From NCBI RefSeq assembly GCF_002104475.1, contig NZ_NBOF01000001.1, forward strand, positions 62,001-126,000: a stretch of DNA of 64,000 nt. Reading direction: 5' to 3'. Source of the DNA: Cognaticolwellia mytili (lineage in GTDB: Bacteria; Pseudomonadota; Gammaproteobacteria; Enterobacterales; Alteromonadaceae). How positions within the stretch are numbered: position 1 is the stretch's first letter; every line of letters starts with the position of its first letter. Shown here in pieces: positions 1-64,000 of the stretch. The notes below the pieces were generated by a model. The model saw only the letters and a list, made by a program, of their open reading frames with translations, did not search any database and was not told the DNA's origin. A program made the position numbers and the translations under genes.

Positions 1-245
1 TCCGACAAGTTTGGTTTAATACTCTAACTAGATAGTTTTTGTAATTGATCTGCTCTATGTTTAAATGAATTTTATTCTTAATGTTGAGTTAAATAAAGTT
101 TTAAAATAAACATAAATATGCCATTTATAGGGGGGGAAATAGAATTTATTTATTGCTTGTGGATGTTATATAGATCGAAAGCAGGAAACAAATATTTCGT
201 AGAGATTAACCTTTATGGCGTTACTTATCTTTTGAGGTTTTACTA

Positions 246-425
246 TCAGTTAACAATAGTCATAAATATTAAAACGACAGCCACTACCGCACTGGTATAA
301 CACAGCGTAACCTGAAACTTTTTCAGTTTACGTTCTTTGCTAAATAACGCGACGATAGCGCCTAAAAGTACTCCTGCCATGAGCGCGAGCATTATTGAAT
401 AGGTAAATATAAATATGTATTCCAC
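246..425 (-). CDS. small two-helix membrane protein, 59 aa
   Basis: On the minus strand a GTG at 425 opens a 59-codon frame ending in TGA at 246-248. An AAGG-type ribosome site lies about 7 bases upstream of the GTG. The product has two hydrophobic segments (about residues 3-28 and 42-58) split by a short basic stretch containing SKERKLKKF, so it would be a hairpin inner-membrane protein with a cytoplasmic basic loop. It starts only 20 bases after the stop of the TPR-sulfotransferase gene on the same strand, so cotranscription is likely. I do not recognise a family, and no function can be given. The hydrophobic/basic pattern and the spacing support a real gene, but a frame this short could still be chance. 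Confidence 0.5.
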   Translation of the reverse strand: MEYIFIFTYSIMLALMAGVLLGAIVALFSKERKLKKFQVTLCYTSAVVAVVLIFMTIVN

Positions 426-445
426 TGTTTTGCCTTTTATTTAGC

Positions 446-2455
446 TTAATCAATATTTAGCACTTTTTTTAATGGTGCTAAATGCTGCTCAAAGTGACGC
501 CATTGTTCAGTGGCACTTTTATAAATGGGCTGTCGCACTTGCTCAGAACTGGGTGTTTTAATGTTACGTTTGGTTTTATGAAAATCAAGACAAGATTGTT
601 CAAATTCTAAACCACAAAAATCAAGCATTCTTCGCACTTGCGTCTCTAAGTCATCAACAACGTCTTCATGATTCACAGTTAAAACGTATTCTGGTAATAC
701 CTCATCCCAATGCGCCATCAATTTTAGGTAAGCTTGGTAGTAACGACCAATATCTTCAAGGTTGTAACTAAAGTCTTGTCCTTCGGCAAACAATTGCTTA
801 AATCCGCTGAAACAACATGCCATAGGAGAGCGCCTAGCATCAATGATTTTTGCATTGGGGAGTATCAATCGAATTAAGCCAATATGGAGAAAGTTGTTCG
901 GCATTTTATCGATGAATAATGGTGCCTGCTCTCGATACACTTGAGTTTCGTCAATAAACTGTTGGCCAAACCGTTGAAAATATTCTGGTTTTATTTCATT
1001 CAAGTTTTTTGGATATTGGCTCTCTGGGTTATTACTTTGATTGCTACGTCCACGTAAGCGCGCTGCCAAGCCCAAAATATTGTGCAATTCCATAGTGCCG
1101 TCAACTTGACTATGTGAGGCGAGTATTTGTTCAAGTAATGTTGAGCCCGCACGCGGTAGGCCGACAATAAAAATAGGATCTGGTGCGTTAAGGCCTAAAT
1201 CGCCACGGTTTTTAAACAACTCAGGAGTACAATATTTTACTTGTTCGGCAACCTGCTGTTCTATTTTATTAATGTCAAAACCATTGTGAGCATGTTGTAG
1301 GTCATTGCCTTGTTGATATGACCGAAAAGCTTGGCTGTATTCTTGTCTGTCTTCATAAGCTTTACCGGTAGCAAAATGCAGTTGAATTTTATCCGTCAGC
1401 GCTAAACCTTCTAGATCTTGCTGGTCTTGCATTTGCGTAATTTCTTCGTCGCTAAAGCGGTAAGTTTTTGTATTGGCTAGGCTCCAAAAAGCATCACCAT
1501 AACTTGGCTCTAGCTTATAGGCTTGCTGATATGCGGCAATGGCTTTTGTTATGTCGCCTTTGGCTTTAAAGGCATGACCTAATTGTAAGTGAAAGCCAGC
1601 AACAGGGCTATTTTGCAACTCGCTTTGTGCTATAGCTTGTTCAAACAAAGTGGTGGCTTGGCTTATTTCGCCTAAACCCGTTAAAACGTTAGCTTTAGCC
1701 ACTTTAAAACTTAAGTTTTCTGGTTGCTCATGCAATAACGTTTCAACCTGTTGTTCTGCTGCTTTGTATTTACCTATTCTGATTAGTAAATTGAGGTATT
1801 GTGAGCGAGCGTAAATATGTGTTGGCGCTAACTCAAGCGCACTGGCAAGTAGAAACTCTGCATCATCGTAAATTTTTAATTCAATACCTATTTCAGCCAG
1901 TAAGCACATACCTTCGATATGTCGTTTATTGTTCTGTAAAAACTGTCGGCAGATTTGTTCAGCTTTTAGTAATTTACCCTCATGCATTAGCTCTGTAACG
2001 GCGAGTAGAGCGGGTGGTAATTGCTTTAGTTTAGCTAGATGATTTGCCGTCTTTTGCACTTCATCCATTTGCTTAGCTTCACGATATAGCTGAATTAACT
2101 CTTGCCAACTGGCAACTAAGCTAGGGTTGAGCTGTATTGCCTGTTCAAAAGAAGTTTTAGCTGCCGTAGATTGTTTCAAGGCGAGATTAATATAGCCTTG
2201 TTCTTGATAAGCCCTACTGTGTGAACTATTCAGTTTAAGCAGTTCTTGAATACTAATAAACGCTTGAGAAAATGATTTTTCATAACGTTGAGCAACGGCA
2301 ATTAAATACCATAACTCTACTTGTTGCTCTGTATCGGTTGTTTGTTGTTGTAATTGCTCCGCTTGCTTAATTGCTTGGTCGAACTTTGCCGTTTGTATTA
2401 ACTGTTGAAGAGATTTTAATTGTGATGCCATTATTGGCTGGGTGGATTTGTTCAA
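446..2455 (-). CDS. TPR-repeat sulfotransferase family protein
   Basis: The 669-residue protein has an N-terminal half made of tetratricopeptide-like helical repeats (roughly residues 10-380) and a C-terminal PAPS-dependent sulfotransferase fold (about 425-660). The 5'-phosphosulfate loop is visible as FIVGLPRAGSTLLEQ near residue 430, and a 3'-phosphate-binding stretch around 538-560 contains IDARRSPMACCFSGF. There is no signal peptide, so it should act in the cytoplasm, transferring sulfate from PAPS to an unknown acceptor probably chosen by the TPR part. The start is TTG at 2455 because GGAG lies 7 bases upstream; the in-frame ATG at 2431 has no ribosome site. It follows the TonB-dependent receptor gene on the same strand, but a hairpin lies between them. 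The fold is well supported; the acceptor is unknown. Confidence 0.85.
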   Translation of the reverse strand: MNKSTQPIMASQLKSLQQLIQTAKFDQAIKQAEQLQQQTTDTEQQVELWYLIAVAQRYEKSFSQAFISIQELLKLNSSHSRAYQEQGYINLALKQSTAAKTSFEQAIQLNPSLVASWQELIQLYREAKQMDEVQKTANHLAKLKQLPPALLAVTELMHEGKLLKAEQICRQFLQNNKRHIEGMCLLAEIGIELKIYDDAEFLLASALELAPTHIYARSQYLNLLIRIGKYKAAEQQVETLLHEQPENLSFKVAKANVLTGLGEISQATTLFEQAIAQSELQNSPVAGFHLQLGHAFKAKGDITKAIAAYQQAYKLEPSYGDAFWSLANTKTYRFSDEEITQMQDQQDLEGLALTDKIQLHFATGKAYEDRQEYSQAFRSYQQGNDLQHAHNGFDINKIEQQVAEQVKYCTPELFKNRGDLGLNAPDPIFIVGLPRAGSTLLEQILASHSQVDGTMELHNILGLAARLRGRSNQSNNPESQYPKNLNEIKPEYFQRFGQQFIDETQVYREQAPLFIDKMPNNFLHIGLIRLILPNAKIIDARRSPMACCFSGFKQLFAEGQDFSYNLEDIGRYYQAYLKLMAHWDEVLPEYVLTVNHEDVVDDLETQVRRMLDFCGLEFEQSCLDFHKTKRNIKTPSSEQVRQPIYKSATEQWRHFEQHLAPLKKVLNID

Positions 2456-2518
2456 CGGTAAACTCCATGGAAAATTAGCGAATTATTGTTATTGTAAGCA
2501 AGCAGTACTTTAGCAATA

Positions 2519-2552
2519 AAAAGCCGCTTGATACAAATACCAAACGGCTTTT
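2519..2552 (-). terminator. hairpin terminator after TonB receptor gene
   Basis: An 8-bp perfect inverted repeat (AAAAGCCG / CGGCTTTT) lies 34 bases past the receptor stop on the minus strand. Its stem ends in a short T run. It sits between the receptor and the sulfotransferase gene, so it may separate the two or only attenuate read-through. Confidence 0.6.
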
Positions 2553-2585
2553 AGGCTTTATAGATTTATTAAGCGTTATTAATGT

Positions 2586-5240
2586 TTAGTAAAAGTCATA
2601 AGAAAACCTAAAGCCGACAGTACGAGGTCTATTGGTGACAACTTTTGGAGTAAATTGCTGCGTATCAATATACAAAACAGCGCTTTTATCGGTTAAGTTG
2701 TCGATAAAAAACTCCGCTTTCCATTCGTCGTTTGTTACGCCAAAGCTTAAATTTGCTAGTACATAACTATCTTGAACGTAGCGTCCGCCTGCGAACGTTT
2801 GACCGTTACTATCTTGATAGTTAACACCAGAATAAACATCAGCTTCTTTTTCAATGCTTAAGCCTGAACCCGTGCCGTAAACCAAGTTAGTGGTATCTTC
2901 TAGTACATATGCATCCATGGTCATACTGGCAAGTCTTTCTCCGGTGTAACTAACCGAAGCATTGACATACCCTGTCATATCTTTCGATATATGATAGAAG
3001 TATTGTGCTTGCAAATTTCCTGAAAATTCAGCGGAATATGGTAACCGACTACCAACTGATGGTGCAATGCCTTCAAGTTCAGCATTGATTGAGCTGAGCT
3101 CTGTATCAATAAAACTAAAAGCACCCGATATAATCAAATTATCAGTCGCTGCCCAAGTAAAGTCACCATCAATACCTTTAATCTCAGCGTCACCTACGTT
3201 ATCGGTGAAAACTAAAAAACTGATATTCGTTGGATCAAATCGCGATGTTTGCAGGTCGGATATTTTCGAATAATAAGCTGTTGCATTGAAGCGTAGCGTT
3301 TGATCCAACAAGGTAGACTTAAAGCCAAATTCAATATTGTCTAAGCTATCAGTGGTTGAATAAACCGGAATGCGAAAACCGTCAAATGCACCTTCCTGAT
3401 TTTTTGCTAAACCGCCGCCGACGCGGTTAGTGACAGGCGGCCTAAAGCCCTCGGAATAGGCTGCAAACAACATTACTTCATCTGATACTTGCCAATCAAT
3501 CGATGCTTTTATAATAGTGTCATCAACGGTTAGCGAACCATTGCTATCAAGTAAACTGGTGTCTAACTGACCACTGGTAATGGCTGCTTGAATTGCCGCC
3601 GCTTCATCAGCGCCAAAAAACTCTGTTAATGCGGCATCACTACCATCTCCAAAGGCGCGAAGTCTGCCACTGACATCAACAGTTGTTGTCGCCCCTTTAA
3701 AGCTGTCTTCAATTTCATACCAACGAGCGCCAAAACTTGCGGTAACAGTGTCGGTTATATCAAACTCTAGCTGACCAAACAGCGCTACTTGATCTATGGT
3801 ATGGGTTATATCATTAACGAAGCTAATTTCAGAAGAAAAAGGCCCGCCATTACTATTGATGCCTTCAGTACCCGCAAGTGTTTTTTGTAAGTTGGCAAAA
3901 TAAGGTAAATCAGTATTACCTAACTGAAATTGACCAACGGTTGATAACTCTTGGGAATCGTAGAAAACACCAGCGGTAACACGCCAGCGATTTTCAGCTG
4001 AGGTATTTAAACGTAACTCATGGGTGGTACGTGAAGTACTGGTTTCTTCTTTATAAAACTTAGTTGGGTCAACACATTCTTGTGTTTCTGGTGTACCTGC
4101 ATAATTACAAGCATAGTAGGCAGCAAACGAGCCGCCATTGGTGTAACCGGTATAATCAATGGTTGAATTGATATCTCTGTCTAAGTAACCACCGGTATAA
4201 ACAATATCAAGGTGCTTAAGTCGGCCTTCTAACGTCCAAGTCGTTAAACCAAAATCATCATTATTATTTTCTGGTACAAAACGATTGGTAGATGACTCAC
4301 CTTCAAGGTTCGGATCGTAAGCAAATACACCTTCTGTATCGAGAGATTGCTGAGTATGTTGAACTAATAGGTCCCAGTCATTATTGATCAAATAAGATAA
4401 GCCAAAACGGGCTCCAGCATAATCTGCAGTGTTAAAATTATCTTCAACTAAAGCATCATTTTTGGGCGCGATAACAGGAACATCTTCAGGGTTTGTTAAT
4501 GCGCCACCAGAAACTCGGCTGATAACAACTGGACTACCGGTGTAACCGCCTTGACCTGGAACATTTAAGATATTATCTATCCAGCCACCTTGATGATCAT
4601 TGTAGGCAGCAACACGTATAGCAAGTGAGTCACTTAAAGACATATTAAAATATGCTTCAAGCGAATTACTTATATCTCCACCTTTAGTGAAACCAGTACT
4701 GGTATCCAAACCCGCTGAAAAACCATCATGATTAGGCTTGTTAGTGATTAAGCGCACTGTACCTGATTGTGAACTAGCACCAAAGAGGGTACCTTGTGGC
4801 CCTGGCAATACTTCGACCCGCTCAACATCGGTCGCGTAGATATCTAAATTACGGCCTTGCATCGATACTGGCTGTTCGTCCAAATAAAAGGCTACCGATG
4901 GTTGTAATGCTTGTACTGATGAAACTGCAATACTGGTTTGTGTTGTTGCAGCGCCGCGAATATAAATTTCATTTTGTCCGGGGCCTGTGCCTTGAAAAAC
5001 TACGTTGGGCAAAAACTCAACATACTCGTCAAAGTTTGATACACCAAGTCGCTCTAAGTTGTCGCCTGTTATTGCAGTGACAGTAACGGGAACTTCTTGA
5101 ATGGATTCAGAACGTTTAGTTGCGGTAACTTCAATTATTTCTATTGCTGCTTTGTCTTTCTTTTTTGTTTCTTCGGCGTAGAGAGAGCCTGATGCTGCGA
5201 GCGCTGTTAAGACGGCACAATGCAGCTTAGTAAGTTTCAT
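2586..5240 (-). CDS. TonB-dependent outer membrane receptor
   Basis: An 884-residue outer-membrane receptor. A signal peptide covers about residues 1-22 (cleavage after SLYA). A TonB-box-like stretch IEVTATKR follows near residue 35, then a plug domain with RVEVLPGPQGTLFGA (about 145-160), then a long beta-barrel ending in an aromatic residue (FSYDFY), as expected for Bam-dependent insertion. There is no N-terminal signalling domain, so sigma/anti-sigma signalling is unlikely. The sequence resembles the broad OMR family used for siderophores, vitamin B12, carbohydrates or other large substrates; the ligand cannot be read from sequence. The ATG start has a good AGGGGA ribosome site. No clear Fur box is visible upstream, which weakly argues against a siderophore. 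The downstream sulfotransferase may be functionally linked. Confidence 0.92.
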   Translation of the reverse strand: MKLTKLHCAVLTALAASGSLYAEETKKKDKAAIEIIEVTATKRSESIQEVPVTVTAITGDNLERLGVSNFDEYVEFLPNVVFQGTGPGQNEIYIRGAATTQTSIAVSSVQALQPSVAFYLDEQPVSMQGRNLDIYATDVERVEVLPGPQGTLFGASSQSGTVRLITNKPNHDGFSAGLDTSTGFTKGGDISNSLEAYFNMSLSDSLAIRVAAYNDHQGGWIDNILNVPGQGGYTGSPVVISRVSGGALTNPEDVPVIAPKNDALVEDNFNTADYAGARFGLSYLINNDWDLLVQHTQQSLDTEGVFAYDPNLEGESSTNRFVPENNNDDFGLTTWTLEGRLKHLDIVYTGGYLDRDINSTIDYTGYTNGGSFAAYYACNYAGTPETQECVDPTKFYKEETSTSRTTHELRLNTSAENRWRVTAGVFYDSQELSTVGQFQLGNTDLPYFANLQKTLAGTEGINSNGGPFSSEISFVNDITHTIDQVALFGQLEFDITDTVTASFGARWYEIEDSFKGATTTVDVSGRLRAFGDGSDAALTEFFGADEAAAIQAAITSGQLDTSLLDSNGSLTVDDTIIKASIDWQVSDEVMLFAAYSEGFRPPVTNRVGGGLAKNQEGAFDGFRIPVYSTTDSLDNIEFGFKSTLLDQTLRFNATAYYSKISDLQTSRFDPTNISFLVFTDNVGDAEIKGIDGDFTWAATDNLIISGAFSFIDTELSSINAELEGIAPSVGSRLPYSAEFSGNLQAQYFYHISKDMTGYVNASVSYTGERLASMTMDAYVLEDTTNLVYGTGSGLSIEKEADVYSGVNYQDSNGQTFAGGRYVQDSYVLANLSFGVTNDEWKAEFFIDNLTDKSAVLYIDTQQFTPKVVTNRPRTVGFRFSYDFY

Positions 5241-5284
5241 ATTTATTATCCCCTGGCATTTTTATTGTTTATCGGTTAAATACT

Positions 5285-5298
5285 GTTAGAGTTCTAAC
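5285..5298. promoter_or_regulatory. inverted repeat upstream of TonB receptor
   Basis: GTTAGA-GT-TCTAAC is a perfect 6-bp dyad 45-58 bases upstream of the receptor start. It could be a repressor operator, but no cognate regulator is adjacent and the short length means chance is possible. Confidence 0.3.
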
Positions 5299-5405
5299 TA
5301 TATTTATCCTCAACTACAGCTTAGCAATATATATTAATTTTTTCAAAAACTTAGCGAATTCATGTTTATTTGTTTAATTGTGATAGCTAAGGGCTAGGGT
5401 GATTG

Positions 5406-5433
5406 TTTACAGGAAGATTTAACCAGATATAAT
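5406..5433 (+). promoter_or_regulatory. sigma-70 promoter of the BCCT gene
   Basis: TTTACA at 5406-5411 and a perfect TATAAT at 5428-5433 are separated by 16 bases. Transcription would begin near 5440, giving a leader of about 24 bases that contains the AGGGGA ribosome site at 5453-5458. Confidence 0.65.
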
Positions 5434-5463
5434 ATCAATACAAATTAAATTTAGGGGAACAGC

Positions 5464-7416
5464 TTGCATTCATCCACTAAGAGCCTATTAAATAAGCACG
5501 TATTTCTTAGTGCTTCATCCATTATTATTGCTCTTTTACTATTTACAGCAGCAATGCCCAAACAAGCTCAGGACTTTTTTGCAGTTATTCAAGCAAGCAT
5601 TATTGATAACGGCAGTTGGTTTTATGTGCTCACCGTTGCATTTATCTTCTTTTTTGTGATCTTTTTAGGGCTTTCTCGCTATGGGGAAATACGTTTAGGC
5701 CCCGATCACGCGACACCTGACTATTCTTTAGTTACTTGGCTTTCCATGCTTTTTGCCGCAGGCATGGGTATTGGCTTAATGTTTTTTGGTGTTGCTGAAC
5801 CGCTGATGCATTACTTATCACCGCCGACAGCTGAAACTGGCTCGATTGAAGCAGTGCAAGAAGCGATGAAAATGACCTTTTTCCATTGGGGGCTTCATGC
5901 ATGGGCTATTTATGCCATTGTTGCCTTAGTGTTAGCGTACTTTAGTTATCGACATAATTTGCCGTTGACCTTACGTTCAGCGCTGTATCCGTTAATTGGC
6001 GAGAAAATATATGGCTGGCCAGGACACTTAGTTGATGTTTTTGCTGTTGTTAGTACGGTTTTTGGTGTTGCTACCTCGTTAGGTTTAGGGGCTTCACAAG
6101 TTAATTCTGGCTTTGGTTATTTATTTGGTATTGATGTTTCGACTACTAATCAAATTATAATCATGTGTGGTATCACTGCACTCGCGGTGATATCGGTTAT
6201 GTCTGGTTTAGATAAGGGTATTCGAAGGTTGTCTGAAGCTAATATGATTCTAGCTGTCGTTTTGCTAGGGCTAATTTTTGTACTTGGCCCTACGGTGTTT
6301 TTATTACAGGCCTATTTGCAAAACATCGGTGATTATTTAGCTGATATAGTACACAACACCTTTAATTTATTTGCATATAAAAAGACTAGCTGGATAGGTG
6401 GTTGGACAATATTTTATTGGGGCTGGTGGCTAGCATGGGCACCTTTTGTCGGTTTATTTATTGCTCGAATTTCACGTGGCCGTACAATTAGAGAATTCAT
6501 TTTAGGTGTTATGCTAATACCTACTGTATTCACGTTATTGTGGATGACTATTTTTGGTAATAGTGCCATTGATTTGGTTTACGACCAAGGAGTTGTAGCA
6601 CTCGGAGAGATGGTAAGTAAAGACTCTTCCGTAGCTTTATTTGTTTTTCTAGAAAACTTCCCATTGGCGACAGTATTGTCTTTCTTTAGCGTGTTAATGA
6701 TTGTGATATTTTTTGTCACTTCATGTGATTCCGGGGCTATGGTTGTAGATATGCTTTGTTCGCATGGGCGAAATGATACGCCGCTATGGCAACGTATTTA
6801 TTGGGCTGTTGGTATTGGTGTAGTTGCGGCAATATTGTTGCTAGTAGGGGGGCTTAGCGCCTTACAAACCATGACCATTGCTAGTGCTTTACCGTTTGCT
6901 ATTGTGTTGCTGTTGGCGATTATCGGTTTAATTAAAGCGCTTAGAGTTGAAGCTTTTAAGCAAGACAGTCAGCTTATTGCGGCAATACCGCATTCAAGTA
7001 ATGAGAATATTGATAGTTGGCAAGCACGTTTGAAAAATATAGTGGATTACCCAAACAAAACCAATGTTAATAAATTCATTAGTCAAACTATTGAACCTGC
7101 ATTTGAATTAGTGGCTAAAGAGCTACGAGAAAACCAAATCAATGTTGATATCTCACATGAAAATGGCCTGAGTTTTATTGTCGACCATGGTGAAGAGCAG
7201 AAATTTGTTTATCGGGTATTAGCACGCAAACATTCACAGCCAGATTTTGTGTCAGAAGCTGACGATGATGATGAGCAAAGCTATTATCGTGCAGAAGTTC
7301 ACTTAGAAGAAGGCGGGCAAGATTACGATATTATGGGCTGGTCAAAAATGGCAGTGATCAATAACATTATTGATCAATACCATAAGCATCTACATTTCTT
7401 ACACTTGTTACGTTAA
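5464..7416 (+). CDS. BCCT family betaine/choline/carnitine transporter
   Basis: A 650-residue inner-membrane carrier of the BCCT family, which takes up quaternary ammonium compounds such as choline or glycine betaine, usually with Na+ or H+. About twelve transmembrane segments occupy residues 15-495. The family signature is clear around 320-345 (GWWLAWAPFVG then IARISRGRTIREF), as are MFFGVAEP and FFHWGLHAWA in earlier helices. A hydrophilic C-terminal tail of about 150 residues resembles the osmosensing tail of BetT-type members. Translation starts at TTG 5464, decided by AGGGGA 5 bases upstream and by the full first helix; the next Met falls inside helix 1. It converges on the marR-type gene with overlapping stop codons. 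Osmoprotection is the likely role; the exact substrate is not determinable. Confidence 0.9.
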   Translation: MHSSTKSLLNKHVFLSASSIIIALLLFTAAMPKQAQDFFAVIQASIIDNGSWFYVLTVAFIFFFVIFLGLSRYGEIRLGPDHATPDYSLVTWLSMLFAAGMGIGLMFFGVAEPLMHYLSPPTAETGSIEAVQEAMKMTFFHWGLHAWAIYAIVALVLAYFSYRHNLPLTLRSALYPLIGEKIYGWPGHLVDVFAVVSTVFGVATSLGLGASQVNSGFGYLFGIDVSTTNQIIIMCGITALAVISVMSGLDKGIRRLSEANMILAVVLLGLIFVLGPTVFLLQAYLQNIGDYLADIVHNTFNLFAYKKTSWIGGWTIFYWGWWLAWAPFVGLFIARISRGRTIREFILGVMLIPTVFTLLWMTIFGNSAIDLVYDQGVVALGEMVSKDSSVALFVFLENFPLATVLSFFSVLMIVIFFVTSCDSGAMVVDMLCSHGRNDTPLWQRIYWAVGIGVVAAILLLVGGLSALQTMTIASALPFAIVLLLAIIGLIKALRVEAFKQDSQLIAAIPHSSNENIDSWQARLKNIVDYPNKTNVNKFISQTIEPAFELVAKELRENQINVDISHENGLSFIVDHGEEQKFVYRVLARKHSQPDFVSEADDDDEQSYYRAEVHLEEGGQDYDIMGWSKMAVINNIIDQYHKHLHFLHLLR

Positions 7417-7916
7417 CCTTTTGGAGCGTCGGCTTTATTGATACTGCTGGCGCTCATCGCATTTAGCTCTAATAATGGCGCGGCATCTATTTTATCAGCG
7501 TTCATCATTTCTGATAATCGTTCCATTGACGACAATAGTTGAGACTGTTCCCATTGAGCTAAGTTTGAAAATTTATCAATAAAGTGCTCCTGCAAAGCTT
7601 GCGGAGCCTTCAGTAAAATCGCCTTACCGTCATCAGTTAAATACAGACCTACTTTACGTTTGTCTTGGGTATCACGTACTCTTGATACCAACCCCTTATT
7701 TGCTAATCTATCTAAAATATTTGTGACCGTAGCAGGGCTTAAGTTTACACTTTTTGCGACTTGGCTTGAGTTCACCCCAGCTACTTTCTCTATTTCTAGC
7801 ATTATCAGTAATTGTGGGCTAGTTAGGCCCGATGTTTTACTAAGTTGCTTTGAATGTAAATCTATTGCTCTAATTACTTTTCTTAACGCAATTAATAATT
7901 CTTGATGTTTTTCCAT
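7413..7916 (-). CDS. MarR family transcriptional regulator
   Basis: A 167-residue winged-helix regulator of the MarR type. The DNA-binding core spans about residues 35-105: a helix-turn-helix around AKSVNLSPATVTNILDRL, then the wing with VSRVRDTQDKRKVGLYLT. Flanking helices would form the dimer interface. Proteins of this family bind short palindromes and are usually released by small aromatic ligands or oxidants. It converges on the BCCT gene (stops TAA and TTA share bases 7414-7415) and is divergent from the NRAMP-like gene, whose upstream region holds a long dyad. Either neighbour could be its target; the divergent carrier is the more natural guess. Confidence 0.85.
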   Translation of the reverse strand: MEKHQELLIALRKVIRAIDLHSKQLSKTSGLTSPQLLIMLEIEKVAGVNSSQVAKSVNLSPATVTNILDRLANKGLVSRVRDTQDKRKVGLYLTDDGKAILLKAPQALQEHFIDKFSNLAQWEQSQLLSSMERLSEMMNADKIDAAPLLELNAMSASSINKADAPKG

Positions 7917-8055
7917 GACATTACGCTTTTAACTTTGAATTGTCGTAGTTTACTTAAAATTAAAAGTAGCGCCTAGAAAATAATTTAAAAATTTAGTGTC
8001 TAATTTTAACAGTGAATGTGACCGACATATTTTACTCTTGAAAAACATCATGTGT

Positions 8056-8085
8056 ACTTCAATTACCGAATAGGTATGATGAAGT
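8056..8085. promoter_or_regulatory. long dyad upstream of the NRAMP-like gene
   Basis: Two nested inverted elements, ACTTCA/TGAAGT outside and TACC/GGTA inside, make an interrupted 30-bp palindrome ending 46 bases before the carrier start. It could be an operator (MarR-type or metal regulator) or a leader hairpin. Confidence 0.4.
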
Positions 8086-8131
8086 TAAAGCTAACAACCT
8101 TATAAATATAAAAATAACAAGGTATGCAAAT

Positions 8132-9352
8132 ATGAAACTTCCAAAAATTGGCCCCGCTTTTTTAGTGACTGCTGCGTTTATTGGTCCCGGTACGGTGATT
8201 ACCGCATCGATGGCTGGCGCTAATTATGGCCTATCTTTAGTTTGGGCACTGCTTTTTGCTATGTTCGCCACGTTAATTCTACAAGAAATGGCAGCAAGAT
8301 TAGGCATTGTTAGCCAACAAGGATTAGGCGAAAATATTCGCCAAGCGTTTACCCAACCTTTTGTTAAGTCAGTAGTTGTTTTCTTAGTGGTTAGCGCCAT
8401 TGTAGTTGGTAACGGTGCTTATCAAAGTGGCAATATATCGGGAGCAAGTTTAGGTTTAGTCGGCGTTACAGAACAACTAGGTTGGCAGGTTAACTTTTCC
8501 AATATTATTTTCCCTATTGTTATCGGTATCATCGCTTTTTTACTATTAATTACTGGTAGTTATAAAGTAATAGAGCGAGCGTTAGTGGTTTTAGTTGGCC
8601 TGATGAGTGTAGCTTTTGTGGTGACATTTTTTTTAAGTGACCCTCAGTGGCAGCAGTTAATGACTAGTTTTGTTGCTTTTAAATTGCCAACAGGAGCAAC
8701 ACTGACGGTCATCGCGTTAATTGGTACCACGGTTGTACCTTATAATTTATTTTTACACGCCTCAACGGCAAGTAAAAAATGGCATAGTGCAAAAGAGATA
8801 TCATCAGCAAGACAAGATTTATTTGTTTCTATTCCGTTGGGTGCTTTGATATCAGTAGCGATTCTTTCAACGGCGGCATCAGCTTTTTTTGGTCAGCAGT
8901 TGAGTTTACAAAGTGCCGCTGACTTAGCGCCTGCGCTACAGCCACTGTTTGGCGAGTCTGCTAGTATTTTTCTTGGTTTAGGGCTGTTTGCTGCTGGAAT
9001 ATCATCTGCAATAACAGCGCCTTTAGCGGCGGCCTTTGCTTTAAGCGGTATTTTAAACTTAGAAAAGAGCCTTAATGCCCTTGGCTTTAAAATGACTTGG
9101 ATGATGATACTAATTATTGGTGTTGTAGTTAGTAGTGCTGGCTTTAAGCCTGTTGCGGTTATTTGGTTTGCACAAGTGGCTAACGGCGTACTTTTACCTT
9201 TGATCAGTATTTTCTTATTGTGGATTATGAATACGCGTGTACTAGGCGAACATCGCAATAACTTATGGCAGAATATTGCAGCGATTGTAGTGATTTTTAT
9301 TACATTACTATTGAGTGGGCGTAGTCTGATGTCAGCATTTGGTTTATTGTGA
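8132..9352 (+). CDS. NRAMP-related divalent cation transporter
   Basis: A 406-residue polytopic membrane protein with about eleven hydrophobic helices and the overall SLC11/NRAMP layout. In canonical NRAMP proteins helix 1 carries DPGN and helix 6 carries MPHN, which ligate Mn2+ or Fe2+. Here helix 1 reads GPGT (residues 18-21) and helix 6 reads VPYN (202-205), so the metal-ligating Asp, one Asn, Met and His are replaced. It belongs to a distinct NRAMP-related clade whose substrate may not be a transition metal. A good AAGG ribosome site precedes the ATG. It is transcribed away from the marR-type gene. Fold assignment is firm; automatic labels of manganese transport should be treated with caution. 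Confidence 0.82.
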   Translation: MKLPKIGPAFLVTAAFIGPGTVITASMAGANYGLSLVWALLFAMFATLILQEMAARLGIVSQQGLGENIRQAFTQPFVKSVVVFLVVSAIVVGNGAYQSGNISGASLGLVGVTEQLGWQVNFSNIIFPIVIGIIAFLLLITGSYKVIERALVVLVGLMSVAFVVTFFLSDPQWQQLMTSFVAFKLPTGATLTVIALIGTTVVPYNLFLHASTASKKWHSAKEISSARQDLFVSIPLGALISVAILSTAASAFFGQQLSLQSAADLAPALQPLFGESASIFLGLGLFAAGISSAITAPLAAAFALSGILNLEKSLNALGFKMTWMMILIIGVVVSSAGFKPVAVIWFAQVANGVLLPLISIFLLWIMNTRVLGEHRNNLWQNIAAIVVIFITLLLSGRSLMSAFGLL

Positions 9353-9420
9353 ATACTTACTATCTGTTTATTCTTTACTCTACTTACTGTTTAGTTTAGT
9401 CACTTATAAATTTTTCAATG

Positions 9421-9464
9421 AAAAAGCGTAATGCCAAACACCATTATATGGCATTATGCTTTTA
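9421..9464. terminator. bidirectional terminator
   Basis: A 15-bp stem with one G-T pair (AAAAGCGTAATGCCA against TGGCATTATGCTTTT) lies between two convergent genes. A/T runs on both sides make it a terminator for both the NRAMP-like gene and the DUF1707 gene. Confidence 0.8.
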
Positions 9465-9495
9465 TGTGAGTTTTAAGACTATAAAGTTTAGCTAT

Positions 9496-10146
9496 TTATT
9501 TTTCGACATCGAAAGCTGACTTCAAATTATTAGCGAAAGCAATAAACTTTTCTTTAATCGTTCTTTTAATCGCAACACTCAATGAACCCAATACAACTTT
9601 ACCTTCAATGGTAATAATTGGCGCTTGTCTGTTTGCCATAGAAGGGGCCTTATTTTCAATACTACTGATGATGCCATAGGTTTTACATACGACATTGACG
9701 TTTTCAGGCACGTAAATTTTACTACTACCGAGAATGCAGTTAATTTTAATTGTTACATTTTGTTGTTGAAAAATTGCATCGGTAAAGTCGAGGGTCGATT
9801 CTGCTGAAATATTCTGTAAGGTAATAACTTTCGGCACATACCACTGGCCACTGCGTTCAATGCTACCTAGAATACTTTTTAAATGTAAAACGTCATCACT
9901 ACTATTTGTTGAATAGCTAGGAGTAAATTGATGTTCTTTTTTATCAGTGTAATTACTATCAGCTTTTAGCGTTAAATCTTCGACGAGATCGACAATTTCT
10001 TGGTGAGACTCACTATTCATTGCTTGGTCTAATCGACGCTCAAATGCCTCTGATGAAATAATACCATGGCTGTAGTTATGTATTAATTGGTCAATTGTTT
10101 CTTCACGTACCTGCTCTATTGGGCGATCTTCAAGAATTACTGGCAT
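9496..10146 (-). CDS. DUF1707 / LiaF-like C-terminal domain protein
   Basis: A soluble protein of about 216 residues. The N-terminal part (about 5-60) resembles the DUF1707/SHOCT-like helical module, with YSHGIISSEAFERRLDQAM. The C-terminal part (about 90-190) is the beta-rich domain shared with cell-wall-stress proteins such as LiaF, with repeated glycine-bearing turns LKSILGS, INCILGSSK and KVVLGSL. No signal peptide or membrane helix is seen. In Firmicutes LiaF modulates an envelope-stress kinase; in proteobacteria the role of such proteins is unclear. The second ATG (10146) is preferred because GGAG is 8 bases upstream; the alternative ATG at 10152 sits too close to that site. It converges on the NRAMP-like gene. 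Confidence 0.7.
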   Translation of the reverse strand: MPVILEDRPIEQVREETIDQLIHNYSHGIISSEAFERRLDQAMNSESHQEIVDLVEDLTLKADSNYTDKKEHQFTPSYSTNSSDDVLHLKSILGSIERSGQWYVPKVITLQNISAESTLDFTDAIFQQQNVTIKINCILGSSKIYVPENVNVVCKTYGIISSIENKAPSMANRQAPIITIEGKVVLGSLSVAIKRTIKEKFIAFANNLKSAFDVEK

Positions 10147-10500
10147 ACTCATCTCTCCGTAGATTCTGTTTTAATTACTTCGTTAAAACACTTATGTGAT
10201 GAACAGAAGCAAAGATAGGGCCAAAACTTAAAACATATAAAATTCAGTTGCTTATATTTTATTTGCTTTTTTATTTGTGCTTTTTAATGTAAAACTTACT
10301 ACTAATTGGTGAAAAAAGCATAATGAATAAAATTAAAATTATAACTTTACTATATTCACTACTATTAGTGGTAATTTGAGTGACGGTAATATTGATTTTT
10401 ACATGACGAGTATTAATATTTCCCGCTGGAGTACTTATTAAAAAGCCCTTAGGCTTGATACTTAAGGGCTTTATTTATTACTTGCTAATATTTTTGAACT
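10147..10500. other. intergenic region, no gene seen
   Basis: About 350 AT-rich bases between two minus-strand genes. The right end holds the terminator of the M2 peptidase gene; the left end must hold the promoter of the DUF1707 gene. No convincing small open frame or structured RNA was found. Confidence 0.6.
10442..10472 (-). terminator. terminator of the M2 peptidase gene
   Basis: A perfect 10-bp stem (AAAGCCCTTA / TAAGGGCTTT) about 30 bases past the peptidase stop, followed on the minus strand by a T-rich tail. Confidence 0.8.
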
Positions 10501-12345
10501 CTAAAAGCCGCACTGTTTACCCTGGTTTTTCTCTTTTAACCAAGTGTGTAAAGGTGCGAAGTAATCGGTAATTGCGGTTGCATTCATTTGCTCGCTACCA
10601 GTCAATACCTTATACGCTTCTTGCCATGGTTTACTAGAACCCATCTCAAGCACTGTATTTAACGCTTTACCTGCATCTTTATTGTTATAGATAGAACAGC
10701 GATGGATTGGATCGGTGTTACCTGATATTTCACATAGAGCTTTATGAAATTCAAACTGCTGGATGTGAGCTAAGAAGTAACGAGAATAAGGTACACCACC
10801 TGGTACGTGGTACTTGGCACCTGGATCAAATGCATCGGAATCACGGTCAATAGGAGCTGCTACTCCTTGATATTTTTCACGTAATTCCCACCAAGCAGTG
10901 TTGTAATTTTCAGGTGTAACTTCACCTGAATATACCTTCCAACGCCATTGGTCAACCATTAAACCAAATGGAATAAAGGCTATTTTTTCTAATGCCATTT
11001 TCATCAATAAACCAATATCTTTTGATTCATCTGGAATAGTGTCAATTAAGCCAATTTCTTTTAAGTATTTTGGTGTCACTGAAAGAGCAATGGTGTCACC
11101 AATGGCTTCATGGAAGCCATCATTGGCGCTGTTTTGATAATATACTGGCTGATTTTGGTAAGCACGTTGATAAAAATTGTGCCCTAATTCGTGATGAATA
11201 ACAGAAAATTCTTCACCTGTTTTTTGGATACACATTTTAATACGAATATCATCTTTAGCATCTAGATCCCAAGCTGACGCATGACAAACTACATCACGAT
11301 CCGCTGGTTTGGTGAATAATGAACGCTGCCAGAAAGTTTCAGGCAATGCATCAAAACCAAGTGAGGTGAAGAAAGTTTCTGCGCCTTTAACCATTTTGAT
11401 TTCGTCATAGTTATTTGCAGCAAGCTGCTCAGTAACATCATAGCCTGGATCTGCATTTTCAGGTGCAACTAAGTCATAAATGTTACCCCATGACTGCGCC
11501 CACATATTACCTAGTAAATGTGCTGGAATAGGCTGGTCTTGTGGTACTTTATCTTCGCCGTAAGTTTCACCTAGTTCAGAACGCACGTAACAATGTAAGT
11601 CATCATATAGTGGCTTTACTTGTCCCCATAAGCGGTCAAGTTCTTTAGCAAACTCATCAGCAGGCATATCGTAATTTGAACGCCACATTGCGCCTAGATC
11701 TTTGTAACCTAAACCTTGAGCACCCTCGTTACCAAGCTCTGCTTGACGAATATACAATGGTTTCATGTCTGGACTGATTGTTCTCCAACCTTGCCACATT
11801 TCTAATAACTCATTGTAGTCACGAGAGCTTGCCATTTTGGCTGTCATTTGACCGAGGCTTAAAGTTTCACCTGCTTTTGTAGTGTAAGAGCCTTTACCGT
11901 ACATGCTACCTAGTTCAGCACCTATCTTTGCTAATTCAGCTGATTTTACTGAGTCTTGTGGGGCTGGCATTACTAAACTTTGTTTCAAAATATTTAGCTT
12001 GCGGCGTTGATCTGCGCTGACTTCAACGTGATCAAATTTTGCAGCAGCCATCGCAAAACGAACACCCGCTTCTGTTGATTTTTGATCGGCAGCAGCAGCT
12101 AGCGAAGAAGTATCTTCAGTAATGAAGTTGGAATTAATCCAAGCGGCACGACTGCCTTCAAGGTTCAACTGTACGAGTTCTTTTTCTGTACTTGCTAAAA
12201 ACTTTTCAGCATCTTTTGCCGTAAGCACTTGGCTTACGCTTTTTACTGCTGCAGTTTCTGTTGCAACTTTGCTATCACCATTACAAGCAGCCAAGCTTGC
12301 AGCAACTAAAATAGCTGCAGTGGTTAGTTTAAATGTTGGTTTCAT
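10501..12345 (-). CDS. M2 family peptidyl-dipeptidase lipoprotein (ACE-like)
   Basis: A 614-residue zinc metallopeptidase of family M2, the angiotensin-converting-enzyme family, which removes C-terminal dipeptides. The active site is explicit: HELGH at residues 385-389 (two zinc His and the catalytic Glu) and HEAIGD with the third zinc ligand at Glu413. Family features KYHVPGGVPYSRYFLAHI also appear near the C-terminus. The N-terminus is a lipoprotein signal with lipobox LAAC at Cys21; Asn at +2 gives no inner-membrane retention signal, so an outer-membrane anchor facing the periplasm is expected. The likely role is degradation of peptides imported through the outer membrane. It is monocistronic, with a strong terminator behind and the small-RNA array upstream on the same strand. 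Confidence 0.93.
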   Translation of the reverse strand: MKPTFKLTTAAILVAASLAACNGDSKVATETAAVKSVSQVLTAKDAEKFLASTEKELVQLNLEGSRAAWINSNFITEDTSSLAAAADQKSTEAGVRFAMAAAKFDHVEVSADQRRKLNILKQSLVMPAPQDSVKSAELAKIGAELGSMYGKGSYTTKAGETLSLGQMTAKMASSRDYNELLEMWQGWRTISPDMKPLYIRQAELGNEGAQGLGYKDLGAMWRSNYDMPADEFAKELDRLWGQVKPLYDDLHCYVRSELGETYGEDKVPQDQPIPAHLLGNMWAQSWGNIYDLVAPENADPGYDVTEQLAANNYDEIKMVKGAETFFTSLGFDALPETFWQRSLFTKPADRDVVCHASAWDLDAKDDIRIKMCIQKTGEEFSVIHHELGHNFYQRAYQNQPVYYQNSANDGFHEAIGDTIALSVTPKYLKEIGLIDTIPDESKDIGLLMKMALEKIAFIPFGLMVDQWRWKVYSGEVTPENYNTAWWELREKYQGVAAPIDRDSDAFDPGAKYHVPGGVPYSRYFLAHIQQFEFHKALCEISGNTDPIHRCSIYNNKDAGKALNTVLEMGSSKPWQEAYKVLTGSEQMNATAITDYFAPLHTWLKEKNQGKQCGF

Positions 12346-12492
12346 AATTATCCGTTATTTTTTGTTAGCGCTTAGGCAGCGCGTTAGTTAACGTAAGAAT
12401 AAGCTCGTGGCTATAGTAGAATGAGATTGAATGGTTAGCAATAGTATTGCATTTTATCGTACTAAATTTGGTAGACTTGATAAATTTTGTAT

Positions 12493-12576
12493 AAAAAAAA
12501 GCTCAGCGAAAGAGGGCTGAGCTGCTATATAAAATATACTAGGGAAAGTATGAAATCTGCTTTTCAAACGAAAAGC
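12493..12576 (-). ncRNA. putative small RNA, copy A of the tandem array
   Basis: Read on the minus strand: TATTAT at 12583-12588 as a -10 element, then about 84 nt ending in a perfect 8-bp terminator stem (AGCTCAGC at 12500-12507 against GCTGAGCT at 12516-12523) followed by eight T. Near the 5' end an 8-bp stem (TGCTTTTC/GAAAAGCA) closes a 4-base loop. The unpaired middle carries CTTTCCCTAGTATA, shared with copies B and C. This is the most diverged copy. The transcript start is estimated, not observed. Confidence 0.6.
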
Positions 12577-12665
12577 AAAATAATAATATCGGTAATTGCT
12601 GTTTTTAACTGTGACCTTCCTGTAACAGTTTGTAATCAACTAGCGTAACAAGTGAATTTTTGAAC

Positions 12666-12753
12666 AAAAAAAAGCTCAACCAATAAGTTGAGCTAAAAAT
12701 ACACTAGGGAGAGTAAAATAAAATCACTATTCAAACGTTTGGGTTTAAAAGTT
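12666..12753 (-). ncRNA. putative small RNA, copy B of the tandem array
   Basis: Minus strand: TATTAT at 12760-12765, then about 88 nt ending in the terminator stem AGCTCAAC (12673-12680) against GTTGAGCT (12687-12694) and eight T. It carries the conserved unpaired core ACTCTCCCTAGTGTA and the palindrome CAAACGTTTG. The upstream block containing ACAGTAAAAAACACAC is shared with copy C, so promoter and transcript were duplicated together. Ends are estimates. Confidence 0.62.
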
Positions 12754-12874
12754 GAAATAATAATATAGGTTAAGTGTGTTTTTTACTGTGTTAATTAGGT
12801 AAAAGTTTGTAAAGAGCCCCGCTAATTTAAAATGTTGGGTATGAAATCAAATTGGTGAAAGAAGAATTTTAGAG

Positions 12875-12962
12875 AAAAAAAAGCTCAACCAATAAGTTGA
12901 GCTAAAAGTATACTAGGGAGAGTAAACAAAATCACTATTCAAACGTTTGGGGTTTAAAAGCT
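12875..12962 (-). ncRNA. putative small RNA, copy C of the tandem array
   Basis: Minus strand: TATTAT at 12969-12974, then about 88 nt ending in the same terminator stem as copy B (12882-12889 against 12896-12903) and eight T. The core is ACTCTCCCTAGTATA and the palindrome CAAACGTTTG is kept. Nearly identical to copy B over the whole unit, including upstream sequence. Its promoter lies close to the divergent promoter of the PsrA-like gene. Confidence 0.62.
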
Positions 12963-13023
12963 AAGATAATAATATCGACTAAGTGTGTTTTTTACTGTGT
13001 TAATTAAGTAAAAAATTGTAATG

Positions 13024-13070
13024 TATAATTCTCATAACAGATGGTTGCGTTATTTTAAACGCTTGTTTAA
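13024..13070 (+). promoter_or_regulatory. promoter and PsrA-type operator of the TetR gene
   Basis: TATAAT at 13024-13029 preceded by TG is an extended -10. About 25 bases downstream, TTAAAC-GCTT-GTTTAA (13055-13070) is a perfect 6-bp dyad that fits the published PsrA half-site pattern AAAC-N4-GTTT. A repressor bound here would block its own transcription, as PsrA does in Pseudomonas. Confidence 0.6.
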
Positions 13071-13119
13071 ACTGACTGTATTAATTTCATAAACATTCGA
13101 TATATGGCGCTATAGACCT

Positions 13120-13746
13120 ATGAGCACAAAGAACAAAATATTAGATGCCGCAGAGAACCTGTTTGCTGATAAAGGTTTTAATGGAACCTCTCTACGTGAA
13201 ATCACTAGTCAAGCGGAAGTAAACCTAGCTGCGGTAAATTACCACTTTGGCTCGAAAAAAGAATTAATTAAAGCCGTAATGTCGCGCTACATGAATGAGT
13301 TATCGCCTCGCCTAGAGAGTGCCTTAATAGATGTTTGCCGTAATGATGAACTTAGTTTAGTCGATGTTTTTTCTGCTTTTATTGAGCCACTGTTATCGCT
13401 AAATGATTTTAAAGATAACGGAACCAGTAACTTTCTGCAATTATTGGGGCGAGGTTACACTGATAGCCAAGGTTTCTTGCGTTGGTTTTTAACCACGCAA
13501 TATCCGGGTGTTATTGATAACTTTGTGCTAGCTGTTCAAAAAGCTTACCCGGAATTAGGTGCAGAAGAAATGTTCTGGCGTCTGCATTTTACTATGGGAA
13601 CTGTGGTATTTACGATGTCTTCAAGTGATGCCTTAATTGATATTGCCAAAAGTGATTTTGAACGCAGCTTACAAATATCAGATGTTATACGTAATGTTAT
13701 TCCATATGTCGCCGCTGGTGTTGGCGCTCCTATGCCGCAACTTTAA
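13120..13746 (+). CDS. psrA: TetR family regulator, PsrA-like
   Basis: A 208-residue TetR-type repressor. The N-terminal helix-turn-helix (about 1-50) contains ILDAAENLFADKGF and VNLAAVNYHFGSKKELI, closely matching PsrA of Pseudomonas and Shewanella. The C-terminal ligand domain (about 80-200) is of the same subfamily. PsrA senses long-chain fatty acids or acyl-CoA and controls beta-oxidation genes. A perfect AAAC-N4-GTTT dyad lies about 50 bases upstream of the start, consistent with autorepression. It lies upstream of nagZ on the same strand. FadR is encoded 6 kb away, so this organism appears to use both fatty-acid regulators. The TetR assignment is firm; the PsrA identity is likely. Confidence 0.78.
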   Translation: MSTKNKILDAAENLFADKGFNGTSLREITSQAEVNLAAVNYHFGSKKELIKAVMSRYMNELSPRLESALIDVCRNDELSLVDVFSAFIEPLLSLNDFKDNGTSNFLQLLGRGYTDSQGFLRWFLTTQYPGVIDNFVLAVQKAYPELGAEEMFWRLHFTMGTVVFTMSSSDALIDIAKSDFERSLQISDVIRNVIPYVAAGVGAPMPQL

Positions 13747-13935
13747 TAGGTGTTAATGCTGGCAGACGTAACCTTGTGGCATAACACTTTGAGATCAAGA
13801 TCACCAACAACATAAAGCTTGTGGCGGCTGAACGTGTAGATTGTTAAAATTATTAGCATTTAATTAGTTACCGGCCTTTGTTTGTTAAGTCTAATTCGGT
13901 AGAGTAGCAGCATCTTAAATTATTGAAGTGCTGCT

Positions 13936-14955
13936 ATGGGCCCGGTTATGATTGATGTGCAAGGCACATCACTTTCACAAGAAGATAAAGAAATCCTCCA
14001 ACATCCATTGGTCGGAGGTTTAATTTTCTTTACTCGCAACTACCATTCACCGGAACAAATCACCGAGTTAAGTACTCAAATTCGCAGCACAGCGCGAAAA
14101 CCATTGTTAATAGCAGTAGACCATGAAGGTGGCCGTGTGCAGCGTTTTCGTGACAGATTTTCACTGATCCCTGCTATGGGTAACCTTTGGCAAATGGCAA
14201 AGCAAAATTTATCGCTTGCAAAGTCACTAGCGAAACAAAGTGGGATTCTAATGGCACTTGAAGTACAAGCGGTTGGTATTGATATTAGCTTTGCGCCAGT
14301 ACTCGATATTAATAACATCAGTGATGTCATTGGTGATCGAAGCTTTCACCGTGAAGTTGACTACGTTACAGAGCTAGCTGAAGCGTTTATCAGTGGTTTA
14401 CATTTAGTGGGCATGAAAGCAACAGGTAAACATTTTCCTGGCCATGGCAGCGTAAAAGCTGATTCTCATATTGATTTACCGATAGATATTCGCTCTAAAG
14501 CCGATATATTTCAGCAAGACCTTATGCCGTTTAAGCAACTGATTGCTAAAGGAAAGGTTGACGCGTTAATGCCGGCGCATGTGATATTTCCAGAAGTTGA
14601 TAGCCAAGCTGTTGGATTTTCTCGCTATTGGCTGCAAAATATTCTTCGCGAACAACTAGGCTTTAACGGTGTTATTTTCAGTGATGATTTATCAATGGAA
14701 GGGGCGGCGAGTGTTGGTGGCTATATTGAGCGTGCAGAAGCTGCGCAAAGTGCTGGCTGCGATATGTTGTTACTTTGTAATAATCGTCAAGGCTGTGTTG
14801 AAGTTTTAGATGGCGCAAATATATCTACCAATGTGCAAAGTAGTGAAAGGCTTGCTAAATTGCTAAAAAATCCACATCAAAGTAATGATTTTTCAACACT
14901 TGCTAGCAATCAAAAGTGGCAAGAAGCAAGCGAACTTATTAATCGTTATCGATAA
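13936..14955 (+). CDS. nagZ: beta-N-acetylhexosaminidase NagZ
   Basis: A 339-residue cytoplasmic GH3 glycosidase that removes N-acetylglucosamine from 1,6-anhydro-muropeptides in peptidoglycan recycling. The N-terminus MGPVMIDVQGTSL matches NagZ exactly in style. The substrate and acid/base loop KHFPGHGSVKADSH begins at Lys165, with the His of the flexible loop following. The catalytic nucleophile lies in FSDDLSMEGA, Asp250. Length is normal for the family. In beta-lactamase-inducible species NagZ products act on AmpR; nothing in the window shows that link. It is preceded by the PsrA-like gene with a 189-base gap and followed by the SLC13 carrier gene after 70 bases. Confidence 0.95.
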   Translation: MGPVMIDVQGTSLSQEDKEILQHPLVGGLIFFTRNYHSPEQITELSTQIRSTARKPLLIAVDHEGGRVQRFRDRFSLIPAMGNLWQMAKQNLSLAKSLAKQSGILMALEVQAVGIDISFAPVLDINNISDVIGDRSFHREVDYVTELAEAFISGLHLVGMKATGKHFPGHGSVKADSHIDLPIDIRSKADIFQQDLMPFKQLIAKGKVDALMPAHVIFPEVDSQAVGFSRYWLQNILREQLGFNGVIFSDDLSMEGAASVGGYIERAEAAQSAGCDMLLLCNNRQGCVEVLDGANISTNVQSSERLAKLLKNPHQSNDFSTLASNQKWQEASELINRYR

Positions 14956-15025
14956 GTTTTAAATAAAAAACGTTCAAATAAAATATAAAAAGAAAAAACA
15001 TAAGAATAAAAAACCGGACGAAATT

Positions 15026-16402
15026 ATGAAATTGACTAAACAATTGTTTATACCGCTGGCACCTGCTTTGGCGGTTATTTTTTATTTTTTTTTACAAGCA
15101 ATAGGCCTAGAAAACAAAGCATCTATTGCTGCGGCTATCACCTTACTAACCGTTATTTGGTGGGTAACTGAAGCTATTCCAATTCCGGCAACCTCGTTAG
15201 TTCCTTTTGCATTATTGCCGATGTTTAATGTTGTAGACCATAAAACCGTAGCTTCTGCGTTAGGCAGCCATGTTATTTTATTGCTGATGGGCGCTTTTAT
15301 GCTATCTAAAGCCATTGAAAAAAGTGGTGCACATGAACGGTTAGCAGTGTACATGGTTAAAGTCGTCGGTGTTACTAGCGGCAGGCGTATGGTGATGGGC
15401 TTTATGTTGGCAAGTGCATTTTTGAGCATGTGGATATCTAACACTGCAACGACCTTGATTATGTTACCTATTGCCTTGGCAATTCTAAAACACATTGATA
15501 ATCAAAACCTAAAGGTTGCTTTAATTTTAGGTATTGCTTATGCCGCTAGCGTTGGTGGTGTTGGTACGCCGATAGGTACTCCGCCTAACGTTATTTTTAT
15601 GGGAATATATGAAGAACAGACAGGTGTAGAGTTTGGCTTTTTGGAATGGATGAAAATTGGTGTTCCTGTTGTTGTCTTAGCGATACCTCTTATCGCATTT
15701 TGGTTAACCAGAAAGGTAAAACTCGAGCATGAAGTACACTTACCGACATTAGGTCCTTGGCGTAAGGAAGAAAAGCGAACCTTATGGGTTTTTGGCTTAA
15801 CGGCTTTGGCCTGGATCACGCGCAAAGAACCCTTTGGCGGCTGGAGTGGCGCGTTAGATATTAATATTGCAGGTGATAGCACTGTAGCATTGTTTGCGGT
15901 AATTTTAATGTTCATCGTGCCTAACGGCAAAGGCTCTCGCTTATTAGATTGGGATAGTGCTAAAACTATTCCGTGGGGCATGTTACTACTCTTTGCTGGT
16001 GGTATCGCCTTAGCCAAAGGCTTCGTTGCTTCAGGGTTAAGTGGTTTACTAGGTGAGTGGCTAGCATCGTTCTCTAATTTACCAGTTATCATCATGTTGA
16101 TTACTATTTGTTTAGTGGTGACTTACCTCACTGAAATCACCAGTAATACGGCAACAGCAACTTTATTAATGCCTATTTTAGCTGCAGCAGCCATTGCATC
16201 AGGTTATGATCCTAAAGTGCTAATGGTACCAGCGGCAATATGCGCGAGCTGTGCCTTTATGTTACCGGTAGCAACAGCGCCAAATGCTATTGCTTATGGT
16301 ACTGGCGAAATAGAAATTAAAGATATGGTCAGAGAAGGAGCACTATTGAGTTTTATTGTTGCTTGCTTAGTCGGTATTGTCTGTTACTTGCTGTTGATAT
16401 AA
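15026..16402 (+). CDS. SLC13/DASS sodium-coupled anion symporter
   Basis: A 458-residue inner-membrane carrier of the divalent anion:Na+ symporter family. The two diagnostic SNT motifs are present: SNTATTLIMLPIA in the first half and TSNTATATLLMPIL in the second. Glycine-rich hairpin sequences (GVGTPIGTPPNVIF) also match the VcINDY structural family. About eleven to twelve helices fill the protein. Family members import succinate, malate, citrate or sulfate using Na+; a C4-dicarboxylate is the commonest substrate, but this cannot be confirmed by eye. It lies downstream of nagZ on the same strand and is closed by a strong terminator. Na+ coupling suits a marine organism and matches the nearby nhaB. 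Confidence 0.88.
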   Translation: MKLTKQLFIPLAPALAVIFYFFLQAIGLENKASIAAAITLLTVIWWVTEAIPIPATSLVPFALLPMFNVVDHKTVASALGSHVILLLMGAFMLSKAIEKSGAHERLAVYMVKVVGVTSGRRMVMGFMLASAFLSMWISNTATTLIMLPIALAILKHIDNQNLKVALILGIAYAASVGGVGTPIGTPPNVIFMGIYEEQTGVEFGFLEWMKIGVPVVVLAIPLIAFWLTRKVKLEHEVHLPTLGPWRKEEKRTLWVFGLTALAWITRKEPFGGWSGALDINIAGDSTVALFAVILMFIVPNGKGSRLLDWDSAKTIPWGMLLLFAGGIALAKGFVASGLSGLLGEWLASFSNLPVIIMLITICLVVTYLTEITSNTATATLLMPILAAAAIASGYDPKVLMVPAAICASCAFMLPVATAPNAIAYGTGEIEIKDMVREGALLSFIVACLVGIVCYLLLI

Positions 16403-16460
16403 TAACGACTCAAGTTTAGCGCAATATAGGTTAAAATCATAAGTTAGAAAGCCTCTTTAT

Positions 16461-16485
16461 AGCAGCACATTGTGCTGCTTTTTTA
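16461..16485 (+). terminator. terminator after the SLC13 gene
   Basis: An 8-bp GC-rich stem (AGCAGCAC / GTGCTGCT) with a 3-base loop and six T, about 60 bases past the symporter stop. Confidence 0.88.
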
Positions 16486-16532
16486 TATGTTGCTTATTAT
16501 GTAGGTTCGAAAAAACACTTTTTAAGCACAAA

Positions 16533-16570
16533 AAAATAAGTAAACCAATATTATTGATTTACTTATTTTA
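16533..16570 (-). terminator. terminator after dsbB
   Basis: A perfect 12-bp AT-rich stem (AAAATAAGTAAA / TTTACTTATTTT), with T residues following on the minus strand. It lies about 60 bases beyond the dsbB stop. Confidence 0.6.
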
Positions 16571-16627
16571 TGTTAACTATTTAACTATCGTACTGCTAAA
16601 TGGCTGAGTTTTAGTTATTAATGTTTA

Positions 16628-17146
16628 TTAAAACATTCTTTGCTTTAATAAACGCGCTAACAATATAACAGCAAAGGCTAAACTATAAACCGCAAAAATA
16701 ACCACCATAACTTGTGGCATGGTAAAGCCCATAAATTGCCATTTTATATCACCACAGTCGCCAGTTGCTTCAAATAAAACTGGTAACCACTCATGCAAAG
16801 GGGCCCAAGACGGAAAGTTTGGAATAAACTCACAGCTAAATAAAAATGACATGGTTGTTGACTGCATCTCAACATGCTCTAGCGCAATGAGTAAGCCCCA
16901 AATAGCACCGGTAGCCCACAAACCAAAAGATACAATACGTATAAGTACGAATTGACAACCTAAGGCACCGAGAACACCGGCTAGAAATATTCCCCATATG
17001 GCTGTTCGCTGATAAATACACATAATACAAGGCTCTAGCCCCATAACGTATTGAAAATATAATGCGCTGAGCTCAAAACAAAATGCACTAAAAGCAAGTA
17101 GTTGCCATGCACGCTGATTAAGAGATAACTGACTTAAGACGTTCAC
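16628..17146 (-). CDS. dsbB: disulfide bond formation protein DsbB
   Basis: A 172-residue inner-membrane protein with four helices that reoxidises DsbA and passes electrons to quinones. The first periplasmic loop has the redox pair in [10 protein letters not shown] (near residues 39-42). The second has the other cysteine pair, in FSCEFIPNF and TGDCGDIKW. Translation starts at GTG 17146, with AGGTGAT about 6 bases upstream. It is followed by an AT-rich terminator and lies downstream of nhaB on the same strand; the nhaB-dsbB order is also found in enterobacteria and vibrios. A terminator between the two genes suggests separate transcription, although read-through is possible. Confidence 0.94.
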
Positions 17147-17228
17147 GAAATATCACCTATGATTGGGTTGTTAGTGTTATATACCCATACAGGTGGATAT
17201 ACAGTTTTATGCATGCTACCAATAATCA

Positions 17229-17251
17229 AAAAGCGCCACAAGGGCGCTTTT
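17229..17251 (-). terminator. terminator after nhaB
   Basis: A perfect 9-bp stem (AAAAGCGCC / GGCGCTTTT) with a short loop, about 35 bases past the nhaB stop on the minus strand. Confidence 0.85.
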
Positions 17252-17286
17252 GTTAGATTTTATATCAACTTACATGTATCGGTTAC

Positions 17287-18876
17287 TTAATGTCCACCAG
17301 GTGCTTTAGTCGCTGGATTAGCACTATGATGTTCAATCAAATGTGAGTCGTAATAAGACTGTGTTGTATCTGCTAAGTGGCCTGACGAAATAGCTAATAA
17401 GCCAACAATAGTGAGCACAATTGTATATGGGAATGCCATGATAACCATACGACCATATGATAAACGAATTAACGGTGCTAATGCTGACGTTAATAAGAAC
17501 AAGAATGCCGCTTGACCGTTTGGTGTTGCTACACTTGGTAAGTTAGTACCTGTGTTAATTGCAACAGCTAGTAAATCAAATTGGTCACGTGTTATTTGGC
17601 CAGCAGCCAAAGCTTTAGTAATTTCGGTGATGTAAACCGTACCAACAAACACGTTATCACTTACCATAGATAATAAGCCATTTGCTAAGTAGAACATTAC
17701 TAGCTGCATATTACCTTCAAAGGTAAGTACCCATGTAATAACAGGGGTAAACAATTGTTGATCAACAATAACCGCTACTACAGCGAAGAATACCGCAAGT
17801 AAGGCTGTAAAAGGTAGAGCTTCTTCAAAAGCATGGCCGATTTGGTGTTCTTCGGTAATGCCCGTAAAGGCTGTTGCTAAAATAATAACAGATAAGCCAA
17901 TCATGCCTACTGGCGCTAAATGTAGTGCTAGGCCAACAATCAACCATACTGCAATGACGCCTTGCATGATCAGTTTTACGTTATCGCGTTTGGTACGCTT
18001 TTTACTTTCTTCGATATCAAAGTCATTTAAAACTTTGTAAACATTTTCTGGTAATGCAACACCGTAACCGAACCATTTTATTTTTTCTAAAAGTACACAA
18101 GTTATCATGCCCGCAATAAATACTGGAATGGTGACCGGTGACATGCGTATGGCAAATTCAAGGAACTCCCATCCTGCTTGCTTACCGATAACTAAGTTTT
18201 GTGGTTCACCGACGATTGTACATACACCACCTAATGCAGTACCTACGCCCGCATGCATTAATAAGTTACGTAAGTAGCCGCGAAATTGTTCTAAATCATC
18301 ACGTGAATATTCTGGTAATTCGTGATCGCTTGTATGATCATGATTATGGTTACTATCTTTACCTGAGGCTACTTTGTGGTAAACCGAGTAAAAGCCAACA
18401 GCAACACTAATAATCACAGCAATAACGGTTAAGGCATCTAGAAAGGCGGATAAGAAAGCACCTGAGAAACAAAACAATAAGGAAACTAATACTTTAGAGC
18501 GAACCTTAGTGACTATTTTAGTAAATAAAAACAGTAACAAGTTCTTCATAAAGTAGATGCCTGCCACCATGAAGATTAATAATAATATTACTTCAAAGTT
18601 AAGGACCATTTCGTGCATAACTTGTCCGGGGGAAGTCATCCCGACCGCAACCGCTTCAATGGCTAGTAAACCACCGGGTTGCAATGGATAACATTTTAGC
18701 GCCATGGCTAAGGTAAATATAAATTCAACAACTAAGGCCCAACCCGCAATATAAGGGTCAACAAAGAAAAATAATATTGGGTTGATGATTAAAAATGAAA
18801 TTATTGCGAGTTTGTACCATTCAGGCGAGTTGCCAAGAAAGTTTTTATAAAACGCACTCATAAATGATTGCTGCAT
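17287..18876 (-). CDS. nhaB: Na+/H+ antiporter NhaB
   Basis: A 529-residue inner-membrane Na+/H+ antiporter of the NhaB family, which expels Na+ in exchange for protons. About twelve hydrophobic helices are seen. Recognisable stretches are [34 protein letters not shown] and [14 protein letters not shown] loop near residues 175-190 is rich in His and Asp ([11 protein letters not shown]), longer than in enterobacterial proteins and possibly a pH or metal sensor; that is conjecture. The gene is divergent from fadR, the conserved arrangement in Escherichia and Vibrio, and is followed by dsbB. It is one of two Na+/H+ antiporters in the window (see the NhaC-type gene at the right end). Confidence 0.95.
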
Positions 18877-19256
18877 AATGAACCTTTTAAAAAATTAAGA
18901 GCTAGGGTTAATGTTTGGTTTAATCTATTTAATTATTTTTATATAAATTTATGACTAATAGCAGTTTAAGCGCTATTTACGATATTGTAAATATGTCACA
19001 TTAAGCATAGGGTTATAGAGTTTCATTAAGGCAGCGGTAAACTCGCTTTCAATAATCTAGATCAACTTCATAAATAAATTTAAAATTATTTTATGTTAAG
19101 TATTAAGAAGAAAAATTAAGAGGATGCTCGCTTGTATGAGTCATTCACAATGTGTATTCATTCATTAAAATCATGCTTTTTATAGCGCTTGTACGAAATG
19201 CATCTTCTGGTACAATCAGTTTCAATTACAAATAACTCTAATTGATGTGGAGTCCC
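18877..19256. other. divergent nhaB-fadR promoter region
   Basis: About 380 AT-rich bases holding back-to-back promoters. A FadR-like operator is seen at 19207-19219. No small gene is convincing here. Confidence 0.6.
19207..19219. promoter_or_regulatory. candidate FadR operator
   Basis: CTGGT-ACA-ATCAG is a near-perfect palindrome (one mismatch) matching the core of known FadR sites, CTGGTCNGACCAG. It lies 38 bases upstream of the fadR start, suggesting autoregulation. Confidence 0.5.
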
Positions 19257-19967
19257 ATGGTTATAAAAGCGCACAGTCCTGCAGGATTTGCCGAACAATA
19301 TATTGTTGAGTCTATTTGGAATGGAGGCTTTCCTCCAGGTACAATATTACCCGCTGAGCGTGAATTATCAGAGCTTATTGGTGTTACTCGTACTACATTA
19401 CGAGAAGTTTTACAGCGATTAGCCCGTGATGGCTGGTTAACAATAAAACACGGTAAGCCTACTAAGGTTAACAATTTCTGGGAAACATCGAGCCTTAATA
19501 TTCTTGAAACATTAGCACAACTCGATCAAGAAGGTATTCCTGACTTAGTCGATAACTTAATGTCTGCTCGGACCAATATCAGCGCTATTTATGTGCGTGG
19601 TGCCATTAAAAATAATCCAGAAAAAGTTATCGAGTTATTAACTGCGATTGATGATGTTGAGGATACCGGAGAAGCTTTTGCTGAGTTTGACTATCGACTG
19701 AACAAAGAATTAGTTGTAGCATCAGGCAACTCTATTTACTTGTTAATTTTAAATGGTTTTAGAGGCTTATATTCACGCTTAGGTAGTTTGTATTTCGCGC
19801 ACCCAAGTGGTCGTGAAATTTCTCGTGAGTATTATAAAAAGCTAATCGAACTTGCAGAAGCAGGGCAATTCGACGAGTCGGTTTTTGCAGTTAGAAAATA
19901 CGGTGTTGAATCAGGAAAACTGTGGCTTGAGTTAAAAGACGAAGTACTGAAAGAATTAGCAGAGTAA
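19257..19967 (+). CDS. fadR: fatty acid metabolism regulator FadR
   Basis: A 236-residue GntR-type regulator that represses beta-oxidation genes and activates unsaturated fatty acid synthesis, released by long-chain acyl-CoA. The N-terminal winged helix (about 10-75) is nearly identical to Escherichia Fad[21 protein letters not shown] and [20 protein letters not shown]. The C-terminal helical acyl-CoA-binding domain follows (about 80-230). The start is placed at ATG 19257, where [14 protein letters not shown] aligns with known FadR and GGAG lies just upstream; an upstream in-frame TTG at 19242 would add five non-conserved residues. Divergent from nhaB as in enterobacteria. A FadR-like site lies in its own promoter region. 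Confidence 0.96.
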
Positions 19968-20091
19968 TTATCTTCAACTAATTATTCTTTATTTCTTACA
20001 TGCACTCGTTATTAATCAGAACAAGTGTTTGATCAAAAATAATTAGCTGTTGAGAAAATAATAGGGCAACTGACGCATCATATCTATATGA

Positions 20092-21618
20092 TTATACCGT
20101 TGCCTTTTTTTCTCCCTGAATTTTAGCTTTTGGACATTGGGCTATTACTTCATCAACACCATGGCTGTCTTCCTGAATAAGTTTCACGTCAAATTGCCAT
20201 AGATAGTACAGATGCTTTAGTACTTCATCTTTTGAGTCGGCTAAATTGACTTGTTGATGAGGAATATAACGCAGTGTTAATGAGCGATCACCGGTTACAT
20301 CTGCATTAGTGATTTGAATATTTGCTTCTAAATTACTCAAATTGTATTGCTCTGATAGCTGCATGCGAATTTTTTTGTAACCACTTTCATTATGAATAGC
20401 ACCAACTTCAATATAGTTATTACTATTGTCATCGTGTAAATGAAATAGTTTAAAATCTCGCATTAATTTAGGTGATAAAAACTGGCTAATAAAGCTTTCA
20501 TCTTTAAAGTTTTCCATTGCAAAGTGCAAGGTATCAAGCCAATTACTGCCGGCAATTTCGGGAAACCAAGCTTTGTCTTCCTCTGTCGGGTGCTCACATA
20601 TCCTTCTAATATCAATGAACATGTTAAAGCCAAGGGCATAAGGATTTATACCCGAATAATATGGGCTGTTATATTCAGGTTGTGCAACTACATTTGTGTG
20701 ATTATGCAAAAACTCCAGCATGAACTTTTCAGTCACTAAGCCTTCATCATACAAATGATTTAAAATAGTGTAATGCCAAAAACAAGCCCAGCCTTCATTC
20801 ATGACTTGTGTCTGTTTTTGTGGATAGAAATATTGTGAGATTTTACGAACAATACGCACCAGCTCTCGCTGCCAAGGCTTTAGTAATGGGGCATTTTTTT
20901 CAATAAAATAAAGAATATTTTCCTGAGGCTCAGAAGGAAAGCTTACTTTCGCTTTATCATGCGATTTATCGTTATCTGGTATAGTGCGCCACAACATATT
21001 CACTTGTGACTGTAAGTAAGACTCACGTTCTTTTTGGCGTTTCAACTCTTCTTCCATGGATATTTTTTGCGGACGTTTATAGCGGTCAACACCGTGGTTC
21101 ATCAGTGCATGGCAGGCATCAAGGCAAGCTTCTACTTCATCAATGCCATGTTTGTGCTCGCAGTCAGCAATATACTTTTTAGCAAATAATAAATAATCAA
21201 TAATTGAGCTGGCATCAGTCCATGATTTAAATAAATAATTACCTTTAAAGAAAGAGTTATGTCCATAACAAGCATGAGCAATGACTAAAGCTTGCATTGC
21301 CATGGAATTTTCTTCCATTAGGTAAGAAATACAGGGATCTGAATTGATAACAATTTCATAAGCTAGTCCCATTTGACCTCGCTTATAAGTTTGTTCTGTT
21401 TGAATAAATTTCTTCCCGAAAGTCCAATGGTTATAGCCGATAGGCATGCCGACACTAGCGTAGGCATCCATCATTTGTTCAGCCGTGATCACTTCTATTT
21501 GGTTAATGTAAGTATCTAAGCGGTAATGTTCAGCCACGCGGGCAATTTCGCTCTGATACTGCTCAAGCTTTTTAAATGTCCAATCACTGTTGTCGTCAAG
21601 TGGTTTACGTTTCGTCAT
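20092..21618 (-). CDS. SpoVR family protein (YcgB-like)
   Basis: A 508-residue cytoplasmic protein of the SpoVR/YcgB family. Conserved family stretches include EQTYKRGQMGLAYEIVINSDP, MQALVIAHACYGHNSFFKGNY and MNEGWACFWHYTILNHLYDEG. The HACYGH and EGWACFWH histidine/glutamate clusters look like a metal site. The biochemical function is not established; family members are tied to spore cortex formation in Bacillus and to stationary-phase or stress responses in proteobacteria. It is the last gene of a minus-strand trio with YeaH and PrkA, 23 bases behind yeaH, so cotranscription is very likely. Length is normal for the family. Confidence 0.93.
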   Translation of the reverse strand: MTKRKPLDDNSDWTFKKLEQYQSEIARVAEHYRLDTYINQIEVITAEQMMDAYASVGMPIGYNHWTFGKKFIQTEQTYKRGQMGLAYEIVINSDPCISYLMEENSMAMQALVIAHACYGHNSFFKGNYLFKSWTDASSIIDYLLFAKKYIADCEHKHGIDEVEACLDACHALMNHGVDRYKRPQKISMEEELKRQKERESYLQSQVNMLWRTIPDNDKSHDKAKVSFPSEPQENILYFIEKNAPLLKPWQRELVRIVRKISQYFYPQKQTQVMNEGWACFWHYTILNHLYDEGLVTEKFMLEFLHNHTNVVAQPEYNSPYYSGINPYALGFNMFIDIRRICEHPTEEDKAWFPEIAGSNWLDTLHFAMENFKDESFISQFLSPKLMRDFKLFHLHDDNSNNYIEVGAIHNESGYKKIRMQLSEQYNLSNLEANIQITNADVTGDRSLTLRYIPHQQVNLADSKDEVLKHLYYLWQFDVKLIQEDSHGVDEVIAQCPKAKIQGEKKATV

Positions 21619-21641
21619 AAAACCCCCTTACTAAAATGCTA

Positions 21642-22919
21642 TTAGGCTGCTTGTTCTATTTTTTTCTTAAATAATGAGCGAAATACCGGATAGATATCTT
21701 CTACCGATTTTATGTGTTCTATTGAAAATGAAGAATCACCGTCAGCAAGTTGAGCATATTGCTGCCATAGGCTTTGATGGGCACGCTGTGTGATTTCGAT
21801 ATAACTAAAGTATCGAGTTTTAGGCAATATTTTATTGCGCATAAGGTTTTGACAGTGAGGTGAATCGTCAGCCCAGTTATCTCCGTCTGATGCTTGTGCG
21901 CCGTATATATTCCATTCATTTTCATTGTAGCGATCAGCAATGATATTAATCATTAACTCAAGTGCGCTTGATGCGATAGTGCCGCCAGTTTCTTGCGAGT
22001 AGAAAAACTCATGCTCATCAACTTCTTTGGCTTGGGTATGATGGCGAATATAGACCACATCAATCGTTTTATAAGTACGACTTAAAAAGAGGTATAGCAG
22101 TATATAAAAGCGTTTGGCGATATCTTTTGTTGCTTGGTCCATTGAACCTGAAACATCCATTAGGCAGAACATCACGGCTTTTGAAGTTGGCACCGGTTGC
22201 TTGGCATAATTGCGATAACGTAAGTCAAAGGAGTCAATAAATGGCACTTTATTGATTTGTTCCTTAATGTCTTTAATGGCTTTGTTAAGAGTTATTTTGG
22301 CCTGGACATTGTCATGGGGGGCTTGTTCAAGTTGCGTTAACTCTGCTTCAAGTTCTTTGAGTTGCCTGCGCTTGTCTGCTGTCATCGCAATTCTGCGGGC
22401 AATAGAGCCTTGTAAAGACTTAACAATATCAATGTTTGATGGTACTCCGTCAGCACAATACCCAGCGCGTACGGTTTTATAATCAATTAGTTTATCTAAT
22501 TGATTTTTTTCTAAATTTGGCAACTCTAAATCTTCAAAAAGTAAATTTAAATACTCATCTTTAGATATAGAAAAAACAAAGTCATCACTACCGTCACCAG
22601 AGTTACTTGCATCGCCTGGGCCACCACCTTGTCCTTGTTGCTGTGGCGGGCGCGCTATTCTGTCGCCGGTACTAAATTGATCATTACCAGGGTGTACTCG
22701 GTCTTTAATTCCACCATTACCTTGATGAAAAACCGGCTCACCTAAATCCTTTTTAGTAATTGTAATGCTCTCACCACTGGTTACGTCAGTAACACCACGC
22801 TTATTCACCGCATCAGCAACTGATTTTTTAATTTGGCTTTTATAGCGCCTAATAAAACGCTGTCGATTGACAGTGCTCTTATTTTTGCTGTTTAATCGCC
22901 TATCAATAAAGTTTGCCAT
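21642..22919 (-). CDS. yeaH: YeaH/DUF444 von Willebrand-like protein
   Basis: A 425-residue soluble protein of the UPF0229/YeaH family. It has a basic N-terminus ([20 protein letters not shown]), a glycine-rich linker around residues 90-105, and a von Willebrand A-like domain whose metal site is the DVSGSMD motif near residue 252. [20 protein letters not shown] and [12 protein letters not shown] are highly conserved. It is the partner of the PrkA/YeaG kinase in nitrogen-starvation and stationary-phase survival; its molecular role is unknown. The start is ATG 22919, with GGGAG five bases upstream and alignment to YeaH; the TTG at 22931 lies at the edge of that ribosome site. It is 42 bases behind the prkA stop and 23 bases before the spoVR-type gene. 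Confidence 0.94.
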
Positions 22920-22961
22920 AATTGCTCCCAACTTAGTTCAAGGGCTGTAACTAAGTACAAC

Positions 22962-24896
22962 TTATGAAGATTTTCTAACCCGTAAATACCACTCAGAAAG
23001 CAACCTGACTTGCTTCTTGGTGTAACCTTTGGTCATCATCCGTTCAACAAAGTCATCATGTTTTTGTTGGTCGTCATTTGAGGTTTTGGTATTGAAAGAA
23101 ATAACGGGTAATAAATCTTCAGTGTTTGAGAACATTTTTTTCTCAATAACGGTGCGTAATTTTTCGTAGCTAGTCCATAATGGGTTTTTGCCGTTGTTAT
23201 TGGCCTTAGCACGCAGTACAAAATTGACAATTTCGTTTCTGAAATCTTTTGGGTTACTTATGCCTGCCGGTTTTTCAATTTTTTCTAACTCATTGTTTAA
23301 TGCTTCGCGATCAAATAGTTGTCCTGTTTCGGCGTCGCGATACTCTTGGTCTTGGATCCAAAAGTCTGCGTAGGTAACATAACGGTCAAAAATGTTTTGT
23401 CCGTATTCTGAATATGACTCTAGGTATGCGGTTTGAATTTCTTTACCAATAAATTCAATGTATTGTGGTGATAAGTAGCCTTTAATAAACTCTAAATAGC
23501 GTTCTGCTGATTCCTGTGGCAGTTGTTCTCGTTCAATTTGCTGCTCAAGTACATAAAATAAGTGCACTGGGTTTGCTGCAACTTCTAGGTGGTCAAAGTT
23601 AAAAACACGAGACAGAATTTTAAAAGCAAAACGTGTTGAAAGCCCCGACATACCTTCGTCTACTCCGGCATAATCACGATATTCTTGATACGATTTTGCT
23701 TTTGGATCTGTGTCTTTTAAACTTTCACCATCGTAAACACGCATTTTTGAATAAACGCTGGAATTTTCCGGATCTTTTAAACGTGATAACACTGAAAACT
23801 GCGCTAAGGTTTCCAAGGTGTCAGGAGCACATTGTGCGTTATTTAATTCGCTGTTTTCTAATAGTTTTTGATAAATTTTAACTTCTTCAGAAACCCGCAT
23901 ACAGTAAGGCACTTTAACAATATACACTCGGTCTAAAAATGCTTCATTGTTTTTGTTGTTTCTAAAGGTTTGCCACTCAGACTCATTTGAATGGGCTAGT
24001 AAAATACCATTAAATGGCAAGGCAGAAAGGCCTTCTGTTGGGTTATAATTTCCTTCTTGCGTAGCAGTTAAAAGCGGGTGCAAGACCTTAATTGGCGCCT
24101 TAAACATTTCAACAAACTCCATCAAGCCTTGGTTAGCTCGACATAATGCACCAGAATAGCTGTAGGCATCAGGGTCGTTTTGGGCGAAATGTTCTAGTTG
24201 GCGAATATCAACTTTACCAACTAAAGCTGAAATGTCTTGATTGTTATCATCCCCAGGCTCTGTTTTCGCAATAGCGATTTGATCGAGAATAGATGGATAA
24301 ACTTTAACAACTTCAAATTTAGCAATGTCACCTTTAAACTCATGCAAACGTTTTGCAGCCCAAGGCGACATAATAGTGCTGAGATAACGCTCAGGAATAT
24401 TATATTCTTGTTGTAAAATTTTACCGTCAGAACTGGCATCAAATAGGCAAAATGGGTGATCATTTACCGGGCTGCGCTCACCATTGGCACTTAATACGTA
24501 AATTGGCTCTTGCTGCATTAACGCTTTAAGCTTTTCAGCCAATGACGATTTACCACCACCAACAGGGCCAAGTAAGTATAAAATTTGTTTTTGTTCCTCT
24601 AATCCTTGTGAGGCATGGGTTAAATAAGCAACAATTTGTTCAATGGCTTCTTCCATACCATAGAATTCTTTAAAAGCTGGATAGCGGGCAATAACACGAT
24701 TAGAGAAAATTCGACTTAGGCAAGGCTCGGTAGATGTATCGACCATTTCAGGTTCGCCAATGGCGTTGAGCAAGCGTTGTGAGGCACTTGCGTACGCTGT
24801 TTGGTCACTTTGGCATAAGCTTAGAAAGTCTTGAATTGAATAGCACTCTTCTTGTGCTTCATCGTAACGTGATTGGTAATGTTGAAATATACTCAT
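22962..24896 (-). CDS. yeaG: PrkA family serine protein kinase (YeaG)
   Basis: A 644-residue protein, the same length as Escherichia YeaG. The N-terminal AAA+ domain has Walker A LGPVGGGKSSLAEKL near residue 107; the C-terminal PrkA kinase-like domain spans about 390-640. Literature describes PrkA either as a serine kinase or as an AAA+ protease-like protein, so the catalytic output is debated. It heads the stress operon yeaG-yeaH-spoVR, with a strong ribosome site (CTGGAGGCGG) before the ATG. The leader upstream holds two copies of TAATTNGACCGT 40 bases apart, a possible regulator site. Confidence 0.95.
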   Translation of the reverse strand: MSIFQHYQSRYDEAQEECYSIQDFLSLCQSDQTAYASASQRLLNAIGEPEMVDTSTEPCLSRIFSNRVIARYPAFKEFYGMEEAIEQIVAYLTHASQGLEEQKQILYLLGPVGGGKSSLAEKLKALMQQEPIYVLSANGERSPVNDHPFCLFDASSDGKILQQEYNIPERYLSTIMSPWAAKRLHEFKGDIAKFEVVKVYPSILDQIAIAKTEPGDDNNQDISALVGKVDIRQLEHFAQNDPDAYSYSGALCRANQGLMEFVEMFKAPIKVLHPLLTATQEGNYNPTEGLSALPFNGILLAHSNESEWQTFRNNKNNEAFLDRVYIVKVPYCMRVSEEVKIYQKLLENSELNNAQCAPDTLETLAQFSVLSRLKDPENSSVYSKMRVYDGESLKDTDPKAKSYQEYRDYAGVDEGMSGLSTRFAFKILSRVFNFDHLEVAANPVHLFYVLEQQIEREQLPQESAERYLEFIKGYLSPQYIEFIGKEIQTAYLESYSEYGQNIFDRYVTYADFWIQDQEYRDAETGQLFDREALNNELEKIEKPAGISNPKDFRNEIVNFVLRAKANNNGKNPLWTSYEKLRTVIEKKMFSNTEDLLPVISFNTKTSNDDQQKHDDFVERMMTKGYTKKQVRLLSEWYLRVRKSS

Positions 24897-24934
24897 AACC
24901 GCCTCCAGAAGATAAATCGTTCAGACCGAGCTGA

Positions 24935-24986
24935 TAATTCGACCGTATGCGTTACTTATCAAACTCTACATAAATAATTAGACCGT
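24935..24986. promoter_or_regulatory. paired direct repeats upstream of yeaG
   Basis: TAATTCGACCGT (24935-24946) and TAATTAGACCGT (24975-24986) match at 11 of 12 positions and are exactly 40 bases apart; a third GACCG lies at 24924. They fall 39-90 bases upstream of the kinase start and could bind a stress regulator. Confidence 0.35.
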
Positions 24987-25133
24987 GTTTTTTAACAATT
25001 TCTATTTATAAGCGTAGTTGTAAATTTATAAAGCAGTTAAAAAATAGCAAAATAAATTGTAACGATAGAAAAAAGATAGGAAGCTATGTTATTGAATAAA
25101 TGGTTAACTTTGGGAAGTATTAAAAAATTAATG

Positions 25134-25162
25134 ATAAAAAAAACCAGAATAAACTCTGGTTC
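25134..25162 (-). terminator. terminator after sodB
   Basis: A perfect 7-bp stem (AACCAGA / TCTGGTT) followed on the minus strand by eight T, about 35 bases past the sodB stop. Confidence 0.85.
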
Positions 25163-25194
25163 TTTATTTTTTTGAAAAACGTTTTCTCGAGCTA

Positions 25195-25776
25195 TTAAGC
25201 GAAGTTTGCTGAAGCAAAATCCCAGTTTGCTAATGCCCAGAAACCTGCCATGTAGCTTGGGCGAAGGTTACGGTAATCAATATAGTATGCGTGTTCCCAT
25301 AAATCTACTGTTAAAAGTGGCGTTACACCTTCTTCAGTTAATGGTGTTGCTGCATTTGAAGTGTTTACAATTGCAAGGCTACCGTCAGCGTTTTTAACTA
25401 ACCAAGTCCAGCTTGAACCAAAGTTATTGATAGCACTATCAGTAAATTTAGCTTTGAATTCGTCAAAAGAACCGAAGTTTGCATTAATTGCGTCAGCTAA
25501 TGCACCCGTTGGCTCACCGCCACCATTTGGGCTTAGGCTGTTCCAGTAAAATGTGTGGTTCCAAATTTGTGCAGCATTGTTAAAAACACCAGCAGAAGAT
25601 GATTTAACGATATCTTCTAAAGACTTACCTTCGAAATCAGTACCTTCAATAAGACCGTTTAATTTTACAACGTAAGTGTTGTGGTGCTTACCGTAGTGAA
25701 ATTCTAATGTTTCTTGTGAAATGTGTGGTACTAGGGCGTCCATTGCATATGGTAGTGCCGGTAATTCGATAGCCAT
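25195..25776 (-). CDS. sodB: iron superoxide dismutase SodB
   Basis: A 193-residue cytoplasmic superoxide dismutase converting superoxide to hydrogen peroxide and oxygen. The metal ligands are visible: His27 ([11 protein letters not shown]), His74 ([12 protein letters not shown]), and Asp and His in [13 protein letters not shown]. The Gln at residue 70 (AAQIWNHTF) is the second-sphere glutamine position typical of the iron type, rather than the manganese enzyme where it comes from another segment. Length and sequence match SodB. It is transcribed divergently from grxD; the shared 260-base region carries a large inverted repeat resembling IscR-type sites. A peroxiredoxin follows grxD, making a small oxidative-stress neighbourhood. 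Confidence 0.96.
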
Positions 25777-25852
25777 TATATTCTCCAGGATATTATTATA
25801 AAAATTTATTCTTATGCAAACGTAAAGAAGTAGTTTGTTTTTTTCTAAAACC

Positions 25853-25903
25853 TAGTAAACTACTCGGGTATTAAAGCTTGCATAGTTTACCCAAGTATAT
25901 AGG
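25853..25903. promoter_or_regulatory. inverted repeat in the sodB-grxD divergent region
   Basis: GTAAACTACTCGGGTA (25855-25870) and TAGTTTACCCAAGTATA (25883-25899) share complementary blocks GTAAACTA/TAGTTTAC and ACTCGGGTA/TACCCAAGT. The first, read backwards, begins ATACCCGAGTA, close to one half of the IscR type 1 consensus. Regulation of both genes by an Fe-S or iron sensor is a reasonable guess only. Confidence 0.35.
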
Positions 25904-26036
25904 TATTACCATAGATTTTATCAAGGCTATTTCGTTTTAATATATAAATTTTTTGCTTTAGTATTTATTGTTCTGTGTATTTAGTCAGTTTTCATTAAGT
26001 ATTGAGCGCAATAGGTATTAATTTTTAGAGGTTATT

Positions 26037-26378
26037 ATGGATACTATCGAACGTATTAAAGAACAAATCAGCGAAAACAATATTCTTCTTTATATGAAGG
26101 GCTCCCCGAAATTGCCAAGCTGTGGTTTCTCATCACAAGCATCACAAGCAATAATGGCTTGTGGCGAAAAGTTTGCTTATGTTGATATTTTACAAAATCC
26201 TGATATTCGCGCTGAATTACCAAAGTATGCAGATTGGCCAACATTTCCACAACTATGGGTTGACGGCGAATTAGTTGGCGGTTGTGACATCATTATGGAA
26301 ATGTACCAACAAGGTGAATTACAAACTTTAGTTAAAGAAACAGCTGCTAAGCATAGCTCAGAAGAAAGTGCTGAGTAG
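26037..26378 (+). CDS. grxD: monothiol glutaredoxin GrxD
   Basis: A 113-residue CGFS-type monothiol glutaredoxin. The CGFS motif starts at Cys29 after KGSPKLPS, and the glutathione-binding features WPTFPQLWVDGELVGG and CDIIMEM follow. Such proteins bind a [2Fe-2S] cluster with glutathione at a dimer interface and act as Fe-S carriers or with BolA in iron sensing. It is divergent from sodB and 84 bases upstream of the peroxiredoxin gene on the same strand. The intervening sequence has only a weak hairpin, so the two may be cotranscribed. Confidence 0.96.
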   Translation: MDTIERIKEQISENNILLYMKGSPKLPSCGFSSQASQAIMACGEKFAYVDILQNPDIRAELPKYADWPTFPQLWVDGELVGGCDIIMEMYQQGELQTLVKETAAKHSSEESAE

Positions 26379-26462
26379 CTATTGAATTACAACTTAACGC
26401 CACCATACTAGGTGATGTTAACGTTAAAGAAATAATAATATTTTAAAAAATTGGAGAATATA

Positions 26463-27068
26463 ATGAGTGTATTAGTCGGTCGTCCAGCACCTGATTTCAC
26501 AGCTGCAGCAGTTTTAGGTTCAGGTGAAATTGTTGATAGCTTTAACCTAGCACAAGCGATTAAAGGTAAAAAAGCGGTAGTATTTTTCTACCCACTAGAT
26601 TTTACTTTCGTATGTCCTTCAGAGCTTTTAGCATTTGATCACCGCATGGAAGAATTCAAAAGCCGTGGTGTTGAAGTAATTGGTGTTTCTATTGATTCAC
26701 AATTTTCTCATAACGCATGGCGTAACACACCAGTAAACGATGGTGGTATTGGTCCAGTTCAATACACGCTAGTTGCTGATGTTAAACATGAAATTTGTAA
26801 AGCATATGACGTTGAGCATCCAGAAGCAGGTGTTGCTTTCCGTGGTTCTTTCTTAATTGACGAAGAAGGTAGTGTTCGTCATCAAGTAGTTAATGATTTA
26901 CCACTAGGTCGTAACGTTGACGAAATGATCCGTATGGTTGACGCATTACAATTTCACCAAGAGCACGGTGAAGTATGTCCAGCTGGTTGGAATAAAGGTG
27001 ATAAAGGCATGACAGCTTCTCCAGAAGGTGTTGCTTCTTACCTTACAGATAATGCTGATACACTTTAA
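26463..27068 (+). CDS. typical 2-Cys peroxiredoxin (AhpC/Prx family)
   Basis: A 201-residue thiol peroxidase reducing hydrogen peroxide and organic peroxides. The peroxidatic Cys51 lies in PLDFTFVCPSELLAF and the resolving Cys in GEVCPAGWNKG near residue 172. The C-terminal extension keeps the family layout of Prx1/AhpC-type enzymes. The start is ATG 26463 because GGAG lies six bases upstream; an in-frame TTG at 26451 overlaps that ribosome site and is not credible. No dedicated AhpF reductase is adjacent, so thioredoxin is the likely electron donor (inference). A strong terminator follows. The neighbourhood with sodB and grxD suggests a shared oxidative-stress role. Confidence 0.95.
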   Translation: MSVLVGRPAPDFTAAAVLGSGEIVDSFNLAQAIKGKKAVVFFYPLDFTFVCPSELLAFDHRMEEFKSRGVEVIGVSIDSQFSHNAWRNTPVNDGGIGPVQYTLVADVKHEICKAYDVEHPEAGVAFRGSFLIDEEGSVRHQVVNDLPLGRNVDEMIRMVDALQFHQEHGEVCPAGWNKGDKGMTASPEGVASYLTDNADTL

Positions 27069-27102
27069 TTAAGAACTTTATTTTTAAATAAATTATCAGT
27101 TT

Positions 27103-27127
27103 AAAGCCGCGTTATCGCGGCTTTTTT
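27103..27127 (+). terminator. terminator after the peroxiredoxin gene
   Basis: A perfect 9-bp stem (AAAGCCGCG / CGCGGCTTT) with a 4-base loop, followed by T residues, about 35 bases past the stop. Confidence 0.9.
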
Positions 27128-27147
27128 ATGTTCATGAGGAACGGTAT

Positions 27148-27177
27148 GCCATGATCACAGGGATGTGAATGAATGGC
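27148..27177. repeat. REP-like nested hairpin
   Basis: GCCAT/ATGGC encloses TCACA-GGGA-TGTGA, giving two stacked stems around a 4-base loop. The CACAGGGATGTG core recalls short intergenic repeats common in Alteromonadales genomes. Only one copy is in this window, so repetition is not shown here. Confidence 0.4.
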
Positions 27178-27481
27178 GATGTACCTAAAAAGTATTACAT
27201 TACTCGGCTAACTCTTAAAGTCACTGAGAACTAATAACGTCCTTTTAGTTGTTTTATTATATTGCTGTGAAGCTATATGCTGAGGTGCACCAGGCAGAAA
27301 ACCATATTGTTAAGGCTGCGTTACAACATTGGCTGATTTGTATTTTGCTATACGAATTGTTAATCGTGAGCGATAGGACTATATTTGTATTAAAGCGGAA
27401 TAAAATTGACTGTAAAATGGTTTAATGACCGTTGGCCAGAATTAACAGTAGTAGTAGGTAAAATATAGCAAGGAGGCTGTG

Positions 27482-27856
27482 ATGTTTTATCCAAAATTTA
27501 TTTATGAAAACCTGCCATTTTTATATTTTTTAATTTGTGCATATCTGTTGTTATATCATGATACTGGTATAGTTTATGCTTCAGTAGCGTTATTTTATTG
27601 TGCAGGTTGTATTACCTTGGTGATTCGTTCAGCTAATCGTCGAGTTGATCGTTTTAAGGGGAATAGTAATAAGCAGGCACTACCACTTATTGTTTACGAA
27701 TACTTACCTTATGCTTATTTTGCCATAGCAATCATTTTGATATTAAATACGACAGTTGCAGCATTGCAACTCTTAGCTTTGTGCTTAATGATCTTTGCCC
27801 TTAGGAATTTGCTTTTTAGAGTAAATAACCGACGAAGGGCTAAATCATTATTTTAA
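27482..27856 (+). CDS. hypothetical membrane protein with internal duplication
   Basis: A 124-residue protein with four hydrophobic helices in two pairs. The two halves are related: residues 3-20 (PKFIYENLPFLYFLICAY) resemble residues 65-82 (LPLIVYEYLPYAYFAIAI), so the gene arose by duplication of a two-helix unit. A basic loop (RSANRRVDRFKGNSNKQ) separates them and the C-terminus is basic (RVNNRRRAKSLF), suggesting both face the cytoplasm. The start is ATG 27482, five bases after a perfect AGGAGG; the GTG at 27479 is too close to it. I do not recognise a characterised family. It converges on rnt. Real gene, unknown function. Confidence 0.7.
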   Translation: MFYPKFIYENLPFLYFLICAYLLLYHDTGIVYASVALFYCAGCITLVIRSANRRVDRFKGNSNKQALPLIVYEYLPYAYFAIAIILILNTTVAALQLLALCLMIFALRNLLFRVNNRRRAKSLF

Positions 27857-27901
27857 TCGTTAACTTATATTGAGCTTGAAAAGCTAATTTTATAAAGCTC
27901 A

Positions 27902-28579
27902 TTATTCGGCTTCGTCGGTAATGTCAGCTAAAGGCCAACCACCTAATTGTTGCCACTTATTAACGATATGGCAATATAGCTCAGCTGTTTTCTCTGTATC
28001 GTAGAGGGCTGAATGGGCCTCGTTATTATTGAAGTCAATTCCAGCAGCTGCGCAAGCTTTTGCTAGTACAGTTTGTCCGAGGGCCAAACCGGAAAGCGTG
28101 GTGGTATCAAAACTAACGAAAGGATGAAATGGTGAACGTTTTATTAAACAACGCTCAGTAGCTGCATTAACAAAGCCTAAGTCAAAAGCTGCATTATGAG
28201 CGACCATAACTGCGCGTTGACAACCTGCTGCTTTCATTTTCTTACGCACTAATTTGAATATTTCTGTCATTGCCTCTTTTTCATCAACAGCTCCACGTAA
28301 TGGATTTGCTGGATCAATACCGGTAAACTCAAGCGCTGCTTTCTCTAAATTTGCCCCTTCAAATGGATCAACATTAAAGTGTATAGTTTCGTCTAAACTA
28401 AATTTCCCTGTGCTTTCGTCTAATGATAATGTCGTGGCGGCAATTTCTAACAAGGCATCGGTTTGGGCATTAAATCCTGCAGTTTCAACATCAATAACGA
28501 CAGGAAAGTAACCGCGAAAGCGTTGAGCAAATAATGATTTGTCGGTAGTTGATTTTTTAGAATTTGAATTGTCAGACAT
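27902..28579 (-). CDS. rnt: ribonuclease T
   Basis: A 225-residue DEDDh-type 3'-5' exoribonuclease that trims tRNA 3' ends (CCA turnover) and other stable RNAs. The exonuclease I motif is [22 protein letters not shown] (Asp and Glu metal ligands). Motif II includes [14 protein letters not shown], and the C-terminal motif has [18 protein letters not shown] with the catalytic His and Asp. Length matches RNase T. It is divergent from motY, the same rnt/motY neighbourhood seen in vibrios and Shewanella, which supports both assignments. Confidence 0.96.
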
Positions 28580-28758
28580 AGAGTAGGTAAATTTTGCTTA
28601 GATAATAAATTGATGTGATTATCTCAGAGATTGAAGGCTAAGGCATCACGAAAGTTCAAAGCAGGCAATTTTATTTTGGTAAATAGTGTTTTGCTGCTAA
28701 AGTTATTAATAATTATGTCGATAGAGTCATTATCGCTATCTACATTAGCTTAACGAGC

Positions 28759-29640
28759 ATGAAGATTATAGTTATGAAAAAATTGCTTACTTTAGTTGCC
28801 TTATCACTGATTGTTGCCCAGACAAATGCTGGCATCAGGCAGTATAGTGCCGATATAGAAAACTCAAATTGGCAGTTAACTGATAATTCGCGTCTACAAT
28901 GTACCTTGTCACATCAAATCCCACGTTATGGTGAAGCTAAATTTTATAGCTCTGCTAATCGAAAAATGAATATGGAATTTGAATTAGATATGATGCGATT
29001 GCCAGACAGTTACTCGTTAGCAGAAGTACGCTCTGAGGCGCCGAATTGGCGTCCTGGAATTAGCGGTAGAATCATGGCAAACATGAAGTTACATAAACAA
29101 TTCTCACCTGGCTTGCCAAAGAAAATTGCTTGGAACATGCTTAATGAGCTTGACCAGGGCATGAGCCCAACTTTTTATTATAATGATTGGTATAGCGAGA
29201 ATGAAAAAATTAGCGTTGGTTTGTCAACTGCGCGTTTTCAAAAAGCTTATCAAGACTTCGTTGGCTGTGTTGGTAATTTATTAAACTTCAGCTTCGATGA
29301 TATTTCTTATACCGTACTCAACTATCAATTTGGCTCAGATAAACTGACCAAGTCATCACAAAAGCGGATGAATATGATTGTTGAATATTTATCGCTTGAT
29401 CCTAAATTAGAATTGGTTTTAGTGGATGGCTATTCTGATAGCTATGGTCCTAGAAACGTCAACTTTAAGCTATCAAAATTACGAGCAAATAATGTTAAAG
29501 ATTTGATTGTTAGTAGTGGTATTGATGCTAGCAGAATAGAAGCCCAAGGTTATGGCGAAAAACGCCATGTAGCATCGAACCAAACCATTATTGGTCGTAA
29601 CAAAAACCGTCGTGTTGTCATTCGTATGGAACAACCTTAA
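28759..29640 (+). CDS. motY: sodium-driven flagellar motor protein MotY
   Basis: A 293-residue periplasmic protein of the flagellar T ring. A signal peptide (cleavage near QTNA/GIRQ) is followed by the MotY N-terminal domain, which has the typical GIRQYSADIENSNWQL, RYGEAKFYS and FSDDISYTVLNYQ-like features. The C-terminal OmpA-like peptidoglycan-binding domain (about 190-290) contains LVDGYSDSYGPRNVNFKLS and GYGEKRHVASN. MotY stabilises PomAB stators in Na+-driven polar flagella, so the organism is expected to be motile by a sodium motor. The start could be ATG 28759 or ATG 28774, the latter giving a more ordinary signal peptide. A very strong terminator follows. Confidence 0.93.
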   Translation: MKIIVMKKLLTLVALSLIVAQTNAGIRQYSADIENSNWQLTDNSRLQCTLSHQIPRYGEAKFYSSANRKMNMEFELDMMRLPDSYSLAEVRSEAPNWRPGISGRIMANMKLHKQFSPGLPKKIAWNMLNELDQGMSPTFYYNDWYSENEKISVGLSTARFQKAYQDFVGCVGNLLNFSFDDISYTVLNYQFGSDKLTKSSQKRMNMIVEYLSLDPKLELVLVDGYSDSYGPRNVNFKLSKLRANNVKDLIVSSGIDASRIEAQGYGEKRHVASNQTIIGRNKNRRVVIRMEQP

Positions 29641-29665
29641 TAAATTAAGCCACAATTAGCACTTG

Positions 29666-29705
29666 AAGAGGCCTGTAGATTCACTGTAATCTACAGGCCT
29701 CTTTC
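29666..29705. terminator. strong terminator between motY and the M1 peptidase gene
   Basis: A 16-bp perfect stem starting AAGAGGCCTGTAG, with a 6-base loop, ends 19 bases before the next start codon. It closes motY and insulates the aminopeptidase gene, whose promoter must therefore overlap or follow it. Confidence 0.85.
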
Positions 29706-29721
29706 GTTTTGGATACAATTT

Positions 29722-31581
29722 ATGAAAACTTTTATTCGTCTTGTCGCCACCATTTGCTGTCTTGCGCAGCTTGCTTGGGCTCAATTAGCGATGGCGCAAG
29801 TCAATGATGCTTTAACCTATGCCAACTATGATCAGGTTAAGGTTAGCCACCTATATTTAGATTTAGCCGTTGATTTTGAAGAGAAATCTTTAAAAGGCTT
29901 TGCTGAGTTAAGTTTAAACTGGCTAAGCAACGATGTTGCTAATGTTTATTTAGATACTCGTGATCTAGAAGTTCACCGTGTTATGGCAAAATCAGCAAAT
30001 GGCCAATGGCGAAATGTAGCGTTTAGCTTAGCAAAACGCGATGATGTTATGGGCGCTAAACTTACCGTTAAGACCTCATTTCAAACACCGAAACTAAGAG
30101 TCTATTATAACTCATTACCACAAGCTTCAGGTCTTCAGTGGTTATCCCCAGAGCAAACTGCAGGCAAAGAAAAACCATTTATGTTTAGTCAAAGCCAGGC
30201 TATTCATGCTCGCTCATGGATACCAATTCAAGACACGCCAAGTGTTCGCATGACATACAATGCGCGTATTACTACCTCAGATGATCTTTTAGCGGTAATG
30301 AGTGCTAATAACGTACCAGATACAGCACGTGATGGTGATTATTCATTTTCAATGCCACAAGCTATTCCTGCTTACTTAATTGCTATTGGTGTTGGTGATT
30401 TAGAATTCAAAGCAATGAGCAAACAAACTGGTATCTATGCAGAGCAGTACATTCTAGATCGTGCAGTTGCTGAGTTCGATGATACGCAAGTGATGATTGA
30501 TGAAACTGAAAAACTTTTCGGTGCTTATCGCTGGGGTCGTTATGACCTACTTATTTTACCGCCAAGTTTCCCGTTTGGCGGCATGGAAAATCCAAGATTA
30601 TCTTTTATTACCCCAACGGTTGTTGCTGGTGATAAAAGTTTAGTTAATTTAATTGCTCATGAACTAGCACATTCTTGGTCTGGTAACTTAGTTACCAACG
30701 AAAGCTGGCACGACCTATGGTTAAATGAAGGTTTTACCAGTTATGTTGAAAACCGCATTATGGAAGCGGTATTTGGTGCTGATCGTGCATTAATGGAACG
30801 TGCGCTTGATGCCCAAAATTTAGGTTACGAAATTGCTGAATTGTCACCAGGCGATACACAGTTGTATATTGATTTAAAAGGTCGTGATCCAGATGATGCT
30901 TTTTCTGGTGTACCATACACTAAAGGTCAGTTGTTTTTAGTGTATTTAGAAGAAAAATTTGGCCGTGCAAAGTTTGATACTTTTATCATGCAATATTTTG
31001 ATGATCACGCATTCCAAAGTTTAGGCACTAAAAACTTTGTTAAATACTTAAAAGCTAATTTAACTCATAAGTATGCAGGTATTGTTAGTGATGCTGAAGT
31101 TAATGAGTGGATTTACGAACAAGGCTTGCCAAGCTACACACCCAAACCTACTTCAGATGCATTTATCATTGTTGATGACTACATTACAAAATGGACGAGC
31201 GGACAACTTGAATTAGCGCAAATGCCAACTAAAACTTGGACATTACATGAATGGTTGCATTTTCTAAATAACTTGCCATTAGACATTACTAAGCAACGTA
31301 TGGAAAGTTTAGATAAGGCATATAACTTAACTAATAGTACGAATGCTGAAGTCGCACATGCTTGGTACTTGCTAGCATTACGCTCAGGTTATGATGTGGT
31401 ATATCCAGCTATGGCGAACTACTTAGAATCTATTGGTCGTCGAAAACTGATTGTTCCATTGTATAAAGAACTTGCTAAGTCAGCTAAAGGCAAGCTGTGG
31501 GCACAAGGCGTATATAAGAGAGCACGTCCTGGTTACCATCCTTTAGCACAAGGTACTGTTGACGCTATTTTATTAAACTAG
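29722..31581 (+). CDS. M1 family aminopeptidase (LTA4 hydrolase-like)
   Basis: A 619-residue zinc aminopeptidase. A signal peptide of about 25 residues ends at AMAQ, so it is exported to the periplasm. The active site is complete: substrate-binding [10 protein letters not shown] near residue 286 and HELAHSW with His313, Glu314, His317, followed by the third zinc ligand Glu336 in LWLNEGF. The C-terminal helical domain is of the leukotriene A4 hydrolase type (about 470-610). It closely recalls the cold-active aminopeptidase ColAP described from Colwellia psychrerythraea, in length and layout. Role: release of N-terminal amino acids from peptides, complementing the M2 dipeptidase lipoprotein elsewhere in the window. 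Confidence 0.95.
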
Positions 31582-31653
31582 TTTGTTTCACTGCTGAATG
31601 CTTTGGTTAAACACCGTTGCTGGTTATTCAGCGAAATAGTATATAAAGCATAG

Positions 31654-31683
31654 AAAACACCGCATTAGGCGGTGTTTTTTTAT
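31654..31683 (+). terminator. terminator after the M1 peptidase gene
   Basis: A perfect 10-bp stem (AAAACACCGC / GCGGTGTTTT) with a 5-base loop and a long T run, about 75 bases past the stop. Confidence 0.9.
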
Positions 31684-31753
31684 GTATGAGTAAAGGTATT
31701 TAAGAATTAGAACCAGCTTTACATTCTGCTCTCTTTATCGAGTATAATATCAA

Positions 31754-31866
31754 CATGACGCATACCGTTTCTCGGTGAAGTAAGAATGCGAGTTTACCGT
31801 CCTACAGCTGAATCATTTACCGTTAAACATCCTTACTTTCCTTCATGTGCAATGCGTGTATGACAA
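31754..31866 (+). ncRNA. possible structured non-coding RNA
   Basis: CATGACGCAT near the left end can pair with ATGCGTGTATG at the right end, and GAAGTAAG with CTTACTTTC inside them, giving an extended imperfect hairpin of about 110 nt. TTTACA (31718) and a perfect TATAAT (31743-31748), 19 bases apart, lie just upstream. Transcription and boundaries are inferred; it could equally be a decayed mobile repeat. Confidence 0.35.
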
Positions 31867-32057
31867 GCAAAAATAATATGCTACTTAGGGGAGGCTTCTA
31901 CGGAGCAAACGTAATGGCGGCATTAAAGGATCCGTAGTAAATCTATAGATAACTTGCATGATATAGCTGTTTTAGTCTGCACGTTGTACTTTTTACTGTC
32001 AAATTTGAGCTGAAAATAGTCGCCGTGTGTTTTTATGAATATTTTATCGTGCGTTCA

Positions 32058-32088
32058 AACAAGCATCAAAAAATGTTTGATGCTTGTT
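32058..32088. terminator. hairpin between the gap region and cysZ
   Basis: A perfect 13-bp stem (AACAAGCATCAAA / TTTGATGCTTGTT) lies 45 bases past the cysZ stop on the minus strand. It could end cysZ transcription and any plus-strand transcript from the gap. Confidence 0.65.
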
Positions 32089-32132
32089 CTGTTTGTTTGA
32101 AAAGTAACAAACTATTGATTGTTATTTGATTT

Positions 32133-32888
32133 TTATGAACGGTCAACGAAATCTTCTCTATAATGATCGACCCATAAGGCTGTTGCCCCACAAATGGCGA
32201 CCGGCATAACGACTAAATTTATAAACGGAACCATCGAGAATATTGCAGTGGTAATACCAAAGCTATAGCTTAATCCTTGTCGCTGTTTTAACGCTAGGCG
32301 CATTTCATCAAAGCTAATTTTATGGTTATCAAAAGGGTAATCTTTATATTGTACAGCCATCATCCAAGCAAGAAACAAGAACCAAAGCACTTGCCCGATA
32401 ACAGGTAACATCCAATACAGTAAAAAGAAGCCAATTGCGCGCGGTAAATAATAGACAAGTTTACTCACTTCACGGCCTAAGGTTCGAGGGATGTCTTTAA
32501 CAACATCTAATACGCCGCCATCGTGCAATGATTGATTGGTTAATAACGCTTCTACTTTTTCTGATAATAAACCATTAAAAGGCGCTGCTATCCAGTTAGC
32601 AACTGAACTGAAAATAAATGAAAAAATAATCAGTACGAATAACACCGCTAATGGCCAAATAAAACTGCTCAACCAAGCAAAAGAGTCACCTAGCCAGTCT
32701 TCAATTGTTAGCATGTAGCTTTCTAATCGCAGAAACATATAATAGAAAGCACTGGCAAAAAGCACTAGGTTGACCGTTAACGGAATAAAAACAAAACGGC
32801 GAATACCGCGGGTACGGATCAGTTCAAAGCCTTTAATAAAATAGCCTGCGCCGCCGTTTGCTAAAAGAGCTTTATCATTATTGTTCAT
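32133..32888 (-). CDS. cysZ: sulfate transporter CysZ
   Basis: A 251-residue inner-membrane protein of the CysZ/EI24 family, the same length as Escherichia CysZ. Conserved features are GIRRFVFIPLTVN near the N-terminus, NWIAAPFNGLLSEKVEALL, and the C-terminal YKDYPFDNHKISFDEMR and PVAICGATALWVD. CysZ brings sulfate into the cell for cysteine synthesis. The gene is divergent from smc; a cysZ-(smc)-zipA-ligA neighbourhood is common in gammaproteobacteria and supports the call. The window also encodes a PAPS-dependent sulfotransferase, a distant consumer of the same sulfate pathway. Confidence 0.95.
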   Translation of the reverse strand: MNNNDKALLANGGAGYFIKGFELIRTRGIRRFVFIPLTVNLVLFASAFYYMFLRLESYMLTIEDWLGDSFAWLSSFIWPLAVLFVLIIFSFIFSSVANWIAAPFNGLLSEKVEALLTNQSLHDGGVLDVVKDIPRTLGREVSKLVYYLPRAIGFFLLYWMLPVIGQVLWFLFLAWMMAVQYKDYPFDNHKISFDEMRLALKQRQGLSYSFGITTAIFSMVPFINLVVMPVAICGATALWVDHYREDFVDRS

Positions 32889-33106
32889 TGATGTTTTATT
32901 AACCTAACTATTTGATCTTCATAGCTCGATTATAGGATCCTAGCTAACAGATGAACAGCATTGTGATGTTACAAAGTACATCAATTTCTGCTACAGTGGC
33001 CGCAATTATTAAGCTTTTTATTTACTGCTTTTTTATTGTTTAAATTTTGGCATTTTTTTGCTGAATTAATTAACAGTAAAGTGCAACAATTAGGTTATTC
33101 GATTTA

Positions 33107-36100
33107 ATGCGACTGAAGCATATAAAATTGGCAGGTTTTAAATCATTTGTCGATCCAACCAAAGTACCATTTGAAAAACAAATGACAGCGATTGTTGGAC
33201 CCAATGGCTGTGGAAAATCGAATATTATTGATGCTGTTCGTTGGGTTTTAGGTGAAAGTTCAGCAAAAAACCTTCGTGGCGATGCTATGACCGACGTTAT
33301 CTTCAATGGTGCGGCAAGTCGCAAACCAATTGGACAAGCCAGTGTTGAATTACTCTTTGATAATACTCAAGGCCGCATTCAAGGGAATATGGCTGATCGC
33401 AACCAAGTTGCTGTGCGTCGTGTTGTGAATCGAGAAGGTGTGAATACCTACTTTCTAAACGGTTCAAAATGTCGTCGACGCGATATCACCGATATTTTTC
33501 TTGGTACAGGCCTAGGGCCTCGTAGTTACGCGATTATCGAACAGGGTACTATTTCGCGTTTGATAGAATCAAAACCGCAAGAATTAAGAATTTTTATTGA
33601 AGAAGCTGCGGGTATTTCTAAATATAAAGAACGCCGTAGAGAAACTGAAACCCGAATTCGTCACACTAGAGAAAACTTAGCGCGTTTGAATGATATTCGT
33701 GTTGAACTTGACGTACAAATCGATAAATTACACCAGCAATCACAAGCAGCTAAACGTTTTCGTGCCTTGAAACAACAAGAGCGAAAATATAAAGCGGAGC
33801 TTGCCGTTTTGCGTTGGCAAAAGTTTGATCTACAAAGAGAACAACATCAAAAGCGCATTATTGAAATTGATAATAAAATCGCCAGTCAAAACACCCAAAT
33901 TAGTCAGCATGAATTGGCGGTTATAAAGTTAAAAGAAGTGGTGGTTAACTGTAATGACAGTAACCAAGCGTTACAACAGCAAAAACTTAATCTAACACAA
34001 GATATTACCCGTGCAGAACAAAATATAAAGCATTTGAAAGAACAGGCAACAAAGTCGCAATCAGATAATGTGCTCACGCAGCAGCAATTATTGAATGCTC
34101 AACAACTGGTGTTAACTGAGCAAGAACAGTTACAAACATGTGTTAAAAAATTAGTAGAGCAGCAACCGCAATTACAAACAATTGAAACGGAATTAAATGG
34201 TAAGCAAAATGAGTTAGCAGAGCAGCAAAGTCAGCAGAAGCAATTGCATGTTTTATGGCAGCAGCAACAACAAAAGCGTGATGACTACCAACAGAAAAAA
34301 CTGCAAGTGCATGCGGATATTACGCAGCAAAAAACAATACTTGAACAAACGCAATCTCGACTTGAAGAATTCAATAAGCAACTTGCTGAATTACCGATAA
34401 AAAATGATTCAGTCAGTGCTGAGCATCAGAAAAAAAGAAATAGTATTGTTGGTGCTATTGAACGTTCGCGTAGCCAAGTGAATGAGTTTGCTGTTGATGA
34501 GCATCAATCAACGACGAAAAACCAAGCATTACATCAGCAATTCTCAACTTTAACTGCACAACAAGCGGTTAAAAAGCAAATTATTGCTGATATTAACGCT
34601 AAACTTGCTGACAAATCTTTGTGGAGTAAAAACCAAGCACAATGGTTTGCTGAACAAAATAACTTGGCTTATGAAGGCATACAAAGTCAACTTGATGTTG
34701 CGCCTGGATGGGAGTTTGCTGTTGAAGTGGTATTATCACATTTATTAGCAGGTCATTTAATTGACATCTTGCCTGAAGCAGATAATGGTGAAAATTTAAC
34801 GCCTGCAACTCTGTGTTTTGCTTTCAACAATAGTAAAATTAATAACCCGGTAGGTAGTGAAATAACTGTTAATAGCTTAGCCAGCAAAATATCGGGCGTT
34901 AGTGAACTTATTCCTTGGTTTAATAATATATTACTAGCCACTGACTATAATAATGCTAAACAGCAATTAGTTAATATTTCCAGTTATGAAAGCTTAATTT
35001 GCCCTGATGGCACCTGGTTAAGTCAGTACACTTTAAGAAAAGGTAAATTTGAGCAAGGTTACGACTATATTAGCTTGCAACGTCATCTAGAGTCAGAACA
35101 AGCACAATTGCGGTCATTGATTAGTGAACAAACTATTCTTGAAGAACAGCTAACTAAAATATCGAAACTGTTAAACAAATTGCAGCAAGATAAAATTGCT
35201 ACAAGTGCCAGCATTGAACAGCAACAAAATGAGTTACATCAAGTTGAAAAAGCTTTATCTTTATATCAGCAAGAGCAACAACATCAGCAACGTGAGCGAG
35301 AAAGCTTGCAGAGTCAAATTGACAATGAAAGAAAAAACCAAGCGAATGCTCAGCAGCAACTAGCGAGTTCACAGCAGCAGCTTGCGGTATTATCGAATGA
35401 AGGTGAAGGTGTTTCACAAGACTATTCAGTGCAACAATCAAAATTACAAACAGTGATAGAAAAAATTCAGCGACGAAGTCAAGAATTACATCGTCAACGT
35501 CATCAATTTGGTTTAACAATAGAACAATTAAAAAGCCAGCAAGTACAGCGTGAACAAACGATTCGCGCAAACCAAGAAAACATTAATATTCTAACGCAAA
35601 GAGTTGCAGCTAACACTCAAGTGGTCAGTGAAAGTAATACACCTTTGCAGGAGTTTGAACAAAACTTGCCGCAATGGCTTGATAACCTGTCAGCAATTAA
35701 TGAAAAGTTACAATTTAATCAGCAAGCACTAAATGATAGCCAAACGCAGTTATCAGCATTAGAGTTGGCGGCGAAAACCAGCCATAACAAGGTGAGTACA
35801 CTTAATGAGCAGCTTGCTCGTTTACAGTTAGACAGCGAAGGGTTCAAATTACGAGCGGAAAATGCCATGGAGGTATTGACCGAACTACAGCAAAACATTG
35901 ATAGTGTAGCTATCGAAATGCCAGCGCATGCAAAAGAATCGCTTTGGCAGGCACAACTCATTAAATTGGCAAAAGATATTCAACTATTAGGTGCGATAAA
36001 CTTAGCTGCCATTGAAGAGTACGAAACACAATTTGAACGTAAAAACTATTTAGATCAACAAGATAAAGATCTCATTAGTGCTATTGCGACGTTAGAATCC

Positions 36101-36601
36101 GCCATAGCAAAAATAGATAAAGAAAGTCGGCATAAGTTTAAATTGACTTTTGATCAGGTTAATAATGACTTGCAAAAGCTTTTTCCAAAAGTATTTGGCG
36201 GTGGTCAGGCATACTTAACATTAACCGGTGAAGACTTACTTGATACAGGTGTTACAATAATGGCAAGGCCGCCAGGCAAAAAAAATAGTACGATTCATCT
36301 ATTATCTGGTGGAGAAAAAGCGCTGACCGCATTATCATTAGTTTTTGCCATTTTTCGACTTAACCCTGCACCATTTTGTTTGTTGGATGAAGTTGATGCG
36401 CCATTAGATGATGCCAATGTCAGCAGATTTTGTAATTTAGTGCAAGAAATGTCGAAAACTGTACAATTTATATATATAAGTCACAATAAAATAGCAATGG
36501 AGATGGCATCACATTTAACAGGTGTTACTATGTTTGAACCTGGAGTTTCACGTATGGTAGCGGTTGATATTGATGAAGCTGTCGCGATGTCAGAAGCATA
36601 A
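33107..36601 (+). CDS. smc: chromosome segregation protein SMC
   Basis: A 1164-residue structural-maintenance-of-chromosomes ATPase. Walker A is GPNGCGKSN at residues 31-39. Two long glutamine-rich coiled coils (about 170-500 and 660-990) flank a hinge around 520-650. The C-terminal head has the ABC signature LLSGGEKAL near 1064 and Walker B PFCLLDEVDAPLDDAN near 1098. It forms a dimer that, with ScpA and ScpB, organises newly replicated DNA. Its presence suggests the organism uses SMC-ScpAB rather than MukBEF, although mukB could lie elsewhere. It is followed after 27 bases by zipA and then ligA, the usual order in non-MukB gammaproteobacteria. Confidence 0.97.
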   Translation: MRLKHIKLAGFKSFVDPTKVPFEKQMTAIVGPNGCGKSNIIDAVRWVLGESSAKNLRGDAMTDVIFNGAASRKPIGQASVELLFDNTQGRIQGNMADRNQVAVRRVVNREGVNTYFLNGSKCRRRDITDIFLGTGLGPRSYAIIEQGTISRLIESKPQELRIFIEEAAGISKYKERRRETETRIRHTRENLARLNDIRVELDVQIDKLHQQSQAAKRFRALKQQERKYKAELAVLRWQKFDLQREQHQKRIIEIDNKIASQNTQISQHELAVIKLKEVVVNCNDSNQALQQQKLNLTQDITRAEQNIKHLKEQATKSQSDNVLTQQQLLNAQQLVLTEQEQLQTCVKKLVEQQPQLQTIETELNGKQNELAEQQSQQKQLHVLWQQQQQKRDDYQQKKLQVHADITQQKTILEQTQSRLEEFNKQLAELPIKNDSVSAEHQKKRNSIVGAIERSRSQVNEFAVDEHQSTTKNQALHQQFSTLTAQQAVKKQIIADINAKLADKSLWSKNQAQWFAEQNNLAYEGIQSQLDVAPGWEFAVEVVLSHLLAGHLIDILPEADNGENLTPATLCFAFNNSKINNPVGSEITVNSLASKISGVSELIPWFNNILLATDYNNAKQQLVNISSYESLICPDGTWLSQYTLRKGKFEQGYDYISLQRHLESEQAQLRSLISEQTILEEQLTKISKLLNKLQQDKIATSASIEQQQNELHQVEKALSLYQQEQQHQQRERESLQSQIDNERKNQANAQQQLASSQQQLAVLSNEGEGVSQDYSVQQSKLQTVIEKIQRRSQELHRQRHQFGLTIEQLKSQQVQREQTIRANQENINILTQRVAANTQVVSESNTPLQEFEQNLPQWLDNLSAINEKLQFNQQALNDSQTQLSALELAAKTSHNKVSTLNEQLARLQLDSEGFKLRAENAMEVLTELQQNIDSVAIEMPAHAKESLWQAQLIKLAKDIQLLGAINLAAIEEYETQFERKNYLDQQDKDLISAIATLESAIAKIDKESRHKFKLTFDQVNNDLQKLFPKVFGGGQAYLTLTGEDLLDTGVTIMARPPGKKNSTIHLLSGGEKALTALSLVFAIFRLNPAPFCLLDEVDAPLDDANVSRFCNLVQEMSKTVQFIYISHNKIAMEMASHLTGVTMFEPGVSRMVAVDIDEAVAMSEA

Positions 36602-36628
36602 AAAGAAAGTAAAAGAATAGGTTAGGTA

Positions 36629-37771
36629 ATGGAAGGTAATTTCAGAAATACATTAATTATTATCAGTGCTATTGTGATAGCAGCCATTTTTATTCATGGC
36701 TATTGGACGATAAGAAAACAAAAAAATCCTTATAAGCTAAAAACTAAAGATGAACCTGTGGTGCCTGAATCACGAGGCTTTGACGGATCTGGCTTTGATC
36801 AAGACGGTGTCAGCAAGCCAAAAGTTATTGGGAATAACCCAAAAAATGATGAAAGCGCGCTCGAATCACATACTGTTGAAGATGGTAAAGAGTTTCATTC
36901 GGGTAAGCCTATGCCTGATAATGTTCCTTTAGCGGAATTTGAAGAAAAAGAACGAGGGCTTAACTTTGGTGCTTTGCTAAATGAAACCGAAGAAGTCCCT
37001 GAGCATTTAAAACAACAGGCCCTGTCTGATGCGCCAGACTATTCTGATGAAGATAATTATGGAAAAAACTTTTTTCCTGAATCGACAGAATCAGAAACTG
37101 AAGAAAATTTAACAATACTAGAGCCCGAGCAAACTATTTCGAAGCCGCTTTATCAAGAACCTGTTATTCAGGCTAAGCCTAAGGTAGCAGTGGCATCATC
37201 TGCTGTTCAAAAGAAGGATACGCGTAAAGCTGCTATTAAGCGTAATCAATTGGAAATCAACTTTGGTGATGAAGCCGTAAGAGATATGCCGAGCATGTCA
37301 GCAACGGAAGAAAAATCTGCAGAGAAAACTGTTGAAATAACGCCACAAGTTATTGTACTTTCTGTTGTTATGCCAGAAGGGCAAGCTATGTCAGGGGCTG
37401 CTTTGCTGCCCACATTATTAACTTTGGGTTTAAAGTACGGTGAAATGAATATTTTTCATCGTCACCAAGACAATGCAGGTAACGGCCAAGTCACTTTTAG
37501 TTTAGCTAATATGATGAACCCGGGCACCTTTGACCTTGATGATATCGAAAATTTTAGTACTCAAGGTGTCACTTTATTTATGACTTTGCCAAATACCGGC
37601 GATGCTTTTGAGGTGTTTGAAAAAATGTTAAATGCTGCGAAACAGCTAGCGGTTGAATTTAAAGCACAGTTACTTGATGACAAACGCAATGTTATGACTA
37701 AACAAGCTGAACAGCATTACATGGGTATTATTCGTGAGTTTGAACGTAAAAGTCGCATAGCTTCACACTAG
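36629..37771 (+). CDS. zipA: cell division protein ZipA
   Basis: A 380-residue inner-membrane protein that tethers FtsZ to the membrane at the division site. A single N-terminal helix (about residues 8-26, LIIISAIVIAAIFIHGYW) is followed by a basic patch and a long acidic, proline-containing linker (about 35-235). The C-terminal FtsZ-binding domain (about 240-375) includes VIVLSVVMPEGQAMSGAALL and NIFHRHQD. It is longer than Escherichia ZipA (328) because of the linker. It lies in the smc-zipA-ligA cluster with 27 bases to smc and about 105 to ligA, so cotranscription with smc is likely. Confidence 0.95.
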   Translation: MEGNFRNTLIIISAIVIAAIFIHGYWTIRKQKNPYKLKTKDEPVVPESRGFDGSGFDQDGVSKPKVIGNNPKNDESALESHTVEDGKEFHSGKPMPDNVPLAEFEEKERGLNFGALLNETEEVPEHLKQQALSDAPDYSDEDNYGKNFFPESTESETEENLTILEPEQTISKPLYQEPVIQAKPKVAVASSAVQKKDTRKAAIKRNQLEINFGDEAVRDMPSMSATEEKSAEKTVEITPQVIVLSVVMPEGQAMSGAALLPTLLTLGLKYGEMNIFHRHQDNAGNGQVTFSLANMMNPGTFDLDDIENFSTQGVTLFMTLPNTGDAFEVFEKMLNAAKQLAVEFKAQLLDDKRNVMTKQAEQHYMGIIREFERKSRIASH

Positions 37772-37870
37772 CTTTATGACATCATCATCATATCAACAAG
37801 GTCAGTTGTTAAATACTGCTGCCTTGTTGAATTTAATTATTCTCATTACCTTAAAATAATCTAAAGTTAA

Positions 37871-39922
<2,052 letters not shown>

Positions 39923-40052
39923 ATTTAATGCTATATATCGCTTTAATGGCTATGTGATATTTGAAGTAAACCGGTTTGGCGTTTTTAGCACTAATTTTGA
40001 GCCATAATCCAAACCATAAACTGGTTTCACTTGAATAATTTTTAGAGGATTT

Positions 40053-40376
40053 ATGACCGAATTGTTAATTGAAGTAGGGCAATGGTTTCGCGGTTACCAA
40101 TATCAAACGGCTTTGGCGATTGTTGCAACAGTCTTAGTGATATTCGGCAATGATATTAATAATGTTGTTCGTAGGCTTGTTTCCAAGCAGCATTTTATTG
40201 TTCGGTGTTTAACTTTTGTTGCAGTTTGCGCTTTTGGTTATGGTTTATTAACCATCTGGTTAACCAAGTTATTAGCCCAACAGTTTGCTTTAGTGCCGAC
40301 GCATTATATTTTCCCACTAGTACTCGCTATTTTTGTGCTGCTAGGTGCTTATGCACAAAAGCATAGACATATATAA
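40053..40376 (+). CDS. DUF3392 family membrane protein
   Basis: A 107-residue membrane protein matching the DUF3392 family in length and pattern. Helices are at about 20-38 (TALAIVATVLVIFGNDI), 48-75 (IVRCLTFVAVCAFGYGLLTIWL) and 85-103. The family motif FGNDINNVVRRLV follows helix 1. Found widely in gammaproteobacteria; no function is established. It lies 130 bases behind ligA, with a good AGAGG ribosome site, and converges on an unrelated small membrane gene 31 bases away. Confidence 0.75.
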   Translation: MTELLIEVGQWFRGYQYQTALAIVATVLVIFGNDINNVVRRLVSKQHFIVRCLTFVAVCAFGYGLLTIWLTKLLAQQFALVPTHYIFPLVLAIFVLLGAYAQKHRHI

Positions 40377-40407
40377 AACTTAACAAAGTTATTCTACCAT
40401 TGAGTTG

Positions 40408-40779
40408 TTATATTATGGCTAATTGTATGAAGGCATAAATAAATAAGATGATAGGGAGAGGTAACAACAGTGTAAAAAGTAGTGCTTCACACCACTCAAT
40501 TGTGCGATAAAATTGCTGCCATTTCACATTGTTTTCTCGACTTGAGGGAAGAACTTGAAAGAAAAAAATGAACGCGGCAATAACTAAACTCTCTATCGCG
40601 GTAAATAAAATAAATATTGCTAGCCACACCAATGGGCTTGGAGTATTAAACTGTATTTGACTTTGCAATAAAATAAACAAGCAGAAAAAGAATGCGCTCC
40701 AAGCTAATAATTGCCACTTAAATCGTGATAAAGATATAGCGATATAATTGAACAGTTCAGGGCTAACAGGTGGTTTCAT
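40408..40779 (-). CDS. hypothetical membrane protein
   Basis: A protein of about 123 residues with three hydrophobic segments: around 21-40 (WQLLAWSAFFFCLFILLQSQ), 50-75 (LVWLAIFILFTAIESLVIAAFIFFF) and 100-122. The frame extends upstream to a TTG at 40857, but those 26 extra residues look non-coding, so ATG 40779 is preferred; neither start has a strong ribosome site. No family is recognised. It converges on the DUF3392 gene and is divergent from the exported protein gene at 40949. The hydrophobic pattern and aromatic-rich helices support a real membrane protein. Confidence 0.55.
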   Translation of the reverse strand: MKPPVSPELFNYIAISLSRFKWQLLAWSAFFFCLFILLQSQIQFNTPSPLVWLAIFILFTAIESLVIAAFIFFFQVLPSSRENNVKWQQFYRTIEWCEALLFTLLLPLPIILFIYAFIQLAII

Positions 40780-40948
40780 TAGGAAAATAATACTTTGATT
40801 TTTTTTGTGAATTATATCGTCAGTATATCGTTTAATATTGGTAATTGTCAGCGTCAAAAAAGAAATACTAAATTTAATTATGCACTGAGCGCAAGTTAAT
40901 ACAGTTTAATTTGCATTAATTAATAAAATAATTAGCATTGAGAAAATT

Positions 40949-41617
40949 ATGATCGGAAAGCCAGTAATAAGTCAGTTTTTTTGTGCTGTTGCAATCGCAT
41001 CAGTTACTTTAACTAATACGACCTTTGCTTTAGCGGTTACACCAGAGCACTTACCTGTAGCGAAAACTGCTGAAATTGAACAGTTACCAGTAGCTAAAAA
41101 AGCCAGTACATTAGCAAGAGCAATGGCAGAATATACCGAGGAAAAAGAGCAACTACTTCTTAATTTTGAGAAAACCTTAACGCTTGATATTCGTGAGTTG
41201 CAAGACAGTACGGGTTTGGCTTATTTGGGGGGGGAAGTTTCTGAAGTTGAATTGGAGCGTTACTTATCACAGCTAAAAGGTGAGTTAGGTAAAGAGCAAT
41301 ATATCACTTATCGTGAGCATCAAGCCGCGCGTGATCATCAATCTTTTCATGTTACTTTCGTAAACCCATACGAATATCAAACAATTAATAAAGAAAAATT
41401 AAAAATATCACAAAAAATTCGTGTCACGTTACACGGTTTAGGTAAGGTCGAAAAAGACAATAAGACTAGTTACTTTGTCGTGGCATCTTCAAGTGACGGG
41501 CAATTTATGCGTCAAAACTTACTCTTAAAAAACAAAAACTTTCACGTTACTCTTGGCTTTTATCCTAACGATGTTTACGGTGTAGGAAAGGGTCGAGACA
41601 CGCTAATCAACAAATAA
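40949..41617 (+). CDS. exported protein of unknown function
   Basis: A 222-residue protein with a signal peptide (residues 1-29, cleavage near FALA). After it a short repeat, EHLPVAKTA then EQLPVAKKAS, is seen at about 33-51. A charged helical part (about 55-125, with EYTEEKEQLLLNF and ERYLSQLKGELG) is followed by a beta-rich C-terminal part containing FHVTFVNPYEYQ and ILK-type strands ending in HVTLGFYPNDVYGVGKGRD. I do not recognise the family. The C-terminal half, with two HVT strands, might be a small ligand- or RNA-phosphodiesterase-like fold, but that is a guess. It lies just upstream of the spondin cluster with its own leader. Confidence 0.6.
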   Translation: MIGKPVISQFFCAVAIASVTLTNTTFALAVTPEHLPVAKTAEIEQLPVAKKASTLARAMAEYTEEKEQLLLNFEKTLTLDIRELQDSTGLAYLGGEVSEVELERYLSQLKGELGKEQYITYREHQAARDHQSFHVTFVNPYEYQTINKEKLKISQKIRVTLHGLGKVEKDNKTSYFVVASSSDGQFMRQNLLLKNKNFHVTLGFYPNDVYGVGKGRDTLINK

Positions 41618-41641
41618 ATTTCATTACTTTTAATTTAAGTA

Positions 41642-41674
41642 TTTGTGATAAATTTGTGATAAATTTGTGAAAGT
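41642..41674. promoter_or_regulatory. three 11-bp direct repeats upstream of the spondin genes
   Basis: TTTGTGATAAA occurs twice in immediate succession (41642-41652, 41653-41663), and TTTGTGAAAGT follows (41664-41674). Head-to-tail 11-bp repeats are the typical site form of OmpR/PhoB-type regulators, and such a regulator is encoded downstream in the same cluster. A weak extended -10 (TGCATACT) lies at 41691-41698. Confidence 0.6.
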
Positions 41675-41732
41675 TTAGCAATGTTTCCTTTGCATACTAA
41701 AGACGAAATTATTTAGTCATCAAGGGAAACTT

Positions 41733-42431
41733 ATGAAATTTATTAAAACAGCATCAGCTATAGCATTAGCGCTTTCAAGCTCAGCGTTAATGGCACAAGA
41801 ATTAGAAATAAAATTTACTAACCTTACTCAAGGTATTTATTACACACCTATTTTAATGTCAGCTCATGATGACAGCATGTCATTATTTAGTTCAGGCACT
41901 GCTGCGACACCAGAATTACAGATGATGGCTGAAGGCGGTAATATTTCGGGCCTCGTTACTTTACTTGAAGGTGTAAATGCCAATAATGCAGCAAATCCTG
42001 CCGAAGGATTACTTGCTCCAGGTGAATCAACAACAGCGATGTTAAGTACAGATGAAGGCAATGGTTATCTGTCAGTTGTTACTATGTTATTACCAACCAA
42101 TGACGGCTTTGCTGGTGTAAGTGGTTGGAAAATCCCAACTGAAGCAGGTACTTATACTTTTAATGTCAACGCATATGATGCCGGTACTGAAGCTAATAAT
42201 GAAGTTATTAATGGTGCTGGCGCTCCTGGCGCTTTAGGCATTCCTGTTGCCCCAGGTATGGATGCAGGTACAGGTGGTACGGGTGTTACTACTGAAGAGT
42301 CAAATAAAACGGTTCATATTCATCGTGGTAGTTTAGGTGATGATGATTTAACTGCAGGTAAAAGCGATTTAGATAATACGGTACATCGTTGGTTAAACCC
42401 TGTTGCTCGTGTCACTGTTACAGTAAAATAG
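41733..42431 (+). CDS. spondin domain-containing exported protein
   Basis: A 232-residue protein with a signal peptide (residues 1-21, SSALMA/QE) and a spondin_N-type domain over nearly all the rest. Recognisable features are LEIKFTNLTQGIYYTPILM at the start, FAGVSGWKIP in the middle, and VHIHRGSLGDDDL followed by the C-terminal NTVHRWLNPVARVTV. In animals F-spondin domains bind extracellular matrix or membranes; in bacteria the role is unknown. It is the first gene after the 11-bp repeats, with an AAGGGAAA ribosome site, and is followed after 9 bases by a paralogous lipoprotein. Periplasmic or secreted. Confidence 0.85.
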   Translation: MKFIKTASAIALALSSSALMAQELEIKFTNLTQGIYYTPILMSAHDDSMSLFSSGTAATPELQMMAEGGNISGLVTLLEGVNANNAANPAEGLLAPGESTTAMLSTDEGNGYLSVVTMLLPTNDGFAGVSGWKIPTEAGTYTFNVNAYDAGTEANNEVINGAGAPGALGIPVAPGMDAGTGGTGVTTEESNKTVHIHRGSLGDDDLTAGKSDLDNTVHRWLNPVARVTVTVK

Positions 42432-42440
42432 GGGACTATT

Positions 42441-43175
42441 ATGACTATTTCTTATAAAAATCAGTTTGCCCGTAAAGGTACCTGGTCGGCAATAGGTTTT
42501 ACGATTTTATTATCAGCTTGTGGCGGTAGTGATAACAATTCAACACCAGAGCCAGTTACTCCAACGCCTCCAGCACCGGTAACTTATACTTATGAAGTTA
42601 GCGTAACAAACTTAACCAATGCTCAACCATTATCACCTGTTGCTGTTATTTTACATAATGAAGGTGCTTTGTTTGAACTCGGTGCTAGCGCCACTGTTGC
42701 ATTAGAAAACTTGGCTGAAAGTGGTGATAATTCAGAAGTGCTTGCACAGGATATGGTGCTAGCTGGTGCTAGTGGTTCTGGTGTTATTATGCCTGGTATG
42801 AGCGATACTGTATCGGTGAGTCTAATTGATACAAAACCTATGATGTTGTCTACAGCAACTATGCTAGTGAATACTAATGACGCTTTTAGTGGAATAAATG
42901 CGATGTCATTAGAAAATATGGCTGTTGGCGAAAGTATTTCGTTGCGAACAAGTTCTTATGATTCAGGCACAGAGAAAAATAGTGAAACGATGGCAACAAT
43001 ACCAGGTCCTGCTGCTGGCGGAGAAGGTTTTAATGTTGAACGTGATGATGTTGATTTTATCAGTATGCACTCAGGTGTTGTTAGTAATGATGACGGCTTA
43101 ATGCAATCAGTACTAACTCAAGCACATCGTTTTGACAATCCAACCTTAGCGATATCAGTTACTCGAGTAGAGTAA
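42441..43175 (+). CDS. spondin domain lipoprotein
   Basis: A 244-residue paralogue of the preceding protein. The N-terminus is a lipoprotein signal with lipobox LSAC (Cys27), then a linker rich in Pro and Thr (TPEPVTPTPPAPV) and a spondin_N-type domain: YEVSVTNLTNAQPLSPVAVIL, AFSGINAM and AHRFDNPTLAISVTRVE. It would be anchored in a membrane, probably the outer one, while the first paralogue is soluble. The 9-base gap to the first gene makes an operon certain. A strong 12-bp hairpin follows before the response-regulator gene. Confidence 0.82.
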   Translation: MTISYKNQFARKGTWSAIGFTILLSACGGSDNNSTPEPVTPTPPAPVTYTYEVSVTNLTNAQPLSPVAVILHNEGALFELGASATVALENLAESGDNSEVLAQDMVLAGASGSGVIMPGMSDTVSVSLIDTKPMMLSTATMLVNTNDAFSGINAMSLENMAVGESISLRTSSYDSGTEKNSETMATIPGPAAGGEGFNVERDDVDFISMHSGVVSNDDGLMQSVLTQAHRFDNPTLAISVTRVE

Positions 43176-43183
43176 TCATTAAT

Positions 43184-43215
43184 GCTAAACCATGATGTTA
43201 ATTTCATGGTTTAGC
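43184..43215 (+). terminator. hairpin between spondin genes and response regulator
   Basis: A perfect 12-bp stem (GCTAAACCATGA / TCATGGTTTAGC) with an 8-base loop 9 bases past the second spondin stop. The T run behind it is weak, so it may terminate or only attenuate read-through into the regulator genes. Confidence 0.6.
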
Positions 43216-43276
43216 CGCTAATTTTGTATCTGTGCCAATGTTCTTATAGATAATGATAATAACGCTGGAGCAAAGC

Positions 43277-44002
43277 ATGGATACCATACTGGTTGTTGAA
43301 GACGAACAAGATATTGCCGATTTAGTCACTTTGAGTCTAGAAGAAGTAGGCGTGACAGTAGAACATTGTTTGTCCGGTGAAGCCGCCTTAGATAAATTAG
43401 CGACCCAACATTATGATTTAGTATTGCTTGATGTGATGCTACCCGGAATGTCTGGGCTTGATGTTTGTCGGCAATTAAGAGAGCAAAAACCCGAGCAGGT
43501 AATTCTAATGGTAACGTCAAGAGATAGTGAAATCGATCGTGTATTGGGTCTCGAGCTTGGTGCTGACGACTACATGACTAAGCCTTTTAGTGTTCGAGAA
43601 TTACAAGCACGTGTGCGCAGCCAATTGCGCCGAGTGCACTTGCTATCAAAAATTAGTCAGCAACAATTAGAAAAACAAACGCCTGAACAATATCTTACAT
43701 TAGGTGCTTTGCAAATTGATAATATTTCTCACAGTGCAAAGCTTAATGGTAAAAGCGTTGAACTAACCTCAACTGAATTTGATTTATTATTCTATTTAGC
43801 TTCACACCCTGATCAGGTATTTTCTCGTGAGCAATTACTCAGTTCTGTTTGGGGCTATCATCATAGCGGCTATGAGCATACTGTGAATTCACATATAAAT
43901 CGTTTACGAAATAAAGTTGAACGTAATGCCACTAAGCCGGAGATAGTGCAAACAGTTTGGGGTGTTGGGTATAAATTAAGTCGTCAAGGTGTTGCTGCGT
44001 GA
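43277..44002 (+). CDS. OmpR family response regulator
   Basis: A 241-residue two-component regulator. The receiver domain (1-120) has the acidic pocket VVEDEQD and the phosphorylation site Asp52 in LVLLDVMLPG, with Lys in MTKPF. The C-terminal winged helix (about 145-235) contains LTSTEFDLLFYLA and RNKVERNATKPEIVQTVWGVGYKL. The start is ATG 43277, with GGAG six bases upstream; the earlier in-frame ATG at 43253 has no ribosome site. The kinase gene overlaps its stop (GTGA), so the two are translationally coupled. Upstream are the two spondin genes, which it may control via the 11-bp repeats. Confidence 0.93.
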   Translation: MDTILVVEDEQDIADLVTLSLEEVGVTVEHCLSGEAALDKLATQHYDLVLLDVMLPGMSGLDVCRQLREQKPEQVILMVTSRDSEIDRVLGLELGADDYMTKPFSVRELQARVRSQLRRVHLLSKISQQQLEKQTPEQYLTLGALQIDNISHSAKLNGKSVELTSTEFDLLFYLASHPDQVFSREQLLSSVWGYHHSGYEHTVNSHINRLRNKVERNATKPEIVQTVWGVGYKLSRQGVAA

Positions 44003-45480
44003 AATTATCTCTTTACCACAGACTTTCCTTGTCATTGTTAGTGGTATTTATTGTCATTATCAGTGTGTTCTTTGTTTGGGCCGAGCATTTAGAGCAAACC
44101 ACACGTTATGAATCAGAGCAGCATTTACACCTTTCACTTGCCGCTAGTTTGGCACGTGATAACCCTTTGCTACAACAAGGAGCGTACGACCATCAAGCGC
44201 TGAAAAATTTATTTCATACCCTGATGGTATTAGGACCAGCGTTCGAGTTTTATTTTGTTAATCCTAGCGGTGATATTTTAACGCATTCAATAACTCCTTC
44301 TTTAATAAAACGTGAACGGATTGATCTAAAACCTCTTATTCAGCTAACGCAAAACCAAATGAGTTTGCCTATTTATGGCGATGATCCTCAACATGAAACT
44401 CGTCAAAAAATATTTTCTGCTGCGCCTGTTTTTAATGGTAGTGAATTAAGGGGGTACCTCTATGTTATTGTAGCTGGCGAACGTTACGAATCAGCTTACA
44501 GTCGATTAGATTCTGATCGTCAAACAGAGCTTTCAATGGTGATGCTAGTTGGTGCATTACTTTTCCTTTTCATTGTTATGCTTGGGATATTCTACTATTT
44601 CACTCGACCACTTCGTCGCCTTAATCGTGATATTCAAAAGCTTAAAGAAGCGGGCTTTGATAAATCTAAAATTAGTATAACGTCATGGATGGCAAACAGC
44701 AGTAATGAAGTACATCAGTTAGGTGTTGCGTTTGAAGAAATGGTTAATCAAATTAATGGTCAATTAACCTTGTTACAACAAAGTGATGTCCAACGACGAG
44801 AACTGCTTGCTGATATCTCGCACGATTTACGAACTCCGTTGTCATCTTTACAAGGGTATATTGAAATGATTGCCCATAAAGGTGATGAACTAAGTAGTGA
44901 AACTCGCGGTAAGTATATTAATACCGTGCTAAAAAACACCTTACAATTGAAGCTGCTTATTGATCAAATATTTGAGCTTGCTCATTTAGAAGGTGGACAA
45001 GTTTCATTAAACTTTGAAGGCTTTAATTTAGCTGAATTATTATATGATGTTATGGCTAAATTTAATCTAGAAGCTAGTGCAAAAAATATTGATATTTCGG
45101 TAAAACCAAGCAGTTCTTATACTCAAGTGCACAGTGATATCGCTAAACTTGAGCGGGTGATCAGTAACTTACTTGAGAACGCAATTCGTCATACTGCTGA
45201 TAATGGTAAAATTGTTTTTGCCATTGACGAATTTAGTGAAAATCAATGTCGATTGACCATTGCGGACAACGGCACTGGTATAAAAGCAGAAGAGTTATCT
45301 TATATCTTTGACACTCGTTATCGTGCGAGCAATGCGATACAAGACGAGAATAAACACACAGGTTTAGGCTTAGCGATCACCAAAAAATTGTTAGAACTAT
45401 TAAAGTCTGACATTAAAGTACAAAGTACACTTGGCGAAGGTACCTCATTCTCATTTAATCTCAGGCGAGTAAATCATTAA
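43999..45480 (+). CDS. sensor histidine kinase
   Basis: A 493-residue inner-membrane kinase. Two transmembrane segments (about 8-28 and 178-200) bracket a periplasmic sensor domain of about 150 residues. A HAMP-like linker (about 200-255) is followed by the dimerisation domain with the phospho-acceptor His275 in DISHDLRTPLSSL, then the ATPase domain with N box LENAIRHTADNGK, DNGTGI and HTGLGLAITKKL. It starts at GTG 43999, overlapping the response regulator stop. It is the cognate partner of that regulator. The sensed signal is unknown; the adjacency to spondin-domain proteins suggests an envelope or surface cue. Confidence 0.93.
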   Translation: MKLSLYHRLSLSLLVVFIVIISVFFVWAEHLEQTTRYESEQHLHLSLAASLARDNPLLQQGAYDHQALKNLFHTLMVLGPAFEFYFVNPSGDILTHSITPSLIKRERIDLKPLIQLTQNQMSLPIYGDDPQHETRQKIFSAAPVFNGSELRGYLYVIVAGERYESAYSRLDSDRQTELSMVMLVGALLFLFIVMLGIFYYFTRPLRRLNRDIQKLKEAGFDKSKISITSWMANSSNEVHQLGVAFEEMVNQINGQLTLLQQSDVQRRELLADISHDLRTPLSSLQGYIEMIAHKGDELSSETRGKYINTVLKNTLQLKLLIDQIFELAHLEGGQVSLNFEGFNLAELLYDVMAKFNLEASAKNIDISVKPSSSYTQVHSDIAKLERVISNLLENAIRHTADNGKIVFAIDEFSENQCRLTIADNGTGIKAEELSYIFDTRYRASNAIQDENKHTGLGLAITKKLLELLKSDIKVQSTLGEGTSFSFNLRRVNH

Positions 45481-45578
45481 TAAGTTTACGTAAATTCTTA
45501 TAAATTAATCATAGATATTTCCATTCTCATTCCTTAATATAAGCCAATAAATAATTTATTTTAGCAAGCAGAAGTACC

Positions 45579-46373
45579 ATGAAAATTAAATTAGCAATTT
45601 GTCTTACCGTTATAGTACTAACAGGCTGTGCAAAGTCTTCTACCGGCCGTTCACAATTAATGATGATGTCTGATAGCGAACTGAATAAAATGGGCAGTGC
45701 TTCATTTGAAGAAATGAAAACGAAAGAAAAAATTAGTCAATCAATAGTAATCAACCGTTATGTGCAATGTGTTGCCAATGCGATTACTGTCAACGTGCCA
45801 AAATCTGCTCACGATGGTGCTTGGGAAGTTGTGGTGTTTGATTCTGCACAAGTAAATGCTTTTGCGCTTCCGGGTGGGAAAATTGGTGTTTATACAGGTA
45901 TTTTAAAAGTAGCAGAAGATCAAGACCAGTTAGGCGCAATTATTGGTCACGAAGTGGGCCATGTTATTGAGCGTCATTCAAATGAGCGCTTATCATCAAA
46001 CCAGGCCAGTCAAATGGGCTTGTCCTTGGTTAATGTTTTACTAGAAAGTCAGAATATTGAAAGTCGCAATACCGTCATGGCAGGTTTAGGCTTAGGTGTT
46101 CAATACGGCGTGTTAATGCCTTATGGCCGTAGTCATGAAAGTGAAGCGGATATTGTTGGTCAAGATTTAATGGCTAAATCAGGCTTTGATCCCGAAGCAA
46201 GTATTAAACTTTGGCAAAATATGGCGAAAATTTCAAAAGGTGCGCCACCCGAATTTATGTCTACTCACCCGTCAAATGCAACACGTATCAAGCAATTAAG
46301 TGAACATTTGCCAAAATCAGCACCGCTTTTTAAGCGAGCAATAGCACCCAAATGCACTAAACCTAAAATTTAG
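45579..46373 (+). CDS. M48 family metallopeptidase lipoprotein
   Basis: A 264-residue zinc endopeptidase of family M48 (HtpX/BepA/LoiP group). The lipoprotein signal ends with LTGC (Cys17), so it is membrane-anchored in the periplasm. Zinc site HEVGH with His124, Glu125 and His128 (GAIIGHEVGHVIERHSNER); the third ligand lies in SHESEADIVGQDLM. The C-terminal part (EFMSTHPSNATRIKQLSEHLP) is typical. Relatives degrade misassembled outer-membrane proteins. No TPR domain is present, so it is closer to LoiP/YcaL than BepA. It is about 100 bases behind the sensor kinase; membership of the same operon is possible. Confidence 0.92.
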   Translation: MKIKLAICLTVIVLTGCAKSSTGRSQLMMMSDSELNKMGSASFEEMKTKEKISQSIVINRYVQCVANAITVNVPKSAHDGAWEVVVFDSAQVNAFALPGGKIGVYTGILKVAEDQDQLGAIIGHEVGHVIERHSNERLSSNQASQMGLSLVNVLLESQNIESRNTVMAGLGLGVQYGVLMPYGRSHESEADIVGQDLMAKSGFDPEASIKLWQNMAKISKGAPPEFMSTHPSNATRIKQLSEHLPKSAPLFKRAIAPKCTKPKI

Positions 46374-46923
46374 CTTTCACAGTTATATTTCCTATAAGGT
46401 ATATCTCATTTTTGCTAGTTTAATTCTATTTAATAAAGTAACAATTGATTAGTATATCGCTCAGTAAATTAATTCTTTTACGGAGTATTGTACAGTGAAA
46501 GTTAGGAAAATATTAACGCTCGTATTTAACCAAGTTGCTAAAAATCATTGCCAATTTAGTTCAACAAATATCTATTGCTTTATTTAACACCTTGGTTTTA
46601 TATGCTTATAAAAGCCAGCTAGAGCAAGTACTAGTGAACCTGTTTCAAAAATGCGAAAAAGGTACAAAGCTCGAGCAAAGACATTGAATTTATTTTTCAC
46701 GATCACTACTGCACGCTAAGGCATTGTTAACCTACTAATTAAGCCAATTTTGGTGTAGTTATTATGAGTGGCCAAGCCGAATATTCTTAATTAGGAAATA
46801 TCAATATTTGATATCATAAATCAACTACGCTCGTATTGGCGTTTTGTTATGAAAGTATCTGGGATTTTGAAAAATAATATGACTGTGACATGAAAATTAG
46901 TGGTAAAACACGGAGAGTAAAGA
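46374..46923. other. 550-base region without a supported gene
   Basis: AT-rich sequence with no convincing start and ribosome site. A frame from about 46530 to 46690 reads LLKIIANLVQQISIALFNTL and looks protein-like but lacks a credible start, so it may be a gene remnant. A perfect AT-rich dyad, ATATCAA-TAT-TTGATAT, lies at 46798-46814. The GGAG ribosome site of the next gene closes the region. Confidence 0.5.
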
Positions 46924-47490
46924 ATGGGAGATGTAATTTTTTTTAACAACCAAGAAGAGTTTAGTCATTGGTTAGAAGAAAACTCTGAAGCTAGTGAGCT
47001 TTGGGTAGGATATTTAAAGAAAAGTACAGGGCGAGCAAACCTGACTTGGTCTTCATCTGTCGATGTTGCTCTTTGCTTTGGTTGGGTTGACGGCATACGA
47101 AAAACCATCGATGAACAAAGCTATAAGATTCGCTTTACTCCGCGTAAATTAAAAAGTGTTTGGAGTGCTGTGAACGTAAATAAGGTTAAAACGCTCATAC
47201 CGCTTGGCAAGATGAGACCAGCAGGCATACACGTATTTAATAATAGAAGTGATGAAAAAGGTTATTCCTCTGAGGATAGAAAAGTCCCACTTGCTAGTGA
47301 GTACGAAGCGCAAATCAAGGTTAATCAGTCCGCATGGCAATTCTTCACTAATTTAGCACCGTCTTATAAAAGAGACTCTATCTGGTGGGTAATGAGTGCC
47401 AAAAAAGAAGAAACACAATTAAGAAGACTTAGTATATTGATCGCGTCATCAGAGGTTGGGTTAAAAATCCCCACCTTGCGAAAAAAATAA
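46924..47490 (+). CDS. YdeI/OmpD-associated family protein
   Basis: A 188-residue soluble protein of the YdeI/OmdA family. Family features are an N-terminal FFNNQEEFSHWLEENSEASELWVGYLKKSTG, then WSSSVDVALCFGWVDGIRKTID and RFTPRKLKSVWSAVNVNKV, and a C-terminal part with WWVMSAKKEETQLRRL. Relatives were linked to protection against antimicrobial compounds and to stress, but the biochemical role is not established. A GGAG site precedes the ATG. It stands alone between two long non-coding regions; the flanking sequence suggests this stretch is less conserved than the core genome. Confidence 0.85.
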   Translation: MGDVIFFNNQEEFSHWLEENSEASELWVGYLKKSTGRANLTWSSSVDVALCFGWVDGIRKTIDEQSYKIRFTPRKLKSVWSAVNVNKVKTLIPLGKMRPAGIHVFNNRSDEKGYSSEDRKVPLASEYEAQIKVNQSAWQFFTNLAPSYKRDSIWWVMSAKKEETQLRRLSILIASSEVGLKIPTLRKK

Positions 47491-48034
47491 TAATCTTTAC
47501 AGAATAAGACAAGATAAAGCGGTAATGGAATTGTTCAATGTATCAAGAAAATGATGACGGCATAGTGCATACCGTGTATATGAATCTCCCATAAAGAAAA
47601 TCAGTTATTTTTACCTCTTAGTCGCCTACCTTTCCCGATAATAATTCTCCTCATAATGGAGGGAATACATCAATGCTAGCCACAATTTGATCGATGCCGT
47701 GAACTAAGTGCATAAGTTTTCTAAGACGTTTTTTGTGTAAAACGCGATTGAAATATTGCTTTGAATTCCCCTTTTTTAGATGAAAGGTTTATTCCATGGT
47801 ATTAAAGTTCTTGAAGTACGTTATCTTTGTCGAACTTTCCTGCTTAGTTCTCGAGTCAGTTGATCCACCTATATACCTTTCACGTTTTTCAGAAAGCTTT
47901 CCCTTTTTCGGTAAGAACTATATTTAACAACGTATTGTGATTTATTTAAGTTGTTTAAAATCAATGTATTAAGTGTTGGTATGTAAATGGCTATATAGAC
48001 ATTAAGTAAACTTTACTATTGTCTAGGGATCATC
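47491..48034. other. 544-base region before the first exporter cassette
   Basis: No intact gene. On the minus strand a frame near 47660-47790 reads KQYFNRVLHKKRLRKLMHLV and ends in a stop at about 47655; it lacks a start and looks like a decayed remnant. The right end holds the sigma-54-like promoter at 47977-47992. Confidence 0.5.
47977..47992 (+). promoter_or_regulatory. candidate sigma-54 promoter of the first exporter cassette
   Basis: TGGTATGTAAATGGCT keeps the invariant GG-N10-GC spacing of -24/-12 promoters. Transcription would start near 48003, leaving a 32-base leader with an AGGGAT ribosome site before the adaptor start. Several non-critical positions differ from consensus. Confidence 0.5.
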
Positions 48035-49282
48035 ATGGATATAAAGAGAAACATTCAAGTTAAAAAAGTATCATGGCTAAAGCGTTTAACTTTTCTAATA
48101 TGTGCACTAACATTCGCTGGTTGGCAACTTAATAGCCCCAGCTCAGAAAATAAACTCGCCAGAAGTGACATTCGAGTGGCTTCAGTGCAACAAAGCGATT
48201 TACCTTTTACTATTTCTGGCTTTGGTAAGCTTATTTCAAAGCATAAACGGTTACTGACAGCACCAACGGTAGCTACGATAGAAGAGGTTCTTGTATTACC
48301 TGGAACGCAGGTTACGGCAGATACTATTATTATGAGATTAAGTAATCCCGATCTTTTATTACAAGTTAACAATGCTGAAATGGAATTAGTCAGACATAAT
48401 GCCAGTTTACGTGAGTTGAAAGTTAATCAAAAAAGTGAGTATTTGTCGTATCAAGCTAACTTGGTGAATATTAAATCTAATTTAGCCGCGGCGAAACTAA
48501 AAGTTGAGGCACAAACTAGCTTAGCCGCTAACGGTATTGTCTCGGCAATAGATTTTAAGCGTTCAAAATTAACCGAAGAACAATTTGAGAAACAACTAAA
48601 GATTGAACAACAAAGATTGGCTCATTTAAAAACAGCACATCAAGAAAAAATAGCAGTACAAGGGCAGTTTGCTAAGCAACTTGAAGCTAATTTGGCATTG
48701 AAATTATCTTTACAGGCCGGTCTAGTGATTCATGCCGATATCGAAGGGGTATTACAGTCATTACCGGTAACGTTAGGACAAAGTGTCGCATCAGGAGAGC
48801 AATTAGCATTAGTCGCCAGTAATAAAACCATGATGGCGCAACTTCAAATTCCACAAGGAGAGGCACAAGAGATTGCCATTGGTCATCAAGCTGAAATAAA
48901 TACTCGTGGAGCTTTGGTTAGAGGCGTAGTGAACCGTATTGACCCCGTTATTACTAACGGTAGTGTCATTATTGATATCGATATAACACAAGCACTGCCA
49001 GCCAATGCAAGACCTGAGCTGAAAGTTGAAGGAAAAATTGAAATCGGCCTACTAAGCAATGCGCTCTATGTCAAACATCCCGTCGGAGTTAAAGCTAACT
49101 CAAGCCAGCCTTTATTTACTCTTGCTGACAACAAGCAAAGTGCTATGCAGCGAACAATGAAGTTTGGCCGCATTATTGGCAACAATATCGAACTACTTTC
49201 AGGTGCAAGTACAGGTGAACAATTTATTGTTTCCGATACTACTGCTTATCTACAAAACCAAACAATGATAATCACAGATTAA
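48035..49282 (+). CDS. periplasmic adaptor (HlyD/MacA-like) of exporter 1
   Basis: A 415-residue membrane-fusion protein. One N-terminal helix (about 15-32) anchors it. The lipoyl-like halves surround a coiled-coil hairpin (about 100-210, with ALKVEAQ and LKIEQQRLAHLK), then a beta-barrel with LVIHADIEGVLQSLPVTLGQSVASGEQLALV and a C-terminal membrane-proximal domain. It would link the FtsX-type permease to an outer-membrane channel, but no TolC-like gene is in the window. It is the first gene of a three-gene cassette with the ATPase (13-base gap) and permease, apparently read from a sigma-54-like promoter. Confidence 0.88.
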   Translation: MDIKRNIQVKKVSWLKRLTFLICALTFAGWQLNSPSSENKLARSDIRVASVQQSDLPFTISGFGKLISKHKRLLTAPTVATIEEVLVLPGTQVTADTIIMRLSNPDLLLQVNNAEMELVRHNASLRELKVNQKSEYLSYQANLVNIKSNLAAAKLKVEAQTSLAANGIVSAIDFKRSKLTEEQFEKQLKIEQQRLAHLKTAHQEKIAVQGQFAKQLEANLALKLSLQAGLVIHADIEGVLQSLPVTLGQSVASGEQLALVASNKTMMAQLQIPQGEAQEIAIGHQAEINTRGALVRGVVNRIDPVITNGSVIIDIDITQALPANARPELKVEGKIEIGLLSNALYVKHPVGVKANSSQPLFTLADNKQSAMQRTMKFGRIIGNNIELLSGASTGEQFIVSDTTAYLQNQTMIITD

Positions 49283-49295
49283 CAAGGACTGAATT

Positions 49296-50018
49296 ATGAA
49301 CAAGCAAGCTCTTATCGAACTAAAAAATATCAGTAAAGTTTATTCAAAAATAGATATGGAAACCCACGCGCTTCGTGACATTAATATGGCTATTTATGAA
49401 GGTGATTATGTTTCTATTTCAGGTCCGTCGGGTTGTGGAAAATCAACACTATTGTCTATTTTAGGCTTACTAGACACTCCAACAACAGGCAGTTACCTAA
49501 TTAAAGATGAGCAAGTGGCTAATTTAACCGCCGATGACCGAGCGGAAATTAGAAACTTACATATTGGTTTTATTTTTCAAGCATTTAATTTAATTGATGA
49601 AATCAGCGTTTATGACAATGTCGCCTTGCCGTTAAAATACCGAGAGCCTAAATTGTCAGCCAAAGAAGTGAATAAACAAGTGATGGAAAGTTTAGAAAAA
49701 GTTGAAATGCAACACAGGTGTTCACATAAACCTAATCAACTTTCTGGTGGTCAGCAACAACGTATTGCCATAGCTAGAGCCCTAGTAGGCAAGCCAAGTA
49801 TATTATTAGTGGATGAACCGACCGGTAACTTAGATTCTAAAAATGGCGATTTGGTGATGGCCTTATTAGACAACCTAAATAAAGCAGGTACGACCATTTG
49901 TATGGTTACCCATGACCCTAGATATGCCGATCACGCTAGCATAAAACTGAATTTATTAGATGGTGTTATTTTAGATGACATTACTCTAAATGACAGTACT
50001 TTACAGGAGGCCGTATGA
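49296..50018 (+). CDS. ABC transporter ATPase of exporter 1
   Basis: A 240-residue ATPase of the MacB/LolD/FtsE group. Walker A GPSGCGKST at 43-51, Q loop FIFQAFNLIDEISVYDNV, signature LSGGQQQR from residue 149, Walker B ILLVDEPTGNLDS, and H loop VTHDPRYADHA. Its partner is the permease whose start overlaps its stop by four bases (ATGA-type overlap), with GGAGG before it. Such ATPases drive extrusion or mechanotransmission by MacB-type permeases rather than import. Confidence 0.95.
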   Translation: MNKQALIELKNISKVYSKIDMETHALRDINMAIYEGDYVSISGPSGCGKSTLLSILGLLDTPTTGSYLIKDEQVANLTADDRAEIRNLHIGFIFQAFNLIDEISVYDNVALPLKYREPKLSAKEVNKQVMESLEKVEMQHRCSHKPNQLSGGQQQRIAIARALVGKPSILLVDEPTGNLDSKNGDLVMALLDNLNKAGTTICMVTHDPRYADHASIKLNLLDGVILDDITLNDSTLQEAV

Positions 50019-52432
50019 GTACCTTACTAAGTGAAGTGAAAACAACCGCGGTTAGTTTATCTCGAGTGCCTGGTTTTGTGGTAACTACTGTCTTTACTTT
50101 GGCACTGACTTTAGGGGTATTGTTGGCTGCATTTAGTCTAAATCATCTGTTGATTTTTAAGGCCTTACCTTATCCTGATGCTGAGCGCCTAATTTTAATG
50201 AAGCAAGATATACAGCAGGGTGAACGAGTTTATAAAAACTCGCAATTTTTTGTCGCACAACGATTAATGTATCAAAAGCAAAAGAGTTTAACGTCAATGG
50301 CGCTGGTTTATCGCAACCGCAGTGTATTAGCTAGCCATAGTGAAAAACCACTGACAGAAGTCAGTTACATTAGTCCTGAGTATGTTGACATATTAGCGAC
50401 GCCTATATTAATGGGCAGAGCATTTAACCAACAAGAACAAGTAGGTAGCCATAACCCCACTGCTATGATCAGCGAACAACTATGGCGGGAACGTTTTGCT
50501 AGCGACAGAAATATTTTGAATGAAAGTATAACAATAGGTAATAAACAATATCGTATTGTTGGTGTTATCTCAAAAAGTTTTATCGAGCCTAATCTATTTA
50601 ATGATGAAGAACAAAGCCAAATCTGGTTGCCATGGGACTTTCATGCTCAAGAAGCTGACAGTTGGAACAATGCTTATTCAAGTACAGCAGCCATTGGTAA
50701 ATTATTACCAAATTCATCACAGGCTCAGGCGAGTGCAGAGTTTAATCAGTTAATTGATCCTATGTTCCAGCAAAATGGTCGTGTAGGCAAAGATAAACAT
50801 CAAGCACTGGTGGCAAGTTTTCAAAACTTACAAGTCGCCATTATTGGTGATAATAAGTACATAGGTTTATTAGTTTTATTAGGCGCGGGCGTATTGTTAC
50901 TTATTGCTTGTGCAAATATTGTTAACTTATTCTTTTCCAGAGCGGCGCAACGACAACGAGCCTTGGTTATTCAAGCCACTTTAGGTGCAAAACTGAAACA
51001 TTTATTTTTTAGCATTTGGCTAGAAAGTTTCTTACTGTGCTGCGCGTCTATGACTATTGGTTTAGTGATTGCTGGTTGGAGTATCAAGTTACTGCGTAAC
51101 ACGGCGGGTAGTGTGTTGCCGAGGCTTTCAGAGCTTTCTTTAGATTGGACAGCGGTCGTTTTTGCGGGTCTGCTAACCATAGTTTTATCACTTATATTTG
51201 CCACCATTACGCTAAAACTCATCAATTACAAACAGCTAATTTCACAGTTACAATCTAGTGGTAAAGGTACTGGAGCTCAGGTTAACGCGAAAGTACGTAA
51301 TTTACTGGTTACTAGTCAAATTTGCTTAGCGACTTTGTTGTTAATAGTGACCTCCCTTATTATGAATAATGTCTTAAGTGTATTAAGTCAGCCGTTGGGC
51401 TTTGAAGATAAAGGCCTATACAGCGTGAGATTAGATATCGGCGACGCATATCCAGAGAAAGCTGACAGGATGCAGCTATCAAGAGAGCTTATTAATGAAT
51501 TACAAAATATTGAGGGGGTAAAACAAGTTTCGAGAGCAATTAATCCACCTATTCGTCGAGGAAATTCTAGCACCAGTATCTCAGATGGTGCTGGTAATGG
51601 TTTAGGGCAATTTCCATTTACCACCATTGATACTCAATATTTTGATACCGTTGGCCTAAAATTCCTTTCCGGTCGAGGCTTTACCGCCCAAGAAGTTAGA
51701 AATGACGAAGAGTCCGTGATTTTAAGTCAGGCGGCAGCGAAGAAAATAGCGGGTGAGAAAGATATCGTTGGTACTATGATATATTCTGGTGGTGGTACGG
51801 CATACAAAGTCGTTGGCATTGTCGAAGATGTATACAATCCCTTCACGCATCAGGAAGTTCAAGGTTCGATGATGTATTTTGGCTTCTCTGCATCTAAAAC
51901 AAATTTCATCATTAGAATGCAGACAGGCAAAGTGCTAGATAAAATGACCTTACTTAATTTAATTGATGATAAATTTGCGGATTTAAAGGTCTGGCGCTTT
52001 ACTTCAGTTTCTGACATTTATAGTGATTTGGTTTATCATAAAAAACTAACGTTATGGTTAAGCCTAACGCTAGCTATTTTCGCGTTATTATTAGCGGCGG
52101 TAGGTATTTATGGCGTGATCAGTTACAACAGTCAAATGCGACGTTACGAATTAGGCATTCGTATGGCATTAGGAGCAAAAAGTCGACACATATTGACTGA
52201 TTTCATTAAAGAGTCATTTACGCCAATTATCTCAGGTTTTGCTCTAAGTTTATTATTAGCAGTTATACTTTATGGTTGGGCACAACAACATATTAATCAG
52301 TGGTTGTCTATTGACTGGTTAATGACTGCTAGCTGTATACTGGTGTTAATTATCATCGCGTTAGCCGCTTGTTACTTCCCTGCTAAGAAGATTATCGCGA
52401 CGGATCCGATCCAAGCATTGAGAAACGAATAA
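50015..52432 (+). CDS. MacB/FtsX-type ABC permease of exporter 1 (duplicated)
   Basis: An 805-residue permease with two FtsX-like halves. TM1 at about 18-40, a periplasmic MacB core (about 45-275), three helices (about 282-306, 330-352, 378-402), then TM5 (about 428-452), a second periplasmic core (about 455-675) and three C-terminal helices (680-705, 725-755, 768-790). The ATPase-coupling motif GIRMALGAKSRHIL is in the last half and ALRNE ends the protein. This one-chain layout replaces the usual MacB homodimer. It probably extrudes a peptide, toxic compound or lipid from the periplasmic leaflet. A hairpin follows. Confidence 0.9.
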   Translation: MSTLLSEVKTTAVSLSRVPGFVVTTVFTLALTLGVLLAAFSLNHLLIFKALPYPDAERLILMKQDIQQGERVYKNSQFFVAQRLMYQKQKSLTSMALVYRNRSVLASHSEKPLTEVSYISPEYVDILATPILMGRAFNQQEQVGSHNPTAMISEQLWRERFASDRNILNESITIGNKQYRIVGVISKSFIEPNLFNDEEQSQIWLPWDFHAQEADSWNNAYSSTAAIGKLLPNSSQAQASAEFNQLIDPMFQQNGRVGKDKHQALVASFQNLQVAIIGDNKYIGLLVLLGAGVLLLIACANIVNLFFSRAAQRQRALVIQATLGAKLKHLFFSIWLESFLLCCASMTIGLVIAGWSIKLLRNTAGSVLPRLSELSLDWTAVVFAGLLTIVLSLIFATITLKLINYKQLISQLQSSGKGTGAQVNAKVRNLLVTSQICLATLLLIVTSLIMNNVLSVLSQPLGFEDKGLYSVRLDIGDAYPEKADRMQLSRELINELQNIEGVKQVSRAINPPIRRGNSSTSISDGAGNGLGQFPFTTIDTQYFDTVGLKFLSGRGFTAQEVRNDEESVILSQAAAKKIAGEKDIVGTMIYSGGGTAYKVVGIVEDVYNPFTHQEVQGSMMYFGFSASKTNFIIRMQTGKVLDKMTLLNLIDDKFADLKVWRFTSVSDIYSDLVYHKKLTLWLSLTLAIFALLLAAVGIYGVISYNSQMRRYELGIRMALGAKSRHILTDFIKESFTPIISGFALSLLLAVILYGWAQQHINQWLSIDWLMTASCILVLIIIALAACYFPAKKIIATDPIQALRNE

Positions 52433-52456
52433 GTATTAAATAAGTGAAATTAAAAT

Positions 52457-52484
52457 GCGCAATAGGCATGTTGCTACTGCGCTT
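52457..52484 (+). terminator. hairpin after exporter 1
   Basis: GCGCAATAG pairs with CTACTGCGC (one mismatch) followed by TTTATA, 25 bases past the permease stop. It probably limits read-through into the activator gene. Confidence 0.5.
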
Positions 52485-52566
52485 TATACATTTCAATTGC
52501 TATGACTCAAAGCCACAAACTCTAGTGTCTATATAAAAAATAAAAATTAATAGAAAAGAAGGCAAG

Positions 52567-53919
52567 ATGCAAAAAACAATCATGGTCGTTGATGACCAAA
52601 GTGACCTGAGACTCTCCGCTAGATTTATCCTCGAAAATTATGGCTTTACTGTTATTGAAGCGGATTCACCGCAACAAGCATTAGATAAAATAACTGAGCA
52701 ACAGGTTGATTTAATGTTGCTTGATATGAATTTTCAGTACGATACCACGTCTGGTCAGGAAGGTATGGATATGCTGAAGAGCTTGAAAGAAAAAAATCAT
52801 CACTTCCCCGTTATCGTTATGACAGCGTGGTCTACTGTTGAAATTGCGGTTGAGGCTATTAAGCTTGGCGCAAAAGACTTCATAGAAAAACCGTGGAAAA
52901 ATCAGCGTTTAATCCGTTTAATTGAGCAACAATTTGAATTAGATTCAGTGCAATTAGAAAATAAACGTTTAAAAGCACAGCGTTCAACCAACGAAGTATT
53001 CATGCTAGGGGAGTCTTCGGCTATGCAATTGGTGCTTGCTCAAGCTCAAAAGCTTGCCGTAACAGACACGCCAATTTTAATTACCGGCGAAAACGGCACC
53101 GGAAAAAGTTTGCTTGCGAGTTATATTCATCAAAACTCTGCCCGGAATCAAGAGAGTTTCGTTACGGTGAATATGGGAGCCATTCCTGAATCCTTGTTTG
53201 AAAGTGAACTGTTTGGCCATACTAAGGGAGCGTTTACTGACGCAAAAAAAGATCGTATGGGGCGTTTTGAGGCCGCACAATCAGGGAGTTTATTTCTTGA
53301 TGAAATAGGCACGATCCCGATGAGTTTACAGCCCAAACTCTTACGTGTGCTTGAATCCGGTGAATTTGAAGCCGTAGGCTCAAGCAAAACACAGCAGGCA
53401 GAAGTTAGGTTAATCGCCGCGAGTAATATCGATTTTCAGCAAGCGATTGCTAACGGTGAGTTCCGTCAAGATTTGTATTATAGAATTAATACCATTGTGC
53501 TCGACATTCCGCCGTTACGAAAAAGAAAAGAGGATATTTTACCTTTGGCTGAACATTTCCTTGTGGAGAAAAGTCACAAGTACCATAAAAGTGGACTCTT
53601 CTTGTCAGAACAAGCAAAGAAAGCTTTATGCCAATATGATTGGCCTGGAAATATTCGAGAACTCAGCCATGTAATTGAGCGTGCTGTATTATTAAATGAT
53701 TCGGCTGAAATACAAGTAAGTGGGCTAGATGATCAGCTAGCGATACAATCAAGTGGTGAAATACCGTTTATGACGATTGATGAGGCAGAAGAGCAATTAG
53801 TTAAACAGGCTTTACAAAAGTCTCACGGACGCGTCATTGAAGCAGGGGAATTGTTGGGTTTAGGTAAAAACGCCATTTATAGAAGGTTAGAGAAATATCA
53901 AATTGATCCAAAGTTATAG
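52567..53919 (+). CDS. NtrC-type sigma-54 activator of cassette 1
   Basis: A 450-residue response regulator. Receiver domain with Asp53 in LMLLDMNF (about 1-120), AAA+ domain (about 140-375) with Walker A GENGTGKS near 174 and the sigma-54 contact loop GAFTDA at 221-226, and a C-terminal Fis-type helix-turn-helix (ALQKSHGRVIEAGELLGLGKNAIYRRL). The loop differs from the usual GAFTGA at its fifth position. It lies directly behind exporter 1, whose promoter looks sigma-54-type, so exporter 1 is its natural target. The kinase gene overlaps its end by 17 bases. Confidence 0.93.
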   Translation: MQKTIMVVDDQSDLRLSARFILENYGFTVIEADSPQQALDKITEQQVDLMLLDMNFQYDTTSGQEGMDMLKSLKEKNHHFPVIVMTAWSTVEIAVEAIKLGAKDFIEKPWKNQRLIRLIEQQFELDSVQLENKRLKAQRSTNEVFMLGESSAMQLVLAQAQKLAVTDTPILITGENGTGKSLLASYIHQNSARNQESFVTVNMGAIPESLFESELFGHTKGAFTDAKKDRMGRFEAAQSGSLFLDEIGTIPMSLQPKLLRVLESGEFEAVGSSKTQQAEVRLIAASNIDFQQAIANGEFRQDLYYRINTIVLDIPPLRKRKEDILPLAEHFLVEKSHKYHKSGLFLSEQAKKALCQYDWPGNIRELSHVIERAVLLNDSAEIQVSGLDDQLAIQSSGEIPFMTIDEAEEQLVKQALQKSHGRVIEAGELLGLGKNAIYRRLEKYQIDPKL

Positions 53920-55219
53920 TTTAGAGCGTCAATTCGCTTGGTTACTCATTGCAATCCTGCTACCGCCAATAGTGCTTTTGGTGACAACAGGCGTTGCTTT
54001 CGGTTTTGACTGGGTAAATTGGTCGACATCAATTTTGTTGCTTATCGTCATATACACCAGCTTACTGGTGGCGCTTTATAGATTAGTACTCGCGCCTTAT
54101 TACAGCTTAACCAGTTTAACTGAAGCGCTGAAAATGGAAGATTATAGTCTTCGAGCTAAATCGCCTTTTACTCAGGGTATTGTCGCGACACTTTTTGATG
54201 AGCTATCCTCGCTCAGCCAAAGCTTGCAGATCAACAAAAGCCGTTACGACCAACAGATGTTTTTATTGTATGGTCTTATTGAACAGTTAGACTCTCCAGT
54301 CCTCATTCTAGATCAAAAAGATCAGCTTAAGCATGCTAATCCAGCAGTAAGCACCTTGTTTTCTGTGCCGTGGCAAACACTTAAACAAAGCCCAGCTAAA
54401 AGTCTCGGTTTAGATAAGCGAAATGGGTTATGGCATTTATCAGAAGATAATCCATTTAATATGACAAAAACATGGCAAATAAGGCAAAGTGAATTTAAAG
54501 AAAATAACAATAATTATCATCTACTCATGTTGAATAACATTACCCAAGAGCTGCAAAAGAATGAGCAACAAGCTTGGCAAAATATTATCCGAATTCTCAA
54601 TCATGAAGTACGAAACTCATTAACACCGATTTCAGCGCTAAGTCAAAATTTACTTGAAATGCCTGATTTAACGTCGGCGCAATGCCAAAAAGCGATTAAA
54701 ATTATAGACAGTCGCAGTAATAACTTATTGCAGTTTATCGACAGTTATTCAGACTTAGCAAAATTACCTTTACCCAATTATCAGCGCTTTGATTTAGTCG
54801 AGTTGTTGCAGGGAATTGCCAGCTTAGTGCAACATGTCACGATTAACTTGTCCGAGCCTTTATTTATCAATGCCGATAAAGCTCAGCTTGAGCAAGTAAT
54901 TTTGAACCTGATTAAAAATGCCCATGAAGCACAAAATTCAAACAAAGACTTAAATCAAAGTATAAATAAATACGTCGATATTCAGTTGTTTAAAACCGCG
55001 CAACAGGTGGTCATTAAAGTATTAGATCAAGGGTGTGGCATTGCCAACCCTGCAAACCTGTTCGTTCCGTTTTACACCACCAAAGCCGCAGGCTCAGGTA
55101 TTGGTTTAGCCTTAAGCCGACAAATAATAACCAATCACAAAGGCGAACTATCTTTAATAAATCGAACAGATAAACAAGGCGCTGTTGCGATGATTAGTTT
55201 TCCGGTTGATTTTTGTTAA
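53903..55219 (+). CDS. NtrY-like sensor histidine kinase of cassette 1
   Basis: A 438-residue kinase with two N-terminal helices (about 11-33 and 38-60) and only about five residues between them, so it has no periplasmic sensor domain. A HAMP-like segment (60-105), a PAS-like domain (about 125-190, LIEQLDSPVLILDQKDQLKHAN), the dimerisation helix with His234 (ILNHEVRNSLTPI), and the ATPase domain (NLIKNAHEAQNS, DQGCGIANP, GSGIGLALSRQI) follow. Translation starts at TTG 53903 inside the regulator gene, a 17-base overlap. Kinases with this architecture sense within the membrane, often through an ABC permease. Confidence 0.9.
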   Translation: MIQSYSLERQFAWLLIAILLPPIVLLVTTGVAFGFDWVNWSTSILLLIVIYTSLLVALYRLVLAPYYSLTSLTEALKMEDYSLRAKSPFTQGIVATLFDELSSLSQSLQINKSRYDQQMFLLYGLIEQLDSPVLILDQKDQLKHANPAVSTLFSVPWQTLKQSPAKSLGLDKRNGLWHLSEDNPFNMTKTWQIRQSEFKENNNNYHLLMLNNITQELQKNEQQAWQNIIRILNHEVRNSLTPISALSQNLLEMPDLTSAQCQKAIKIIDSRSNNLLQFIDSYSDLAKLPLPNYQRFDLVELLQGIASLVQHVTINLSEPLFINADKAQLEQVILNLIKNAHEAQNSNKDLNQSINKYVDIQLFKTAQQVVIKVLDQGCGIANPANLFVPFYTTKAAGSGIGLALSRQIITNHKGELSLINRTDKQGAVAMISFPVDFC

Positions 55220-55269
55220 CATGCTATTGTTAATGTTTTTCTACAGCTTAATGTCGAAACGTCAAAGCA

Positions 55270-56691
55270 CTAAAACGTTAAACTAAAAGTAACGCCCTTG
55301 CTATCGTGCTGTTCTACTTTATTTTCAGTATCTGCTCTTGTCGTTATATCATTGTTGTTACGCAATAGAATACTGCCTTGGTGGGCAAGCATTATTTGTC
55401 GACTTAGTGCTAAGCCAACGCCTGAGCCTTCGATTTTAGTAGTATAGAACGGCACAAAAACTTCTTTGGCAATCTCTTCTGGAATGATGGGACCGTTGTT
55501 ACTGACATCGATGACTACTCTACCGCGCAAGTTTAAAAATACAGAAATCATCACTTTAGCTTGATTGGTTATCTTGTTGTTGGTGTTTTGATTGATAAAG
55601 GCTTGTTCTGCGTTTTGCAGCAGGTTGAGTAATACTTGCTCAACCATGTTGATATCAACTGAGATATCCAGGGTCGGTGGATCAATATTAACGTCTAAAC
55701 TGATACCTTTTTCATGCCAGTCTTGGCACGCTAATGCTTGTACTTGCTGAATTAATGTTGAAACTTTGATGAGTTTTTTATTGAGTTTTGGTAGGCGAGT
55801 AAGGCGTCGGTAACTACTGACAAATTTCATTAAACCTTCACTTCGCCTTGCGACCGTGGCAACGGCTTGTGAAACATCATCAAGGTCTTCATTTATTTGC
55901 TGGGGAAGCTGAGAATTATTTCTAACTTCTTCAACAATGTCAGTGGCTGTTTTTGCCAATGATGCGACAGGGGTAATACTGTTCATGATTTCATGAGTAA
56001 GCACACGTACTAAATCTTGCCAAGCTTGCAGCTGTGCTAGATCTAATTCGCTTTGAATATCTTGTAAACTTAACAGTGTTTCAGTGCTGTTGGCACTGAC
56101 CACTTGCGTTGCGCTGATACTAAGGCGATGTTCTTGACCGTCAATTATGATATTAATTAAGTCACGCTTACCTATTGGTAAAGCCTTTAATTGCTCAGAA
56201 AAGTATTGACCGAATTGTGTCAAATCTTCCAATTTGGTGACATTATGACTACCAAATAATCGTCTAGCACTGTTATTCCATAAAGTAATTTGCTCATTTT
56301 GATGAATGCTGATTAATGGTACGGGTACATGCTCTATCAAAGCTTTTAAGTGCTTAATTTCATGTTCTTGATGACGACGACTTGCTTGCATACGCGCTAA
56401 AATATCGTTAAACGCTTTGCCCATCTCATCGAAACCAGAGCCAACATGCTTAAGTTCAAAACGCTGTGAAAAATCGGCATAGCGAACCGCATCGAAAAAC
56501 CTGACTAATTCTGCATTGGTTTTACTGACAAAATTAACTAATTCAGCGAGTTGTGTTACTAACAAAAGCAATAGCATAATGCTAGTAATATGGTAGCCAT
56601 CTTTGACTAAAACTTGCGTTAAGATAATGACGGTTATTATGGTTAATATCGTGCGAAAAATAATTAACCAAGAAAACTTTTTAAAGCCCAT
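55270..56691 (-). CDS. NtrY-like sensor histidine kinase of cassette 2
   Basis: A 473-residue paralogue of the kinase above. Helices at about 6-27 and 34-52 with a short loop (VKDGYHIT), HAMP-like region (about 55-110), PAS-like domain (LIEHVPVPLISIHQNEQITLWN), phospho-acceptor His233 in VLTHEIMNSITPVASL, and an ATPase domain with NLLQNAEQAFINQ and GSGVGLALSRQI. The start overlaps the regulator gene by 11 bases. It is transcribed towards the cassette 1 kinase, so the two kinase genes converge with a 50-base gap between stops. Confidence 0.9.
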   Translation of the reverse strand: MGFKKFSWLIIFRTILTIITVIILTQVLVKDGYHITSIMLLLLLVTQLAELVNFVSKTNAELVRFFDAVRYADFSQRFELKHVGSGFDEMGKAFNDILARMQASRRHQEHEIKHLKALIEHVPVPLISIHQNEQITLWNNSARRLFGSHNVTKLEDLTQFGQYFSEQLKALPIGKRDLINIIIDGQEHRLSISATQVVSANSTETLLSLQDIQSELDLAQLQAWQDLVRVLTHEIMNSITPVASLAKTATDIVEEVRNNSQLPQQINEDLDDVSQAVATVARRSEGLMKFVSSYRRLTRLPKLNKKLIKVSTLIQQVQALACQDWHEKGISLDVNIDPPTLDISVDINMVEQVLLNLLQNAEQAFINQNTNNKITNQAKVMISVFLNLRGRVVIDVSNNGPIIPEEIAKEVFVPFYTTKIEGSGVGLALSRQIMLAHQGSILLRNNNDITTRADTENKVEQHDSKGVTFSLTF

Positions 56692-58147
56692 GCTTTTCCA
56701 TCCTACGGTAGAGTGCAGCGCGTGTTAATCCAAGCTCTTTTGCACTATGGCTAATATTATATTTATGTTTCTTCAACGCTAAACTCACCGCTTGTTTCTC
56801 TAATTTCTCTAGATTGAGCTCTTGCGATAATGTTGTTGGACTGCTGTTTTCTTGAACATTATTGTTAGCTGTTTCTGTAAATGCACTGGATGGTTGTTCA
56901 TTGCTATATTCAATGTGATTAGACACTTGCTGGGGAGCCGCTGTACTGAGCTGAAAGTCTTGCGCCATTAACGTCTCAGTTGCAGACAATATAGTTGTTC
57001 GTTCAATAACATGGCGCAATTCCCTAATGTTACCCGGCCATTGATAAGTATTAAGTGCATGAATAGCATCGCTAGAAAGCGTTTTAGTTGGCTTGTGATA
57101 TTTTTTTCCGTAGTGCTGCAAGTAATGCTCGGCAAGTGGAATAATATCTTCACTGCGTTTTCTCAGTGGCGGTAGCGTTAATTCAACGGTATTTAAGCGA
57201 AATAATAAATCTTGGCGAAACTTATTTTCATCTTGTAAGGCATGCTTTGAAACATTGGTCGCGGCAATAATTCTAACATCAAATGCGATAGCTTCATTCG
57301 AGCCTAGCGGAATAACCTTACGTTGCTCTAGTACTGTTAATAACTTTGCCTGTAGGTGCAATGGCAAATTGCCTATTTCATCTAGAAAAAGGGTACCGCC
57401 ATCGGCAGCTAATAAACGACCAATGCGCTCATGGTTAGCACCAGTAAACGCGCCTTTTTTATGACCAAATAATTCACTTTCAAATAAGCTTTCAGATAAG
57501 GCACCAAGATCGACAGACATAAAGAGTCGATTGGCTCGTAAGCTTTTTTGATGAACTTCTCGTGCTACTAGCTCTTTGCCTGTGCCGTTCTCACCTAGAA
57601 TTAATACATTAGCATCGGTTGGTGCCGAGCGTGATATAAGGGTATGCACTGCTTGCATTGGCACAGAATTACCAATAATATTTTGCTGATGATTTAGGTT
57701 GTTCACTTGTACCAAAACATCATTTTTTGCTTGTAGCGTTTTTGCTTGTGTTTGTGATTGCGCTAGCATTACTGCGGTAGTTACGGTTGCGATAACTTTT
57801 TCGTTATGCCAAGGCTTCGCAATAAAATCGGTTGCGCCGAGTTTCATCGCTTCCACGGCGACATCAACACCGCCATGTGCGGTGATCATAATAATAATGC
57901 TTTGTGGTGCAATCTCACGAATTCTTTTTAACCAATAAAAACCTTGAGCACCAGAGCTTTCTCCTGGGCCAAAATTCATATCAAGTAATACCACATCGAA
58001 ATGCTGTTTTTCAAAAAAAGTGGGGATATGCTCTGGCTGATTACAGGTGCTAACATCGGTAAATTTGCGTTTTAACAGTAATTTGCTCGCTACCAAAATA
58101 TCATTGTCGTCATCAACAATGAGTATTTTCCCTGTTGTTTTCATCAT
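56681..58147 (-). CDS. NtrC-type sigma-54 activator of cassette 2
   Basis: A 488-residue response regulator: receiver domain with Asp56 in VVLLDMNFGPG, AAA+ domain with Walker A GENGTGKE and the canonical GAFTGA loop near residue 231, a long linker, and a C-terminal Fis-type helix-turn-helix (SLALKKHKYNISHSAKELGL then TRAALYRRM). Both activators share the LLDMNF plus insertion after the phosphorylation site, which marks them as paralogues. It is divergent from exporter 2; the intervening 258 bases contain two tandem 21-bp repeats and a sigma-54-like promoter facing the exporter. Confidence 0.94.
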   Translation of the reverse strand: MMKTTGKILIVDDDNDILVASKLLLKRKFTDVSTCNQPEHIPTFFEKQHFDVVLLDMNFGPGESSGAQGFYWLKRIREIAPQSIIIMITAHGGVDVAVEAMKLGATDFIAKPWHNEKVIATVTTAVMLAQSQTQAKTLQAKNDVLVQVNNLNHQQNIIGNSVPMQAVHTLISRSAPTDANVLILGENGTGKELVAREVHQKSLRANRLFMSVDLGALSESLFESELFGHKKGAFTGANHERIGRLLAADGGTLFLDEIGNLPLHLQAKLLTVLEQRKVIPLGSNEAIAFDVRIIAATNVSKHALQDENKFRQDLLFRLNTVELTLPPLRKRSEDIIPLAEHYLQHYGKKYHKPTKTLSSDAIHALNTYQWPGNIRELRHVIERTTILSATETLMAQDFQLSTAAPQQVSNHIEYSNEQPSSAFTETANNNVQENSSPTTLSQELNLEKLEKQAVSLALKKHKYNISHSAKELGLTRAALYRRMEKHGL

Positions 58148-58216
58148 ATTATTTACCGTTTTTCCCCTGCCACTGTCGCTTGGTATTCAAATTACTCAAT
58201 AGCCGTTAATTTTTTA

Positions 58217-58258
58217 AAGTGTTCATTAACGTACAGTAAGTGTTCATAAACGTACAGT
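58217..58258. promoter_or_regulatory. tandem 21-bp repeat, candidate activator site
   Basis: Two head-to-tail 21-base units (58217-58237 and 58238-58258) differ at one base. Each contains a dyad-like core: TGTTCATTAACGTACA (58220-58235) and TGTTCATAAACGTACA (58241-58256). The 21-bp period equals two helical turns, so both sites face the same side. They lie 62-103 bases upstream of the sigma-54-like promoter, an ideal distance for an NtrC-type activator. Confidence 0.65.
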
Positions 58259-58319
58259 TCTTTATAAAATCTTTAGAACCTATTTTTAGTAAATCATTTA
58301 ATAACAATAGGTTATGTTT

Positions 58320-58335
58320 TGGAATGATTATTGTA
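58320..58335 (+). promoter_or_regulatory. candidate sigma-54 promoter of exporter 2
   Basis: TGGAATGATTATTGTA keeps GG at -24 and TTG at -12 with the correct 10-base spacing (GG-N10-GT, where consensus is GC). It points towards the adaptor gene and lies 71 bases before its start. Confidence 0.5.
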
Positions 58336-58405
58336 ATAGATTAAAGCAATAAAGGTACCGTTGTAATGTACGCCGAATATTACGTTGTTAACAGTAGAGT
58401 GATTA

Positions 58406-59755
58406 ATGAATAAAAATCAGGATAACGCTATGTCAAATCAAGCAAATCAATTGGACGCACAAAGCAAAGCAACAGCAACTGCTGCAGTGAGTTCAATCGT
58501 TTCAGGCGCAGGCATGGATAGAGAAATTGCAGGCGCAAATAATTCAAAAAATAAATGGCTAGTTATTATTACAGTCGTTTTGTTACTGATAGTGGCGGCA
58601 TACTTTATTGTAGATAAATCTTCGGGCAATAGTTTAGTGGTTGAACAAAATCGCATTGCTATTTCTACAGTGACTTCTGGTGTGTTCGAAGACTTTATCC
58701 CTTTACGCGGTAGAGTAACACCGGCAAAAACGGTTTTCCTAGATGCGGTTGAAGGGGGGAGAATAGAGCGGGTATTAGTTGAAGATGGTACCAATTTAAC
58801 GGCTGGTGATTTAATCGTCGAGTTATCAAATACTACACTGCAATTAAGTGTGCTAGGTAACGAAACTCGTGTTGCCGAACAACTTAATAATATGCGTTCA
58901 ATTGAGTTAAGCCTTGAACAGAATAAACTGCAACATAAACGTAATGTTGTCGATATTGAACATCAAATTAAATTACTTACTAGGCAAGTGGCTCGTCAAA
59001 GCTCATTGATTAAAAGTGGTGCTGTCAGTCAATCTATCGCTGATGATACGACAGATACACTAACTTGGTATAAAAACCGTTTACAGCTAACAAAAGAAAG
59101 CCAAGCGTCAGATGCTCGGATGCAAGGGGAGCAATTAAGCTACCTTAAGGCAACGAGCACGCGCTTAGAAAGTAATTTAGCAATATCAAGACAAAACCTT
59201 GAAAAACTTAACGTTCAGGCGCCAGTGGCTGGAAAGTTATCAGGTTTTAATGTTGAAGTCGGGCAAAGTATCGCCAGGGGTGAAAGGTTAGGGCAAATTG
59301 ATACACCGGATGATTTTAAATTAACCGCTTTTATCGATGAGTTTTATTTAGGTCGTGTCGATATTGGCCAACGTGCAAGCTATAACGATTACCAATTACG
59401 TATCGCAAAAATATATCCACAAGTGCAAAACGGCCAATTCGAAGTCGACTTTGCCTTCATTAAACAACAGCCAAGTGGCATCCGTCGTGGTCAAACTATT
59501 CAGGTCAAACTGACATTAGGTGATGCTAGCGAAGCCTTGTTAATCCCTAATGGTGCCTTCTTTCAAGATACCGGTGGCAGCTGGATTTTCGTAGTCACTG
59601 AAAACGGTAATGAAGCTGTTAAGCGTACAGTGCGTTTAGGCCGACGAAATAGTCGCTTTATTGAAGTTATTGAAGGTCTTGAAGTTGGCGAGCAAGTGGT
59701 TACTAGCCCTTATAGTAGCTACCAAGATATGCAGCGTCTCAAATTTAATCAGTAA
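58406..59755 (+). CDS. periplasmic adaptor (HlyD/MacA-like) of exporter 2
   Basis: A 449-residue membrane-fusion protein with a longer cytoplasmic N-terminus than its cassette 1 counterpart. One helix (about 49-68, KWLVIITVVLLLIVAAYFIV) anchors it. The periplasmic part has the barrel/lipoyl strands (DFIPLRGRVTPAKTVFLDAV, GGRIERVLVEDGTNLTAGDLI), a coiled-coil hairpin (about 165-270) and a C-terminal domain (VRLGRRNSRFIEVIEGLEVGEQVV). It begins a cassette with the ATPase and permease, preceded by a sigma-54-like promoter and the tandem repeats. No outer-membrane channel gene is nearby. Confidence 0.9.
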   Translation: MNKNQDNAMSNQANQLDAQSKATATAAVSSIVSGAGMDREIAGANNSKNKWLVIITVVLLLIVAAYFIVDKSSGNSLVVEQNRIAISTVTSGVFEDFIPLRGRVTPAKTVFLDAVEGGRIERVLVEDGTNLTAGDLIVELSNTTLQLSVLGNETRVAEQLNNMRSIELSLEQNKLQHKRNVVDIEHQIKLLTRQVARQSSLIKSGAVSQSIADDTTDTLTWYKNRLQLTKESQASDARMQGEQLSYLKATSTRLESNLAISRQNLEKLNVQAPVAGKLSGFNVEVGQSIARGERLGQIDTPDDFKLTAFIDEFYLGRVDIGQRASYNDYQLRIAKIYPQVQNGQFEVDFAFIKQQPSGIRRGQTIQVKLTLGDASEALLIPNGAFFQDTGGSWIFVVTENGNEAVKRTVRLGRRNSRFIEVIEGLEVGEQVVTSPYSSYQDMQRLKFNQ

Positions 59756-59836
59756 ACAATAATCCATAAACAAGCACAAACTAAATTACTAGTACGCAGT
59801 TACTAATATAAAAAGACCCATAAGGAAATAAATAAC

Positions 59837-60517
59837 ATGTTGAAATTACATAATTTATCGAGAAGTTACCAAACAGATAATATTGAAACAATGGCACTAG
59901 ACAATGTAAACATTGAAATTAAAAAAGGCGAATTTGTTGCCATTATGGGGCCATCAGGCTGTGGCAAGTCTACTTTACTCAATACCATTGGTATGCTTGA
60001 TAACCCAAGTGCCGGCGACTATATTTTTGCGGGTGAAAATGTTGCCGGTTACTCTGAAAAACAACTGTCAGAAATTCGTAAGAAAAGTATTGGCTTTATT
60101 TTTCAAAACTTTAATTTGATTGATGAACTGACAGTACAGGAAAATATCGAGCTAGCATTGATTTATCACAAAATTCCAGCAGCAGAAAGAAAACAACGCG
60201 TTGAAAAAGTAATGGATAAGGTTGGCATTGCTCATCGTGCTAAACATTTACCTAACCAATTATCTGGTGGTCAACAACAACGTGTTGCCGTTGCTCGGGC
60301 TGTTGTTGGCGATCAGCCGATGATATTAGCCGATGAACCGACAGGTAACTTAGACAGTGCTCATGGCCAAGAAGTCATGGAAATGCTGCAGCAATTAAAT
60401 GCCGAAGGAACAACTATTGTCATGGTGACACATAGCCCTGCACATGCCGATTATGCCCGCCGCACCATTCATTTATTTGATGGTCATGTGGTGAATGAAA
60501 ATGTTCGTGCAGCCTGA
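59837..60517 (+). CDS. ABC transporter ATPase of exporter 2
   Basis: A 226-residue ATPase of the MacB/LolD type. Walker A GPSGCGKST at 38-46, Q loop FIFQNFNLIDELTVQENIEL, signature LSGGQQQRVAVARA, Walker B MILADEPTGNLDS and H loop VTHSPAHADYA. It is close to the ATPase of exporter 1 throughout, supporting duplication of the whole cassette. It lies 81 bases behind the adaptor gene with an AAGGAAA ribosome site and 26 bases before the permease. Confidence 0.95.
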   Translation: MLKLHNLSRSYQTDNIETMALDNVNIEIKKGEFVAIMGPSGCGKSTLLNTIGMLDNPSAGDYIFAGENVAGYSEKQLSEIRKKSIGFIFQNFNLIDELTVQENIELALIYHKIPAAERKQRVEKVMDKVGIAHRAKHLPNQLSGGQQQRVAVARAVVGDQPMILADEPTGNLDSAHGQEVMEMLQQLNAEGTTIVMVTHSPAHADYARRTIHLFDGHVVNENVRAA

Positions 60518-60543
60518 TTTAACCATACAGCAAGGAGTTTCCA

Positions 60544-63039
60544 ATGTTTCGTAATTACCTGATCACCGCATGGCGCAATATTATCAAGAATGGTATTTTT
60601 TCTGTGATTAATATTTTTGGTCTTGCGGTCGGCTTAATGAGTTGCATCTTGATTATGCTATTCGTTCGTCAAGAAATCGGCTTTGATAGTTGGTTAACGG
60701 ACAGTGATCGACTAGTGCGTATGCACACTTCATATTCGATGCCGAATCGTGACAAGTTTGAAACTGTTCGTTCAGCGGGCAGCATGATGCCCGCTATTCG
60801 AGATTACGCTAAAAACGAAGTAGAAACTGGTGTGCGCTTTATTCAGTTTGGTATTACCGTTCGTAAAGGCGAGGATGCTTTCGCTGAGCAAGCGACTATG
60901 GTTGATAGCAGTTTCTTTTCTCTTTTTGATTTACCCTTTGTTCAAGGCTCTAAAACATCATCTTTTAATAAACCGATGGATTTGATCATCACTGAGCGCT
61001 TAGCACTGAAATATTTCGGCCGTACAGATGTTATCGGTGAAACATTAACTATTTGTTGTGTCAGTGATAATACCTCTGAAGTTGCTATCACGGGTGTGAT
61101 TAAAAACTTACCAGACGAAACACATTTAAATACTGAAATGATTGTTCGTTTGCAGCCGTTACTTTTTAGCGAAGATGACGGAACCTTACATACATGGACC
61201 AGCCTTAATGTTTATACCTATTTTAAGCTTAAGCCCAACGTGACTATGGAGCAGTTTCAGCAGCGTATTGACTATTGGATGGACAATGAAAGCCCTTTAC
61301 GAGATATGTTTGACAATAATGAAACCGTAACTGATTTTGTTCAGCAACGATTGATGCCCGTACCTGATCTGCATTTGAACGCTAAACAACATGCCGGAAA
61401 TATGGGTGATTTAACCCCGATGGGTGACAGCAATATGATCCGTACCTTTATTGTTGTTGCAGGTTTAGTGTTGTTGATAGCCTGTATTAACTTTATGAAC
61501 CTTTCTACCGCTAAAGCGAGTAAAAGAGCAAGAGAAGTCGCTATGCGCAAAGTGCTCGGAGCAAGCAGAACACAAGTAGCACTGCAGTTCTTAGGAGAGG
61601 CTATTGCCATTGTTATATTGTCGTTGATGTTCGCCTTAGTTGCGGTAGAGATAGTTTTACCACTTTATAATGAGCTTTTAGGAAAAACACTAGAGCTGCG
61701 CTTATTCTCTGATCCCGCTTTGTTACTGTCTTTACTATTGGTCGCCATTCTAGTTGGCCTTGGTGCAGGGATGTATCCAGCATTCTATTTGTCAAAGTTT
61801 TTACCCGGGCAAATACTGAAATCAACAAAAAGTGTTGAATCAAAAAGTTCAACAAAAATGCGTAGCTTATTGGTTGTTTTTCAATTTTCTATCTCGATAA
61901 TTTTAGTGATTTCAACCTTAGTGGTTTATGGTCAAACGGTTTTTTCAAATAATATTAATGTTGGTTATCAAAGCGACAATAAGCTGGTTTTAAATGTTCG
62001 TCCGGCACGTGAAAACTTAGCGAGCTTAAAGCAGGAGCTTTTAAGTCTGCCTGAAATAAGTTCAGTGGTTTATTCTTCTGAAGCGCCAACGCAAGACGAT
62101 GAAAATAATAATTACTTTAAGTTATTGGAAACCCACAGTGATGGCACAGCCAATGAGCAAGTTTTATTGAACTATCATAATATGGACTTTGGTTTTTTTG
62201 AAGCCTATAAAGTTACGCCGATTGCGGGTCGTTTATTTGATGAAAACTATGGTAGTGATGAAATTAACTTGGTGCCTGAAAATAGCTCTGAGCCAGGTAA
62301 AGGCAGTGTAATTTTAAATGAAACAGCGTTAAAAGAACTTGGCTTTACTAGTGCAGAACAAGCGATAGGAAAAACCTTAGCGCATGAAGTTCGCGGTAAA
62401 CAACATCTGACAATTGTTGGTGTTATTCCTGATATTTACTTTCGTTCGATTAAATTTGATGTACGACCGACTGCATATACCTTAAATCCAACGCGCTTAA
62501 GAGCGGCAAGCTTAACGTTCAGTACTGACGATATTTCTTCTTTGCTAAACAAAATTGAATTAATTTGGAAGCGTAATGTCCCTATGCAGCCAATTGAGTT
62601 GGAATTCTTGAGTGAAATGATGAAAGCGCAATATAATGATGAAGTGACCACGGCGCAATTATTTTTAGTGTTTTCATTGTTAGCTGTTGTTATCGCGTGT
62701 TTAGGTTTATATGGTTTATCAGCTTTTACCGTTGAACGTAGAACCAAAGAAATTGGTATTAGAAAGGTGATGGGCGCCAGTGTTAGAGACATCGTTAGCT
62801 TACTGATATGGCAATTTTCAAAACCTGTCGCGATTGCTAATATACTTGCATGGCCAATAGCGGCATATGCGATGTTGTCTTGGCTAGAAAGCTTCCCTTA
62901 TCGATTAAGCGAACTATGGCTGATCCCTATTTGCTTAGGCGTCGGTTTATTATCGTTGATAATAGCGTGGAGTACTGTCGGTGGTAACGCGGCAAAAGTA
63001 GCTCGCAAGAACCCAATTAAAGCTTTACGTTATGAGTAG
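60544..63039 (+). CDS. MacB/FtsX-type ABC permease of exporter 2 (duplicated)
   Basis: An 831-residue permease with the same two-fold FtsX layout as exporter 1: N-terminal helix (about 18-42), periplasmic core, three helices starting near 300 (MIRTFIVVAGLVLLIACINFMNLS), then a fifth helix near 440 (LLVVFQFSISIILVISTLVVY), second periplasmic core, and three C-terminal helices (LFLVFSLLAVVIACLGLYGL onwards). Coupling motifs are REVAMRKVLGASR and KEIGIRKVMGASV; the C-terminus ALRYE is typical. The sequence is of the kind abundant in Bacteroidetes and marine gammaproteobacteria. Substrate unknown. A bidirectional terminator follows. Confidence 0.9.
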   Translation: MFRNYLITAWRNIIKNGIFSVINIFGLAVGLMSCILIMLFVRQEIGFDSWLTDSDRLVRMHTSYSMPNRDKFETVRSAGSMMPAIRDYAKNEVETGVRFIQFGITVRKGEDAFAEQATMVDSSFFSLFDLPFVQGSKTSSFNKPMDLIITERLALKYFGRTDVIGETLTICCVSDNTSEVAITGVIKNLPDETHLNTEMIVRLQPLLFSEDDGTLHTWTSLNVYTYFKLKPNVTMEQFQQRIDYWMDNESPLRDMFDNNETVTDFVQQRLMPVPDLHLNAKQHAGNMGDLTPMGDSNMIRTFIVVAGLVLLIACINFMNLSTAKASKRAREVAMRKVLGASRTQVALQFLGEAIAIVILSLMFALVAVEIVLPLYNELLGKTLELRLFSDPALLLSLLLVAILVGLGAGMYPAFYLSKFLPGQILKSTKSVESKSSTKMRSLLVVFQFSISIILVISTLVVYGQTVFSNNINVGYQSDNKLVLNVRPARENLASLKQELLSLPEISSVVYSSEAPTQDDENNNYFKLLETHSDGTANEQVLLNYHNMDFGFFEAYKVTPIAGRLFDENYGSDEINLVPENSSEPGKGSVILNETALKELGFTSAEQAIGKTLAHEVRGKQHLTIVGVIPDIYFRSIKFDVRPTAYTLNPTRLRAASLTFSTDDISSLLNKIELIWKRNVPMQPIELEFLSEMMKAQYNDEVTTAQLFLVFSLLAVVIACLGLYGLSAFTVERRTKEIGIRKVMGASVRDIVSLLIWQFSKPVAIANILAWPIAAYAMLSWLESFPYRLSELWLIPICLGVGLLSLIIAWSTVGGNAAKVARKNPIKALRYE

Positions 63040-63072
63040 TCATTTTACGTAGACTTTCGGTTTAACTAAAAT

Positions 63073-63102
63073 AAAAAACGGTGAATTAACTCGCCGTTTT
63101 TT
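63073..63102. terminator. bidirectional terminator
   Basis: AAAAAACGGTGA and TCGCCGTTTTTT pair with one G-T, giving a stem with A and T runs at both ends. It lies between the convergent permease and NhaC-type genes. Confidence 0.85.
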
Positions 63103-63118
63103 GTTTAAAAATACCATG

Positions 63119-64000
63119 CTACTTCTTGGTTATACGCCAAAAAGCGAAGCTAGCAACGACCAATAAAATCATCGGGTAATAAGCATTGGCAACAACTTCT
63201 AAAGGCGATATTTTTAAGGTTGCACCGAGCAATAATGCCTGAGCGCCGTAAGGTAATAAACCTTGGTTTATACAGGCAAAAATATCTAATAAGCTGGCTG
63301 AATGGGCTGGGCTTAACTCTCCATCTTGTGCTAAGTCCTTTGCTGTTTCACCGGTAACAATAATAGAAACCGTGTTGTTAGCGGTAAAGAAGTTACAGCT
63401 AAAGGCTAACGACGCAATACCAATACCGGCAGCGCGCTTTTTATTATTGGGACTAATTTTATGTGTTAACCGCTCAATACTGGCTGTTAGTGCACTTAAG
63501 CCACCTTGGCGTTTAATTAACTCACTTAAACCACCAATAAATAATGACAAAATAAAGATGTCTTGCATGCCTGCAAAGCCTTTGTTGATGTCACTTACCC
63601 AACTTGCCAAGTGATAACCATTATTTAACATACCAATAGCGGCCGCTAGAACGATGCCAATAATCAACACCATGAATACATTCATACCGCTAAGTGCTAA
63701 CGCTAATATAACGATATAAGGCAAGAAGCCAATAATATCGAGATCTTGGCTCGCTTGATGATCTAAGGTGACACCATTCGCTGCGAATATAATTAAACAA
63801 ATTATTGCTGCTGGCACGGCAAACTTGAAGTTAACCCTAAACTTATCTTTCATATGTGCGCCTTGACTTCGAGTAGACGCGATAGTGGTATCAGAAATAA
63901 TGGATAAGTTATCGCCAAAAATAGCGCCTGAAATAATGCAACCGGCAATAACACTGGCACTGATATCAGATGACTCGACAAAGCCTAACGCAATGGGCGC
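63119..64000 (-). CDS. NhaC family Na+/H+ antiporter, 5' end beyond the window
   Basis: The frame is open from the window edge to the stop at 63119, at least 293 codons; the ATG at 63853 is internal, since 49 further in-frame codons upstream encode the conserved NhaC stretch FGDNLSIISDTTIAS followed by TRSQGAH. Downstream parts include FSCNFFTANNTVSIIVTGETA and a series of hydrophobic helices. Members exchange Na+ for H+ (or related organic anions and malate in some relatives). The N-terminal half is missing from this window. It converges on the exporter 2 permease with a shared terminator, and is a second Na+/H+ antiporter besides NhaB. Confidence 0.88.
   Translation of the reverse strand, partial: APIALGFVESSDISASVIAGCIISGAIFGDNLSIISDTTIASTRSQGAHMKDKFRVNFKFAVPAAIICLIIFAANGVTLDHQASQDLDIIGFLPYIVILALALSGMNVFMVLIIGIVLAAAIGMLNNGYHLASWVSDINKGFAGMQDIFILSLFIGGLSELIKRQGGLSALTASIERLTHKISPNNKKRAAGIGIASLAFSCNFFTANNTVSIIVTGETAKDLAQDGELSPAHSASLLDIFACINQGLLPYGAQALLLGATLKISPLEVVANAYYPMILLVVASFAFWRITKK

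Follow-up and report, generated by a model that had tools for sequence, protein, structure and literature searches.

A 64,000-nucleotide stretch of the Cognaticolwellia mytili genome, referred to below as the window, carries on its minus strand (12493-13021) three imperfect tandem units, A, B and C. With an estimated probability of about 0.72, we read them as three sibling genes of trans-acting small RNAs (sRNAs), each with its own promoter and terminator and each with a core that would pair with mRNA Shine-Dalgarno sequences to block translation, perhaps under OmpR-type activation. On sequence grounds, the predicted sRNAs represent a conserved and apparently uncatalogued family of siblings, putatively anti-Shine-Dalgarno and built like NmsR and LhrC. 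The original prediction of tandem small-RNA genes at this site is supported by unit anatomy, distribution and conservation of the core.

Organization of the array

The array lies between psrA, whose best named relatives are found in Colwellia and Cognaticolwellia, and the M2-peptidase gene (Table 1). The units start about 165-177 and 209 nt apart and share one order of elements: the promoter box comes first, then the TATTAT -10 element, a hairpin at the 5' end, the UC-rich core, a short linker rich in A and U, and finally the terminator with its eight T; the predicted unit body measures ~80-90 nt. The box follows the general pattern TTACA-N5-TTAC-N9-ACAGT(T/A)AAAAACA in all three units, and the core TACT(T/C)TCCCTAGT is likewise common to them. 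Thus, the anatomy proposed earlier (three imperfect minus-strand copies in tandem, each with a TATTAT -10 and its own terminator with eight T) is found in every unit, all three terminators being recovered by a terminator scan; the proposed extent, 12490..13000, places the array properly but ends too early, as the box of unit C reaches 13021.

Table 1. Features of the sRNA array and its neighboring genes (positions within the window)
Feature	Position	Strand	Basis
Unit A promoter box, TTACA-N5-TTAC-N9-ACAGTTAAAAACA	12600..12635	-	exact pattern match; mean identity 85% between 11 species
Unit A -10 element TATTAT	12580..12585	-	sequence and promoter/terminator scan
Predicted sRNA A	12493..12574	-	start estimated, 6-7 nt after -10; end, T run
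Core of A, TTCATACTTTCCCTAGTATA; AGGGAAAGTATGAA within reverse complement	12535..12554	-	
Terminator stem-loop of A, then T run to 12493	12500..12523	-	terminator scan
Unit B promoter box	12777..12812	-	exact pattern match
Unit B -10 element TATTAT	12757..12762	-	sequence
Predicted sRNA B	12666..12751	-	start estimated
Core of B, TACTCTCCCTAGTGT	12701..12715	-	
Terminator stem-loop of B, then T run to 12666	12673..12694	-	terminator scan
Unit C promoter box	12986..13021	-	exact pattern match
Unit C -10 element TATTAT	12966..12971	-	sequence
Predicted sRNA C	12875..12960	-	start estimated
Core of C, TACTCTCCCTAGTAT	12910..12924	-	
Terminator stem-loop of C, then T run to 12875	12882..12903	-	terminator scan
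psrA, TetR-family repressor, divergent from array	13120..13746	+	NCBIfam NF053516, 310.4 bits (cutoff 300)
M2 (angiotensin-converting-enzyme-like) peptidase gene, downstream of array	10501..12345	-	Pfam PF01401, 745.5 bits

Scanning of the region 11800-13700 yielded six terminator-like sites, the three expected ones among them; shuffled sequence gave 1.6 on average. Promoter-like sites in the same region were not above chance (3 found vs. 5.1 expected), and unit A alone of the three units passed the sigma-70 scan; both results follow from the poor -35 hexamers.

Upstream of psrA, at ~13043-13076, the window contains a palindrome-like sequence, GTTTAAACAAGCGTTTAAAATAACG, with similar sequences at other psrA loci inspected; we take it to be a putative PsrA autoregulatory site.

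Folding and sequence conservation

All three units fold better than their shuffled versions (z-scores: A, -6.4; B, -3.7; C, -3.9). The predicted fold of copy A comprises hairpin 1, a small second hairpin with a UUCCCU loop, and the terminator; hairpin 2 is weak in B, and placement of the CCC core in the loop of a small hairpin is clear in A, weak in C and poor in B. Across the wider family, the part preceding the terminator has only a modest folding advantage over shuffles (mean z of -1.2 for 81 units, 16 of them above 0). The compensatory change proposed for the terminator stem between copy A and copies B/C is real, from AGCTCAGC/GCTGAGCT to AGCTCAAC/GTTGAGCT with pairing kept, and amounts to a single G-C to A-U change.

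The conservation of the array is mosaic in character. Along the copy-A lineage (11 species), the mean pairwise identity is 99% for the 20-nt core (partly by construction, because these units were picked by the core itself), 90% for the terminator, 87% for the linker and 85% for the box; hairpin 1 stands at 63%, the interval from the box to the start at 61%, the downstream flank at 56% and the upstream flank at 34%, and psrA fourfold sites in the 11 species give 48%. A set of 16 genomes picked by the box agrees, the core being identical in 15 of them and differing by one base in the other. The expectation that an unpaired core would be the most conserved part is therefore borne out with respect to its conservation, but the core is not simply unpaired, being partly paired or in a loop in the predicted fold.

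Hairpin 1 is paired in 86.6% of cells despite its variation, compared to 22-55% when the partners are slid. Ten cells are changed on both sides, and this count and the covariation score were each reached by only 1 of 500 shuffles, in statistics that ignore the relatedness of the sequences; the number of pairs with changes on both sides (three) is not above shuffles, 360 of 500 having reached it. Covariation is uninformative on hairpin 2, which hardly varies.

Distribution and copy number

In its own genome, the unit occurs solely in the psrA/M2 array: the box has three exact matches there, the next best places carry 2 and 3 mismatches, and a reversed control gave no match. Of the 16 other genomes in the genus, 15 matched a 556-base query covering the array; the one that did not is 66% complete. 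Counted within the fetched stretches, 30 units are present in 17 genomes (from the same-genus loci, the window itself and a single genome from outside the genus), with ten genomes carrying one unit, three carrying two, two (the present one included) carrying three, and two carrying four. In another genus, genome G019 has four tandem units flanked by genes for an S9-like peptidase and an outer-membrane-efflux-like protein (both named by eye), and neither psrA nor the M2 gene was matched in its fetched locus.

A box-plus-terminator scan of 79 named psrA loci, eight of which lie outside the Colwellia group or in other genera (e.g., Idiomarina, Shewanella, a Rhizobiaceae MAG), revealed 61 units, every one on the opposite strand to psrA, distributed over 40 loci (26 loci with one unit, 8 with two, 5 with three and 1 with four); a control with permuted box letters gave 0 units in each of 20 scans. 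The same scan, which misses some visible units (e.g., at L059 and L064), found none at the other 39 loci, many Colwellia and Thalassotalea loci among them. Pooling of the non-redundant units yielded 83 distinct ones, 76 of which match a C-rich-core pattern before the terminator (a loose pattern used without a control); the psrA-locus set and the genome sample overlap (e.g., L033 and G015).

A copy-A covariance model, applied to 147 genomes of the family, gave 10 matches, comprising all 6 same-genus genomes of the sample and four others; of these four, the one in G043 is a unit that the box pattern recovered too, and the remaining three resemble terminator hits or chance. The box pattern was the more sensitive of the two across these genomes. 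With up to 2 mismatches allowed, it occurred in 25 of the 147 at 53 places (5 reversed-control hits); this count includes chance hits, which several of the single matches with 2 mismatches resemble. In a sample of the order, it matched 7 of 345 genomes: 6 of the 29 that belong to the family and, with 2 mismatches, 1 of the 316 that do not. The reversed control gave 4 hits.

At L203 (G127), CTCTCCCTAG is followed by a terminator but has no promoter box, and may be a boxless relative or chance. Upstream of psrA at L047, L051, L053, L062 and L070, which lack a box unit, there is a different terminator-like element composed of a (U)UCCC stretch, a stem, a loop with (A/G)CCTGATCTGTCAATC and a T run (in the L053 variant, the loop holds CAGATCTGTCAATC); it had no Rfam match at the gathering cutoff and may represent another sRNA family. 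At L050, L053 and L103, also upstream of psrA, TTTCATGAAT stands shortly before a terminator and contains the complement of a start codon.

Core variants

The core of copy A, 5'-UUCAUACUUUCCCU-3', is perfectly complementary to AGGGAAAGUAUGAA, which comprises a Shine-Dalgarno sequence and a start codon. In B, C and the Thalassotalea-type units it reads CUCUCCCU, which is complementary to AGGGAGAG. Many Colwellia units combine ACUCCCU with an additional UUUCAUGUUGUAGUUU ahead of the terminator, and at L073, L076 and L225 the UUUCAUGUUGUAGUUU module is present with CUCCC absent. Units driven by the box at some 20 Colwellia loci (e.g., L081, L085, L088-L096) close with TTTCATGTTGTAGTTT and a terminator of the form GCTCATTC...GAATGAGC, with up to four near-identical copies of such units at L089.

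Since the core is complementary to ribosome-binding sites, the RNAs probably pair with such sites and block translation, and would thus probably switch off other genes. A more speculative scenario, which we put forward only tentatively and consider rather doubtful as it stands, concerns the psrA-divergent site throughout the Colwellia group: one dedicated regulator box may drive sRNA genes that undergo duplication and loss and swap pairing modules. These modules would be UUAUACUCUCCCU for Thalassotalea-type units, a core directed at a ribosome-binding site together with its start codon for Cognaticolwellia copy A, and an extra UUUCAUGUUGUAGUUU for Colwellia units (some without the CUCCC core); a fixed signal would in this way be re-wired to new targets in evolution.

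Candidate activator

Within the box, successive ACA triplets are spaced by 10, 11 and 10 bp, and the box and the expected -35 position overlap. Direct repeats so placed would suit tandem sites of an activator of the OmpR/PhoB family. The genome encodes OmpR itself (81% identical to that of E. coli, 448.8 bits vs. a cutoff of 331), as well as many relatives. When offsets were allowed, the box showed weak similarity to six E. coli OmpR sites and two consensus sequences, with 25 and 89 of 1000 permutations as the best outcomes, and because of this weakness we treat OmpR as a candidate activator. An earlier comparison that looked strong (15 and 0 of 2000 permutations) was set aside, as its sites and register had been chosen by hand and the free-offset repeat with six sites was weak.

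Candidate targets

Searches for the complement of the core showed no enrichment in the C. mytili genome (35 matches vs. 30 in reversed controls). An AUG in register with an open frame accompanies 5 of the 31 matches examined, in genes for alpha-amylase-like, glutathione-peroxidase-like, arsenate reductase/low-molecular-weight phosphatase-like (by eye), small unnamed and M1-like aminopeptidase proteins; three candidate target proteins scored below curated cutoffs in NCBIfam. Within the genus, 16 of 35 matches are the sRNA genes themselves, and the remaining 19 compare to 18 in reversed controls. The M1-like gene recurs in two genomes, and two others share a gene that looks cytochrome c-like by eye, which is what an ordinary good ribosome-binding site might give.

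Against the 47 open frames of the window, the copy-A core produced no outlier (best value -13.7, equal to the average of shuffled cores, -13.7). The B/C core produced one start-region outlier, 46924-47490 (+), at -18.2 kcal/mol compared to a mean best of -14.8 for 20 shuffled cores. Its start region, GGAGAGUAAA, would pair through 10 bases with the B/C core, and the encoded 188-aa protein had no match in NCBIfam; we regard this gene as a possible target of copies B and C. Overall, the candidate start regions are not separable from ordinary good ribosome-binding sites.

Discussion

Gene anatomy, conservation, copy-number variation and complementarity of the core to a ribosome-binding site are direct readings of the sequence, and the mechanism that we propose builds on them. 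An OmpR-type response regulator, bound to two tandem direct-repeat sites over a weak -35, probably activates all copies together, so that the copies would add dose. Each RNA would display its UC-rich core in a small loop and the adjoining strand, and pairing of the core with the Shine-Dalgarno sequence of several mRNAs (in the case of copy A, with the start codon too) would block translation. Copy A would differ in part from B and C in its pairing site. Hfq, which is encoded in the genome, probably assists the pairing. Here we infer transcription, translational repression, the activator class and Hfq dependence from sequence features.

Several other readings of the array were weighed against this one. 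The M2-peptidase start lies on the same strand, 148 nt downstream of the point where the last terminator ends, and the M2 gene adjoins the array at many loci (matched in 17 of 28 box loci), as would be expected if the units were a cis-acting leader or attenuator array of that gene, operating by successive termination rather than in trans. Each unit has, however, its own box and -10, and the best conserved element is the core rather than the terminator. In G019, moreover, the four units lie between other genes. That box and core move as one speaks against a cis leader for M2; we consider this reading very unlikely. A repeat without function, or a selfish one spreading in intergenic DNA, would account for imperfect copies in AT-rich intergenic DNA and for copy numbers that vary between genomes, but it is hard to reconcile with the absence of copies elsewhere in the genome, with the same position and orientation at 40 of 79 psrA loci, or with a mosaic conservation in which the 99% core does not evolve at the rate of the flanks, and we give it almost no credence. 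The dispersed form of such a repeat was rejected, the unit and the exact box being confined to the array in their own genome. Likewise, the outcome named at the outset as contrary to an sRNA (a dispersed repeat with neither covariation nor a conserved core) differs from what was found: an array-only unit, a core that is its best conserved part, and a hairpin 1 with pairing kept.

Another reading is that the RNAs chiefly titrate another sRNA or a protein, as a sponge or decoy, instead of pairing with ribosome-binding sites of mRNAs. Multi-copy genes suit titration, the copy number varies from 1 to 4, and the target scans with the core are not enriched over controls. Nevertheless, a near-invariant core complementary to a complete ribosome-binding site with its start codon speaks against a sponge, and the UCCC core has no GGA motif, which CsrA decoys use. 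Overall, we find a sponge improbable and favor sibling trans-acting sRNAs that would pair with Shine-Dalgarno sequences. If this is true, the array adds an uncatalogued sRNA family for cold-ocean bacteria with almost no sRNA work in the literature searched, and its variation among genomes (1 to 4 copies, at least 2 pairing cores and one common promoter box) forms a natural series in which to study sibling-sRNA duplication, dose and target change.

Comparison with known sRNA families

No Rfam 15 family matched at the gathering cutoff in the window, in 8 related loci or in 12 further related ones, in line with the first impression that no known family could be recognized; families appearing at lax thresholds were rejected, with scores well below their cutoffs. 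By these tests none of the known sRNAs compared below is homologous to the units. A literature search, with subscription papers, preprints and supplements outside its scope, returned no title or abstract describing such an sRNA family, and the terms 'psrA' and 'tandem' are absent from the main text of a Shewanella sRNA survey with Colwellia as comparison. The likeness to the Betaproteobacteria toxic small RNA (RF02278) consists of a UC-rich stretch followed by a strong terminator; its covariance model scored 25.9 bits vs. a cutoff of 50, with all eight pairs of the first hairpin non-standard in the alignment.

OmrA/OmrB are encoded by tandem genes of 88 and 82 nt under EnvZ/OmpR control, with 5' 21 nt and 3' 35 nt common to both RNAs (PMC4211561). 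Tandem layout and similar length are shared with the present units, OmpR control being a feature of Omr; unlike Omr, however, the units have in common an internal UC-rich core and not the 5' and 3' ends. Compared by eye, the OmrA/B sequences bear no likeness to the units, from which near-identical ends of the Omr type are absent, and neither OmrA nor OmrB had an Rfam match in the window.

NmsRA and NmsRB of Neisseria (NgncR_162/163) are two copies lying in tandem in one intergenic region, with three stem-loops, under stringent-response control, with a UC-rich single strand and a UC-rich loop of the second stem-loop complementary to target Shine-Dalgarno sequences (PMC5362039). The NmsR covariance model (RF02877) can be aligned with unit C over its full length, with the two UCUCC regions opposite each other, but the score of 27.5 bits is below the gathering score of 52, so the unit falls outside the family. 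The likeness (tandem siblings, three stem-loops and a UC-rich anti-Shine-Dalgarno loop, with hairpin 2 weak in B) is one of design, not descent, and two copies under the stringent response contrast with 1-4 box-driven units here. We know of no shared promoter box for NmsR.

LhrC1-5 of Listeria comprise five near-identical copies of 111-114 nt that all depend on one two-component system, LisRK, and contact their target through CU-rich (UCCC) motifs in loops and single strands, Hfq being dispensable for lapB (PMC4132741). LhrC differs from the present units in its Gram-positive host and longer RNA (111-114 nt), with no Rfam match to the units, and resembles them in being multicopy and in having UCCC-type pairing motifs in loop or single strand. 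The predicted genes of the array, several homologous and free-standing units each with a promoter and a terminator, have the makeup of multicopy sibling sRNAs.
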